Below are positions 1 to 64,000 of a stretch of 64,000 bases of DNA, piece after piece (position 1 is the stretch's first letter; each line of letters begins with the position of its first letter). Below the pieces are notes generated by a model that saw only the letters and a program-made list of their open reading frames with translations, was not told the origin of the DNA and did no database searches. Position numbers and translations under genes: made by a program. Source of the stretch: Tetmemena sp. SeJ-2015. Lineage: Eukaryota > Ciliophora > Spirotrichea > Sporadotrichida > Oxytrichidae. Where the stretch lies: the NCBI GenBank assembly GCA_027382625.1, contig JAJKFJ010022765.1:1-64000 (forward strand), in the 5' to 3' direction.

Positions 1-2007
1 CAAGTGGTCATATAATGATTGATTTAATTGATTGATTAATTCGGGTATATATATTTAATTAATTAATTGATTGAATTAAATTGGTTTCTGGAAAATTTTT
101 AACATTCAATTCTAATATTACAATATTAGCAGCCAATGGATATGCTGGCTGCTATATTATGAATGATAATGCTTTTATGTTATAAAAGAGACTGCTATAG
201 CCCCGATTGAAGAAGGTAGACAGATGGAATAGGTGAACGAGGGAATAGACATTGGACATTATTTAGAACCCTTAATTTGAAGCTTGATTAAATTATGAAT
301 TAATTTGAGAGTACTTAGGGTGAAGCTAGTAATTAGCTCTAAGTAGTGGGAAATATCTATTAAATAACTTTGGATTCTCTTATCCACTAATGAAGAACAA
401 AACTAATAAGAGAATTCATCAGACTGTGTAAATATATAAGTCATAAACCCATTCCCAACAATATAAACAAAAGATTATTAAAGCTTTTGTAGATTTAGAA
501 CAATATTAAATGAAAAAATTTAGACATTATTGCATCTAATATAATAAGCAATATAGGATGAATATTATTTATGATTTGAAGATTTGATGTAATGAAAACT
601 AAACAGAATAGAGAGTTCTCAATAAAATTTAAATATATTTAATGTGTGATAGTTTAAATATGCTATACTTTTAAATTTAATGAAATGAGCAAGTGCTGAC
701 CAGATCAGTGTAAGATTTTAAAAACTCAAAACTTTGTCTAAGTTTAGTTTTTGTGACCGCTCTTTAAACAGTAAGAAAAAAATGGTACTGGTAATCTACT
801 CCTTCCTGAATGTTTAGTTCTTTTAAGGATTTCTATAAGCACTTTATAGATAAATTTAAAGTTTAATTCTAATAAGATTAAATCCTTTTAACTCAAATTT
901 TCTATTCGAGAAGAAAGTTTTTAATAGAAATCTTGAAGAAAATAATACATTAACCTACTTTTTTAACAATCACTCGAAACCTTTAAAGATTTTTTACTTT
1001 AACTCATGTAAAATGTATTCATGTTTCAAATTAAATATCTAAGGATTTTTCTCAATGTTTTTTTTATTGAAATACTTTCAATAAATTAAATTGCTTACAA
1101 ATATTTGTTTGGGTTTAGAATTTATTTATAAAGCAATTTTATGGTTTTTTAATTCAAGATAAGATTTATATAAAGTAATTTATTAATGGAAATAAATATA
1201 TATGTAAAAGAAAGTAAACTTTTTGAGAGCTTAAAATATCTTTTTTTAATTAAGATTAGGATAATTAAAGATATAAGTAACCTAAATTAATTTAGATTTT
1301 TTTAATTTTAATTTTGAATTTATTATTTTCTTTAATAAAGATCTTAGTTGTTTAAAAGTATTTAGCATACATATTTTTTTAAAAATTACATTATAATTTG
1401 AATAAACTGTAAAGTTTGTTTATATGAATGAATATTATAAAATATGAATATAAATTATTGTAATAGAGTATTGTAAATTATAATAAGGTAGTTAATAATT
1501 TAAACATAAGGATTCCACTATTAAATCAAATCTTCTTTCTCAATCACTTACACTACTCATTAAGTAATCAATTAACTCTTTACCCAATATAAAAAATGTA
1601 TTCTAATAAGAATAATATATCTTTCAAATTAAAAAAAATCAACGAAGAAAAATTACATATTCAAAATAATATTCTACAAAGCAATTTTAACTTGCGTTCT
1701 TTATCATAAATTACATAAAGACTCCTTTTTTTACCATTTATATTCAATTAAAGTATCTAAATTCTAAAGTGTGATTCACGAAAATTTAATCATGAGCCGC
1801 ACTACTCAGGTTTCTAAAAAGATCGATTTAAGAAGATTATTTTCAAAAATTGTTAGAAGAGAGATAATAAATAGAGGCAGATTTAAATGTAATTCTACTT
1901 TATTTTTGCTATGGGAAACATTTATCTTTTTGTAAGAATGAAGTTCTTAAAATTGATCAGAATTGAATCATTTCTACTAAAAACCTAAATCTTTAAAATA
2001 AAAGAAA
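1..2007. other. AT-rich germline spacer, no convincing gene
   Basis: Very AT-rich sequence dense in poly-A/T runs. A short frame opens at ATG 1791 on the plus strand and runs about 48 codons, but it resembles no family I know. Nothing else stands out. Confidence 0.5.
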
Positions 2008-3088
2008 ATGAACAGAAGACGATTAGGTAACTCTTGAAAATAAATTATTATCTTCTTCAATAACTGATGGAGAATAATATAAACCTAAATGAAATCTTAT
2101 CCCTTACTAATTTTTGTCTGTAGATCCAGAGCTGAAATATTTGTTCACGTGTATGTGTGAACGAGAAATCACTTCCCATCAGGGAATAAAAGCACACTTT
2201 GACACTTGCGACATGATGTCATTGGGCTACTCAGAACTTATAGATACATTCAGAAAGTTTTCCCACGGTGGGGATGGAGATGGTGTACGCTTCAATAATG
2301 ACCTAGCTCAACTAATGAATCTTCACTCTATAGCGCAGATGCTCATCACAGATCTTAATCATCATTAAACTCAATAAGATAATAAATTATGTGTTTAATG
2401 CAGCTATTGAAGATTAAATATACATTGGAGGATAAACTGACCCTGGAGTTGATGATCATCATCAAGAAGAAGAAGAAAAGCAATAGTTAGGGGAGTTATT
2501 ATAAATAATTTAAAATAAAAATAATAATTTCAAATTTATTAAATAATATTTTATAGATGTAATATAATGCTCATCTTTTCACAATTGAAATTAATTTGAA
2601 GATTTTAATTATCTTTTGCAAGATCCTTTTACATGTACTTCTCTAAAGTTTATGGGTAATTAGTATAGCTTTTAACTTTTGCCCTCTAAGTTTATTCTGG
2701 CTAGAATTATATTTTAGCAATTGAAATTAAAGCCTTATGTTTTAAGAAAACTCAAGTTTTTTTTTAAATTGATAAGGCTTAAAAATTATTAACTCCCAAA
2801 TAGCTTAATTTATTGCGATAAATGTGTATCGCTTTTGAAGATATTGTAAAATTGATATAAAATTAATTTTAATTTTCATAGCTTGGTGGAAACGTTCATG
2901 AAGCTAAAATATTTGTCTATTTGCTTAGTAAATTTTATGAAGAGATCAAGTAAGGTGATGAGAGAAACTATTACTAATTTAAACATGATTTTTGAAATTG
3001 TTAAAAATATATTAAGAATGTTGCTAATAACTTAATTGGAATTAAAAAAGCATAAATTAGGGAACTTATCCTTTAGAAAAAATAACTG
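2008..3088 (+). CDS. Unknown protein with CxC...HxC zinc-finger-like start; may be the 5' part of the next gene
   Basis: ATG 2008, then a GT-AG intron (2027-2123) whose removal joins MNRRRL to DPELKYLF in frame. The next residues have a Cys-x-Cys ... His ... His ... Cys pattern (FTCMCEREITSHQGIKAHF). Two pointer-bounded IESs follow (AAGAT at 2381-2414, ATAG at 2487-2881); excising both keeps one frame through a Glu/Gln-rich stretch to a helical segment ending near TGA 3086-3088. One in-frame TGA near 2990 (in TTTTGAAATTG) is not explained. No family recognised. The next gene lies downstream on the same strand with no clear start of its own, so both may be one gene whose middle (3.1-3.8 kb) I could not reconstruct. 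Confidence 0.55.
2381..2414 (+). other. IES, pointer AAGAT
   Basis: AAGAT occurs at 2376-2380 and 2410-2414. Removing 2381-2414 joins Gln-Gln-Asp to Gln-Ile-Tyr-Ile-Gly-Gly in frame; unexcised, the frame hits TGA. Confidence 0.8.
2487..2881 (+). other. 395-bp IES, pointer ATAG
   Basis: ATAG at 2483-2486 and 2878-2881. Excision joins the Glu-rich stretch ending KQQ to LGGNVHEAK in frame. The interior is AT-rich with no coding signal. Confidence 0.7.
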
Positions 3089-3815
3089 TGAGCCTTATAT
3101 CAACAAGGGATTAATAACCTAAATTATAAATAAAGACATCTGTTTAATTAACTTACATCACATCACGTTAAAAATTTTAGTAATGGAGAATTTTTCTTTC
3201 GTATATCCTTTCTCCCGCTTATTAAATTTCTATCTTAATAATTCCCAGGCCCACATACCACCCTCGTCAAGAACAAAACCTAAAAGAAAGCAAAGTAAGG
3301 ATTTAAATAATTACATAATATTTGCATTAATTCATGCTATTTTTAGAATAATTATCTTAAATTTTATTTTTTGGTACTCCTTCTTATGTTGTTTCTGAAA
3401 TATTTGTATTTGTATTTTTCTTTACTTGATCTCTAAAACTATATTTTAAAATAAAAGATGCATAATTATTTACCAAGTTTGTAGTTGTCTTGCACGTGTT
3501 GAGTAGTGGGTGGGCTTGGCATTTATTAAAATTGAAAATTAATAAGTAGGGCCATTGGGGTATAATGTGGGAAAAATACTCCATATTTTTTTAATTTTTT
3601 AATCTGTAGTAAGTTAGATATAGTTAATCTGTATAATTAAATTATCACCTCCTAATCTCTTTTTTTTTAATTTTTACTTACTGTTATATGATTTATGGTA
3701 TGAATACCCCTATGGGAAATCGTTAATAAGAGGGTGCTCTTAATCACGCATTAGGGTACAAAGACCTTTCTCTATCTTTTTAGGTACCTCTGGGAGCCTC
3801 AAATTCCTAATTTGA
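3089..3815. other. Unresolved segment between two cysteine-rich coding stretches
   Basis: Contains a standard-code frame at 3183-3398 with no resemblance to anything and a few GC-richer islands (3240-3300, 3470-3560) that could be small MDSs. I could not find pointers joining them. Confidence 0.3.
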
Positions 3816-6800
3816 AAGAAATCAAAAGTTGATTATATTTCTTCTATTTCGAAAATCAAGCTTAAATTAGTAATAGTATTTGGAAGCTTATGGTCAAGAA
3901 CAAGAAAACATATTATTATCTTATCTAATATTTATTAATAAGAAACTGAAATATGTGGATCTTGCTACCAACCTATAACAGTTGAAGAATAGGCAGAAGA
4001 GCAAGCAATTTGCTTACAAAGTACAGAATGCTTCCATTTCGTGCACAAGGACTGCTTCAGAGCTCATCTACTTCAGTAAGCACATCTATTAGATAATCAC
4101 TCAACAATTACTTAAATTTAAAGCTAAAGGATCCTAAGAACACAACTGCCCTTCTTGTCAAGCTGCGATAGCGGAGCATGAAATAAGAGGAATATTTGGA
4201 GCAGAGCTGTTGAATGAAATTGAAAGCATCCAAAAACTTGCACTTCTCTCATCTAATGAGAATCTTGTGAAATGCAGCTGTGGAAATAAACTCTACTCAT
4301 TTATACATAGAGTGAGCCCAAAGATATAACAGGGGGGGACGGAAGTGCACCTCCCCCCCTTTTAATGGTCAAAATCGCCCAAAAATCGTCCTTTAAGGCT
4401 GAAATGAGCCAAAAATGCCAAAAAATTAAGTGTTTTAGGCCTTCGAAATTTCCTTGAGGGTCAAATTTCATGATTTCAAATTTTTCAAAAATGATCTAAT
4501 TTTTTGTTATTATGTCTAATTTTGATGAATACTTTTATGTTTTTGGGACTCCATCGCCTTTTTATGACTGAGTCACATTTTAACTCCTATATATTCTTCT
4601 TCAAAATAGTGAGCCTAAGAAATTATTATAAAAAATAGGTGGGAATAGTTCTGCAATTAATTTCCAAAAAGTTTAAATGCTATTATCAAAATCGTAAATA
4701 AAGCATGCTATCTTTTATAAAATAGAATTAGCGAGACCTTCTCTTTGTTAAAGTCAGAGTAAGAAACCAAATACTGCAATAGATGAAATTATCTTGACCT
4801 TAAACTTAACTTGCCATATTCTTCTTAAGTAAATACATTCGAGGAAAGATTTCTCAATGTTGAAAGGATATCAAATAAGTGCAATATTTATAAATACTGA
4901 GGGTTAATTTAACTTATAGCCTCTCTCTGTGGCGAATATTGTAGATCTTGCTGGTACTGATCAAGTATCTGCCTAAATTTGCCCTATATTATTTAAAAAC
5001 TAATATTTTAATGGTAAATTTGAATTGAAATATATTTTGAGTGAATTTTTGAAAAATTTGAAATCATGAAATTTGACCCTCAAGGAAATTTCGAAGGCCA
5101 AAAACACTTAATTTTTTGGCTTTTTTGGCTCATTTCAGCCTAAATGGACGATTTTTGGGCGATTTTGACCATTAAAAGGGGGGAGGTGCACTTCCGTCCC
5201 CCCCCATATAACATAAGTATATCATGATGGTGGAGTAAGGACAAGTAGATTTACAAATGAAGGATGATATGGGGAAGCAACTAAGCAATGAGGCTGCAGT
5301 TCATTTATCAAAGTTCAGAGTGCGTTGCTTCCAGTGCGAGAAAAACTTTTGCTCTAAGTGCTAGAGTGAGCCTTATCACTTGGGTAAGACTTGCGAACAA
5401 TTCAAAGAATACTAAGAAGCAAAGAAATGTAGATTCTGTTTTGACAAAGTACTTTTGCCACCTCCTTCTATGGTGCCAGCTTTCAGAGAAGTGTGCAGAA
5501 AGCAAGAGTGTATCGATTTGATGGAGAAGACTTGCACTCAAGTGCTCTAATGTGGGCATCCTTGCTGTGGATTCAAGGATGAACAGAGATGCTTACCTTG
5601 TTTAAATGAGGACTGCGTGAAGTTGAACTAGCAAAAGACCTTGGGCTAGAACTCTGAATCTTACTGCTCTATTTGCTATACTGATGGCTTAGGCTAAGCA
5701 CCTTGCGTTTAATTGGACTGCAAGCACATCTTCCATCTCTCCTGCTTGATGCAAAAGGTTTAAGCCAAATGGGCTACAGCAAGGATAAATTTCTCCTTCT
5801 TAGAGTGTCCATCTTGCAAGACTCATTTAAAAGCTCAGTATTGCTAGGAGCTAGAAGATGAACTTAGAGACCCCAGATAACTTTACGATATAGTGCTCTC
5901 TAAGGCCATGGAGAGAGGTAAAGCCGAAGGTATAGACAAGGACGAGCGTTTAAAAAATCCTGAAGACGCTTACTATAACGATTTCAAGGGCTACTGCCTG
6001 TCGCATCTATCTTTTAAACTTAATCTGAAATAATTGAAATAACCTTTCTACCAGTGCTTCCAGTGCTAACTGCCTTATTTTGGAGGCAAAGTAGATTCAA
6101 TTTTGCATAATTAATTGCTCATTTGATTGCGGGGAGGGCGGGAATCAGAACCAAGGGGAAGTGAAAAGAGAGGATTTGATTTGCGGAGCTTGCACTGCTG
6201 AGAAGATAGGAGTGGGCAAGGTTGACTGCAAGAAACATGGAACTGACTACATCGAGTATAAGTGCAGGTACTGCTGCAAGATTGCTCTTTGGTTCTTCAA
6301 TATTATATGCAATTACTTTAATCTGTTATGGAACCACTCACTTTTGTGAGCCTTGTCATCAGAACTCCAATAATCCTAAGTCTAAATAATGCCTGGGGAA
6401 AGATAAACTAATACTTCAATTTATGTATATTAATAGATAAATGCCCCTTAGGTGTGCAGCATCCTCCAAACGGAAAAGAATTTGCCTTGGGATGTGGGCT
6501 TTGTAAAAACAATGTGGACGCACTTCAAAACAAAAGTTGTTTATATATTTATCAACTTCCTGAAGAATAGCTTATAAGAAATATTGCACCAGTTTTTATG
6601 AGAGATAATGGAGCAAGAGTAAGAGCACATCCCGTATTCAGACGTGACTAAATGCCCTAATGAATTTACATTATAAGTATATAAAATGCCTCAACTAAGA
6701 ATCGGAGATGAAGACGAATAATTAGTAGAATATATTAGAGGTTTCTGGAGAGGAGAACCCCCAGAAAGAATATAACGTAATATAAGAGCTATCGAATTGA

Positions 6801-6996
6801 GAAGAGGTAGAGGAGCTATTGATAGAGGAAGAGGACGAGCAGTTGTAGATAGAGGACGTGGAGGAGCCGAAAGAGGAAGAGGTAGAGCTGAAAGGGGTAG
6901 AGGAATAGGCAAAAGAATTTCCCCAGCCAATTTTTTTGAAGAAAAAATGATCAAAGGAAAGAAAGAAATAGATCTCCTTGTTTTAGGTAGATTCTA
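3816..6996 (+). CDS. RING/IBR plus MYCBP2-type tandem-cysteine E3 ubiquitin ligase with RG-rich tail
   Basis: Open in one frame from 3816 once six IESs are removed, reading TAA/TAG as Gln; the start codon is not clear. Order of parts: a RING-like CGSC...CFHF.H..C...CPSC cluster; an IBR-like cluster ([13 protein letters not shown], then H..GKTC); a second Cys/His cluster with [11 protein letters not shown] and CPSC; then the tandem-cysteine region typical of MYCBP2/PHR (RCR) ligases, with [33 protein letters not shown] and [12 protein letters not shown]; finally a tail of RGRG repeats ending at TGA 6994-6996. In MYCBP2 this region carries the two relay cysteines that pass ubiquitin to Thr/Ser; I infer the same chemistry but did not assign the exact cysteines. 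The RBR-like half upstream is not in animal MYCBP2 as I know it. Downstream lies a decayed partial copy. Confidence 0.85.
4074..4113 (+). other. IES, pointer TACTT
   Basis: TACTT at 4069-4073 and 4109-4113. Excision joins CFRAHLL to KFKAKGSQEHNCPSC in frame, completing the first RING-like cluster. Confidence 0.85.
4331..5212 (+). mobile_element. MITE-like TIR element acting as an IES, target repeat ATATAAC
   Basis: An 875-bp element (4331-5205) flanked by direct repeats ATATAAC (4324-4330, 5206-5212). Its ends are inverted repeats of about 170 bp that start with a G run (AGGGGGGGACGGAAGTGCAC) and end in the complementary C run. The interior is AT-rich with no transposase frame. It sits inside the E3-ligase gene; precise removal with one ATATAAC copy joins VSPKIQ to HKYIMM in frame, so the repeat works both as target-site duplication and as pointer. 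Confidence 0.92.
6098..6128 (+). other. IES, pointer GATT
   Basis: GATT at 6094-6097 and 6125-6128. Excision gives [14 protein letters not shown] in frame, matching the FGGEARC region of MYCBP2. Confidence 0.9.
6297..6324 (+). other. IES, pointer TCT
   Basis: TCT at 6294-6296 and 6322-6324. Excision joins CCKIALWF to CYGTTHFC, restoring the conserved CC...GTTHFC spacing of the tandem-cysteine domain. Confidence 0.9.
6408..6441 (+). other. IES, pointer AGATAAA
   Basis: AGATAAA at 6401-6407 and 6435-6441. Excision gives [19 protein letters not shown] in frame. Confidence 0.9.
6657..6690 (+). other. IES, pointer AAATGCC
   Basis: AAATGCC at 6650-6656 and 6684-6690. Excision bypasses an in-frame TGA and joins FRRDQMP to QLRIGDED, linking the ligase to its RG-rich tail. 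Confidence 0.88.
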
Positions 6997-7616
6997 AATC
7001 CAAAGTTGTCCTATAATTGTAGTCTTGAGTTAATTGCTTTTGTTATTAGATCTGCTTATTTTATTGACAATAAATTTTATTTCTAAAAAAATTTTTTTTA
7101 AAGGGGGGAAACTGTTTAAATTTTAAAAATAGTGCTTAGCATGAAACAGTAAATAAAAAATTAACTAGGCAGTGACACTTCCTCAATTAAAAACCCATAA
7201 AATGATAAGAAAGCGAGAATAATTTATAATGTTTATAATAATGCGAGTAAAATGTGAAATTACTCACAAAAAGCTACACAACTTAAATCAAGTTTATTTT
7301 TGGCTCTAAGGTATTGATGTATTCACCTTTATCAGTAGTAATAGTCAGAGAAGTACGACTAGTGGTAAATTAATATAAAAATTCTTTTTAGAAAAAAAAA
7401 AATAAAAAAATTAAATAATTATTAAAAGGGGAAAATTTAAAATGCAAATTATTTCAAATTTCTGTTAAAATTTTTCTTAACATATTTTGGGTTTTTATTG
7501 TTTTGGTTCTTCTTAAAAAAAATTAAACTTTATTTTTTTTAACCCCTTTTGTGACCATTATTGACCCCTAAATAAAAAAGAATTTGGGGGAAAATAACAA
7601 TATTTATTTAATTGTA
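6997..7616. other. AT-rich spacer with long homopolymer runs
   Basis: Many A and T runs and a few short C/G runs. No frame or family signal seen. Confidence 0.5.
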
Positions 7617-8590
7617 TAAAAGATCTATGCCCCTTGGGAGTGGAGCATCCTGCAACGGTACAGAATTTGCCTTGGGCTGTGGACTCTGTAAAAATAACAT
7701 GGATGCACTTCAAAACAAAAATTTGTAATATAGGAGATAATTTATTGGTAATAGAACGGTTTTTTTTAAAATAATTTATGGGAATTTTGGGGAAAAATTT
7801 ATTGAAATAATTATTTCATCATTCATTTTATTGTTTAATTTTTTTATTTATAAAACTTCTATTAATTATTTTTGAGGTTATTCCGGTGGCTAAAGTTTAA
7901 ATATTTATGAGTAGATGTTTTTTTCAAGTCTGTAATTTCTTAGGGTGATTTGCTCTTATCTTTATTGAGAAAACAAAGTAGGAAGATTTGCTTGTAAAGC
8001 AATTGTCTAATTCTTTTATGATTCATTTTAATCTAATAGGCTTTAGATAAAGATGGAAATTGTATATTTAAATTTAAATTCTAAAGCAAAATCAAACTAT
8101 CTCTAATCAATTTGTAATTAAATGCATTTTGAGTAAGTATTAAGTAATAATATTAAACTTCCTGATGTGGGGCAGAAACCTTAACCTTATGGAAGAATAA
8201 TTTAGTTCCTCAGTAGTTAAGACGAATGATGGTTCCTCACGTCAAAAGGGACCAATGCTCTTTAAATTAAATAAATAACTCGCTAGAGCAGTTGGAGATG
8301 ATAGGGTTTATGAAATAGATGCAAGGGGTGATCAAAGACTAATGGAAATGTCAACGAACTCAGAGCTCGAGGAGCAGCAGGGGAAGAGGAGCACCAGCTG
8401 CCAGAGGAGAGGTGGTGCAGAGCGGGGAAGAGGAGGAGCACATAGAGGTCGGGGTGGATTAGAAAGAGGGGGAGGTAGAGCTGAGAGAGGTAGAGGTGCG
8501 GCAGAGAGAGGAAGAGGCGCAGCAGAAAGGGGAAGAGGTGCTCCTGAAAGAGGAAGAGGCGCTGCAGAAAGAGGAAGAGGTGGTAGATGA
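7617..8590 (+). pseudogene. Decayed tandem copy of the E3-ligase 3' end
   Basis: 7625-7730 closely repeats 6440-6540 (the CPLGV.H ... [18 protein letters not shown] stretch), but one frame change falls inside HPxNGTEF and the copy then stops matching. About 600 bp further, 8342-8590 encodes an RG-rich repeat (AERGRG units) like the functional gene's tail at 6797-6950. The segments between do not match the parent. Read as a partial duplication that is degenerating; a second, highly diverged functional gene is less likely. Confidence 0.6.
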
Positions 8591-8956
8591 GGAATAGTTA
8601 AAGTCAGCTGCTACGGTAGTGAGTTAAGATTTAAAGAAACTAGAATAGAAGTCAGTACTTTTATTTAATTATATGTGATGATTATTTCTTTCTATGTGGT
8701 GAGTGAGTTGCTACTTGTGTTATTAGATATGGTTGGTTGCAAATAATTGTTAGGCGAATGTAAAATTGTCTGAAAATTATATCTTAAGTGAGAAAGACGA
8801 GCTGCTTAATTTCCAGTGAGTGGCTTAGTAGGCACCACGGAGAATCTAATAATTAACTAGGCGATTGCTTCCGCCCATTATGTTCATCAAAGACCTCATA
8901 ATAGTCACAAACAAAACCCATTTATGCTTTTCAATAGTCTTGTTAATTGAGGGTGC
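8591..8956. other. Intergenic spacer before the ammonium-transporter cluster
   Basis: No coding signal seen. It ends at the TGA (on the minus strand) of ammonium transporter A. Confidence 0.4.
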
Positions 8957-10483
8957 TCAGAAAATGAAGGCCTCGCCTCTGAGTTCCTTCTTGAGTCCGC
9001 CTTCCTGAGGTCGGTTCTTCTGAGCCTTGGCCTCCTTCTCCTCTCTCAGTTTTCTCTCGAGGTATGCCTCCTCGTCTTCTTCCTCCTCAGCTGCGGTAGA
9101 GTCCAGATTGCTCTTGGCCTTATAGTAATTCTGACAGCCTCTAGGAACTCATCACTCACTCCTCCAAGCTCGGCAACGTCAAATCCGATCTCCTCAATTG
9201 CCTTGTCCACTCTAAGTAGTTTAAGCTTTCTGAGAACGTAGAAGGCAGGGAGGACGATGACTGTGGTCCAAGCAACGATGACAGTGATGCCAACAATTTG
9301 GTAGCCCATGAACTCACCCTAGTGGTAAGCGTTCTTGTAAAGGGCACCCTGGTTGTTGTTGAAGAAGCCTGTGGCGAATAGACCCCACACACCTCCGAGG
9401 GCGTGGACTGGGAACACCTCAAGGGGGTCGTCGATTTGCCAGAAGTCAAGGTAGACGCATCCACCAACGTAGAAGACTGCTGAGATAGAGCCAATTAGCA
9501 CAGCACCCATACAATCTGCAACACCTGCGATGGAGACAAGGCCTATCAGAATGCCATTGCAGAGAGTTAAGCAGTTTGATATGTGATTATTTATGTGCTG
9601 AAGTTTTGGTAAACAATTGGCTTGAGACAGAAGGAAACGGAGTAGTGATGCAAGAGATAAGAGTATTCAAGATAATCTTGGAGGGTGCTCTAGTTCTGGG
9701 AAATACTGTTAATTTTAGTAATTTTAATAACTTTTTCTTTAATTGATTAAATTTCTTTTACCTATTATTTTAGTTCCCCCCCTTTTTAAAAAAAAATTCA
9801 AATTTAGGAAAAATTTGGGTTTTTGCTTATTTATTTTTTTTTAAATTTGTTGTCTATAATTAAACAAATTTCAAGTTGTTTTTAAACCAGTGACTTGAGT
9901 AATAATTGAAAGTTTGTTGGATTGTTTCTTGCCTTTACTTTGGCTTGTCTCTCTCCAACTACGAATGCTCCCCAGAATCCAGTGACTCCGCCCACCAAAT
10001 GAACAATTCCAGTTCCTGCGAAGTCTCTAAATCCTTTGTCATAGAGCCATCCTTGTGCCTGTATGCCAATATAACAGGGTAAACAAATGCTGCCAATAGG
10101 AAGGTCATTACGATATATCCAGCCAGCTGAGTTCTCTCTGCCAGTGCTCCTTGGTAAACAGATACGCAAACTATGGCATAAGCGAACTGAATAACCCACC
10201 ACAGGTAGTGATCGTCAGCCATCAGCTCAAATCCGTAGGAGGAGTACATTTTCTCATTGCTTCCTATGAAGTACATCGCTCTTCCATTATAATACAACTA
10301 GCCAGAATGCAATCACTGTGATAGCCACGTTGAAGAGATTCTCTCAAATACATATACATGGCTTTCTGTTCTTGCGCCTCACTGCTCCACTCTCGATGAG
10401 TTAGAATAATTTTCATTATAGTTTGTTGCATTAGTGCCCTGTTGGGGAGTAGAATACACAGCTTGTGTGTAGTTTCCTTCCAT
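8957..10483 (-). other. AMT-A odd MDS block (9 MDSs)
   Basis: MDS coordinates in reading order: M1 10427-10483, M3 10364-10401, M5 10296-10342, M7 10063-10286, M9 9902-10056, M12 9650-9695, M14 9596-9639, M16 9130-9575, M18 8957-9121. Spacers between them are short (6-31 bp) except 9696-9901, an AT-rich 206-bp IES with a C/A run. Each boundary carries a repeat that recurs at the matching even MDS: GGGCACTAATGCA, ACTCATC, AAGAACAGAA, AGAATCTC, TGGCTAGTT, TGGAAGAGC, TTATATTGGCAT, ACAAGGAT, AATTAT, AACT, TATCTCTTGC, CGTTTCCTT, TTCAGCA, ACTGCTTAA, GAGGCTGTCAGA, AAGGCCAAGA (minus-strand sense, in order). Confidence 0.93.
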
Positions 10484-12046
10484 TTAGGATTTAGTAGTAC
10501 TTAAAAGATTTTATTTATTTTATTTGTTAATCACATTTTAATTTTATTTCCACTCCTGCTTCCTCATGATGAACATTCCATTTAACTTTTCCATCATATT
10601 CAAATTCAAAATTATCTCAATCCATTTATGCAAACAGAGAGAGAAGATAGTTAAAGATAGAGAGAATGTAAATTAAAATCTATTGTGACGATTCTTAGGA
10701 GTCCCAGTCTCTTCAATGATAGTTTTTTGTGACACCAACCCAGGCAACGACACAGACGATGGCAAGGAATCTAGTAGCCAAAGAAAGTGCCCTTGTCAGG
10801 TGAGCCGTAGAAAAGTCCCTTCTGAGTCGAGAAGAATCCAGTGGCGATGGTGCCCCAGACACCTCCGAAGAAGTGCACTGGTGCAGCCTCAACTGGGTCG
10901 TCCACATGAAGCATGTCCAGGATTTTGCAGCCAGCCACGTACCAGAGAGCGCCGATGCAGCCGATAATGAAGGCTGCCCAGGGCTCAACCTGGTCGCAGC
11001 AGCCAGTAATTGACACAAGTCCAATCAAAGCTTTTACTTATTAGATGTGCGCAGTCGTATCTGTTCACGAAGTTGTAGGTTCCTAAAAGTCAATTGATTA
11101 GTTTAATGAGAGAGTATGAGGCATGAAAAGATTGTTAGTGCTTCCTCCGTTGAAGAATAGCCAGGCAACCCACAAGATAAGAGTAAGAAAATAAATATTT
11201 GTACACATTTCTGGTTTGATTGTGGGGTCTGAACTCATTTGCATATAAGATAATCCTTGTTGACATGGTTTATAACCTTCTGATAATGATGTGACAATAA
11301 ATGATTAATTTAAGAGTTATAATTAATTATTTTTCATTTTTAATTATTTTTTGGTCTTGGCCTTGATCTGATCTCTGACAGCCTCAAATAGAATAAGCGT
11401 TTATAATTAAGGATATAAGGAGATGGAGCTTTCTCAGAATATTTATTTATGCTTAATTAGATTAACAGCACCCCAGTTTTAAACAGTATCTGCAACTCTT
11501 AATGTATAGTTATTAAGCAGTCGTATTTAGTTGTCTGCTGAACTATAGTAAGGAAACGAGTCCACTGAAAGCGCAAGAGATAGCTGAATAAGTTTATCCA
11601 CCAGTGAAGAACATATATCCAGTTATAACTATCAGGGTTCCTAGCACAATTCATCATAATAAACTTGAATATAATACTATCCATTTAATTTGAATGAAGG
11701 TGTTGTTATTAGCAACTAAGTCGTTAGAATGCTGTTTCTGGTGCTTTAAAGCAATCTGAGTGGCTTTAAAAAGTGATAATTTTAGGTGCTTTGCGAGGAT
11801 TGTTTCTTTCTTATTGAATTGAGTAGTAGTATTTTATCCTTGTCCCCAGGTCCATGCCAATATAATTTCTATGAGTGCTCTTCCAAAGGCAAAACCATAG
11901 CCAACTAGCCAAAATGAGATAGTATAATAATTTGAGATTCTTGATGAGCATGGTGCTTCTGTTCTTGGGAATTGATGAGTGCGAATCCTGCTGACATGAA
12001 GAATATGAACCCTGCTGATACCAAGATCCATACTGCATTAGTGCCC
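8957..12046 (-). CDS. AMT: Ammonium transporter A (Amt/Mep), odd-even scrambled over two blocks
   Basis: Predicted plasma-membrane ammonium channel of the Amt/Mep/Rh family with 11 TM segments. Reading order alternates between an odd block (8957-10483) and an even block (11355-12046): start ATG at 10483, TGA at 8957-8959. Eighteen MDSs rebuild a protein with [44 protein letters not shown] (first pore His and its Asp), CNGILIGLVSIAG and FPVHALGGVWG (second pore His), and an acidic/basic cytosolic tail. Pointers match at all inter-block junctions, 4-13 bp long. One residual single-base frame slip remains in MDS 15 (11513-11542). Family identity is certain; whether the gene makes protein depends on that slip being an assembly error. 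Confidence 0.93.
10689..11185 (-). other. AMT-B even MDS block (4 MDSs)
   Basis: In reading order: 11126-11185 ([12 protein letters not shown]), 11052-11091 (GTYNFVNR), 10729-11032 ([10 protein letters not shown] to VGVT), 10689-10715 (KRLGLLRI). Pointers to the partner block, minus-strand sense: TACTCTTATC, CAATCTTTT, GACTTTTA, TACGACTG, AGCTTTGATT, GTCAC, TGAAGAGACTG, CTAAGAATCG. Joining at these repeats keeps frame except for one extra base near 10767. Confidence 0.93.
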
Positions 12047-13916
12047 CCCCCCAACAACAATAACAATAAAAAATCTTTAATTATCATTATAAATGTAGTA
12101 TTTATTTAATTTTTGCGTCACCAGCTCAACCTTCTTCTACTCCATGAAGAGACTGAAATTGATAATTAGGTTTATTATTTCTAAGAATCGACAAGGCTAT
12201 CGAAATAATTGGTCTGGACATCGCAGAGATGGGTGGTGTTAGTGAGGACATTTACGAGAAGATGAGAAGAGACTTTGCCAATTCCCTTCCAGGCTCTCCT
12301 CGATAGTTTGCTTCCATGCAAGGAACTAAGGCCCCTGCCGTCAATGTCAACGACTCAGAGAGAAAGCTCTCAATTGACAGAGCTGATCGATGATGAGCCA
12401 CTGACGCTCACAACATTTACTCGCAGTTTAAACTCTGAAAATATTTCAAGTTCAAAAAAAATTGTTTGTCTCTCTATCTTAGTTTATAAAAACAGAGTGA
12501 TCGCGTGAGAAAGAGGGAGCCTCTCTTCTTTAAATGGTATCAACAAAATACTTATCATATGACACACCTATAAATCAAATTTAAACATCTCACACATTTA
12601 TATATCCGAGTTTTCAAGCCGAAGAATATTTATCTCCTTACACTTTATTTTCTCCTCATTTTGTTTTCTTAAAATTGCTTATACGCAAATCAAAGCTCCG
12701 TTACACAAGGCACCACAGTCGTAAGATAGTCTTTAAAAGTCTAGACTTAACGAAAACTGCAACAACTCCACCTGCAGATCCTGAGATGACTGTGTTCATA
12801 ATAATCTTGGCGGGTCCATTAGCTCTTGGCACAAAAAGATTGGATTCCTGATAAGAGTACCAGTGACCACGAAGGTTTGATATCTCCTATAAAGTTAAAC
12901 TCATCGCTTTGGTTGACGAGCCACTCCTTGAATGCCAAGTGATAATCCTTGTGCTGTATGCAAGTAAAGTAAAGTAAAGTAAAATTTAGGGAATATAATT
13001 AATAATCTATTTCAAAACCAGCACTTATTACAGTTCTAGTTGAGAAACATCTTATTATCCTATGTAAGTATGGCGTTAGTTAATATTTTTGTAGGGATAT
13101 TTAGAACTCAGTGGGTGACTACTAGCATTCAAAAATTTCCTACTTTTTATGCTGGGATCGGTCTCCTTGTTTCTTCTGCTTCCAGCTTTTTGTGCTATAT
13201 GCAATATTGATATACCTAGTATGTATAGTTAATGATGTGAGTGCTCTAGATTAACGCTCTATCTTCTCTCCTCTCCGTTTTAACGCTTGGCAAGTCTGTC
13301 CTTCTCCTTGCCGTATCTCTCGCCTAGAATAGCTGCTCCACAGAAACCTGCACATCCTCCCACCAAATGAATGGTAGTCACTCCTGCGAAGTCGTGGAAT
13401 CCTCTTTGCATGAGCCAGCCGCCACCCCAGGTCCAGGCAACTACAACTGGATAGATGAATCCAGTCTACAGGAACGAAAATATGATGTATGTGTTCAGTT
13501 GCGTTCGCTCTGCTAGTGACCCTGACACGATAGTTGCAGAGGTAGATGCGAATGCGAAGTAATTAAATGAGAGTGTGATTAGATTTTTGGAAGTGGAAAA
13601 TCCAGAGAAGGTAGTGATCCTCAGGAGTACTTTCGAAACCGCTTGATGCGAAGTAGTCTGGGCTTCCTCCGATGAATGTCTTGACATCGCCGAATGCGAA
13701 AGCGTAGCCGACCAGCCAGAAGGCAATAGATCCCACGCATGCATCGAATAAATTTTTGATTAGAATGCTTGTTGAGTTCTTGGCTCTGACTGAACCGCAC
13801 TCGAGGAGTGCAAAGCCAGCCTGCATAAAGAAAATCATGGCAGTCGAGACGAGAGTCCACACTGCGTTGATGGCTTCTCGTTCGCTGTATACCGTACTCG
13901 AATATGGTCCCGGCAT
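10689..13916 (-). CDS. AMT: Ammonium transporter B (Amt/Mep), scrambled with inverted MDSs
   Basis: Second Amt paralogue. The N-terminus is a continuous run at 13190-13916 ([10 protein letters not shown]..., [53 protein letters not shown]), interrupted by one IES. Then the order alternates between 12688-12955 and 10689-11185, and finishes with two MDSs on the plus strand at 12117-12438. The rebuilt middle and C-terminus contain [75 protein letters not shown] and [17 protein letters not shown]. Both pore His motifs are present. Unsolved: the junction between LGERYGKEK... and [11 protein letters not shown] near 12.95/13.2 kb, and one extra C near 10767. Confidence 0.92.
11355..12046 (-). other. 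AMT-A even MDS block (9 MDSs)
   Basis: M2 11974-12046, M4 11934-11966, M6 11877-11911, M8 11836-11865, M10 11693-11781, M11 11591-11650, M13 11550-11582, M15 11513-11542, M17 11355-11385. Same orientation and monotonic order as the odd block. M10 and M11 are consecutive, separated by a conventional IES (11651-11695, pointer ATT). M2 starts beside a C run (12044-12052). Translated alone the block looks like a frameshifted pseudogene; joined to the odd block it is coding. Confidence 0.93.
12117..12438 (+). other. AMT-B inverted MDSs (C-terminal)
   Basis: Plus-strand coding although the rest of the gene is on the minus strand. 12117-12155 encodes [13 protein letters not shown] and joins by GTCAC and TGAAGAGACTG to minus-strand MDSs. 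12181-12438 starts exactly with pointer CTAAGAATCG and encodes [17 protein letters not shown] then a Ser-rich tail. A candidate 18-bp IES (12387-12404, pointer CTGA) removes two TGA codons and extends the tail to TGA 12436-12438; otherwise the protein stops at 12391. Confidence 0.9.
12688..12955 (-). other. AMT-B odd MDS block
   Basis: In reading order: about 12892-12950 ([10 protein letters not shown]... NF), IES 12875-12894 (pointer CTT), 12850-12874 (VVTGTLI), 12734-12842 ([14 protein letters not shown]... VKSRLL), 12688-12723 ([11 protein letters not shown]). The spacer between the second and third MDS is only 7 bp (12843-12849). The 36-bp MDS 12688-12723 supplies exactly the residues missing between its two partners at 11052-11091 and 10729-11032. 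Confidence 0.92.
12956..13070. repeat. Dispersed repeat with AAAGT tandem tract
   Basis: Contains AAAGTAAAGTAAAGTAAAAT, CCAGCACTTATT and TTATCCTATGTAAG in the same order as both arms of the large inverted repeat (61270-61370 and its complement near 62150-62260). It lies in a spacer between AMT-B MDSs, so it is probably eliminated DNA. Confidence 0.75.
13561..13594 (-). other. IES in AMT-B, pointer ACTTC (minus sense)
   Basis: GAAGT on the plus strand at 13556-13560 and 13590-13594. Excision joins LLWIFHF to [10 protein letters not shown] in frame. Confidence 0.9.
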
Positions 13917-14050
13917 TATTCCTCACATAAGAATATTATGAATGAGAATAGCAGATTTGAATTGCGTAATATATGAGTGAGTAATGGTTTAAGGGTAGGC
14001 TGTGCTAATAGTAATATTAATTAATATTATTTTATAATTTAGATAGTTAT

Positions 14051-14920
14051 TCAATACACGAGAAAGTTCTCAATTATAAACAATAATCTATCCAAAATTA
14101 TAACATTGACTAATTAATTTGGGAACTGTCCTTAAACTAGTAATATAGCTGGGAATTTAAATAAAAGAGTGTTAATTAATGAGTAAATTAAAATGGATTA
14201 AATGGATGCTAGTTCGACTATAATTTATTTGAATAATATTTACTCTCTGTATATATAAGAATTTTCCGTGCTTCCAGTTTTTATACGGGGGTAACTCAGC
14301 TCCCCAATGTTACAAAAGCTTTTATCGTTCATTATTGCGCGTAATTAAGAAAAGTGATTTTAATTTATAAGGAAAGACTCTACCTATTATATCAAACTAT
14401 ATGTGTTCGTTAGGAGTTTAGTTCTAAGTGTCCTTCTATCTATGAAATGGTACTGTGGTGCCATTCTTGCTTGAGTAGAGCCCATAATGGTTCTATTAGA
14501 TTCAGGGAATAGCAATGGGAGGCAGAAATTTTACTACTCGCAGTGATACAGTATTTTAGCTTGGGACTCTTGTGAATTGAAAGGTTGCTCATGATGATGA
14601 TGATGCTCTTCGGCATTCAAGATATAGTTGGCTAAGCAATACCTCATAGATGACTGGTTGTTGCTCTCGGTAATGGCTTTAATGGGGGAGGGAAATATAT
14701 AAGAGTTATTGGTCGAAGTTGATCTTTTAGCATGCTCTCAAGGGTTTTAATCATACCTATGGCTTTAGACTTGAGCTGAGGTAGAAGCTCATTAAAAACT
14801 GAATAAGTCAAAGTTTTGAAGCTGATATCAAGGGATACAAGAAATTAAAACTGATAAAAGGGAGATTCTAAAGTCATCCTATCTTCTTTAGCGTGATCTG
14901 AAGTGTGTCTCGACATCCAT
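14051..14920 (-). CDS. Unknown protein, His-run and Gln-rich
   Basis: Reading TAA/TAG as Gln, the minus strand is open from ATG 14920 (MDVETHFRSRQRRQDDFR) to TGA 14051-14053 with two breaks. The first is fixed by a tiny IES candidate (pointer ATC, 10 bp, near 14835), the second is one base at a C run near 14690 and may be a sequencing error. Recognisable features: an HHHHH run, PLLFPESNRTIMGSTQARM and a basic segment. The last third (below about 14300) is low-complexity and may not be coding. No family recognised. Confidence 0.5.
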
Positions 14921-15396
14921 TTTTAAATTAGCAAAATTATATTGAGAATAGATTAATTGTGAAGTCATCCGAATAACGCTCAATCATGAACTAAAAGAAG
15001 ATGAAGAAGAGGGTAAAGAGACGAGAAGCCTGGAACATATATCACGGTGTTAAGAGGTATGATAAAGAAAATTAAAGAAGAAGATAATATCGAATATTTT
15101 AATATCTAACTGGCAAGCTGAAGATCGGGGGAGAATTTACTAATTTAACTGCCATCATGTTGTGGTCCGCGACGTATTTTTAATTAATTATTAATTTTGA
15201 TTAAATACTGTACTATAATATGTTTGTAATATCTTTAAAAACTTATTAAAAGCACCTCTCATTAGAGAGAGTGAATAACTAAAAGTTAAGACTAAATAGC
15301 TTTGAGAAACAATTTAGGATAATTAAAGCGTCTATCGATGGTATTGGATATGAGATAGTGAGTTAATTAGAGTAGGTTTTATAGACACGTATTAAC
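14921..15396. other. AT-rich spacer
   Basis: No coding or repeat signal found on either strand. Confidence 0.4.
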
Positions 15397-17440
15397 TCAA
15401 ACTATACTACTTAATGCCGAATGGAATTAATAATCAGAGCTAGTCTAAACTTACACAATAAACCTCATTGCATAAATTTATTTCTGATGGTTTATATCAA
15501 ATCTGCCAGTTTCGTGCTTTGCCCCCAGTCCTTTTCCATAGACTACCTTAGGAATTATAAGACTGTCATCTTCTCCACTCAGGTCGTTCCTATTTAGGCT
15601 ATTTCTTAGGTTTATTGTGTTGTCATTCATCTTTTGGAAAGAGCTCTTCACCATACTACGCTTCTGATTGAAAGAGGCAACAGCTGAGGCTCCTGGAGAT
15701 AAGAAGCCGAAGTCCTTCCTCAGTTTTTGATACACTTCATCAGGTACTCCTCCTAGCTCAGAGATAAACCAATGACTCTATTCATTTGGAATTTAAATCG
15801 TGTTTGCGATTTATCAAGTCCGATAACTTCTATCTCCTTGGGCACTCTTAAAAGATTTAGTTTCTTCATTAGTAAGAAGAAAGGAAGAGTTATTGCAGTC
15901 ACCCAAGTAGCTATAGCAACAGCTCCTAGCAGCTGAAGTCCGAGCTGCTTAATGCCTACAGAGGGATTGTAGAACAAGCCTTTCTCAGTGTTAAAGAAGC
16001 CTACTGCCATCACTCCCCAAAATCCTCCTGAAGTGTGGACAGCTGAGGCCTCCAGAGGATCGTCAATGTGGAACTTGTCAAGCAGTCTGCATCCGATTGA
16101 ATAGAACAGAGAACCAACAGTGCCCACAATAAAGGCTGACCAGACCTTCGATTTAATCGCAAGAGGCAGTACAAGAAACGAGTCCTACAATAATTCCGTT
16201 GCAAATTGTGCCTGGGTCATATTGGGAAACGAAAGAGTAGGTTCCAGTTATTCTAGGCTTGAAAAAAACTGCAAAGAGTCCACCAGCTGCAGCTGATATC
16301 ACGTTAATCATGATAACTTTAGCAGGACCATTTTTTCTCTCAGTGAACATGAGAGCACTACCCCCATTGAAAAATAGCCAGCATACCCAAAGGAGTAAAG
16401 TTCCTGTCACAATTAGCCACAAAAAAAGATGAATAGTAAATTAGTGCTGGGTTGTGAGCTTTGAATTCTGGCTGTTAAACAGAAATCCACTCCTTAAATG
16501 CCTCTTAATAGTCTCCTTTCACATGCTTAAGAACTTCATTAAATTCATGGTCATCCCACTTTATGCTGTTTCTTCCTGCCACTCCTACATAATGATCTAC
16601 ATCCTTCAATCTGTTCTCCTTTCTTCATTGCCTCTTAGATTCATAACATTTTTATAAGCTTGATTTAATTAATATTTGATTCTCCTGATTCTGTCTTTTC
16701 CATATCTCTCACCAAGAGTTCTTGCTCCCCAAATGGCGCACACTCCACCAACTAAGTGGACCACACCTGAGCCTGCAAAGTCAAGGAACCCAAGATCCTT
16801 AAGCCATCCATATCCGTGAGATGTGTCAGCCCAAATCCAAGCGCACACCACTGGGTATATAAAGCTGGTCATGAAATAATTTAAGAGATGAAGAAGGAGA
16901 AGCAAAGGTAAGTAGCCAACTAGCAGCGCTCTGCCAGAGCTCCAGAGACGATAGTAGCTGAAGTTGCTGCAAACGAGTACTGGAAAATCCACCACTTGTA
17001 GTTATCATCAGGTAGGTCTTAGAAATCATTCGAGACGAAGTACTATTTTCCAAAGCCCATAAATCCGTGCACATAAAATGAAGAGCTAAAATAAATGTAT
17101 GAACTTGAACATCTCCGAAGGCGAATGCATATCCCACAAGCCAATAACCGATACATCCAATTGCAGAGTCACACAAATTCTTGATAAGGATGCTCTATGA
17201 ATTCTTTTGTCTCACACTTCCTACTTCGACTAGTGCGAAGCCACTCTGCATGAAGAAGATCATGGCTGTTGCCACCAGGGTCCATACGATTTCTACTGCA
17301 AAACTTTAATAACTTTAATTTTATGTTAATGCATCCTTGGTGCTGTAAACTTGCTATTCAGGCCCCACCAAGTTGTCATATTGCTCAAACTGTCTATTCA
17401 CATTCGATGCTTAAAAAGATAAAGTAATTAGCAGATGCAT
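15397..17440 (-). CDS. AMT: Ammonium transporter C (Amt/Mep), not scrambled
   Basis: Third Amt paralogue, collinear on the minus strand from ATG 17440 to TGA 15397-15399 (TAA codons near 15478 read as Gln). Motifs: FWL-like [105 protein letters not shown], and a long cytosolic tail with [10 protein letters not shown]. At least four IESs were solved (pointers TGCA, ATGT, TTCAT, CTAATT in minus sense). Two further breaks, near 16560-16680 and 15745-15800, look like IESs but I could not fix their pointers. One extra base lies at about 16145. It gives the collinear comparison for the scrambled paralogues next door. Confidence 0.93.
16417..16444 (-). other. IES, pointer CTAATT (minus sense)
   Basis: AATTAG on the plus strand at 16411-16416 and 16439-16444. 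Excision joins FKAHNPALI to VTGTLLLW in frame. Confidence 0.92.
16876..16892 (-). other. 17-bp IES, pointer TTCAT (minus sense)
   Basis: ATGAA on the plus strand at 16871-16875 and 16888-16892. Excision joins LCFSFF to MTSFIYPVV in frame and avoids TGA. Confidence 0.85.
17075..17112 (-). other. IES, pointer ATGT (minus sense)
   Basis: ACAT on the plus strand at 17071-17074 and 17109-17112. Excision joins AFAFGDV to HGFMGFG in frame. Confidence 0.92.
17301..17333 (-). other. IES, pointer TGCA
   Basis: TGCA at 17297-17300 and 17330-17333. Excision joins VYSTKDA to [12 protein letters not shown] in frame. Confidence 0.92.
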
Positions 17441-18690
17441 TGTGTTGCAATTATTAGTTGAGAATGTGTCTTTGAAATGGCAGATTGTTTCTTTTATTTG
17501 CTTGCTTGCTTTTTAATTCCTCCTCTTTTTCCTACTCTGTCTTACTGCATTTTAAGATTGAGGTTTCTTCTTCTATCGTAAACAGCAATTAAAAAATACT
17601 AAACCTATGCTTTTAAATAGTGTTTTAAGTTTATGGAGGGGAGCGTCTGGAGTGAGCTGCCTGCTCTAATAGATTAAAGCAGATGCCATGGAAGGAGCCT
17701 CTAGAGCAGAAACAGTAGAAGCAGATAGCAATATTAGAGTGTTTAATAGTGCTCTCTTTCGCTTACTCTACAATCAATAATATTAAAAATTTTGTATGTG
17801 ATTATAAGAACATTTATGACTGAATGTCATGTTATAATTGTATTTTATAATCTATCATTTCTCATAAATAATTTAATCACATTGTTAGTCAGTCAGTTGT
17901 TCTACTTATTTATTAACTCATATATCCAATAATAAATATAATTCCTCATCAGAAGAATTATCTTTTGTTCTTTTAAAAAAAAGTAAAAAAAAAGTAAATT
18001 CATTGTAAATAAGTCTTATTTTTGCCTACAATTTATTATAGTTGAGGTTATAAAAATATATAAATTTGATAAAAATTCATGCATGCTTGAAATTTTATTA
18101 AAAGCACTTAAGAATAGTAAAAGTATTGATAATAATATTTAATATGAAGATGATGTGCTTTTATTAAAGATATATTTAATTAATTGTTGAGAAAATATAA
18201 AAAGATTGATTAGTTGAATTTTTGTAAAAATTTTTGTCAAAATGAAAAGAAGGAGCAGTTTAAACAAGACACAGAACACCAATTAAAGTCTCAAATAAAC
18301 GACACAGCCGCTTTCTTATAGATTAAAATTGAATACAATTTGAGGAAGTGCTTAAATTATTATGTGTGTGTTTGGTAATGGTGGATTTGTCTACTTAGAC
18401 TAATTTTTTATTGGAAAATGTCGCCTCTTTCCTATTACTGAAAGGTCAAAAGGCGTTTCTGACCAGAGTTGCCTTAGAATTTGCGCAACATCTGAATAGG
18501 TAAATAGTGAATTGCCATCCGTGTGTAGAGAGCCGGCGGAGAACTGCTTGTTTGTATCTGATCAGCATACACGTCCTCAATCTGAATGGGCGAGACATCT
18601 AAATAGTTATTCTTCTAGATTTGAGAAAGCCTACTCTCTAGAAATGGTATCAGGTTTCATGTCTGGCATGTAAGCAAGAATACCTTATTA
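17441..18690. other. Spacer with weak coding-like islands
   Basis: Two short plus-strand stretches (17635-17770 and 18240-18420) are open with many Gln codons and GC-richer than their surroundings. Neither matches a family and I could not link them, so they are only possible MDSs of unknown genes. Confidence 0.3.
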
Positions 18691-20250
18691 GTGCTTGATC
18701 GAATTCAATTGTATAAGTGGATAAATTTATTACAAGCTTGGAAATAATCATCTGCTTATTTGAATTATTTAAATGAATGTCCTCCTCTCAGTTTAAGACG
18801 ATAGCAATCCCGCGAAGTGATTATGACAACAGTATAAAATTTGATTAAGAAGGCATAGACCTTTTAACTATTCCCGTAGAGGCTTGACCTCTAAATTTGG
18901 GATATTGATTGATTGAATTATAAAGTAGGAACTGTCCTCCTCTCAGTAACTGCAAGACTAGTTCTATCACTACGAAGTAGTTACTGAGCTAATTTTGACC
19001 TATAATTCTTACAGTGCGACTTCTTAAAATGTGTGCTCTGGACAAGAATAGAAATTTAGGCGAAAAAATTGGATGGAAGACAGCCAAGAGGTGTTTCTAA
19101 GATGAAATCGTCTTTCAATTTGAAGAATTTTCGGGGGGGGGCCTTTCCTCGTCATCCACTTTTTTTCATAAAAATATGAAAAATCACGATCTAGCCTAAA
19201 ATCACCCAAAAACACCAAATTTTTAGTCCAAATTCAAATTAAAATGCCTATCCTATTCATATTCTTTATTTTAGAGAATTAGCAAAAATATTTTAGAACA
19301 TCGGGATTGAAAATTTCATCTTTAAGGCGGCTTTAAAGAGAATTACCTTTATTTTATTGCAAAGATTATTACAAATTCTTTATTGATAACTAACAAAGAT
19401 ATTTCATGCTTAAAGTCATTTATTTATATAAATTTCTTGCAAACTAGCTTTAAGTAATTTAAAAATAAATATCTAGTTTATTAATTATAAAGTCTTTGAA
19501 AGATAGATAAAATAAAAAAGACTTCTTTATTTATTATGTTTATATAGAAAAAAATGGTTGCAATAAATATAAATAGATTTAAATATAAAATTTAGATTTA
19601 CTAGCTTTTAATAGGAGCTTGGAACTTCATGTAAGAAGAGAATTCTATAGGTCTTAAATAAAACATAAAAGATCTATGAGTTATTTTTTTTTAATTAGAA
19701 ATCTTATTCTCATAAAAGTATTAAATTTATATTAATTAGATGATCATTCATTCACAATTTAATTTCGAAATCCATTTTCATTCAAGGTTCTCACAAATAC
19801 TCTACAATATAGAAAATGAGTAGAATAGGCATTTTGAATTTGAATTTGGACTAAAAATTTGGTGTTTCTGGGTGATTTTAGTCTAGATCGTGATTTCTCA
19901 TTTTTCATGAAAAAAAGTGGATGACGAGGAAAGGCCCCCCCCCCGAATAATTCTTTTACTCTGGCTTAAGTCTTCAATCGAGAGGCCTCTCGATGAAAGG
20001 TATGAGTTGGAATGAAGCAATGTGTCGATAGCTAGGCAAGTAAGAAGTTCTAAATTGCTTTTAAATGGTTGTGCTTTCTTGCTCTAGATGGTCATTTTGC
20101 ATGTTACTCCTTCTTATATGTTCAAAAGATGAAATTTAGATTAAGTTAGATTAACCCCTCACAACAATCGATCATCCACTATTAGACTCCTTAAAGGGAG
20201 GATGAGGTGGAATTGAAGGCACGGATCTTTTTCTTCTTTGATGGACTCAT
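18690..20250. repeat. Dispersed repeat, copy 1 (split by a TIR element)
   Basis: Shares ordered blocks with 26220-26770: GTGCTTGATCGAATTCAATT / GCGTGATCGAATTTAATT, CCTCTCAGTAACTG / CTTCTCAGTAACTG, TTGGAATGAAGCA..., AGATTAACCC.TCA..ACAAT.GATCATCC. Copy 1 is interrupted at 19131-19946 by a G-tipped TIR element that copy 2 lacks. No coding capacity seen. Confidence 0.7.
19131..19946. mobile_element. G-tipped TIR element (MITE-like), second family
   Basis: About 815 bp with inverted ends of roughly 130 bp: TCGGGGGGGGGCCTTTCCTC on the left, its complement ending CCCCCCCCCCGA on the right, continuing through the GATCGTGATTT... and AATTTGAATTTGGACT blocks. The interior is AT-rich with no transposase frame. 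The tips resemble those of the 4331-5205 element only in the long G run. Target repeat is unclear; AATT lies near both ends. Confidence 0.85.
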
Positions 20251-20552
20251 TTACTTGGAATTGATTAAAATGTGAGAATTAGAATTTAATTATAATAGGA
20301 ATCACCCTAATTAATTTCAATTCCAATCTATTAGACGAGATAAATCAATGAATACATTTTAATTTTACATTAAATAAGTTTTTCTGCTTTGATTGAAACA
20401 ACATTACAATAAAACTAGTTTTGAGATAGATTTGAACCTATTCTCTCTATTTTTAACATTATATAAAAAGATCAATAGTTTAGTCTAAAGTAAAGGTAGG
20501 AGAGAAATTGCAAGGCAATCCCTAGAGACCACAGACTTCACATGCCAAAGTT

Positions 20553-21546
20553 ATGAATGGGAAAAGCCAGTTCAAAGATCCAACTGACCTCATCAAGCAT
20601 CAGCAGATAAAGCAACCATCCACTTCCAAGAACAAGTCTCAATACAATAAATATCTTAACTAGTCGGTTACTCATCAACCATAGATCATTTATATTCATT
20701 TATAGGGTTTGGGTTAAACTACTATGTCTTCCACTCTATTTGACAATGAAATAATGAGGAGGAGTTACAGTCAAGCCATGTTCAATCAGAACTAAGAACA
20801 AATAAACCCAAGGAGAAGGAAGTTACGGGACTAGCTTCATTAAAAATATTTATTGAAGTTGTTGCATTTAATATAACTTCGTCCCATGAATATAAACTAC
20901 CCTTTGATTGTGAAGTAGAGTCTTTATAATTAAGACTTCGCTAATCATAAAGAGATCCTCAACAACTAAGATAAAAACTAAACTATTAATCCAAGTCTAT
21001 CTTATAGTTCATTATAATCATTATTAAGTTTTAACCTTCTTTGCATTTTAATTTGAGAGTATAAACCAGGAAAGGAGCAAATCTTCAACTTAGAGAGGGA
21101 GCACAGAGTTATAAACCCACACAAGATGTAGCTTTTGACTATCAGAGACACCGACTATAAATCTTTCAAAGCTCCCCCTAGAGTGAGGACTGTTAAGGAA
21201 GCAGTAATTTCTAACGCCCCAACCAAATAGCAAACAGACTATCAGTAAATAAGGTTAATTTGTTTTTGTTTATTGTCTGATTACCCTCACTGGGGAGTGA
21301 ATCCAGTTTTCCATGAGAAGAGACCCTAGTACCCCTACTATGCTCTGCCCTTCAAGGGAGAGTCTTCTTAGAAACAAGCATTGAAGAAGAGTATGAACTT
21401 GCTCTTAGAGTGATGGGGATATTTAACTACTAAATTATATTTAGAGACCGTAAACTGAGGACGCTAGCAGGTTCAGAGAGACCATGAGAACTACCAATAG
21501 CAAGATCGCCACCAGACTCAAACTGTTAGAATTACTTTCCTATTGA
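20553..21546 (+). CDS. SAXO/STOP-like axonemal microtubule protein
   Basis: Plus-strand frame, Gln-coded TAA/TAG, from ATG 20553 (upstream remains open, so the start is a guess) to TGA 21544-21546. A 39-nt GT-AG intron is likely at about 20670-20708. An IES at 21411-21459 (pointer GAG) joins MNLLLE to DASRFRETMRTTNSK. Residues include TDYKSFKAPPRVRTVKEA, QQTDYQ, DYPHWGVNPVFHEK and ALPFKGESSQKQA, which resemble the Mn-type repeats of SAXO/FAM154 microtubule stabilisers (short T-x-Y and PF-x-G-x-S blocks). Family call is moderate. It would act in the cilium axoneme. Confidence 0.55.
21411..21459 (+). other. IES, pointer GAG
   Basis: GAG at 21408-21410 and 21457-21459. Excision removes the TGA at 21411 and gives NLLLEDASRFRETM in frame. 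Confidence 0.6.
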
Positions 21547-22549
21547 GAGCACCCACCAAACTTCAATCACCACTAAAAAATAATTACACATTTATTTTAT
21601 GAAATTAAGAATTTTTTAGATCCTTTTTAGATTACATGTCATTTAATTATCTAATAAATTTATGTAGTTTTAATGTAGAACGATTATAAACCTTTCAATA
21701 TAAGTTAGAAGTAAAGAGAAGCTGATTAAAATAAGTTTTTTATAAAAAAATTAATTATTTTTGGCTAAATAAAATTGCACTCCCTTTATAATAAGTTTAA
21801 GCAAAAAAAAACTGTAATATTATTGTTTTGTTTTAAAAGCTGCGTTATTAGAGAAGGAGATGTGCAAGCCCAAAGGAAATATATTTCTGCGGAGACATGA
21901 AGAATAAATTCCTCCTAAATCATCATCCAATAAAAGAGGAACCACAGAGAACATTCGTCCTAAAAATCAAAGAAACTCGTAAGATAATTTCCATTATCTT
22001 ACTTAAAGCAGTTTATTAATGTTTGTAATTTATTTATTAATTTTTTAAAAGCAAACTAACTCATGTAAAGCTAGACTATAAGCCAAGTATGCTAGATTAC
22101 ATCCCTTATCCTTGAGTAATTAAATGGATATTTTATATTTGCTATTTATATTTTTGTTGTTTAACTACAGAGAAACAAATCTTTAATTTAAACTTTTATC
22201 TCTAACATGATTTTATCGCTGTGATATTGTTTCGAATATAAATTTAATTAACGGAAAATCTCATCTTCCTTCTCCCAATTTAAAATAGTTTATCAGGTAA
22301 TGATGAATTCTTCTTGCTAAATTCACTATAAGGCTTTCAAGGAAGTTAAAAATTATTGCAATGGATTTAATTAGAGGGGATATACAATATACCATCTTTT
22401 GATTAGTTCACTTAAAATATGTTCCAGGATTAATAAAATGCTATAACCAATTATTCCTTGAGTTTAAGAAACAAATATCGCACTGAGCAATTTTTGATGT
22501 AAATAGGCTTAATGAGAAATTATAATTCAAATTATAATTAATTTGAAAA
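21547..22549. other. Spacer with one possible coding island
   Basis: 21840-22000 on the plus strand is open and basic (ALLEKEMCKPKGNIFLRRHEE), followed by AT-rich DNA and another short basic island near 22050-22090. It could be MDSs of an unidentified gene. The rest is AT-rich. Confidence 0.3.
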
Positions 22550-23417
22550 ATGAGAATAAACCTAGACTTGATATAAAAGTGCTCCCAGTACCTCAACGCC
22601 CTGAATGAATTCTATATCGACCTGCGTGGCTACAAAATCCCCTTCATTGAAAACCTGGCTGCAACCAATGACCAGTTCACTTGTATAGATCTCACTGACA
22701 ACGAAATCGCCAGGTTGGAGAACCTCCCCCAACTCAAGAAACTCACAAACCTCATGCTCTCCAACAATAGAATCACCAGAGTTCAAATTATAGTATAATA
22801 TATATTTCTATTTATTTTTGAGTTGATCCAAACTTCGCAGAGCAGTGCACTAATTTGGAATCGTTGATCCTCTCCAACAACAAGATCTCCCAGATGTCAG
22901 AGATTGATAACATCGCCCTGGGCAGCCGCAACTCCTCCCTCCTCCGACTTTCACTACTAGGCAACCTCGTGATTAACCTTCCCAACTACAGACTGTATGT
23001 GATTCACAAAATTCCTTCTCTGCGCGTGCTTGACTTCCAAAAAGTCACTCAGAAGGAGAGGCTGGAGTCTAAGAAGCTATTTGGAGACAGCACCAAGTAA
23101 AATGCGAAATAGCAGGGTGCAATCTAAGAGATGATCAAGAGACAACATGAAATTATATAAACCTCTCCTTTATTTACCATTCTTTTTAAATTGACGAGAA
23201 CTTAAAAAGAGAGACCAAGCTATCGAGCACAGGCTAGGTTAAAAAGGAAGCCAGTCCAGAGGAGATAAGAATCAATGCCAAGATTAGAGAGCTGGAACAG
23301 TAAATTGAGAGTGCACAGAGTATGGAACAAATTCAAGCAATCCAGAAATAAATAGAAGAGCTGGAGGATCTCAAAGATGCAAACTCTAAAGCTGAAGAGG
23401 TGCTCAGTCATCAGTGA
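22550..23417 (+). CDS. SNRPA1: U2 small nuclear ribonucleoprotein A' (U2A')
   Basis: Leucine-rich-repeat protein of the U2 snRNP that binds U2B''. ATG 22550 gives MRINLDLIQKCSQYLNALNE; then the family signature DLRGYKIPFIENLAAT, IDLTDNEIARLENLP, the LRR run with LMLSNNRI and LILSNNKI, and the LRR-cap YRLYVIHKIPSLRVLDFQKV followed by a Lys/Glu-rich tail with a coiled-coil-like IRELEQQIESAQSMEQIQ end, TGA 23415-23417. One IES was solved (22784-22824, pointer GAGTT). A second break at about 23150-23200 is probably another IES with unresolved pointer. Length about 245 aa fits the family. Confidence 0.95.
22784..22824 (+). other. IES, pointer GAGTT
   Basis: GAGTT at 22779-22783 and 22820-22824. 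Excision joins SNNRITRV to DPNFAEQC in frame. Confidence 0.92.
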
Positions 23418-23547
23418 ATATGTATGAATATATTTAATTAATTCGCAAATAAGTAAATTGTAGCTACTCTCAGTCAATGTAAAAAAGAATTAACTCATAG
23501 AGAAATTAATCCCTCTAAGACGAGTTAATTAGATCAATCAAATAAAT

Positions 23548-24860
23548 TCAAATAGCCAACTTCTTTAGTTAGAGCAAACTCTGCCTCGTGTTAATCCTCT
23601 AATTTGTATCAACAACTATCATTTTGGAGTTGTAAAACTCAACTTCTGCTTCTTGTTCATCGCCCGCAATATTATTAGCATTGTATAATTTCTCAAAGCC
23701 TATCATCTTACTCAAGTCTTCTTTATCAATCCCACTTTAACTAAAGCAAAAGATTATTCTATTAAAACTTACTAGGCCTATAAGTATTGGTAAAGAGCTT
23801 TCCCTTGGATTTATGTTCTTAAGTGAAGCAACATCAAGTCAAGCGCATTTTAACTTTTTGTTTTCGACTATTTATAAAGTCTCAAGATCTTTAAATAGTT
23901 TCCACTCAAGTAGTGTCTGCTTATCCTAATAATGTTTAATTTTCTTCATCTTGTCTTACATAAAATACTGAAGTTTAAGGTCACTATGTGAGTTGAGTAG
24001 GCTGAAAATGTAACTCTCATTTTCTGCGTACATACTAATCTAATCTCTAAAGAGATAGTATAGCTATCTTGAAACTAATAGCTCCTAAAATAAGGTAATA
24101 TTGGGATTATTCTTGCTTACAATAATTTGTGTGGTTTAAGATGCAGTAAGATTTTAGACTTCATCAGGCGAGAAGGACTATCTCTGGCCATCAGATATCG
24201 TTAATTCATAGGACTTATTTTCTTCTTTGTTGCTATGGCTTTCATCTTCAGATAAATTTGAGAATTTCCTGCTTCCTATTTGCTAAATAGAGGAGTCTAG
24301 TTTGAATTGAAGTAAAGCAGCGCACTAGAGATAGTGGTCTAAATCGTTGTGTCTGAGTGCTTCTATAGCATGATAAAGGTAAACTACAGTTGTGAGTGTT
24401 TGCTTCTACAAATTGCGCACAGTCAGTTCCTGTCTGATTGCTCTGAGCTGCGAACTCAACCACTCATAGCTGCAAAATTGAATAACTTAGATATTTTATC
24501 TGCAGTTTTGATCTTTAAACTTATTTTGAACATTGGTGAAAGCCTTTGCTAGTTGCTCCTGTGTTCTAATCCTCTTCTCAAACTCTTCGGGTTTCAAATC
24601 CTAAGTCAATCTGAAGTACTCTCTTTCAAGGTAGTTACAAGCTAGATCATCTATAAATGATTGAGAATATATTAATTTATTTTATATTTATAATTATCTT
24701 GTTCTGCAAAAGCTATTTATTCTTTCTCAAACTTGTCCTTTCTTTACTGTTAGTTTATTATCTGTAGAAGAATGAATGCCAGACTATTTCAATGGGACTT
24801 CTTATTTTATGAAGGGTTGAGGAGGTGAAGTTTCTTTCTTTTAAGAAGACAAAGTGGCAT
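23548..24860 (-). CDS. SAC3/GANP-domain protein (LENG8/Thp3-like)
   Basis: Minus-strand frame full of Gln-coded TAG/TAA, ending at TGA 23548-23550. The diagnostic part is KPEEFEKRIRTQEQLAKAF, then FCSYEWLSSQLRAIRQELTV, LTTVVYLYHAIEAL and the LDHYLQCAALLQFKL motif, the SAC3/GANP/Thp3 pattern of proteins in mRNA export and processing complexes. Start uncertain (ATG 24860 tentative). Breaks at about 24640-24700 and 24760 look like IESs. A 15-bp IES candidate near 23840 (pointer GCTT) removes an in-frame TGA and gives KCASLKNIN. The divergent neighbour U2A' lies on the other strand, 130 bp from its stop. Confidence 0.7.
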
Positions 24861-25262
24861 TTTAGTTTAATCCTAAGACTTTATTTCTTCTCCAATTTAA
24901 TAAAGAATAAAAATTGGTTTTGTTTGAGGAGGTTGGGGTTTGCGTTTGCCAAACTTTTTAATTTCAAATTCCATCAAAGCAATTTAATCTCAACTATAAT
25001 AATAATATTCTGGTAAATTAAAATACTTCACTAAAAAAAGCAATTAGAGCAGAAATATAAGAAACTTTTTCACTTTAATTAATTTATTTATATTAGATCA
25101 TGAGTAATAATTATGTCTTTAAATTTTCCCAATTTTTTTTAAGTACTTGAAATTATGAAAGTAGAGAAAGATTAATTCCGAGCTGTATTATAAATTATAG
25201 ATAAATTTTTAATGGAATAGGATCACCTCAGAAGCAATATTTCTTTGCTTGAAAGTAACAAC

Positions 25263-26088
25263 ATGATATCAGTAAATAATAACTCATCTCTAAGGAACAG
25301 AAGAAGAAATACTTTACAAAATAAACACGTCAACCCAATTATTGTTGCTCTAGTATGCTTTGCTATGAGTAACTTAGTCTGCTAAGCTGCTTCAACTTAA
25401 ACTTTCCATCCTAGAATAACCTAACAATCCTAACAATCTCCTTTTTATAACTTAATTAAAGTGAATTAAATCAATTATTTTATGAGTCCTCTTGATTTTA
25501 CGAGTCTGGATACTTATGGAGGGCTTGGCTTGGGTTGGCTGGTTGGATTTATCTTGGATGGAGCAGTTGCAGGAAGTGAGCAGTGCATCCCCTCCTTGAT
25601 TTACTCTCTCGAAGCCGGAATTCTAATTGAATACGGAGTGAAGGTGCTGAACACTATGGTTGCGGGTTCATCCTAGAAAAATATTCAGCAAATCGACCTC
25701 TACGTTAATTTAAAAAATCATTTAATTTAGAAATAGGTAAATTTAATTTGTACAGGCTGTTGGTGGAGCTCTTTGGCAGTTGGGCTTACTGCTCCACTTC
25801 CCGCTCTTTAGAATTTTTGGAACACAGCACCAACCCGCACTGAGAAAAAACTTAGAGAAGCTTAACACCTTATCAAGACCACACTTTGCTCTGACTTAAT
25901 CTTCAAAGACTACTCTTCAAGTAATATTCGACTACTTAAACTACTTCATGCCTCTCTTTCAGGGATTCTAGGCTTGGTTCGCTTACCTAACTGGAAATGC
26001 TTTCTAATTTGGTTTCTACACAGGTGAAATCACGGGTACAGGCTATGCATACTTGGCCGAACTAGGTGGCTTCACACTTTACGATTGA
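25263..26088 (+). CDS. Unknown secreted or membrane protein
   Basis: ATG 25263; a signal-peptide-like core VNPIIVALVCFAMSNLVCQA, a Gln/Ser linker, then hydrophobic segments GGLGLGWLVGFILDGAVAG, AVGGALWQLGLLLHFPLF, NYFMPLFQGFQAWFAYLTG, end GGFTLYD with TGA 26086-26088. A 52-nt GT-AG intron (25704-25755) joins QQIDLY to AVGGALW in frame; a shorter 19-nt GT-AG option also keeps frame. I do not recognise the family. Conserved-looking Gly and aromatic residues suggest a membrane protein. Confidence 0.7.
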
Positions 26089-26916
26089 AGATATCAAATT
26101 ATATGAAAAAAACTAAAAAATGAATATAGCTAAGAATTGATTGGAAAATTTAATTTGAATAAAATTAAATTGATTCAAAAATAGAAGTTTAGCTATCTCT
26201 ATTGTAATAATTATAGCTTTTAGCGCGTGATCGAATTTAATTGTGGATAACTTAAATACAAGCGTTGAAGATATTGATTGACTCAGATGAAGATGAGAGT
26301 AGTAGTTGCCCACTTCTCAGTAACTGCTGACTGAATGAAATTTTTTCCATTCTTGCCCATGTTCATTATGATTATAAAGTAGCAGTGCGCCAATGCTGAA
26401 CTATAATTTTAACAGTGCCAACTCTTTTAAATCACTGCGCGATACCTGAGCACTAGATAAGCTACTGGATGGTGAGTTTCAAATCGGAGGTAGATAGCCA
26501 AAACTTGATACAATTTTCGATATTAATTTTACCTTCTAATCTGCAAGGCTATTCTCTTACTTATTGTTTTAGTCTTTAACTTGAGGGAACTTTCTCTGAA
26601 TCAAAGAGTTGAATTTATAATTGGAATGAAGCATTGGCTATGGCGAGGCAAGTAGTAAGCTTTGGAACGGATAAAATTCGTAGAAATTAGGGTGAGTCTG
26701 AAATAAGAAAGCTTAATTTAGTGAGATTAACCCTTCATTACAATTGATCATCCTTTATGAAGGCGCTTTCTAGAAATTAATCCATATACTCATCATATTT
26801 TTTTTGATTTGCTAACTAAATAGCTCTATATCCTTTGTATAGAGGCCATTTCAACTTTCACAAGTTCCAATTTCTTTTTATTATTTTATCCAATCATCGT
26901 TTTTAATTTAATTCTA
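26089..26916. repeat. Dispersed repeat, copy 2
   Basis: 26220-26770 matches the ordered blocks of 18690-20250 at moderate divergence and lacks the TIR element found in copy 1. No coding signal. Confidence 0.6.
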
Positions 26917-27192
26917 TTCTATAGATTGAACCTAACAAATATTTCTTAAATTTCATTGATGCTTTCTCATTAGATGAATTTAAAAAGGAAGATAGAAATA
27001 ATTTAAGCCTCTTCTTCTAAAAATCAGAGACTAGTGAGTGTATTATAAAATTTAAGCCTAGTATTATCAAGTAAACTATTATTCTCAAAACAATTTAACA
27101 AAAGAAGAAACAAATTGATTTCAAAATCTAGGAATATAACATGGATTTAAAATTAGGAGCATCGTTTTTTCCTCAGAATATGATATTTTGAG
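26917..27192 (+). CDS. Possible coding fragment, unknown
   Basis: Open for about 90 codons with TAA/TAG as Gln, from after an acceptor-like CTATAG at 26917 to TGA near 27190: IEPNKYFLNFIDAFSLDEF..., then Lys/Ile-rich. No start, partner or family seen. Could be chance in AT-rich DNA. Confidence 0.3.
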
Positions 27193-27549
27193 AGATTAAT
27201 TATTAAAATGGGAAATTATTTAGATCAGCAAAATATATTAGAATTTATTAATTCCTTTAATTTAATATGGATTTAAGAATATTTATAAGTGCTGTTGCCA
27301 TCGGACTGAAGATATTATGATATATAGTGGTTAAATCCTTAGGGATCAGATTAAAACTGTCAGAGTTGAGAAGAAAGGGATCTCAACGAGCTCGTCCTCC
27401 TCATTCGCAGTCTGTGCCTAATTGCTAGTTAAGTTTGCACTCTACTGTATTACCATATATCAATTGAAACCAAGACTTAAAATATGAACTACTTGAAGAG
27501 AGGTTTTAACCTATAATTGTATTTAATTCATGATGATAAGCAGGCCCAT

Positions 27550-31624
<4,075 letters not shown>

Positions 31625-32009
31625 TTTGTTTTGCGTTATCCTCCTCCTTAGAGTCAACTTGTATTTTATAAAATAATTATTATAGCCCTTACACCCTCCT
31701 CACATCTACAATTATCACTTTACATTTCGCACTTACACATTTAGAAACCAAAGAGAGATAAATGATTCTTGAGTAGAGAGAAAATATAAATAAAGATTAA
31801 TTAAAAGTGATAAGAAATTATTAAGCGAGTGAGTTAGTGAGTGAGTGAGGGGTGGGTTTAAATTTGGAATGATTAAAATGAGAGTGAGCGATAGAGGAGG
31901 AGTTTATAAATTTAATTCTTAAATTATAATAATAATATAATAATAACAACGCATTTTAGACAAGCTGATGTCTTGCATGTATTATGTAACCTTAGGGAAA
32001 TCCGAAGAT
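31625..32009. other. Promoter-side spacer, AT-rich
   Basis: No coding signal. Contains a GAGTGAGTGAGT tract at about 31830-31850. Confidence 0.4.
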
Positions 32010-32600
32010 CACTCCCGTGGTAAATAGTTAATCAAACTTAACTCAAACTACTCTTCTCCAGGCCACTCGTTGCACTCGCCTTTAGTAGAGAATTCTGATC
32101 TGAGTCTACCCATCGGTTTCTGATGTTCTGATCGGTACCTTTTTCTGTTCTGAACTTCCACGTCATTGCCATTGTGTCGATGTCATTATCGATGTCGTAT
32201 CTTGTCTTGGTTCTAGTCGTAGTTGCCATTTTCCGGAACGTGGGTACAATGAATCTCAAAACCAGCGTTTCACTTCTGGATTGAAATCCAAGGGAACTCT
32301 AGCTTAGTTTGTGAAGGGCTAGAGCTCTGGGTAGAGGTAAAATTAGAAACTGGGATTTTGAAGGATTTCTCGCTTCGTTAGTCATTCCTCCATTAAACTC
32401 CACAGACAATGGAGGTAATCCGTCCAAAGCTGTAGTGAGTCGAAACACTCTACTACGATAGAGAATCTCTTGGAACTCTCTCGTTGGCTTTCCCTCCGCA
32501 GAGGTACTTCTCCCTTACCAAAGAGGTACACTATGATCCCCGGTTGCGGGAAGAGACCATAGGTAATAGGACCCGGCTGAGGCGTCCTATTTAGTAACTT
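32010..32600 (-). CDS. GC-richer island with overlapping open frames, unidentified
   Basis: Clearly less AT-rich than both flanks. On the minus strand a Met-started frame (32259-32038 and on to TGA near 32030) encodes a Thr/Asp-rich peptide, and upstream two other frames are open for 50-80 codons each, as in DNA made of MDSs separated by small IESs. No family recognised. A highly conserved non-coding element or a scrambled gene fragment is also possible. Confidence 0.35.
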
Positions 32601-32984
32601 TCTAATTTAATAATTCTTAAATTATATTTAATATTTAGATTCTTTCTAAAAAGGTAGGTAACATTTTTAGTTTTGCACTTCCAAATTATTTATGGAGATA
32701 ACTATCCCATTTTCAGTCTTCTGCTTGTATTTAGAGGAAATTCTCTTCTGAAATCTTGCTCAACATATTATAAAAAGTTATTAGACATAATTTGAATCAT
32801 TTAATTTAAAATATTGTTGTGTATGTAAATAATTTCCCTTTCTTATAGAAACTATCACCTAGTTAAACCTTCATCACTCTATATACCCGCAATATAAACG
32901 AGTATATAGCTATTTATTTGTAGTAGTGAGAGTATTTTGAGAATAAGAGAGGGCACATAAGATCTAATAAATTGAATAAAAGAG
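32601..32984. other. AT-rich upstream region
   Basis: Nothing recognisable before the ATG at 32985. Confidence 0.4.
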
Positions 32985-35900
32985 ATGCTAGAGAAAAAAC
33001 TAGTGCCGAAGGGCCAACAACAAGCCCTCGATAGAGAGCGACCCATGGTGCGTCGCTTTGAAGAAGACTTTAAGGAATCTCTCTTTAACGTCATTTACGT
33101 GCTTCTCAAGGACGATGAGACCACCTTCTGGAAATTCTTCCTTCTTATTAGAAAAAGCATTCATAGTTTATACTCAAATGGATTTCAATTATTGTGATTG
33201 ACTTTTTTCAGATTCTCTACTACGCCTTTCATGAAAGAATTTACAATAAATTTTTCTCTTTCTTTGATAATGAAGTGGTAAGTTTCAATATCACTAAGAG
33301 TAACAGTTAACGCTGTATCAGACCATTAAGGCGATCAAAGTATACCTTTGAAAGTTAAATAGGGCGATTATTATCCCCATTTTAGCTCCTGAAATTATGT
33401 ACAATAAATAAATTTAGCCGTTTTTAAAGCGGAGCTGTTTAATTTCTAAGGAAACATATATTATGTTTATTTATCTCTTATTGATGAAGACTAATTGCAT
33501 TTGTAGATCGCAGACACTTGGAAGTCAAAGGACGTGGTGGACTACATCAGAACTTTCCTGTCATTCTTCCATATAGTGCCTTGGTTAGACGAATTTGACC
33601 AGGCCACTTACATAGCAGTGTTCTACATATGCGTGTCGCTCATCGCTCTAATACAACTTGACTTCTTCTATGTAAACTACATCCAGAATAAAACCAAATA
33701 TGCCTTCGCCTGGCCCATTCAGGCAAATAAAGAGATATTTTTCTTGTTTTTACTTTAGGCTTTGAGGAGTGCATGCTTTTTGCTGAAGACAATTCTGTTC
33801 CTTGCGATATTGGAAGTGTTCGTGTCTATGCTGGTGTGCGAAGAGAACACAAGCGGAGAGAAGGTACATAAAGTTTACCCAGACTTTTAATGCTGGACGG
33901 GCACACACATCATCCACGCCGCTTTTGCAATTATCTCCATAATCTCCATTATCTCATAGATTTAATTAATCTGCTTTGTGCAAAGATTTTATAACTTTTT
34001 TCTCATTAGGGCTAATAATTCAACTCACTTACTACAAACCCATAGGCTCTGCAAACGATGCCAGCACTAAAATCAACTCACGCGCAGACACGCAACTCCT
34101 TATGGTCAAAATTCTCCTGAGCTTCTTATTTCAATTTCTCACAGAAGAGAAGTATCAGTGGTTTCTCATCGTATAACTTTTAAAAGCTTTAATGTCAGAA
34201 GGATTATATAGAGGAGAAAGTTTCTCTTCTCATCAAATTATAATTGAACTTACTGTGCTATCAGTAGGAGCAGCTTTTAAATACTACCGTGAAATGCCAT
34301 ACCACAACGAACGCATAGGCATAATATTTGCATTCCTTATTGGCTTGTTTGCGTGGGCCTCTTGTGTGCTATTGATAGCCAAGATCCTAGAGCACTCCTC
34401 CTTCAACGGTTCTTTGCAGCTCTTCTTTCTTGGAATCCTCTCTCCTCACTCTGATTATATATAGAAAGGACGAACGCATGGATAAATTGCTGCTTAGTGT
34501 AGGAAATTTCCTGAGAGGGGAGGAAGTGATGGAGCAGGTCAGGTACTTCATACAACTAGTCTCCAAGAAAGATTAAGACCGTAATTGCGATATCATCCTC
34601 AAGGGTTATGTCTTTTAGCATGAAGACGCCTGCCCTACTGAACAATATAAAGCCTTATTATGAGTTTTAAGATAAAAAAATTTCAGTTCTTGTTAATGTC
34701 AATTGAAGCAGTTCAAGCAGAGTATGATTAATTCTGCGCAGTCTTTGAATTTTTCTCTTGCTTATTTTGTCTAAAGGTACTAAAGACAAGAGGAAAAAGG
34801 CACAGCAGCAGTAGCAACTGCAAATGCTATAGAACGTGGATAACTTGCAGCTGCTGATGTAACACGCTAAAAATATGTACCGAATAGGAATCCAGAAATT
34901 CCCAACCAACTCCTAACTCCGAATCACCTATGCTTTCTTCCTTATCGAAAAGATGAATTTAAATTTTCATTTAGAAGTTCTTGAAAAGAATTTTAATGAA
35001 TAAGAAGTAAGAAGCTATAGCTGAACTAAATGCGGCCTCCATGCTGAATCCACCTCTAGACGAGTAGTTCATTATTTACAGATATAAGAGACTGAGTGAA
35101 GAATTCGGGGATACTACAGGTTCAAACTTTGCTTAATCAATCGAGGAAAGGAGTAAGTCAAACTCAAAAGCAAATATGGACTTAATGGCAAAATTCACCT
35201 ATGAGAGCAATTTCCGCTAGCTGTCAATTAACATCGAGCGATGTGCCTAGTTCCATTTAGAATTTTGGAATTAACTTAGGGAGGAGCGTCCTGACGTGGC
35301 GAAGCTTGGTGAATCAGGTCAACACATTAACTAAAGCATATCTCATGTTGATAACATCTGGAATTCACTGCAGAAACTCAACTCAAAATTTTTATAATTT
35401 CAATTTAATCAAAATATATTCTAGTATTTATCAAACGTGCCAAAGGCCTTGCGACTATATGGGCGGTACTTAATGGAAATCTTGCATGATAGAGAGGGTG
35501 GCTTAGACCTTCTTTAGAGAGCAAAAGATGCGGCTAACGTTAAAAATAACTACTATGATGGCGGTAACATGCTTGAGGACTTGAATGACATTCAGCAAAT
35601 GTCCTCTGATGGAACACCCTGCATTTAATTATAGTAAACGTTGAGAATTGATTAGATTTATGTAAGCGGAGATCTAGATAAGATAGGCATGATCACCTAA
35701 TCAAACTCCGGAGCCACGAGGATATTCGGCTATTCTGCTCTAGAGATCAGGAACCACAATTTAAGATTCAATGTACTACTTTTCCAATATAAAATGTTGA
35801 AAAGCTAATGCCAGAGATGTATGCTAAGCATCACTCGAAGGTGCTGGAGGACGCCTTGATGAAAGGAGCAGAGAACATCCCTAATAAAGAGAGGCTGGTT

Positions 35901-38900
35901 TTTGCAAGACACAAATCTGGCTATATTTTCCCAGTCTGGCTTCAACTAAAGATGGTTCAAAATGTTGCAAACGGCATTCAGTTCGTGGCCATGTTCAAAA
36001 TAGACAAGAAGCTAATGGGAACTAATATTTCAATATTTATAATAGATGATGGATAAATTTATGATTTAATAAATATCGGATTCGTACTTCTTAACAAGGA
36101 AATATACTTTTTTAAGGAGAAGAAAATACAGGGGATCAACAGCTCGTGTATCAGACTCCTAAACATGGACATCAATCGAATGAGGAGACTCACTACTCAT
36201 GGCTATGATCTAAACAAACTGGCTCCCGCCCTACTTGACTCACAAGACGACTTCCACTCTCACGGAACTGCAAAGCAGGGGATGTAAATTAAACTTTATT
36301 TTTGTGAGGATTCAGGTAGAGTGGATTATTCCTAAGTTCGAGAGAAATAAAAATGCTATCAGGTTGCCTTAGATGGCCACCTTATTTATTTTAAAGAGGA
36401 AAGGCTAAGGCAGCTCCAAAGTTAATCTCATTTTATTTTCTTTAATTTATTCAAAGAGTACAAGCAAGGAAGTTAGATGAGCAGCACCATAAATTAGGAC
36501 TAGGATACCGGAAATTTCAATAGAGATGGTCGCAGCTCCATCAAATTTGGTGCGACTATGACTCCAGGCTTAAACTAACCTATATACACCATCATAGAGC
36601 AGAAGTTCACTCTCAATGTGACTATCAACTCTATTCAAATGGGTGAATTAGGAGAGATAGGTTACTATTTAAGACTAGATAGTGTCAGCAACAACAACTT
36701 AGAAAAGAAGCAAATAGGAGATGGGCAGCCTACAAGAGGAGGTCCAAGCAAAAATCAATAGAGAGACAGAGTTAGGCAACCACTCTTCCAGTTTAGGTTT
36801 GATGGTGACAGTGGAAGGTTCGTAAGAGAGCTTAAGGAAAGTCTGTATATCGATAACGCCTTGAAGGACCCGAACTTCATAGATGGGATGTTTGTAACTC
36901 CCAACTTCATAGACCTTAACGAGTCGGGATAAGCTGAAGCATCACCCATGGGGAAAAATGCCAAAGATGCAACCTAGGATCAAGATGTGAGTCCTTCTTA
37001 ACACCTGAAACCTCAAGGCAACACAAGTGGCAAACACATGCGTGCTGAGAAGCAAGCAAGTGATACATCAATGGAAGACAAGGCTGACGGGAATAAGAAG
37101 AACGAGGTAATTTTGGGAGGAGGCTATGACCAGCTAACCAATGAGGACCTATATCATCGAAGGAAACTGTGGCAGAAAGGCATCCAAATTTATAGGCTTG
37201 TAAATGGAAAATTCGTTCCAAAAGATGGAGACGAGGAGGAGAAAAAAGAAAAGTAGCTGGAGGATGAACGCAAAAAGAAGCTGTAACATGATGAGAATAA
37301 TATTCTCTAATTGGATACATTCAAAACTAATATAAAGTCTCGGAAGGCTTTGCATATGGCGATAAATGACACGACAGTCCCTCCAGCTATCAGAAATCTG
37401 CGAATGACCATGAATATAGTCATTGCATGTTTACTTGCACTTGCAGTGACTGAATTTGTGATAATTAACGCTCAGTTCTAGGATATTAACGAGAACTTTA
37501 TAATAATCTAAAAGTCATTTGCTTAAGTATCGGAGATCTAGAGAGTTTCTTATGATGTTCGCTCGCTCATTTTAATAAATGAGGGGAAGCTTACGAACTT
37601 AAATCGGTATTCTACGGCGCCTTCTTTTGTGGAATTTCTGAGGGATGATATCGAGGATGCTCTAAACTCTATCTACGCTTTGTAAAACTACATTAGTCTG
37701 AGCACCTTGAGTGTCTCAGATCAGCACTATAAACTCCTTAATTCCTAAGTTGTGCCTCTCTATTTAACATTATAATTTGTCCTTATACAAATGTTAATTT
37801 ATTTCATGGAGACTAATACAACTTTCAAGATCTTGAATTACTCTCTTACAGAGGCAGTTTTGTAGGTAGCTTCAGCTATTTTCACAGTGAGGCATTTGAA
37901 TGCGAGTTAGTACTACGAGAAAGAGGAAGATGTGTATTTCGTGACCTACAACTCCTTTAACGACTTTCTTGTTCAACTGAATGATTCTTCCAAATAGTAT
38001 CTTAAATTATTCAAATAGAGGAAAAATTATTAGTTACTATATTCAAGCTTGTATATTTATTGCATATAAGTATCTAGACGAGCTGAAATCTAGATCGAGT
38101 GATAAGAATAGAGTGATTTTGATACTATTCCTCTGCTCAGTTGGGCTCTTGGTTTTAGCTATGCCCATACTATTTCCTGCCGTCTCTTCGGTGATTTTAT
38201 AAACTGGTTTTATAATTTGTTGAATTAGGCAAAAGTTAATGTCCTTTCGCTGTTTATCGACATTCAAACCCTTATTATAAAAAAAAAGATAAAAAATAAA
38301 GATCATTATTAAGAAATCCAAATAAAATTAAGCATTGAATTTGGACAATTTCTAGTATCTTTATTAAAATTTCTGAAATGATCACTTTAATTATAAGGCT
38401 TGGGATTCCAAACGGGTACATCTAAGAGATCGGAAACAAATGTGAGGGTTTCCTAAATTCTTACCATGATGATCAGAACATGGATGAAATGCAAAGTGAA
38501 GATGAGATGGGATTGAACGGAGATGGAGGAACAGGGGACGGTAACGACAAGCAGAAAGGGGCAAACTATAGCAAGAGAGGCATCCATAAACAAGCCAAGA
38601 ACACAGCTCATACCAATAGAAACTTTTTCATTCAAATCAGTTTCGCTGCGTTTGCAATTTTTAAAAATTTAAATGCGAAAAGAAACTACTTTATCTTAGC
38701 CTACTTCGTGGCTATGTACATCACAGCCAATAACTACATCAGCGACATTGAAATCCTATCAGACGAGTTGTCAACAACTGCCTGGCTTGAGGGTTCATTT
38801 GCATTTGCTTAGAATACTCAAAGGGAGCTGCTCTACAATCCTAACAAGGTCATACTTAAAGGAACTGCTTTTTATTCATCCTAGATCATAATACCGTTCC

Positions 38901-39796
38901 TCTATAACAAGACTCAGAATTTGATAAACTAGCACCACTCTAATCGTGATATACTCAACTCAGACTACTAGAGTAGCTCTTAGTACATCGTCGACACTGA
39001 TCTTTGCAGTTAGAGTTCAATTAAACTCAGCTTACTCCCCAAATCTTGCCCCACTCTATTCAATAACGCCACCACCCATGTAAGATATTAGCATTTCACT
39101 CAATATTTAGGGTCTGGAGACTATAGTTTCGCGATATTACGAGACTCTGAGAGAAACTCTGTAGATCTACAATCAGCTTTCGCAAAACGTCACAGTGAAC
39201 ACCACTCAATAATTTAGTGAGAGTTCTTTTATAAAGCATGCTCTTCTTATTTGTTTACTGTAGGAGGAAAGACAACTACTAAAACGGTATCTAAGAATGT
39301 GACCGTTGGGAATACGACCTTCAGCTCCTATTCTCAGCTGCTTAACTCGAGCTACTTTGTGGATTTATACCTTATGCAGTTTTAGTTTATTCAGACCACT
39401 TTTAGAAGCCTGATTACGCTCCTCTCAGGGGCCGTGAATGACAAGTACAATTCTAACAACGATCAACGAATGGCTCTCTTCATAATTTACGTGCTAGGAC
39501 TGGTGCTCGCTTATTTACTGCTCTGGACACCCTTCCTTGGAAAATTAAGCAGAGAGGTAAGTAATAATTCTGGTTACCTCCTTTGCCATTTTATATGTAT
39601 AAGAGAGATGATTAAATAAATCGAAGGGAGAGAGAGTGGGATTTAATTTTAATAATTTAATAATGCTGTTTAGATATGGAGGACGAAGTCGATGCTGACC
39701 ATCATACCAATTGAGATCATAATGAAGATTCCCAAGATCCAGGAGTATCTAAACAAACAAGCTATGTTTAACAATAAGAAGCAAGCTGGCGGGTGA
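32985..39796 (+). CDS. Tiny-macrocyst-B-like multi-TM PAS protein
   Basis: Large polytopic membrane protein of the tmcB-type family abundant in ciliates. ATG 32985 (MLEKKLVPKGQQQALDRERP), RRFEEDFKESLFNVIYVLL, many TM segments, then a soluble part with FPTNSQLRITYAFFLIEKM repeats, a PAS/S-box-like region (SGATRIFGYSALEIRNHNL ... MYAKHHSKVLEDALM), a long acidic/basic linker, and a second TM set (MNIVIACLLALAVTEFVI, FLCSVGLLVLAMPILF, IIYVLGLVLAYLLLW). Introns 33278-33506 and 39557-39673 are GT-AG and in frame; the last exon ends KKQAGG, TGA 39794-39796. Several IESs: 33725-33760 solved (AGGC), others at about 33146-33214 (ATT), 33955-34010, 34185-34260 and 38000-38400 not fully resolved. Function is not established; likely a sensory or signalling membrane protein. 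Confidence 0.8.
33725..33760 (+). other. IES, pointer AGGC
   Basis: AGGC at 33721-33724 and 33757-33760. Excision joins FAWPIQ to ALRSACFLL in frame. Confidence 0.88.
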
Positions 39797-40870
39797 ACCA
39801 CACCCTTTCTAATCACAGTAATCGCTATTTAAACTTCCTATATAAGCTAAGAGTATTTATAAAAAAAAAGTTGGGTTTTTAAAAGAAATTTTCCTTTTTA
39901 AAAATTAAATTTTAATTCATTCTTTTATTTGTAAATATTTGATGATTTGTGTGCAATATAAATAGAAGGAAATGAGGAGTGATGGTCCTTGTCCCCTGGA
40001 TAACTGTTGTGAGAGAGCAAGAGTTAGGAGAGGGGAGGAACTCTTAGTTAGTTAGTTAATGTTTGGAATTTTTAAATATTTAAAACCTTTAATTTTAAAA
40101 AAAAAATAACATTTTTAAAATAAATTTTTTTCTTCAAAATTTTTAAAATTTTTGTTTGAGTGAAAAATTTTTTAAATTTTTTTTTTGTTTTCATAAATTT
40201 ATTTGTAGTTAAAATTTAAAAATTTTTAAAACCCCCTTTTTGATTGGGCTTTGAGCATTCCACTTAGTGAAGCCTGGGCTTAACAGTCAGTGGTTGCAGC
40301 TCTAATAAATACTTCTCCTTCATTTATAATTAATTATTATCTTCTCCTCATCCCACATCTCATCTATACTCCTCATCTGAATCATAAATTGATTTCATTG
40401 CTTTCTATTTCTAGAAAGTGGTAGTAGAAATAGTATCTGAAATTCAAGAAGCGAAGGAAAAGATTTCCTCCTGATTGCTTTTTCTAGATATTTCTGAGTG
40501 AGGCCTAAGAATATAAGAATGATCTAAGAAGAAGATTATTAAGATTATAAAACTTACAATCATTATTATTGTTCGAGAATCTTTTAACTTAAAGTAAGTC
40601 TTAGAAAAGCCATAAACAATCATCTTCTTATCATCTTTCTGAACCTATTTTGAAATATTAACATGTCTTCATGAGCTAAACTATTTCAATCCTAAACAAA
40701 CACATAATCTAAAGCCTGATTCTAAACTATGAAGGGGCGGATTTGACCCTACTTTACTGATTTTGATTGTCTTGAAATTTTGAAAAGATGGATAATCTGT
40801 TGAAAATGGAATTCATCATTTCTAATACGCTCATTACTCTAAAGAATGAAACTTTATTGTGAGTATAGAT
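39797..40870. other. AT-rich spacer
   Basis: Long A/T runs; 40080-40230 is nearly pure poly-A/T and interrupted only by single bases. No gene seen. Confidence 0.5.
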
Positions 40871-42055
40871 ATGGCAACACAGAGGAAAGGATTGTTTTCA
40901 GCATTCGCTGACGATGAAGATGAAAACCAACCAAACCAAAACTTACAGCAAAAGGCCACTCAGAAGAAGTAGACATCTGCTGCTGCTCAGGCCAAACCTT
41001 AGCAAGAACAAAAGCCAAAGACGGCAGCAAAGCCAATGAAGCAAGAGGAACTTGCTGGATTCGAAGCTGTTACCGCAACTGAAAAGACAAGAGGAGGAGA
41101 GCAAAGAGGTGGCCGTGGAGGCTACAGAGGTAGTAGAGGAGGTGCCAGAGGAGGACGCGGTGAAAGAAGAGAAGGTGGCGAAGGTGAAAGAGGTGGATTC
41201 AGAGGTGGTAGAGGAGGAAGAGGTGAGAGAAGAGAAGGTGAAGAAGGTGGAGCTGAGGGCGGCTACAGGGGAAGAGGAAGAGGTAGAGGTGGGCCAAGAC
41301 CTCAAGCAGCCACAGAGGGTGGAGCCGAAGGAGATGAGGGAGTTCTGATCTAGGACAGGAAAGAGAAGGTTGACAACCAGGGCAAGACTGAGCATTTCGA
41401 AGGCAAGAGAAGAGAACAGTGGCACCCTCTTGACAGAAGATCTGGCACCGGTCGAGGCAAGAGAGATCTTCCCAAGGAAGGCTTTGGTAAAGGTAACTGG
41501 GGCAGACCTGAGGATGAGGCGAAGCAAGCAGTGACCGGAGATGAGACAGCTTTGCCAGAGGAGAAGAAGGCAGATACTGAACAAGTGAAGTAAAATCATC
41601 TATTATTTCTTACTGCTCAGGTTGAAGTGACTGAATAGCATGTTGAGGAGAAGTAAATCGCTTAGCAAGTTGAGGAGGAAGAGGAGAAAGGTGGCCTCAC
41701 TCTTCAAGAGTATCTCGCATAGAAAAAGACGGCAGGCATTCGCAAGGAAGCCAGAAAGGCTGAAGAGGTCAAGAAACCTGGCCTTGAAAGAGTCGAGAAG
41801 CAAGGGGATAGAATCCAGCCCATCACGAACATCATCAAGGATAGCGAGACATACTCCATCACAAAGTCACAGGGAGCAGATCTCCTTGGATTTTAAGCTG
41901 GAGAGGAAGACCAAATAAGAGAGGAGAGGTCTTACAGAGGTGGTGCTAGAGGCAGCCGAGGAAGCAGAGGCGGCGCAAGAGGAGGAGCAAGAGGTGGCCA
42001 GAGAAATGGCGGAGAGTTGAAAGTGGACGCTGAGGAGTTCCCTTCACTTGCCTGA
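40871..42055 (+). CDS. SERBP1/HABP4/Stm1-like ribosome-associated RNA-binding protein
   Basis: ATG 40871 (MATQRKGLFSAFADDED), a Gln/Lys-rich stretch, a long RGG/RG box (RGGYRGSRGGARGGRG and on), then the HABP4/PAI-RBP1 core WHPLDRRSGTGRGKRDLPKE followed by GFGKGNWGRPEDE, a Glu-rich linker, a second conserved block GGLTLQEYLAQKK, a second RG box and the end VDAEEFPSL, TGA 42053-42055. Members bind ribosomes and mRNA and stabilise idle 80S. One IES at 41589-41630 (pointer AAGTGA). The opposite strand and the other plus frame of the RG box stay open only because of its biased composition. Confidence 0.9.
41589..41630 (+). other. IES, pointer AAGTGA
   Basis: AAGTGA at 41583-41588 and 41625-41630. 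Length 42 nt, in frame with no stop, so the call rests on the pointer and on the hydrophobic insert it would otherwise add to an acidic linker. Confidence 0.6.
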
Positions 42056-42222
42056 GCTGAGGCTTTATAAGAATTCAACATACAGGGTGGGCATCATAGA
42101 GGGTGATTCAGTAAGAAAGTTATCAGACATTGTCTCTAAAAGTATTCTTGAACTTTGATTCTCATTATCTGAGAATCACTTCTGAATTAACCGAGTTTAA
42201 TAAATTATTATACTTTGTTAGA

Positions 42223-42631
42223 ATGAGTTAGGCAGCTCTTTACTAGCAGCTATAACTGGTTAACGAGGAATAACAAAGTTTGAGTCGCCGCATGCGATAT
42301 TTGTCTGAGTGAGTACTTGATTCCTGATAACTCCATTGAATGCTCAATCCTTAAGTAACTACACTCAACTCAGAAAGACGCCTTAGTATTATAAATGCTT
42401 TAGGTATCTAGATCTAAAAGAAGAGAGAATCCTTTGATCTTCCTCAAGTTAAAGTCTATCTTTACATAGGAAGAGAAGAGGTTAAAGTCTTTCGAATCTA
42501 TTTCATTCGTCTCTCTTGGATCTTAATGCCTCTAGCTTATTTTGTATGTTGACTTAATTCTATATAAGATTGCTTCAAACAACATATTGTAGTTTGCTCT
42601 CTACACGAAAATTAGTTTTACTTCAGAATGA
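42223..42631 (+). CDS. Small unknown protein
   Basis: ATG 42223: MSQAALYQQLQLVNEEQQS, RRMRYLSE, then after a pointer-only deletion EYLIPDNSIECSILKQLH..., hydrophobic/basic to TGA 42629-42631. Gln codons are TAG/TAA throughout. About 130 aa. Convergent with DNAJC21, whose stop is 53 bp away. Not recognised; heptad-like N-terminal part suggests a coiled coil. Confidence 0.6.
42307..42314 (+). other. Minimal IES: tandem pointer GAGTGAGT
   Basis: GAGT at 42307-42310 is directly repeated at 42311-42314. Deleting one copy (4 bp) restores the frame from RYLSE into YLIPDNSIE; kept, it gives TGA. Could also be a sequencing or allelic 4-bp duplication. Confidence 0.5.
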
Positions 42632-42683
42632 ACCTTGAAATTTACTGCTATAATAAATTCATCATTAAAGTGATAGTAGTTTT

Positions 42684-44893
42684 TCATACAGCCCTGGCAT
42701 GACCTGTCTTCTTGATGTGAGTGAACATTGCATTCCTAGTTTCAAACTGTGCTTAGCAAACATTGCACTTAAAATCGCTTGCCTTTTACTCTACTTGGTC
42801 TTGCTTTTTTGCTTTTTTCTGCTTCCTTTGGTCTCTCTTCATCTTCTTCAGAGTCTCTCTGTCTAAGTCTTCTTCCTCTTCTTCCTCGTCAGCGTCTGCA
42901 ACTTCTTACTCCACACCAACAGATTAAGTAGATGAAGCTTTGGTTTCTTCTACTTCCACCTCAACCGAAGCGGAAGCTGATTGTTTAACCTCCTCTGGTT
43001 AAGTAGTAGGCTAACTTCCTCTTGCTGCTTAGATTCCTCAGCTGCATTTTAGTTAGTGGGCTCTTAAACTGGCTCTGTATTAGGTTCAGTAGGTTTCTTA
43101 TCTTTGCCTCCTTTAGCAGCAGCAGGTTATTTTTGGTTAGTCTTAGTAGGAGCAGCTTTCCCTTTTTACTAGTTCTTGACAAACTTCTGTTCATAGTCGC
43201 TGTCCTCCTCATCCCTATCTGCATTCTTCTTCTTTTTCTTTCCCTTGTCTTTGGTAATAAGAAATATAAACTTGGAAAATATTGGCTGAAGTATCTTTAG
43301 ACTAAGCGGCTGCAGCTGCTTGACGTTGCTCCATCATCTTGATGAGATTGTCTTACTCATCTTTATCAAGTTTCATGAACTGCTGCTTCAGAGTTTGTCC
43401 ACTAGACTTATCAGCACCTTTCTTCCAGTAGCAGCTGCTACTGAAGCACCCTTGGCTTGCTGCTTCTTTTGCTTCTTCCTGCTCACATACTCCTCCTCTT
43501 CTTCTTGCTCTTGTTACTTCTGCGACTTCTTCTCCTCCTCTTACTATACTTCTTCAGGCTACTGCTGGCTCTACTTCTGCTCCTCCTACTCCTCATCGTC
43601 TTGATCTTGTTGGCGGTTCTTTCCGCCCTTCCTGGTTTTCTTCTTCTTGGAGTTCTCTAACTCCTCCAAAGCTCCTACTGCTTTCGCCTTTGCTCCTCCT
43701 ATTCCTTGGCTATCTACTCCTGCTCCCTCTCCTACTAGATCTAACCCTCAGTTGTCTCATCAAGCTATACTGAGTCCTTAAACTTTTTCATGGTATCGGT
43801 GTGCTTCTTACTCTACAGATGGTTCTGAAGCTGCTTCTCATTCTTGAAGGTTTTCTTGCAAACAGCGCAGTGGAACTCGTGAATCACCACTTCTTCAAAA
43901 GTCTCCAGACCTCAGGGCTTCTTCCCCCTTCTTCAGCGTATCTCTTAGCCATCTCTTCTCTATACTGACGCATACGTTCTTGGTCCTCAAGTCGCTTTTG
44001 CTCTCTTTCCCTCTCCTACTGCTACTTCTTCTGCTCCTTCTCTCTCTGTTCCTGGAGCTTAAACTTCTGATAACGAGGGTCTCTCTTCTTCACAAATTCC
44101 AAAAGCTAGATGACCTGGTCGTTGAATTCCTTCCTCTCCTTGGTGCGCTCCTTGCTGTTCTCCTTCTCGATTAAACGCTTGACTTGCCTATTGGGGGCAT
44201 GATTGGGGTTGTACTTATCAGCATAGGCAAATGTCTTGAGAGTTGAGAAGTGCTGCCAGTGTTCGTAAAAGGCGAATACCTCTTCAGCAGTAGAGTCAAC
44301 ATCTCCGAACCATGGGGCATCATAGTGCTTCTCTGAAACATCCTCCTCGTCCTCTTCTTCCTTATCTAGAAGCTTGAAGAGATCTGCATACACCTTGTAG
44401 AAGTTATTTTCCTTCTTCTTGTCGTAGCCAGAGAAGCAACTTTGATTGAAGAATGGCCAGAGCTTTGACTTGGTCATGTAATTGAAGTCCTCTTCCTTGG
44501 ACTCTTCAGTGTCCTTCCCCCTCAGAATTTAGTCTTTATGGGCATCATACCAAGCTCTCTCATTGGTGTCACTCAATACAGTATATGCTTCAGTAATGGA
44601 TTGGAACTTCTCAGTGGTGTCTTCGTCCTTGTTCTTATCAGGATGCCATCTCAAAGCCGCCTTCTTGTACCCCTAAACACAACCTTCTTAACATAATTGC
44701 TCCGAAAAATTGTAATCTGAGCTAATTCATTTCACAGTAGTGCTATTATAACTTCATTGACTTTAATTGTGATGGGTTAGTCTCTAGCGTGAGTGTCACT
44801 TACCCTATCAATGTCCTTCTGAGTTGCATCTTTGTCCACTCCTAGTAGCTCATAGTAGCAAGTTTTCATTCCCTTGGTCGCTGCTGTTGCCAT
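42684..44893 (-). CDS. DNAJC21: DnaJ homologue C21 (JJJ1-type ribosome-biogenesis J protein)
   Basis: Cytosolic J-protein that works with Hsp70 in late 60S maturation. ATG 44893; J domain [19 protein letters not shown], intron 44674-44803 (GT-AG), then [17 protein letters not shown] with the HPD motif. The DNAJC21-specific region follows ([48 protein letters not shown]), a charged helix, a C2H2 finger ([19 protein letters not shown]), a long Lys/Glu/Gln low-complexity part and a second C2H2 finger ([19 protein letters not shown]) before TGA 42684-42686. Unresolved breaks at about 43250-43300 and 43010 suggest further IESs. Confidence 0.94.
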
Positions 44894-45280
44894 TACTCTT
44901 ATTGAGTTTAAAGTCCTAATATCTCTCTCTCTATTATTATTTGATAATGATTAAATTAATCCATTAAAGCAATAATAAAAAATCGGCCAACCAATCAACA
45001 TAAAAGAAATCCAAATCGTCCACAGATTAATAAGAGAAAAGGAGGGGATTGAATAATATTTGATGTAATTGTGTGGGGCATGATCGATTGCATATTGTAT
45101 TGGCTGCTGCTTAGGATTAGAGAATTAATTAAATCTCTCTCCCGAAGTTAAATCAAAACTACTATAAATATATAAATGTCAATCTATCACAAAAATGAAA
45201 AGATAAACTATCATCCATCATTAAAGAGATTAAGGATATTTTTCATTGTTGATTGTTGTTATTTATCAGACTTCTATAAA
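44894..45280. other. Divergent promoter region between DNAJC21 and the CaMK gene
   Basis: 388 bp of AT-rich DNA between two divergent starts. No specific motif identified. Confidence 0.4.
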
Positions 45281-47002
<1,722 letters not shown>

Positions 47003-47474
47003 AGACTTTGGCACTGCAGAGGATGAATTACTAACTATCGTAATAAAGCAATAAGTATAGAGTATATAACTACATACTGACATCCTTTCAAGAGTCAAAA
47101 ATATTGTGAATGACTTATATTTATGAAGAGGAATTGTCCTCTACTACTCACTCCCTTCAAGCTAATATAAGCTTGCAGTCCCCCTATATAAATGAGTTCC
47201 CTCTTCAAAAGTCTAGTCCCACAACTACTACTCTCAGGCTCTATAAGATAAGTTATTGCTAATGCATTCAGCATAGTTATTGATTAATTCTACTATAATC
47301 CAGATCTCTTTACACTTAGACTTACCAATGCAATCATTCTCTATAAGTTTAAATGAGAAACCAAAAATTGAATCAGTGAGTGGGTGGTTGATTGGTTGGG
47401 TGTGTTGCAGATTGTGCTTAGTTTTGATAGGATAATTAATTTAGAGCTGAAATATTACATCATTTAAGAATAAA
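47003..47474. other. Spacer
   Basis: No gene seen; AT-rich with scattered short GC-richer pieces. Confidence 0.4.
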
Positions 47475-50400
47475 ATGAGTAACCCTCGCAGTCCTTAAAC
47501 CCTCTCCTACTATAAAACCAAACCTCAAGAAGCTAGATAGTTCTAAGACTCTTCTCTAATTTAGGGGGAGGGGCAGCAGCAATATTTTAAAGATAACTAG
47601 GCAGATATATTCTAAAGGGATTCTATGATTCAGAGTAAACACGGCAAGCACAAGTCTTTGGTCCCCGACTACAAACTCATCATCAACACCATGTGCTATA
47701 TTTTAAGAGTTAGGAAAGTGTATATATGTAGAATCAGCTGGTGTTACCGCAGAGGGAGATAAAGTTAAAGCACTCTTTGCAATAGGCTAAAGAGAAGAAG
47801 CAAACTATGAGGCAGAGTCATTAGGAGCAGCTCAAATCTATTTTAAACTCAGATATTAAACTCTTCCTTGATAACTAAACTGTTCAAAATACCAATAAGT
47901 AGCTAAATATTCTGAAAGTAGGAATGAAAGAAGAAAGAAATGTTTTTGAAAACTTTCTACAATTTATCTTTAAAAGCTTTTTAAATAAAGGGGAATTGAA
48001 TTTCCCTATGACTTTCCTTAAGTGAAATACTTTAGATAAAAATTTGCTGTCAAAATATTTTGACTTTGGAATAAGTCAAAAGAGGACAGGTAATCTTTAA
48101 GAGCAGAGGATAAAGTGAAGGGCTCTGATTTGCAAATCCCTTTTAAAGTTTTAGAAGACGATCAGCCTTTGAGACTTTCTCAACTGACTGCCAAGAACCA
48201 AATGAAAAAGATCAACCTGGATTTCGGAGGTACTCTCTATTTAAAGTTTGGAGTTTAAAAATATAATTTTAAGGTATGAAAGATGAGAAGAAGAGTGTTG
48301 TCTCTACTAAAAATTCAACAAATATAAACTCCATTCCTCAGACTTAAAATCCCCTTTAACCTTAGTCTAAAGTCTCAGTAGAAAGGAAAAGCTCGGATGT
48401 GAAACGTCCTCAGGATAGACTCGAGACTGACAACTCCCAAAAAGTTTCTGATACTTTTATTTATAAACTATTAATGCTTCATTTATTATCTGATAGGGAG
48501 AAGAAATTAGCTTAGATAATGAAGAATTTGAAGCCTGGGGAGATGGTAGTGAATGGGTACCTCGTTGCGATAGATCAGTCCACTGGGCAAGTGAAGATGA
48601 CTAAGCTGGAGGATTTGCAAAAGAAGGAGGAGTTGAAGGACTAATACTTCTTCCACGCCAAGAACTGGCACAAGTTCAAGCAGCGGCAGCACCTGCAGTA
48701 AAAGAAGAGGGAAGACGCTATCAAGATATATAAGATATGAAATGATCATTAGATTATAGTGTTGTTAGATAAGTTAGGGGAGGAAGTCGTACAAGTCACT
48801 GAACTACATAGCGGACAATAGCCAGTTCCCAGAGATGCAGAAGATCAGGTCCAGGTGCTTCAGACGAAACTAGAAGGAGATTCAGTCTGTCGACCTCTCC
48901 CAGATCAATCAATACAAAGTAAATTATATTACTTTTTTATAGTCTGTTTAATACAACGAGTAGGACATTCTGAATAAGACATTGGAGAAGCACGAGGAGA
49001 GGGAGGTCTTTATCCCCAAAGACACTGATAGACCCAGGCTTGCTGCAAGCTTAAGGTAAGACTTCAAATGGACAGGATACTTGAAGAGAACAAGAAAGAT
49101 AGAAACTCCCCAGAGGTCAGAGCAGCCAGAGAACTCCTCAATCTTAATTGAATGCAATTTACTACTCTTTAAAATGTTAAGAATGAATGAAAGCTAGGAG
49201 GCTAAAATAAAAAGGAACTTGCTCCAAATAGAGAAGAGATTAGGCTTGAGATAGAAAGACAACATAGGGCTACTACAGTAGATGGCAAATCAAAAGAAGA
49301 CTCAGAATAATCTCTAGCTCCTGGAAAAGGAGTTTAAGCTAGGGGTTCTCAAGGATTCAATCAGAGAATCTTAAATTGAAAGCAGTAAGGATGTTACCAA
49401 TGAGAGTAGATAATTAAAATGTCTGTTGAATCTTTTAATTTGAGAGTAAGGGGAACAGACTAGCATCATCACATGTCTCAGAGCATGAAATCAAGTGCCA
49501 GATACATCCAGATAAAGGACGAGAGTGGAGGGAAAGTTAATCTCTTATCCAATCTCAGCCAAATGTGGTTTCACAGTCTATGAGCCTAACCTCTGGCAGA
49601 TAATTTCATCAAGCTTAGTAGAGGCTGATGTCCATAAGGGGGCCAGAGGGGAGATAGAACTTCTAAGGTCAACAAGGGTCAGATTGGAATCCTAACTCCC
49701 AATTATTTCTCCTCTGGGGTTTTCAATAGCGGCCTCATTTCTTCTCTAAGCCCAAATGAACATGGGCTCAATGAGAAGTAGCATTAAAACAAGAACCCTA
49801 GGCCTCACTGTCCTCAATAGTATGAGGGTCCAAGATTATTAGAATACTGAGATCACTTCCAGTCCAAGTAGGCAGCAGTTGTTCAATTAAAGCAATCAGC
49901 ATTTCCAAAGTTTAAAGCAGAGTATGTAGCAGTCCCAGAATGCAAAAAGGAAAATGGCTTTCTCAAATAACGAGGCCATACTCTCCTCTCAAAACATGAC
50001 ACCCTTTCACCCAGAACTCTAGTCTAAACTTTCCATCTCGTGCCTTCACACAACATCCAGCCTTAGAATAATCCAGCACAGGCCTTGAGAGACAGTTATC
50101 TTTACTCGCCCAGCCATTTCCAAATGCAGGCTACTTTCTTCACCCAACGCGTTAAGAAGTGCCATGGACGAGAGAGTAAGGCGGTGATGAGTCCAAAGCA
50201 ACAGTTGATAGATCGGATGTTTGAGGGCAACAAGAGAGACTCAGACAGGAGTTACTTCAGCATGACTGCAAGCAGCAGATGGGGCAGCAGACTCACTAAG
50301 CCAGGAGCTGCCACTAAAGTCCAAAACTATGACATTCAATCTCAAGAACAAGGGTGAGGAGCCTGACTAGATTCAGCTCTAAGAGGAGGAGGAATAAAGC

Positions 50401-52096
50401 AAGTCTTTTCTTTAAGAGGAGAGTAAGCAGTCTAACATATCAGCTTTTCTGAGAAGAAGGAACCACATCAAGCAGCTTTTGATTGGGATCTTAGATCAAG
50501 ATGCCTCTCAGTAAGCCACCATGACTAATATAAGCCAGAGAAAGTCTTAGATACTGAACAAGAGATATAGGATTTATTATAATTGTATTTCTGTGGCCAC
50601 TCCTGACAGTAATTAAATGCAACATCTCTTTGACTAAAGATAAACTTGCACCAGCATTGAGCAAGTCCAAGATGAAATTGCAACTTCCTTATTTTAAATG
50701 AATTACATTTAATTGCTAAAGGCTCTTAAAACAAGATCCTAGTTGGCCTATTGCAAACTTTAATTCTGCTCCTTTAAATAAACAAACGGCTTCGCATTTT
50801 CTTATTATAATTTGGTGATATTCAGAGACCTGGAAAGAGAAATTAAAAAGAGAGGGAAGAAGCACGGCTTGAACAAAGGCCTACAGGGAACTGAGAAGAA
50901 GTCAATAGCAAACAGAGAGAAACCAAAGGCTTTGGGTCAGGAGTATCACCCAAAAAGCAATCAGCCTCTGGGTAGAGAGGGCAGCAGTTTGGTTTGAGCT
51001 TGCTTGGCAGCAATCTTCATAGAGACCAGACCTTAGCTGACCAAAGCAACTCAGTGAGTTCAGACTCTGACGATGCGGGGGATGAGGATGAGGAGGACGA
51101 GTCCGAGGAGGATGACGACCTGGTGACTGAGGTGGAGAGCGATGTGATGGACGAGGAGCAGCTCATGAAGCAAGGCAAGAAAGGCTTCTCCTCCAATAAG
51201 TTCGACCTCTACAGCAAGTACCTGATTAAAAATAATCTAATTTTATTATTTATTGTTTATTTTGTTGCTTTACCTGAACGTGTTGCTGCTGAAGAACACG
51301 GACGACTACATAAGGGCGATGTACCAGAAGTACCTGAAGGCGAAGAGGAAGGGGAAGAACGAGCGGAAGGAGCAGAACTTCTACCAGCGCATGCAGCACG
51401 ACATCCTCAAACGAAAACTAGAGGAAGAGCAAAAACAGATGCTCATCCTCAAACAGCAGTCACAAATAATATAAGAAGATGTACATAATATTGTAACAGC
51501 AGACTGGGAGGTTTGAGAACAGCCTCTATCAAAGCTCAACCGTCTCACCCTAGGAGAGCCAGTCTAAACTACCAATTAGGTCGGGAATGCAAGACAACTC
51601 CTTCTCTAGAAAATAAATTATAAAAATTCATTTCAAGAATATTTTTTATTGAAGAAGGATGACGATAAGAGGAGGGCAGAAGATGCAGCTGCAGAGGATG
51701 ATAACAGGGAGGAGCAGCAAGATGGGTATGGGCGATTTGACTAACAAGACTAGAGACGAAAAGCGACTCAGAAGAGAGTCCATAATCAGAATTGAAGTTG
51801 AAAGTCTCTCCAAAAGCAAAGAAGTGCATGATGCTGCTGCCTCTTCCCTGGTGGTCAACTCTAGATACAACAAACACAGACTCAGCACCTTCCAGCAGAT
51901 CAACTAGAACCCATCTAATGATAATAATAGTTTGAATGATTTAAATAATCTTCGAGGTTTGCAAGTGCGAAGGAGTTGCAGGGAGTTCAAGGTTCAATAA
52001 ATGAGGACGAATTGATCGAGGAGGATGAAGATGATAACAGCAACTTCTCCCAGAAATTTTTAGAGGTACAGAAAACTACAAATAACCAGTCCTGAC
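47475..52096 (+). CDS. Large unknown charged, coiled-coil-rich protein
   Basis: ATG 47475 (MSNPRSPQTLSYYKTKPQE), continuing with TAA/TAG as Gln to TGA near 52094-52096; roughly 1,300 aa after IES removal. Long Lys/Glu/Gln/Ser-rich stretches (e.g. QREIKLKHSLQQAKEKKQTM), a repeated basic RSRCFRRNQKEIQ region, an acidic run at 51060-51160 (DEDEEDESEEDDD), and YIRAMYQKYLKAKRKGKNE near the end. No catalytic domain seen. Two IESs solved (47694-47728, 51226-51277); breaks at about 47930-48110, 48230-48270, 48440-48500, 48725-48780, 48925-48950, 50700-50800 and 51590-51655 look like more. Could be a cytoskeletal or ciliary protein; that is a guess from composition. Confidence 0.65.
47694..47728 (+). 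other. IES, pointer ATG
   Basis: ATG at 47691-47693 and 47726-47728. Excision joins KLIINTM to QNQLVLPQREIK in frame. Confidence 0.75.
51226..51277 (+). other. IES, pointer TACCTGA
   Basis: TACCTGA at 51219-51225 and 51271-51277. Excision joins DLYSKYL to NVLLLKNTDDYI in frame. Confidence 0.92.
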
Positions 52097-52538
52097 CAGA
52101 AATTATAAGAAGATTAAGGATCATAGGGAATGAACAAATTTTAATTTAATTTCTTCATGAATTGATATACTTTTGAGCATTTGAGTAGGCTTTAGTTTCG
52201 TAATTGCTGATGAGAGGTATTAATTCAAAATCTCCCGCTTATTATCAATCAAATTTATTTTATAATAAGAATCGAAATTACAGTAGTTTTCCGCTTAATT
52301 GAAATTTGATTTTAATCTAATCAAAGGACAAAATGAAAACAATCATTTCATAAAATATACCATAAATTTATATTTAACTTATCTTTTGGATAATTTTTTA
52401 ATGAAATAGATAGTGAGAAGTTATTTTTAAAATTTTAAATCTGAAATGATTCTGATGATATTTAAAATTAATCGCAAAATACCCCCTTCTTTAAAAGAAC
52501 CTTGATCTTTCGCCATTTCTAAGCTAAACCCTTAAACC
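52097..52538. other. AT-rich intergenic region upstream of DHFR-TS
   Basis: Nothing recognisable; likely contains 5' regulatory DNA of the next gene. Confidence 0.4.
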
Positions 52539-54230
<1,692 letters not shown>

Positions 54231-54486
54231 GGTCGCAGCAGCTCAGAGTGGTGACGACAGTTGCTCTTAAAACTTAAACTTAACAAGATTAATGTAGTAT
54301 TACTAAATTAAATTCAAACTGGCCCGCCTTATAAAATTGCTTAGCTATGCAATGAAGCTTAGATATTTTGATAAAATTTAACTTTACCCTCTCTTTGCAT
54401 ACCTATAGAATGGAGTGAAAGTAAGTTTAGAGTTTAGCGTTAGTTGAAATCAAGTATTCTAATTAAGGGATATAGCATTAGCAACT

Positions 54487-55067
54487 TCAAATATAGTCAT
54501 CCTCTTCTTCATCTTCATCTTCCTCATCCTCCTCATCAATCTGATTTCTGTTGTTGATTCTCTTCTTTAGTTTGGCTTGCTTTTAATCCTCTCTCATCAA
54601 AAGCTCCACCACATAGGGGTCCATCTCCTGAGTCATCACATTCCATAAATATTCATTCTTACAATATTCTCTCTTGATATATCACATTCGGAGCGAGTTT
54701 GAGAAGTTGGGAAAAACCCTTTCTGTTTGATTTGTGATCTAGTCTCGTCCACCAATTTGTTGAGCTTGACTTGGTCTCCTTCAACCAGAGCGATGATGTT
54801 CTTCCTGGGGAGTCTGAGCATGTTGTCTCCGTAGCTCAACCACAGCTTGCTGCTCTGCTGAGTTATCTCGCCTCTTCTGAAAGCACCTAAGCATTCTCAA
54901 ATATAATGAAAGTGAGAAGATAAAATATTTATGTTATATTATTCTCTGTTATGGTTTCTCTTCCTGTCATACTCAACCAGCTGCTGTTTGAGTGTGAGTA
55001 TCTCCTCAGCCAGTTTCTCAATCTGCATTAGTCTCCTCATAGTCTCCTGCATGTCGCCTGAGATCAT
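54487..55067 (-). CDS. PDRG1: PDRG1-like prefoldin-subunit protein
   Basis: Small prefoldin-like protein of the R2TP/prefoldin complex. Start taken at 55067 (MISGDMQETMRRLMQIEKL); the frame is open further upstream. Then AEEILTLKQQLVEYDRKRNHNRE, after an IES GAFRRGEITQQSSKLWLSYG, DNMLRLPRKNIIALVEGDQ and VKLNKLVDETRSQIKQKG, matching the PDRG1 pattern (kLaEeIL...DRkrN.nREal...kvW...gn.f.klp...). A second break at about 54625-54660 before MDPYVVELLMRED is probably another IES. The tail is a long acidic run ending DDYI, TGA 54487-54489. Convergent with DHFR-TS. Confidence 0.8.
54899..54946 (-). other. IES, pointer GAGAAT (minus sense)
   Basis: ATTCTC on the plus strand at 54893-54898 and 54941-54946. 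Excision joins DRKRNHNRE to CLGAFRRGE in frame. Confidence 0.88.
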
Positions 55068-55323
55068 GGATTCCCCATTTTGCAAATACGAAGTGTTCAA
55101 AGTACAGAGTCTTTACTTGTTTTGATGTCATTTTGACTGTAATTATATTATCTCTTTCTTTTTCACTAAATTGGAATTAATTATGGATTGGTGGTTGGAA
55201 AATGATAAATTTATTTGTGGCATTATATTTTAAATTTAATTACTCAGACTACTTTCATGGCAGCCACTCTCCAAGACATTCACACACACATATATAATTA
55301 ATTTTATTGTGGTCTTTTTTTAA

Positions 55324-57574
55324 ATGTTTGATTCTGACTGGCTCTCCGATATCGAGACAAGACCCCCCCTTATAAAGGTAATCTAAAGTGAAAAATAATT
55401 CCACTCTCCAATCCTATCATTCCTTCTTCCCTTCATAAAAAAAGCAAGTTACTCACGCTAAGTTAGCAATCTATCAAATTTTTTAAAGCAAAATTGTCCT
55501 GTTTGAACTTTTCTGAATGCAATTTCTATGAACGTTAATAAGTGTGAATATGGATTGAAATGCAACATTCCCAGATTCTAATAATTCTATATAGGAAGGA
55601 GATCACGACAAGTACCCCAGGGTTAGCCAGGTGCTTATGAAGATAACCCTATGCAGAGGATGTTAGCAGAGACTTAGAGCTAAGCTCACCATGCGGAGCA
55701 CATGATCGCAAGGGAAAGAGAATACGAGAAAGTGCAGCAGAAGCTCTTTGAAGAATTCAGCAAACTCGATTTGAATCAGGATGGACTCATCACGCTCGAG
55801 GAAATTGTCGAGTTCAATAAATATATATAAATAGATATATTGAATTAAAGTTCTTAACAAAACAGGTAAATATCAAAAGCGATTTCAAAGACTAGGATGA
55901 AATAAGACTTAAACTTTATGAATGAAAGGCTGATCTTTATACTTTAGGCGTAAGAACACGGGGTGGAAGTAGATACGAGGGTAGCTCAAGAGTTATACGC
56001 AGAGATAGACACTAACCAAGATGGCCGCATATCGCTCTAAGAATTTGTCGAGTCCTACTTTCATAATAATGATAATTAAATTATTACTTTGCACAATAAA
56101 GAGAACTTCCATAATAAAATAGTTAGGATTTTTTCGATTAAGAGAAGTGGAAGAAAGAATAGAAGAATTGAACAAGATAATTGTCGAGGACGAGGGAAAG
56201 CGAGTAGAACTGCAAGCCAAGTACAGAGAGATCGATGAGACAGAGCAAACGAATCAGCATGGAATCATGATAGGGTCAGTGCTCACAGCTAACGTCATTG
56301 AGGCAAGAGAACTCAGGAGCAACAAACTGGGAGCGCCAAACCCTTACGTAGTGCTGACGATAGAAGGCCAAAGATCTCAAACTGACTAAGTCAAAACTAG
56401 CACCGACCCCCTATGGAACGAAATCATCACATTTGATATCACAACAGGCAGGGAAGCACTCTTCATCCAAGTTTTCGATAGAGGTACAGTGGGCTAGGAC
56501 CAACTTATCTCCTCATTTAAATATACCTTACTCTATATCCTAGATTCTTATCGGTTAGTGTGAGATAGACATCACACAATTGAATGACTAGTACAAGCAC
56601 GATGAGTGGTTCAACTTGGAGAACGAGAGAGGAGATCAGCTCACAGGCAAAATCAGACTCATGCTCCATTGGATTCACAGTAGAAGGCGCTTTCTTTAAG
56701 AGATCCTCAAGATTCAAGATCTCGCATTAGAAGAGGAGAAGAACGAAAGAGAGGCACTCGTCTATCAACTCGAGAATATGAAGAAACCCTTTGGCTTCAT
56801 TTCATCCTACTATCAGCAAGAAAAAATTCTATCTGGAGGGTCAAGTATCATGCAGAGTGAGAAGATAGCTAAGCTTCAAAGCTAGATGTTTGTGAAAGAG
56901 AAGTAGTTTGAGCAGAGACTAGATGAGGTAACTAATGTAGTAGCAGAGAAACTGGGATTCAGAGAGATCCCTTGGTATAAAGTGACTGTCTTCCTGACAG
57001 TCATTTACTCAGCCCTAACCGTCTTAATCTGCTTCTACAGAGAAGATTTCCTGAATGTAAGAAAAGAACATTTTCTCTTAACGCTCTCTCTTTAGCTAAC
57101 TGTATGCACAGTCGCTGCTTACATGTTATTGAACAAGGAACGAGTAACTCAAAACACCTTCCGCTACTTAGTGCTTGGAGTGATAATTAGCATCTTCTAC
57201 GATTTGGCTTGGTTCTCAGTCAAATCCTATGAATACGAGGGGTATTATAAGAATGACGCTGCTGTGACTGCCCAAGAGAGAGCCCTGAGAAGGTTCGCCT
57301 TCTACGCATCTGTTTTTTCCTTCTTCCTCAGATTAATCATTGCCCTCGTGTACTGGAAAGACTCCCTAGATTATGATAACATTATGCTTGGAAGGAAGTT
57401 CTAAGCACCCCTTGAGGTAAACTCGCTTTAATAAAGTTCAGATTAATAGATTATTGATTGATTATTGGTTTACAGCAACCTTCTCCGAAGTAAAGAAACG
57501 AGTAAGTGTTCTTGAGGGACCTCAGTCCACAGGGCAAGTCTAGGGGTGTTGGCAATTTCAGATTCCAGAACTGA
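55324..57574 (+). CDS. EF-hand and C2-domain protein with C-terminal membrane segments
   Basis: ATG 55324 (MFDSDWLSDIETRP), an intron-like GT-AG break, then two EF-hands (DLNQDGLITLEE near 55764-55800 and DTNQDGRISLQE near 56010-56045), a coiled coil, and a C2 domain (GSVLTANVIEARELRSNKLG, PYVVLTIEGQRSQ, TDPLWNEIITFDI, FIQVFDR, IGQCEIDITQLND). The C-terminal part has three or four hydrophobic spans (VTVFLTVIYSALTVLICFY, TVCTVAAYMLL, YLVLGVIISIFYDLAWF, FAFYASVFSFFLRLIIALVY), a 39-nt intron (57057-57095), another at about 57417-57476, and ends GVGNFRFQN, TGA 57572-57574. Likely a Ca2+-responsive membrane protein, similar in plan to ciliate C2/TM proteins. Breaks near 55815-55870 and 56080-56140 are unresolved IESs. 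Confidence 0.8.
56510..56552 (+). other. IES, pointer CTTATC
   Basis: CTTATC at 56504-56509 and 56547-56552. Excision joins VGQDQLI to GQCEIDITQLN, completing the C2 domain. Confidence 0.92.
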
Positions 57575-57766
57575 TTTTCCTTCTATAAATAAGCGAACAA
57601 TAAATTAAAGTTTTGCAGTTTCTTGCCTATATTCATTCGTTGCCCTTTGAACAAATATTAGAGGAGCTTGCTGAATGATAATAATTCTAAGCCGCAAATA
57701 AACTCCATAAATATTTTTATACACTAACTAAATTGTCCTTCTTCTTTCCTATCAAATTCTGAAGCT

Positions 57767-58593
57767 TCAAGCCTTGAGGTTTGGGTTCTCCAATGGTTTT
57801 TCTATATAAGTTTATTAGACCACATCTTGGGAATGTTAGTAGTGATTATTTAAGTATTTCATATAAAGCGCATCTGTATATTCTTACCTGAAACCTGCTC
57901 TAATTTTTGCTTATCCTCTGCTTTGAGTTTTATAAAACTTTAAAAATCAAAATTTTTATTTAAATGAGTTGTTCTATGGCTTAGAGTTCTGACTGAGTGA
58001 AGAGATTCTCGAATTTTTTCTCCTTTTTCTTTTCCTCTAATCTGGTTTGGATATAGTCGAACATGCTGGGTCTATTATCCATCCACTGATAGCGTCTGCG
58101 CTCCCTTATCATGCAGTTGTTGAAGTTCTTTATCTCTTCAGAGCAGTCTGAGCTGCCCTCCCACTCCATAGGTTGAGACTTCTTTATTAAGCCGCAGTAG
58201 TTCACCTCGCAACCTAAAATAGTAATTTAGATTCATCAATCATGAATTATTCAGTACTATCAAGACTATATCGCAAATTTGCTTTATCTTAATAGGAATG
58301 AGAACTTCATTTCTATTATAACTCTATCTTCTCTTTTTCTATAGTCATTTAGTTTTCCACTTACCAAGATCTCTGCAGAGCATCATAGCCATGTCATCTA
58401 TGGAAAGACTAGGGGATGCTGCATAGTGAGTCCAGTAAGTCGATTGCTTCAAGCACTCTGCATACAAAGCTTTGGGGTGCTTGTCTGAGGCGATAGACTT
58501 CGCATCTTTCTCGGTTTGTGAGAGCAAAATGTTGGTGTTAACTGGATTGCTCTCAAACTTTTTCTTCTCTGCCTGCCAAAATTCCTCAGTCAT
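57767..58593 (-). CDS. Twin CX9C protein, probably mitochondrial
   Basis: ATG 58593 (MTEEFWQAEKKKFESNPVN). Intron 58214-58364 joins MLCRDLG to CEVNYCGL, which creates a C-x9-C pair (CRDLGCEVNYC); a second C-x9-C (CSEEIKNFNNC) follows 15-20 residues later, the twin CX9C pattern of intermembrane-space CHCH proteins (oxidised by Mia40). The C-terminus runs through a Lys-rich helix (RLEEKKKEKKFENLF) to KLKAEDKQKLEQVS, then after another intron EKPLENPNLKA and TGA 57767-57769. One break at about 57930-57965 is probably an IES. Specific family (CMC, COX assembly, complex I subunit) not determined. A degraded copy of its 5' end is at 63065-63215. Confidence 0.7.
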
Positions 58594-58809
58594 TTTCCTT
58601 TCTACGCTTCTATCAGTATCTAAATTAGATTAAATCTTTATTTTTTTTCAACCCCTTTCTAGAAAACAATTCCTTTGTGATACTATAATTTCTATATTGT
58701 TTTATAAATAATTAAATTAGATTTGCTAATCTAGCTTTGAAATTAATTCTGCACATAAGTACCTTGGAAAGTAAAAAATTTAAATTGAAGTATTTTACTT
58801 CTATATTAT

Positions 58810-60357
58810 TCAAGTATACAAATCATCATCTTCATAATCATCAACATACTTTTAAGAGTCAGTGTAAATTTCAATTTCTTTGATTTTGAAGTATGATTTC
58901 CCAGCTAAATAATCATTTTTTGAAATTTTAAGCTTTTAAAGCATTTCATTTAGCTGGGGAGATTTATAATCATCCAAGTTGCTATAACCATGTGTCATTT
59001 AAGAGTATTAGCTAAATAAAGAACATCCTCTACTTCCAATTTCTATAATGTTTCCTTTTTTGTGCATCATATTTTCATCCAGAGAGTGAATCATTTCATG
59101 ATCAATTGAGAAAAAAAAGAAAGTTTCTTTCTTTTCTTCATTATTTCTAAAATATGGTGTATGTTCAAAGCTCCCAAAGCATTTTCCAAGATCAGATTTT
59201 ATTAGAATTAATAATGGATATTAACGGTATTCATTATACACCCAATAGAAAGAAGATAATTTTTCATAACTTCCTCTGTAAAATGCATTAGCTTGATATT
59301 TCAAAATTATAAATTTAATTTTCTCTAGTTTTTTAAATAATCTTGATTAAAAAGTCCACTTTACTAGGTGAAACAATTTATGAGCCTATAAAGCCATAAA
59401 GAACTTATGAATATTAAGGTTACTTTTTCCATTCCTCTATTTCCTACTCTTTTAAATCTGGGAAATTTATCGAATTTAAATCACTTTCCATCGATTATAA
59501 GCCTAAACAAAGCTTTTATATTTTACGAGCATTTATTTAGTATTCCTTTCTATTGCACATACTACCCTCAATAACTATATTTTCCAAGAAGGTTATTTAT
59601 TCTTAAATTTTAAGATGCCATTCATTAAGAATCTTTAAATCATTTTGCTTCTCTCTTATCAAATCATGCCATTAAATATCGATGATATTCGGAAAACCAG
59701 GTCTACAATCTTAACAAAAAAGCTCCACGTTCATTGATTTATCGCTTAAGGTGGTAGAGCAAAACTAATTCTTATGCTTCTCGCACTTGATATATAATTA
59801 TTTCCCGACTCTTTCTAGATTGCTCTCCATAATACGCATGATAGCTTTTACGTAAAGAAAAAAAAGATATGATTGCAGATTCAAGAAAAAGATTAGAAAT
59901 AAGACTCTCATGATATTTAATTACCTCAAATATAAGTAGAATCTTTAATTTGAAGAGTTCATTACATTATTTTATGCATGAATTAATAAAAATTCTTTGC
60001 AGCAAATCATAATTTTTAAGGAGAATAATGTCAAATAATTTAAAATTAGCTAATTTAAACTCCTCCTTTTCTAACTCTTTGTCTCTGTATTACTTCACAA
60101 TGCTTTTGTAATTTATAAAAAATTTTCTAAAATCAACACACCATTTGAAAATTAGCATAATTAATTTATATGGGTTTTTGAGGAATCTATTACTCTACAT
60201 GATCTATTGGGCACTCAAATAGATTCTAGTCTTGAGGGTTTTTAAAAGAGTTGAAGCAGCTCTCACATATCGTGTCACCGCACTCAGGCAGGATCACAGG
60301 CTTTCTATTTTCGAGGTTAAAACTACGGTTGCAAGCAAGACAAATGGTGGTTTCCAT
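58810..60357 (-). CDS. RING-finger plus TLDc-domain protein
   Basis: ATG 60357: METTICLACNRSFNLENRKP with a RING-like CLAC...CGDTICESCF...CPID pattern. After a lower-confidence linker (possible intron near 60125) a B-box-like CEKHKNQFCSTT and FCQDCRPG, a helical middle, and a TLDc-like C-terminus (YPLLILIKSDLGKCFGSFEHT, ETFFFFSIDHEMIHSLD, GSRGCSLFSQYSQM, YFKIKEIEIYTDSQ), ending DDEDDDLYT-like acidic residues at TGA 58810-58812. RING/B-box/TLDc architectures are common in these ciliates. In-frame joins across 59820-60170 were not fully solved. A second diverged copy begins at 63.4 kb. Confidence 0.65.
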
Positions 60358-60624
60358 TTTCAAAATTGGTAAGAAATCGAATCCTTTATCTATTAATTGA
60401 TTATTATTTATGCTTTTTTATCAGATAAGAAGTTGTATGTAAGAATGTAACCAACCGAGTGAAAGATAGTAATATTTAATTAAATTAGTAGATTTAGTAT
60501 TTTCTGTGCTCACTTTTATCTTAAATGAACTCATAGCAATAACAAAACCCACCCTACTTCTATAATAATTCCCTCTCAAACATCGCACCCGACCATCATT
60601 AACTATAAATAATAAGATGAAAAT
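60358..60624. other. Divergent promoter region
   Basis: 267 bp, AT-rich, between two divergent starts. No motif identified. Confidence 0.3.
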
Positions 60625-61090
60625 ATGAATTTGCGTGTGAATGAATTTATCTGTGCGAGGTGTTGGAGCAATCGAAGCTTCCAGAGATTGCCTACAGATT
60701 TAACCCTGCCGGTAAGCCACAACCCTCCCTTTAATCATGATTTAAATATTGTGATGAGTGAATTGCATTTAGTATGAGTGTGTAGAGGATGACAGAATAT
60801 TTACCTGCGACAAGCATCAGCAAAGACTAATCTTTTACTGAGGATAAACATGGATAAAAATTGGGAGTAGAAATTAAAATAATTTTCAAATTTTTCTTGT
60901 AAACTATAATGATTCTTATTTACAAAGTAGAGACACTTAGATTAGCGAAGAGAATTTGACTACAGATTGGCCTAATAAGAAATTTAAGAAATTAAAAAGT
61001 TTTCGCGATGCCAAATACTGATAGTATAGTTTTTTCAATAAACTGCAGGAAGATTTTATAATATAAAGATTCAATAAGGAGGATAAATAA
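60625..61090 (+). CDS. Small unknown gene, partly reconstructed
   Basis: ATG 60625: MNLRVNEFICARCWSNRSFQ... to LPTDLTLP before a GT donor at about 60711; then VEDDRIFTCDKHQQRL at 60780-60830 and REFDYRLAQQEIQEIKKFS at about 60940-61000. C-x2-C and C..H residues hint at a metal site. Joins not solved, end not clear. Confidence 0.4.
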
Positions 61091-61118
61091 ATTTTATTGT
61101 CAATACAAATATTAATAT

Positions 61119-61771
61119 GATGATTATTTACATTTATTATTCTGACAATCAAGGGTTAGGTCAAAAGTTAAATAAACGTTGATTTTTGTTCAAAATTATT
61201 TGAAATAGCATGTTTGTAGACATTTTCAGTTGTAAGGTTGATATCTAATCTAGTTCAGATTTAAATAAAGTAAAGTAAAGTAAAATATTAGGAATAAAAC
61301 AAATAATCAATTTTAAAACCAGCACTTATTCAGTACTAGTTCTAATATAGAATTATTATCCTATGTAAGCAGATTTAAATAAATACCCGAAATTAAATAA
61401 AATAAATAAGATCAACTTTAAATTTTTAACTTTCCCTGGTGGATTGGTTTATATTCAGGCGTCCCCATCTCAAACTACCGCACCTCCATTTCCACTAATC
61501 CACCATTCCACCGCAGCTAAATTTAGAGATCAGGTCCACCAGGGTGCCACCCGCAGTCCAACATGTACGATCTCGCCTCTGAGTGCCAACAGTATCAAGA
61601 AGCCGGAGTTTGATCCAGTACCAGTGAGGAGTCCCCCAAGGGGGTGAGGGTTCGAACCCTACCGGTAGCTTCATATTACCATCCTCCACTGCTACTGCTG
61701 CTCTCTCCCCTTTCTTCCACTCTCAAAACACCAACTCAACCACACACACACACACACAACCACACACACAC

Positions 61772-61814
<43 letters not shown>

Positions 61815-62400
61815 CACACAACACACACACACACACACATACCATCACTTCCCACCGGTATGGTTCGAACCCTCACCCCCTTGGGGGACTCCTCACTGGT
61901 ACTGGATCAAACTCCGGCTTCTTGATACTGTTGGCACTCAGAGGCGAGATCGTACATGTTGGACTGCGGTGGCACCCTGGTGGACCTGATCTCTAAATTT
62001 AGCTGCGGTGGAATGGTGGATTAGTGGAAATGGAGGTGCGGTAGTTTGAGATGGGGACGCCTGAATATAAACCAATCCACCAGGGAAAGTTAAAAATTTA
62101 AAGTTGATCTTATTTATTTTATTTAATTTCGGGTATTTATTTAAATCTGCTTACATAGGATAATAATTCTATATTAGAACTAGTACTGAATAAGTGCTGG
62201 TTTTAAAATTGATTATTTGTTTTATTCCTAATATTTTACTTTACTTTACTTTATTTAAATCTGAACTAGATTAGATATCAACCTTACAACTGAAAATGTC
62301 TACAAACATGCTATTTCAAATAATTTTGAACAAAAATCAACGTTTATTTAACTTTTGACCTAACCCTTGATTGTCAGAATAATAAATGTAAATAATCATC
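61119..62400. repeat. Large inverted repeat (~550-bp arms) around a CA microsatellite
   Basis: Arms 61119-61668 and 61853-62400 are near-identical complements (outer tips GATGATTATTTACAT and ATGTAAATAATCATC). The 184-bp centre holds a (CA)n tract at about 61740-61840. Each arm contains the AAAGT tandem tract and CCAGCACTTATT block also found at 12960-13060, and a GC-rich inner part with the palindrome AGGGTTCGAACCCT and a CCCCCAAGGGGG hairpin. No transposase frame. Either a large palindromic MITE or head-to-head copies of one element. Confidence 0.9.
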
Positions 62401-63064
62401 AGCAAGCAAGGAGTTGTTAAATTTCATCTTCCTTACTAATAAAGTCTCGTATATAATGATGTTTTGGAGAATTTTTAATTTAATAAATATGCTTTCTCGC
62501 ATGATAAATAAAATATTTAATATTGAAATAGTCTTGACTCAAAAGAGAATTTCTGATCGTAATGTTTTTTAAAAGGATTAAAGATTTTTTTTAATATATA
62601 AAATTTATAGTGTGATAGATAGCTTCGCCTTATATTTAAAGTATCCTTCGAAAGATAAGTTAAATTTTTCACTCATTAGTTCTTAATTAGTTGAGACTAG
62701 TGTTTGAAAAGACTGATTTCTATCACTTACTTGTGCTAATATAGTGATGTCTGCTCCGATTTTGCATTACTAGCTATAAACTCGGGCTTTACTGTTAGTA
62801 AACACTTTTTAGTCTTGAAAGATAGAGTTTCGTTCTCATTTGCAGTTTTACATAATTAAATTAAGAACATTTTTTAAAAAACCAGATTTGAACTTATAAT
62901 ATAAGTGTGGTTATTTTCCATGAATCACACTTCTTTTTTGCAATTGCTATTTTATAGATTACCAAGATATCTACAAAGCTAAAAAATGATAAGAAATGAT
63001 ATTCTTAAAATTTAGTAAAATAAGAAGACTGCTTTGAGATAATAACAGAAACATTTGGGCCTGA
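62401..63064. other. AT-rich spacer
   Basis: No coding or repeat signal seen. Confidence 0.4.
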
Positions 63065-64000
63065 GGTGATAGTCTTCGCATCTTTCTCAATTTGTGAGAG
63101 CATTATATTTGTGTAGACTGGATTGCCCTCAAAATTTTTCTTCTCTGCTTACCAAAAATCCTCAGTCATTTTTCTTTCTACTCTTTCTATCTGCGTCTAA
63201 ATTAGATTGAATCTATATTTTGCTTTTAACTCTTTCTAGAATATACCTCCTTTGTGAAAATTAAGTCAGAATTTATAATAGTATTTTCTTCTAAATTAGT
63301 GAAATAAGAATTGCAAATTTTCATTTAGCTAGGAATTCAGATAATTGACATCTTCTCATATTGAATAATCTATTTTCTTGATTTAAAATCGATGTATTAA
63401 TCATTCCATAGCTTCTTAGTAATCACCGTCAGAGTAAACTTCTATTTCTTAGATTTTGAAGTATTTTGACCCAGCTAAATAGTCATCTTTTGAAATATTT
63501 TCCGTTAAGCCACGATTTTTCAAAATATTTGGCGAACGAGGATGAAGCTCTTTTCATCTGAGCTAAAATATGATCATACTAGAAAATTTTTGTTGGCCAA
63601 ACAGGAAAACGTTCTCGTACTATAAGCTATCATTTTATGGGGGAAGCAGAGGCTAGTTTGAGCCTCCTGCTAAAAGGTTTGTGAATAAATGCTAATGCAG
63701 CATTAAAGCTACCTCTCTAAAGTCAGTAAAAAGACTAAAAAGAGTAGCTACTTAAAGCAAAAACTGGTTTCCTAGGCAGAAGTGTAAAATCTGAGCTGAA
63801 CGGATAATATTGAGTTCTAGAAGCATTTCATCTAGCACAGGATCTTTATAATCGTCCAAGGTACTCTTCCCTCGAATAATTTAAAATTCGCCAAACACTT
63901 AAAATGCTCCTCCTCCAAAAGAACGATTTCCAAAGTCTTAATAAATCCTTGGACCATTGTATATCATATTCTTATCTAGAATGTGAATCTTTTCATGATC
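63065..64000 (-). pseudogene. Diverged copy of the twin-CX9C 5' end and TLDc 3' end (58.48-59.15 kb)
   Basis: 63065-63230 matches 58480-58650 (complement of the start region MTE.FW.AEKK.FE.NPV, with changes and a disrupted start context), and 63400-63510 plus 63810-64000 match 58840-59100 (the TLDc C-terminal part) in the same order. A roughly 300-bp stretch at 63510-63810 interrupts the copy inside the TLDc part. The copy runs off the window, so the TLDc part could belong to an intact neighbour. Confidence 0.65.

Follow-up and report, generated by a model that had tools for sequence, protein, structure and literature searches.

In Oxytricha trifallax, germline loci may be interleaved or nested inside one another in the manner of Russian dolls, and 387 somatic contigs are recorded there as interleaved only (70% scrambled) in the portions of PMC5940158 considered here. 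The same portions describe a 77-kb germline tandem duplication that gave two paralogous scrambled chromosomes, as well as Contig7885.0, a scrambled ammonium transporter with 46 MDSs and 39 scrambled pointers (PMC5940158 Table 3). Elsewhere, paralogous genes have been found to share MDSs via alternative processing (PMC4684698). For scrambling itself, the duplication-and-decay model (Gao et al. 2015, as described in PMC9797194) takes odd and even clusters to be two copies that decayed in complementary places. PMC5940158 describes the origin of nested, highly scrambled germline patterns as an open question. Here, we describe a locus in which two paralogous ammonium transporter genes, A and B, are both scrambled and woven into each other.

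The window, by which we mean the whole stretch of DNA analysed, spans bases 1-64000; the contig is 84 kb long and part of an assembly of 146 Mb and 5213 contigs. TAA and TAG are read as glutamine in the frames of the window, the G4T4 telomere word is in excess (263 forward and 232 reverse occurrences, compared with 58 and 32 in the control), and the product of gene A has an orthologue in Stylonychia lemnae (P0007) at 73.6% aligned identity; on these features, the window very likely comes from a hypotrich ciliate's germline genome. Rfam searches of the window and of the dispersed repeat described below gave no credible match, and no tRNAs were reported in the window.

To map the two genes, we used an aligner that follows a reference protein (Stylonychia P0007 for gene A and P0001 for gene B) through positions 8601-14400 on both strands, jumping only between repeated words and with no order imposed; residues 1-26 of the B reference were taken from B itself. 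A shared word at every junction is built into this method, and the control is the score against decoys: A scored 1697 and B 1585, compared with 215-323 for seven decoys (two reversed proteins, three shuffles and two other stretches of the window). The segment maps of both genes were finished by hand curation. Free runs put chance matches, partly B DNA, into A residues 195-226 and 298-310 and overlooked the tiny B-MDS13, all of which were reassigned by hand via longer pointers; the first B run also took in a stretch of A, which was absent from a later run. A preliminary description of this DNA held that two scrambled homologous genes are interleaved block by block, with MDSs of each gene placed in the other's long eliminated stretches. 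The unconstrained alignment gave the same blocks and so confirmed the first statement, and the segment map bore out the second. The block order given there (A-odd, B-even, A-even, B-inverted, B-odd) also stands, with the end of B-even moved from 11185 to 11294; the block as formerly drawn, 10689-11185, had left out B-MDS3 and B-MDS5.

The product of gene A is a Pfam PF00909 ammonium transporter (289 bits, E 6.6e-86, gathering cut-off 23.2), and its orthologue is known as a collinear protein. In the curated map, gene A has 20 MDSs and 19 junctions. Its odd cluster (MDS 1, 3, 5, 7, 9, 12, 14, 16, 18 and 20) lies on the minus strand at 8957..10483, with the ATG at 10481-10483 and the TGA at 8957-8959, and its even cluster (MDS 2, 4, 6, 8, 10, 11, 13, 15, 17 and 19) lies on the same strand at 11355..12046. 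Odd and even segments alternate through pointers such as GGGCACTAATGCA, CAAGAACAGAA, TTATATTGGCAT and GAGGCTGTCAGA. A-MDS10 and A-MDS11 are joined locally across a 45-nt step (pointer ATT), and junction 11 is scrambled with a pointer of only 3 nt (CAG).

Gene B likewise encodes a PF00909 ammonium transporter (341 bits, E 1e-101, gathering cut-off 23.2) with 65.6% aligned identity to P0001, an orthologue known as a collinear protein. Its curated map holds 14 MDSs and 13 junctions. The even cluster (MDS 3, 5, 7, 9, 11 and 13) occupies 10689..11294 and the odd cluster (MDS 1, 2, 4, 6, 8 and 10) 12688..13916, both on the minus strand, with the ATG at 13914-13916 and a local IES separating B-MDS1 from B-MDS2 (pointer ACTTC). 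The remaining part of the odd cluster, MDS 12 and 14, is inverted (12117..12438, plus strand; B stop TGA at 12391-12393) and is tied to 10729-10733, 10705-10715 and 10689-10698 by the pointers GTCAC, TGAAGAGACTG and CTAAGAATCG, respectively. The longest B IES contains a dispersed SINE-like repeat of 230 nt (12962..13191, unstranded) with 11-nt direct repeats, one mismatch between them, at 12951-12961 and 13192-13202; it matches at least 39 other places among the 40 of 1199 candidates that were scored.

In this arrangement, B-even stands between A-odd and A-even, A-even stands between B-even and B-odd, and the number of nucleotides common to the two segment sets is 0. Scrambled junctions make up 30 of the 32 in total; pointers measure 3-13 nt (median 9), and 23 of the 32 pointer words are present exactly twice in 8900-14000, counting both strands. 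Retained DNA amounts to 3385 of 4960 nt and has a G+C content of 47.3%, compared with 24.8% in eliminated DNA, a criterion not used in the mapping. The locus shows the scrambled odd-even pattern of hypotrichs: non-linear order, neighbouring segments with a shared pointer, and retained DNA richer in G+C.

A third ammonium transporter gene, C, adjoins the locus (about 15634..17365, minus strand); it is collinear, with 6 IESs in a hand-curated map, and its product is 94.4% identical to the metagenomic protein P0016 over 393 residues. Single-base frame offsets occur in all three genes: A has two that compensate each other, B has one and C has two. Draft-assembly errors are their simplest reading, since the metagenomic protein to which C is 94% identical is intact; they may also be lesions. 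On ten other contigs with transporter matches, the matches were in protein order on nine and ambiguous on C3285, and on three of the nine they formed three successive runs: there are three copies in tandem on each of C3810, C523 and C2954, with only part of the first C2954 copy seen. The ammonium-transporter family is prone to local tandem duplication here. A and B are thus the only clearly scrambled members seen here and on these ten contigs, some of which were mapped. A phylogeny of 28 proteins paired A with Stylonychia (99/97) and C with P0016 (99/98) and placed B in a group with P0001 and P0002 (91/89; no clear branching order inside the group); the A/B split is therefore older than the split between A and Stylonychia. 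With an identity of 45.5% in amino acids and 54% in nucleotides over aligned codons, A and B are, judged by sequence, old paralogues.

We consider it somewhat probable that this locus derives from a B-A gene pair by a single tandem duplication, after which complementary pieces were lost from the two copies. Copy 1 would correspond to 8957-11294, holding A-odd and B-even, and copy 2 to 11355-13916, holding A-even and B-odd. The B-A pair would have duplicated once in tandem, and each copy would then have lost the opposite coding pieces; since the two copies kept complementary pieces, one duplication would scramble and interleave both genes together. The pattern would have been made by decay, not transposition. 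We infer that joining takes place in the developing somatic nucleus, guided by RNA of the old nucleus, and that A and B finish on separate small chromosomes.

The layout carries much of this argument. Read on the minus strand and with numerals for the copies, the locus runs B2-A2-B1-A1; each half consists of B pieces and then A pieces in the same orientation, save for the inverted B part. Both halves combined hold every mapped piece of each protein once, with neighbours joined by a shared word, and when the pieces are numbered B1-B14 and then A1-A20 they form a two-cluster odd-even pattern. The A1-B1-A2-B2 order and orientation are what one tandem duplication with nothing moved would leave, which counts for duplication of the pair. 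Local duplication within the family (C adjoining the locus, and the tandem triples on C3810, C523 and C2954) also counts for it, as does the fact that local duplication with decay is the published model of scrambling, as presented in the part of PMC9797194 considered here.

If pieces were lost in place, traces of them may persist. The eliminated segment exchanged for A-MDS18, which lies in the A even cluster (11386..11464, minus strand), is a probable relic of that MDS and counts for the pair duplication: it reads ILRKLHLL, where Stylonychia has VLRKLHLL and A has VLRKLKLL. Among 28 directed tests, it gave p values of 0.0008 with the Stylonychia segment, 0.0022 at the DNA level and 0.05-0.06 with A's own protein segment, and among the windows sampled across the coding sequences of A, B and C its score was the highest. 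In an undirected scan (144 tests), it ranked only sixth by z-score, with p values of 0.007 when compared with the full-length Stylonychia protein and 0.16 when compared with that of A. For B-MDS13, the eliminated segment in its place (12156..12180, plus strand) is a weak possible relic (p 0.0055 against B's own segment and 0.68 against the orthologue segment), and the directed test for A-MDS4 gave p 0.018 against the orthologue and 0.86 against its own segment. Across 14 pairs with an IES of at least 19 nt, comparison of the IES with the matched orthologue segment gave a Fisher p of 0.019, compared with 0.16-0.74 for five mismatched pairings, a resemblance that counts for the duplication; the same 14 pairs compared with their own segments gave 0.45. 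DNA similarity between MDS and IES over 27 pairs had a p value of 0.15. For B-MDS14, a relic had been suspected in 10484-10688 and was rejected (DNA p 0.30). Most of the evidence for relics is from A and depends on the orthologue, which counts against the duplication.

We also compared the lengths of retained pieces with those of the eliminated segments standing in their place. The segment exchanged for the A-MDS10-11 block (9709..9918, minus strand) is 210 nt long, as is the block itself in the germline (11587-11796), and comparison of the two detected no remaining sequence similarity (p 0.6). For A, the lengths of MDS and replaced IES correlate with rho 0.58 (p 0.016, n=17) with this 210/210 block and rho 0.49 (p 0.052, n=16) without it; for B, there was no correlation between MDS and IES length (rho 0.03). 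Raw lengths of A and B together gave rho 0.31 (p 0.12, n=27), and a post hoc adjustment, with the repeat insertion and the inversion set aside and the 210/210 block added, gave rho 0.39 (p 0.042, n=28). The spacers of the two halves had no clear similarity, the lowest p being 0.03 in ten uncorrected comparisons, and no trace of B-MDS1-2 was detected in the 60-nt spacer 11295-11354, its expected place in copy 1 (p 0.69). Of these results, the length correlation in A speaks for the duplication, and the B lengths, the raw lengths and both spacer comparisons speak against it.

When pointer placement was checked at homologous codons, junctions of A and B overlapped at 2/19, compared with 2.45 expected (p 0.73), a chance-level coincidence that is expected if each gene decayed by itself. 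Scrambling before the A/B split is unsupported by this count. We also set aside the idea that scrambled junctions stand at old IES sites: junctions of C overlap those of A at 4/6 and those of B at 0/6, with p values for C and A of 0.002 for overlap, 0.037 within 3 nt and 0.074 within 6 nt, and the IES sites of seven other transporter genes, 25 after merging, coincided with A or B junctions no more often than by chance. One of the four overlapping C-A junctions sits in a poorly aligning loop.

It had further been suggested that the guide system must specially avoid joining A to B, and that differing pointer words at equivalent positions serve as a barrier. The first suggestion finds no support here, as the genes are only 54% identical, exact words common to their coding sequences reach 13 nt at most, and there is no 27-mer match between them within 4 mismatches; 27-mers of either gene, including those centred on junctions, have at least 5 mismatches to the other gene. 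Given this low identity, the short shared words and the mismatches in every 27-mer, there is no evident problem of cross-joining in the weave. The two genes could be distinguished everywhere by a long template or a 27-nt guide, and by analogy with known Oxytricha biology we infer that such RNA guides act at this locus. As for the pointers, the words do differ at the two overlapping pairs, but their role as a barrier is unsupported. At one homologous pair, the B word TACGACTG stands in A too, at the same site. Recurrence in the other gene's coding sequence was found for 4/28 pointers of at least 7 nt, compared with 1.19 expected (p 0.022): A8 recurs within B3, and B4, B6 and B9 recur in A, with 3/4 overlapping a pointer of the other gene. 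Pointer A8 (ACAAGGAT; 10049..10056, minus strand, other copy at 11836-11843) is found inside both copies of B3 (ACAAGGATTATC), at 11249-11260 and 12941-12952. Pointer words by themselves are ambiguous and could not tell A from B.

Other histories could produce a similar map. If B and then A stood on one two-gene somatic chromosome, the locus would be a plain odd-even locus of 34 segments and the interleaving a way of counting. The alternation between halves does continue across the gene boundary, from B1-B14 into A1-A20, and a 12-nt word, TCTCTCTATCTT, occurs both past the B stop (12469-12480, plus strand) and upstream of A (10654-10665, minus strand), with p 0.01 by shuffling and 0.010 against other window pairs. 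However, this word is a low-complexity pyrimidine run, and the longest contigs of the orthologues P0007, P0121-P0125, P0001 and P0002 measure 1.5-2.1 kb, which is not enough room for two such genes, with the caveat that some may be partial; we regard a shared chromosome as unlikely.

It is a rather remote prospect that A and B were scrambled separately, with translocation or microhomology-driven recombination later carrying their even clusters into one another. The independence of A and B junctions would suit such a history, as would the recurrence of pointers in the other gene above expectation, but it requires extra moves that happen to preserve order and strand, and it does not predict the relic of A-MDS18. 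An assembly artefact, in which two separate loci were chimerically joined, draws on the draft state of the assembly (5213 contigs), the frame offsets of one base in all three genes, and the fact that the 40 of 1199 candidates scored included no further copy of the locus that could confirm the layout. Nevertheless, it would need three chimeric joins, each exactly in an inter-block spacer and all within one 84-kb contig, and we consider it highly improbable.

Duplication of the gene pair would give a simple answer to the question of how nested, scrambled patterns originate: one such duplication and opposite losses would yield scrambled, interleaved genes without an insertion step, and this answer predicts the layout, the relics and the relatives. 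Whether it extends further is, in our judgement, evenly balanced. In that broader form, one two-gene tandem duplication scrambled and automatically interleaved neighbouring paralogues, interleaved loci of hypotrichs are largely footprints of multi-gene duplications and not insertions of gene into gene, and scrambling acts on segments, not genes. The locus also sets limits on the task of the guides, in that A and B differ everywhere at the scale of 27-nt RNAs and pointer words alone are ambiguous.

Compared with the described systems, the locus combines familiar elements. As at A and B, each chromosome of the interleaved Oxytricha trifallax loci has its segments inside the eliminated stretches of the other; none of those pairs is named as paralogous in the portions of PMC5940158 considered, whereas A and B are both ammonium transporters. 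The 77-kb duplication, like the one proposed here, is a tandem germline duplication that made scrambled paralogues, but its copies have the same rearrangement pattern and an interleaving depth of 0, whereas the copies at the A/B locus would have retained complementary pieces (PMC5940158). Contig7885.0 belongs to the same transporter family and is heavily scrambled; unlike A and B, it has an interleaving depth of 0 and is among the loci not reducible to odd-even patterns (PMC5940158). The MDS-sharing paralogues resemble A and B in having overlapping germline loci after local duplication, but A and B are without any shared nucleotide, and their junctions are not conserved between them (PMC4684698). 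Relative to the duplication-and-decay model as given in PMC9797194, the proposed duplicated unit at this locus is a gene pair, so that one event would yield two scrambled, interleaved genes. Interleaved loci, odd-even scrambling, duplication and decay, scrambled paralogues by tandem duplication and a scrambled ammonium transporter are already in print. We found no interleaved pair of paralogues without shared segments among the open-licence papers surveyed by title and abstract beginning, and such a pair, with no segment in common, appears to be new.

A 12-nt word, TCTCTCTATCTT, is common to the flanks of the two interleaved, scrambled ammonium-transporter genes: it lies on the upstream side of A (10654-10665) and again on the downstream side of B (12469-12480), a sharing with an empirical p of 0.010. 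This word could be a pointer linking A and B on one chromosome.

The longest eliminated segment of B holds a 230-nt dispersed repeat (12962-13191) that ends in a (CTTTA)n-like tract and matches at least 39 other places (40 of 1199 candidates scored). Flanks were examined in nine copies; direct repeats of 8 nt border three of these (L050, L051 and L053), and longer ones border the copies at L056 and L057. An Rfam search of the repeat returned no credible match, and we describe the element as SINE-like.

Two open frames lie further along the window. One, at 52506-53561, matches both DHFR and thymidylate synthase and is apparently a bifunctional gene for the two; the other, at 40850-42055, carries an HABP4/PAI-RBP1 domain match and overlaps a 63-nt tandem repeat (41126-41278).

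Elsewhere in the assembly, each of three contigs (loci L039, L040 and L044) bears three ammonium-transporter genes in tandem, apparently collinear and alike between contigs, which are perhaps haplotypes or recent duplications. At L045, on contig C3285, the transporter matches seem to depart from protein order; this locus may comprise two genes, or one more scrambled transporter gene. The third transporter of the window, gene C (15634-17365), is collinear and contains six eliminated segments, and its protein is 94.4% identical to a metagenomic protein (P0016).
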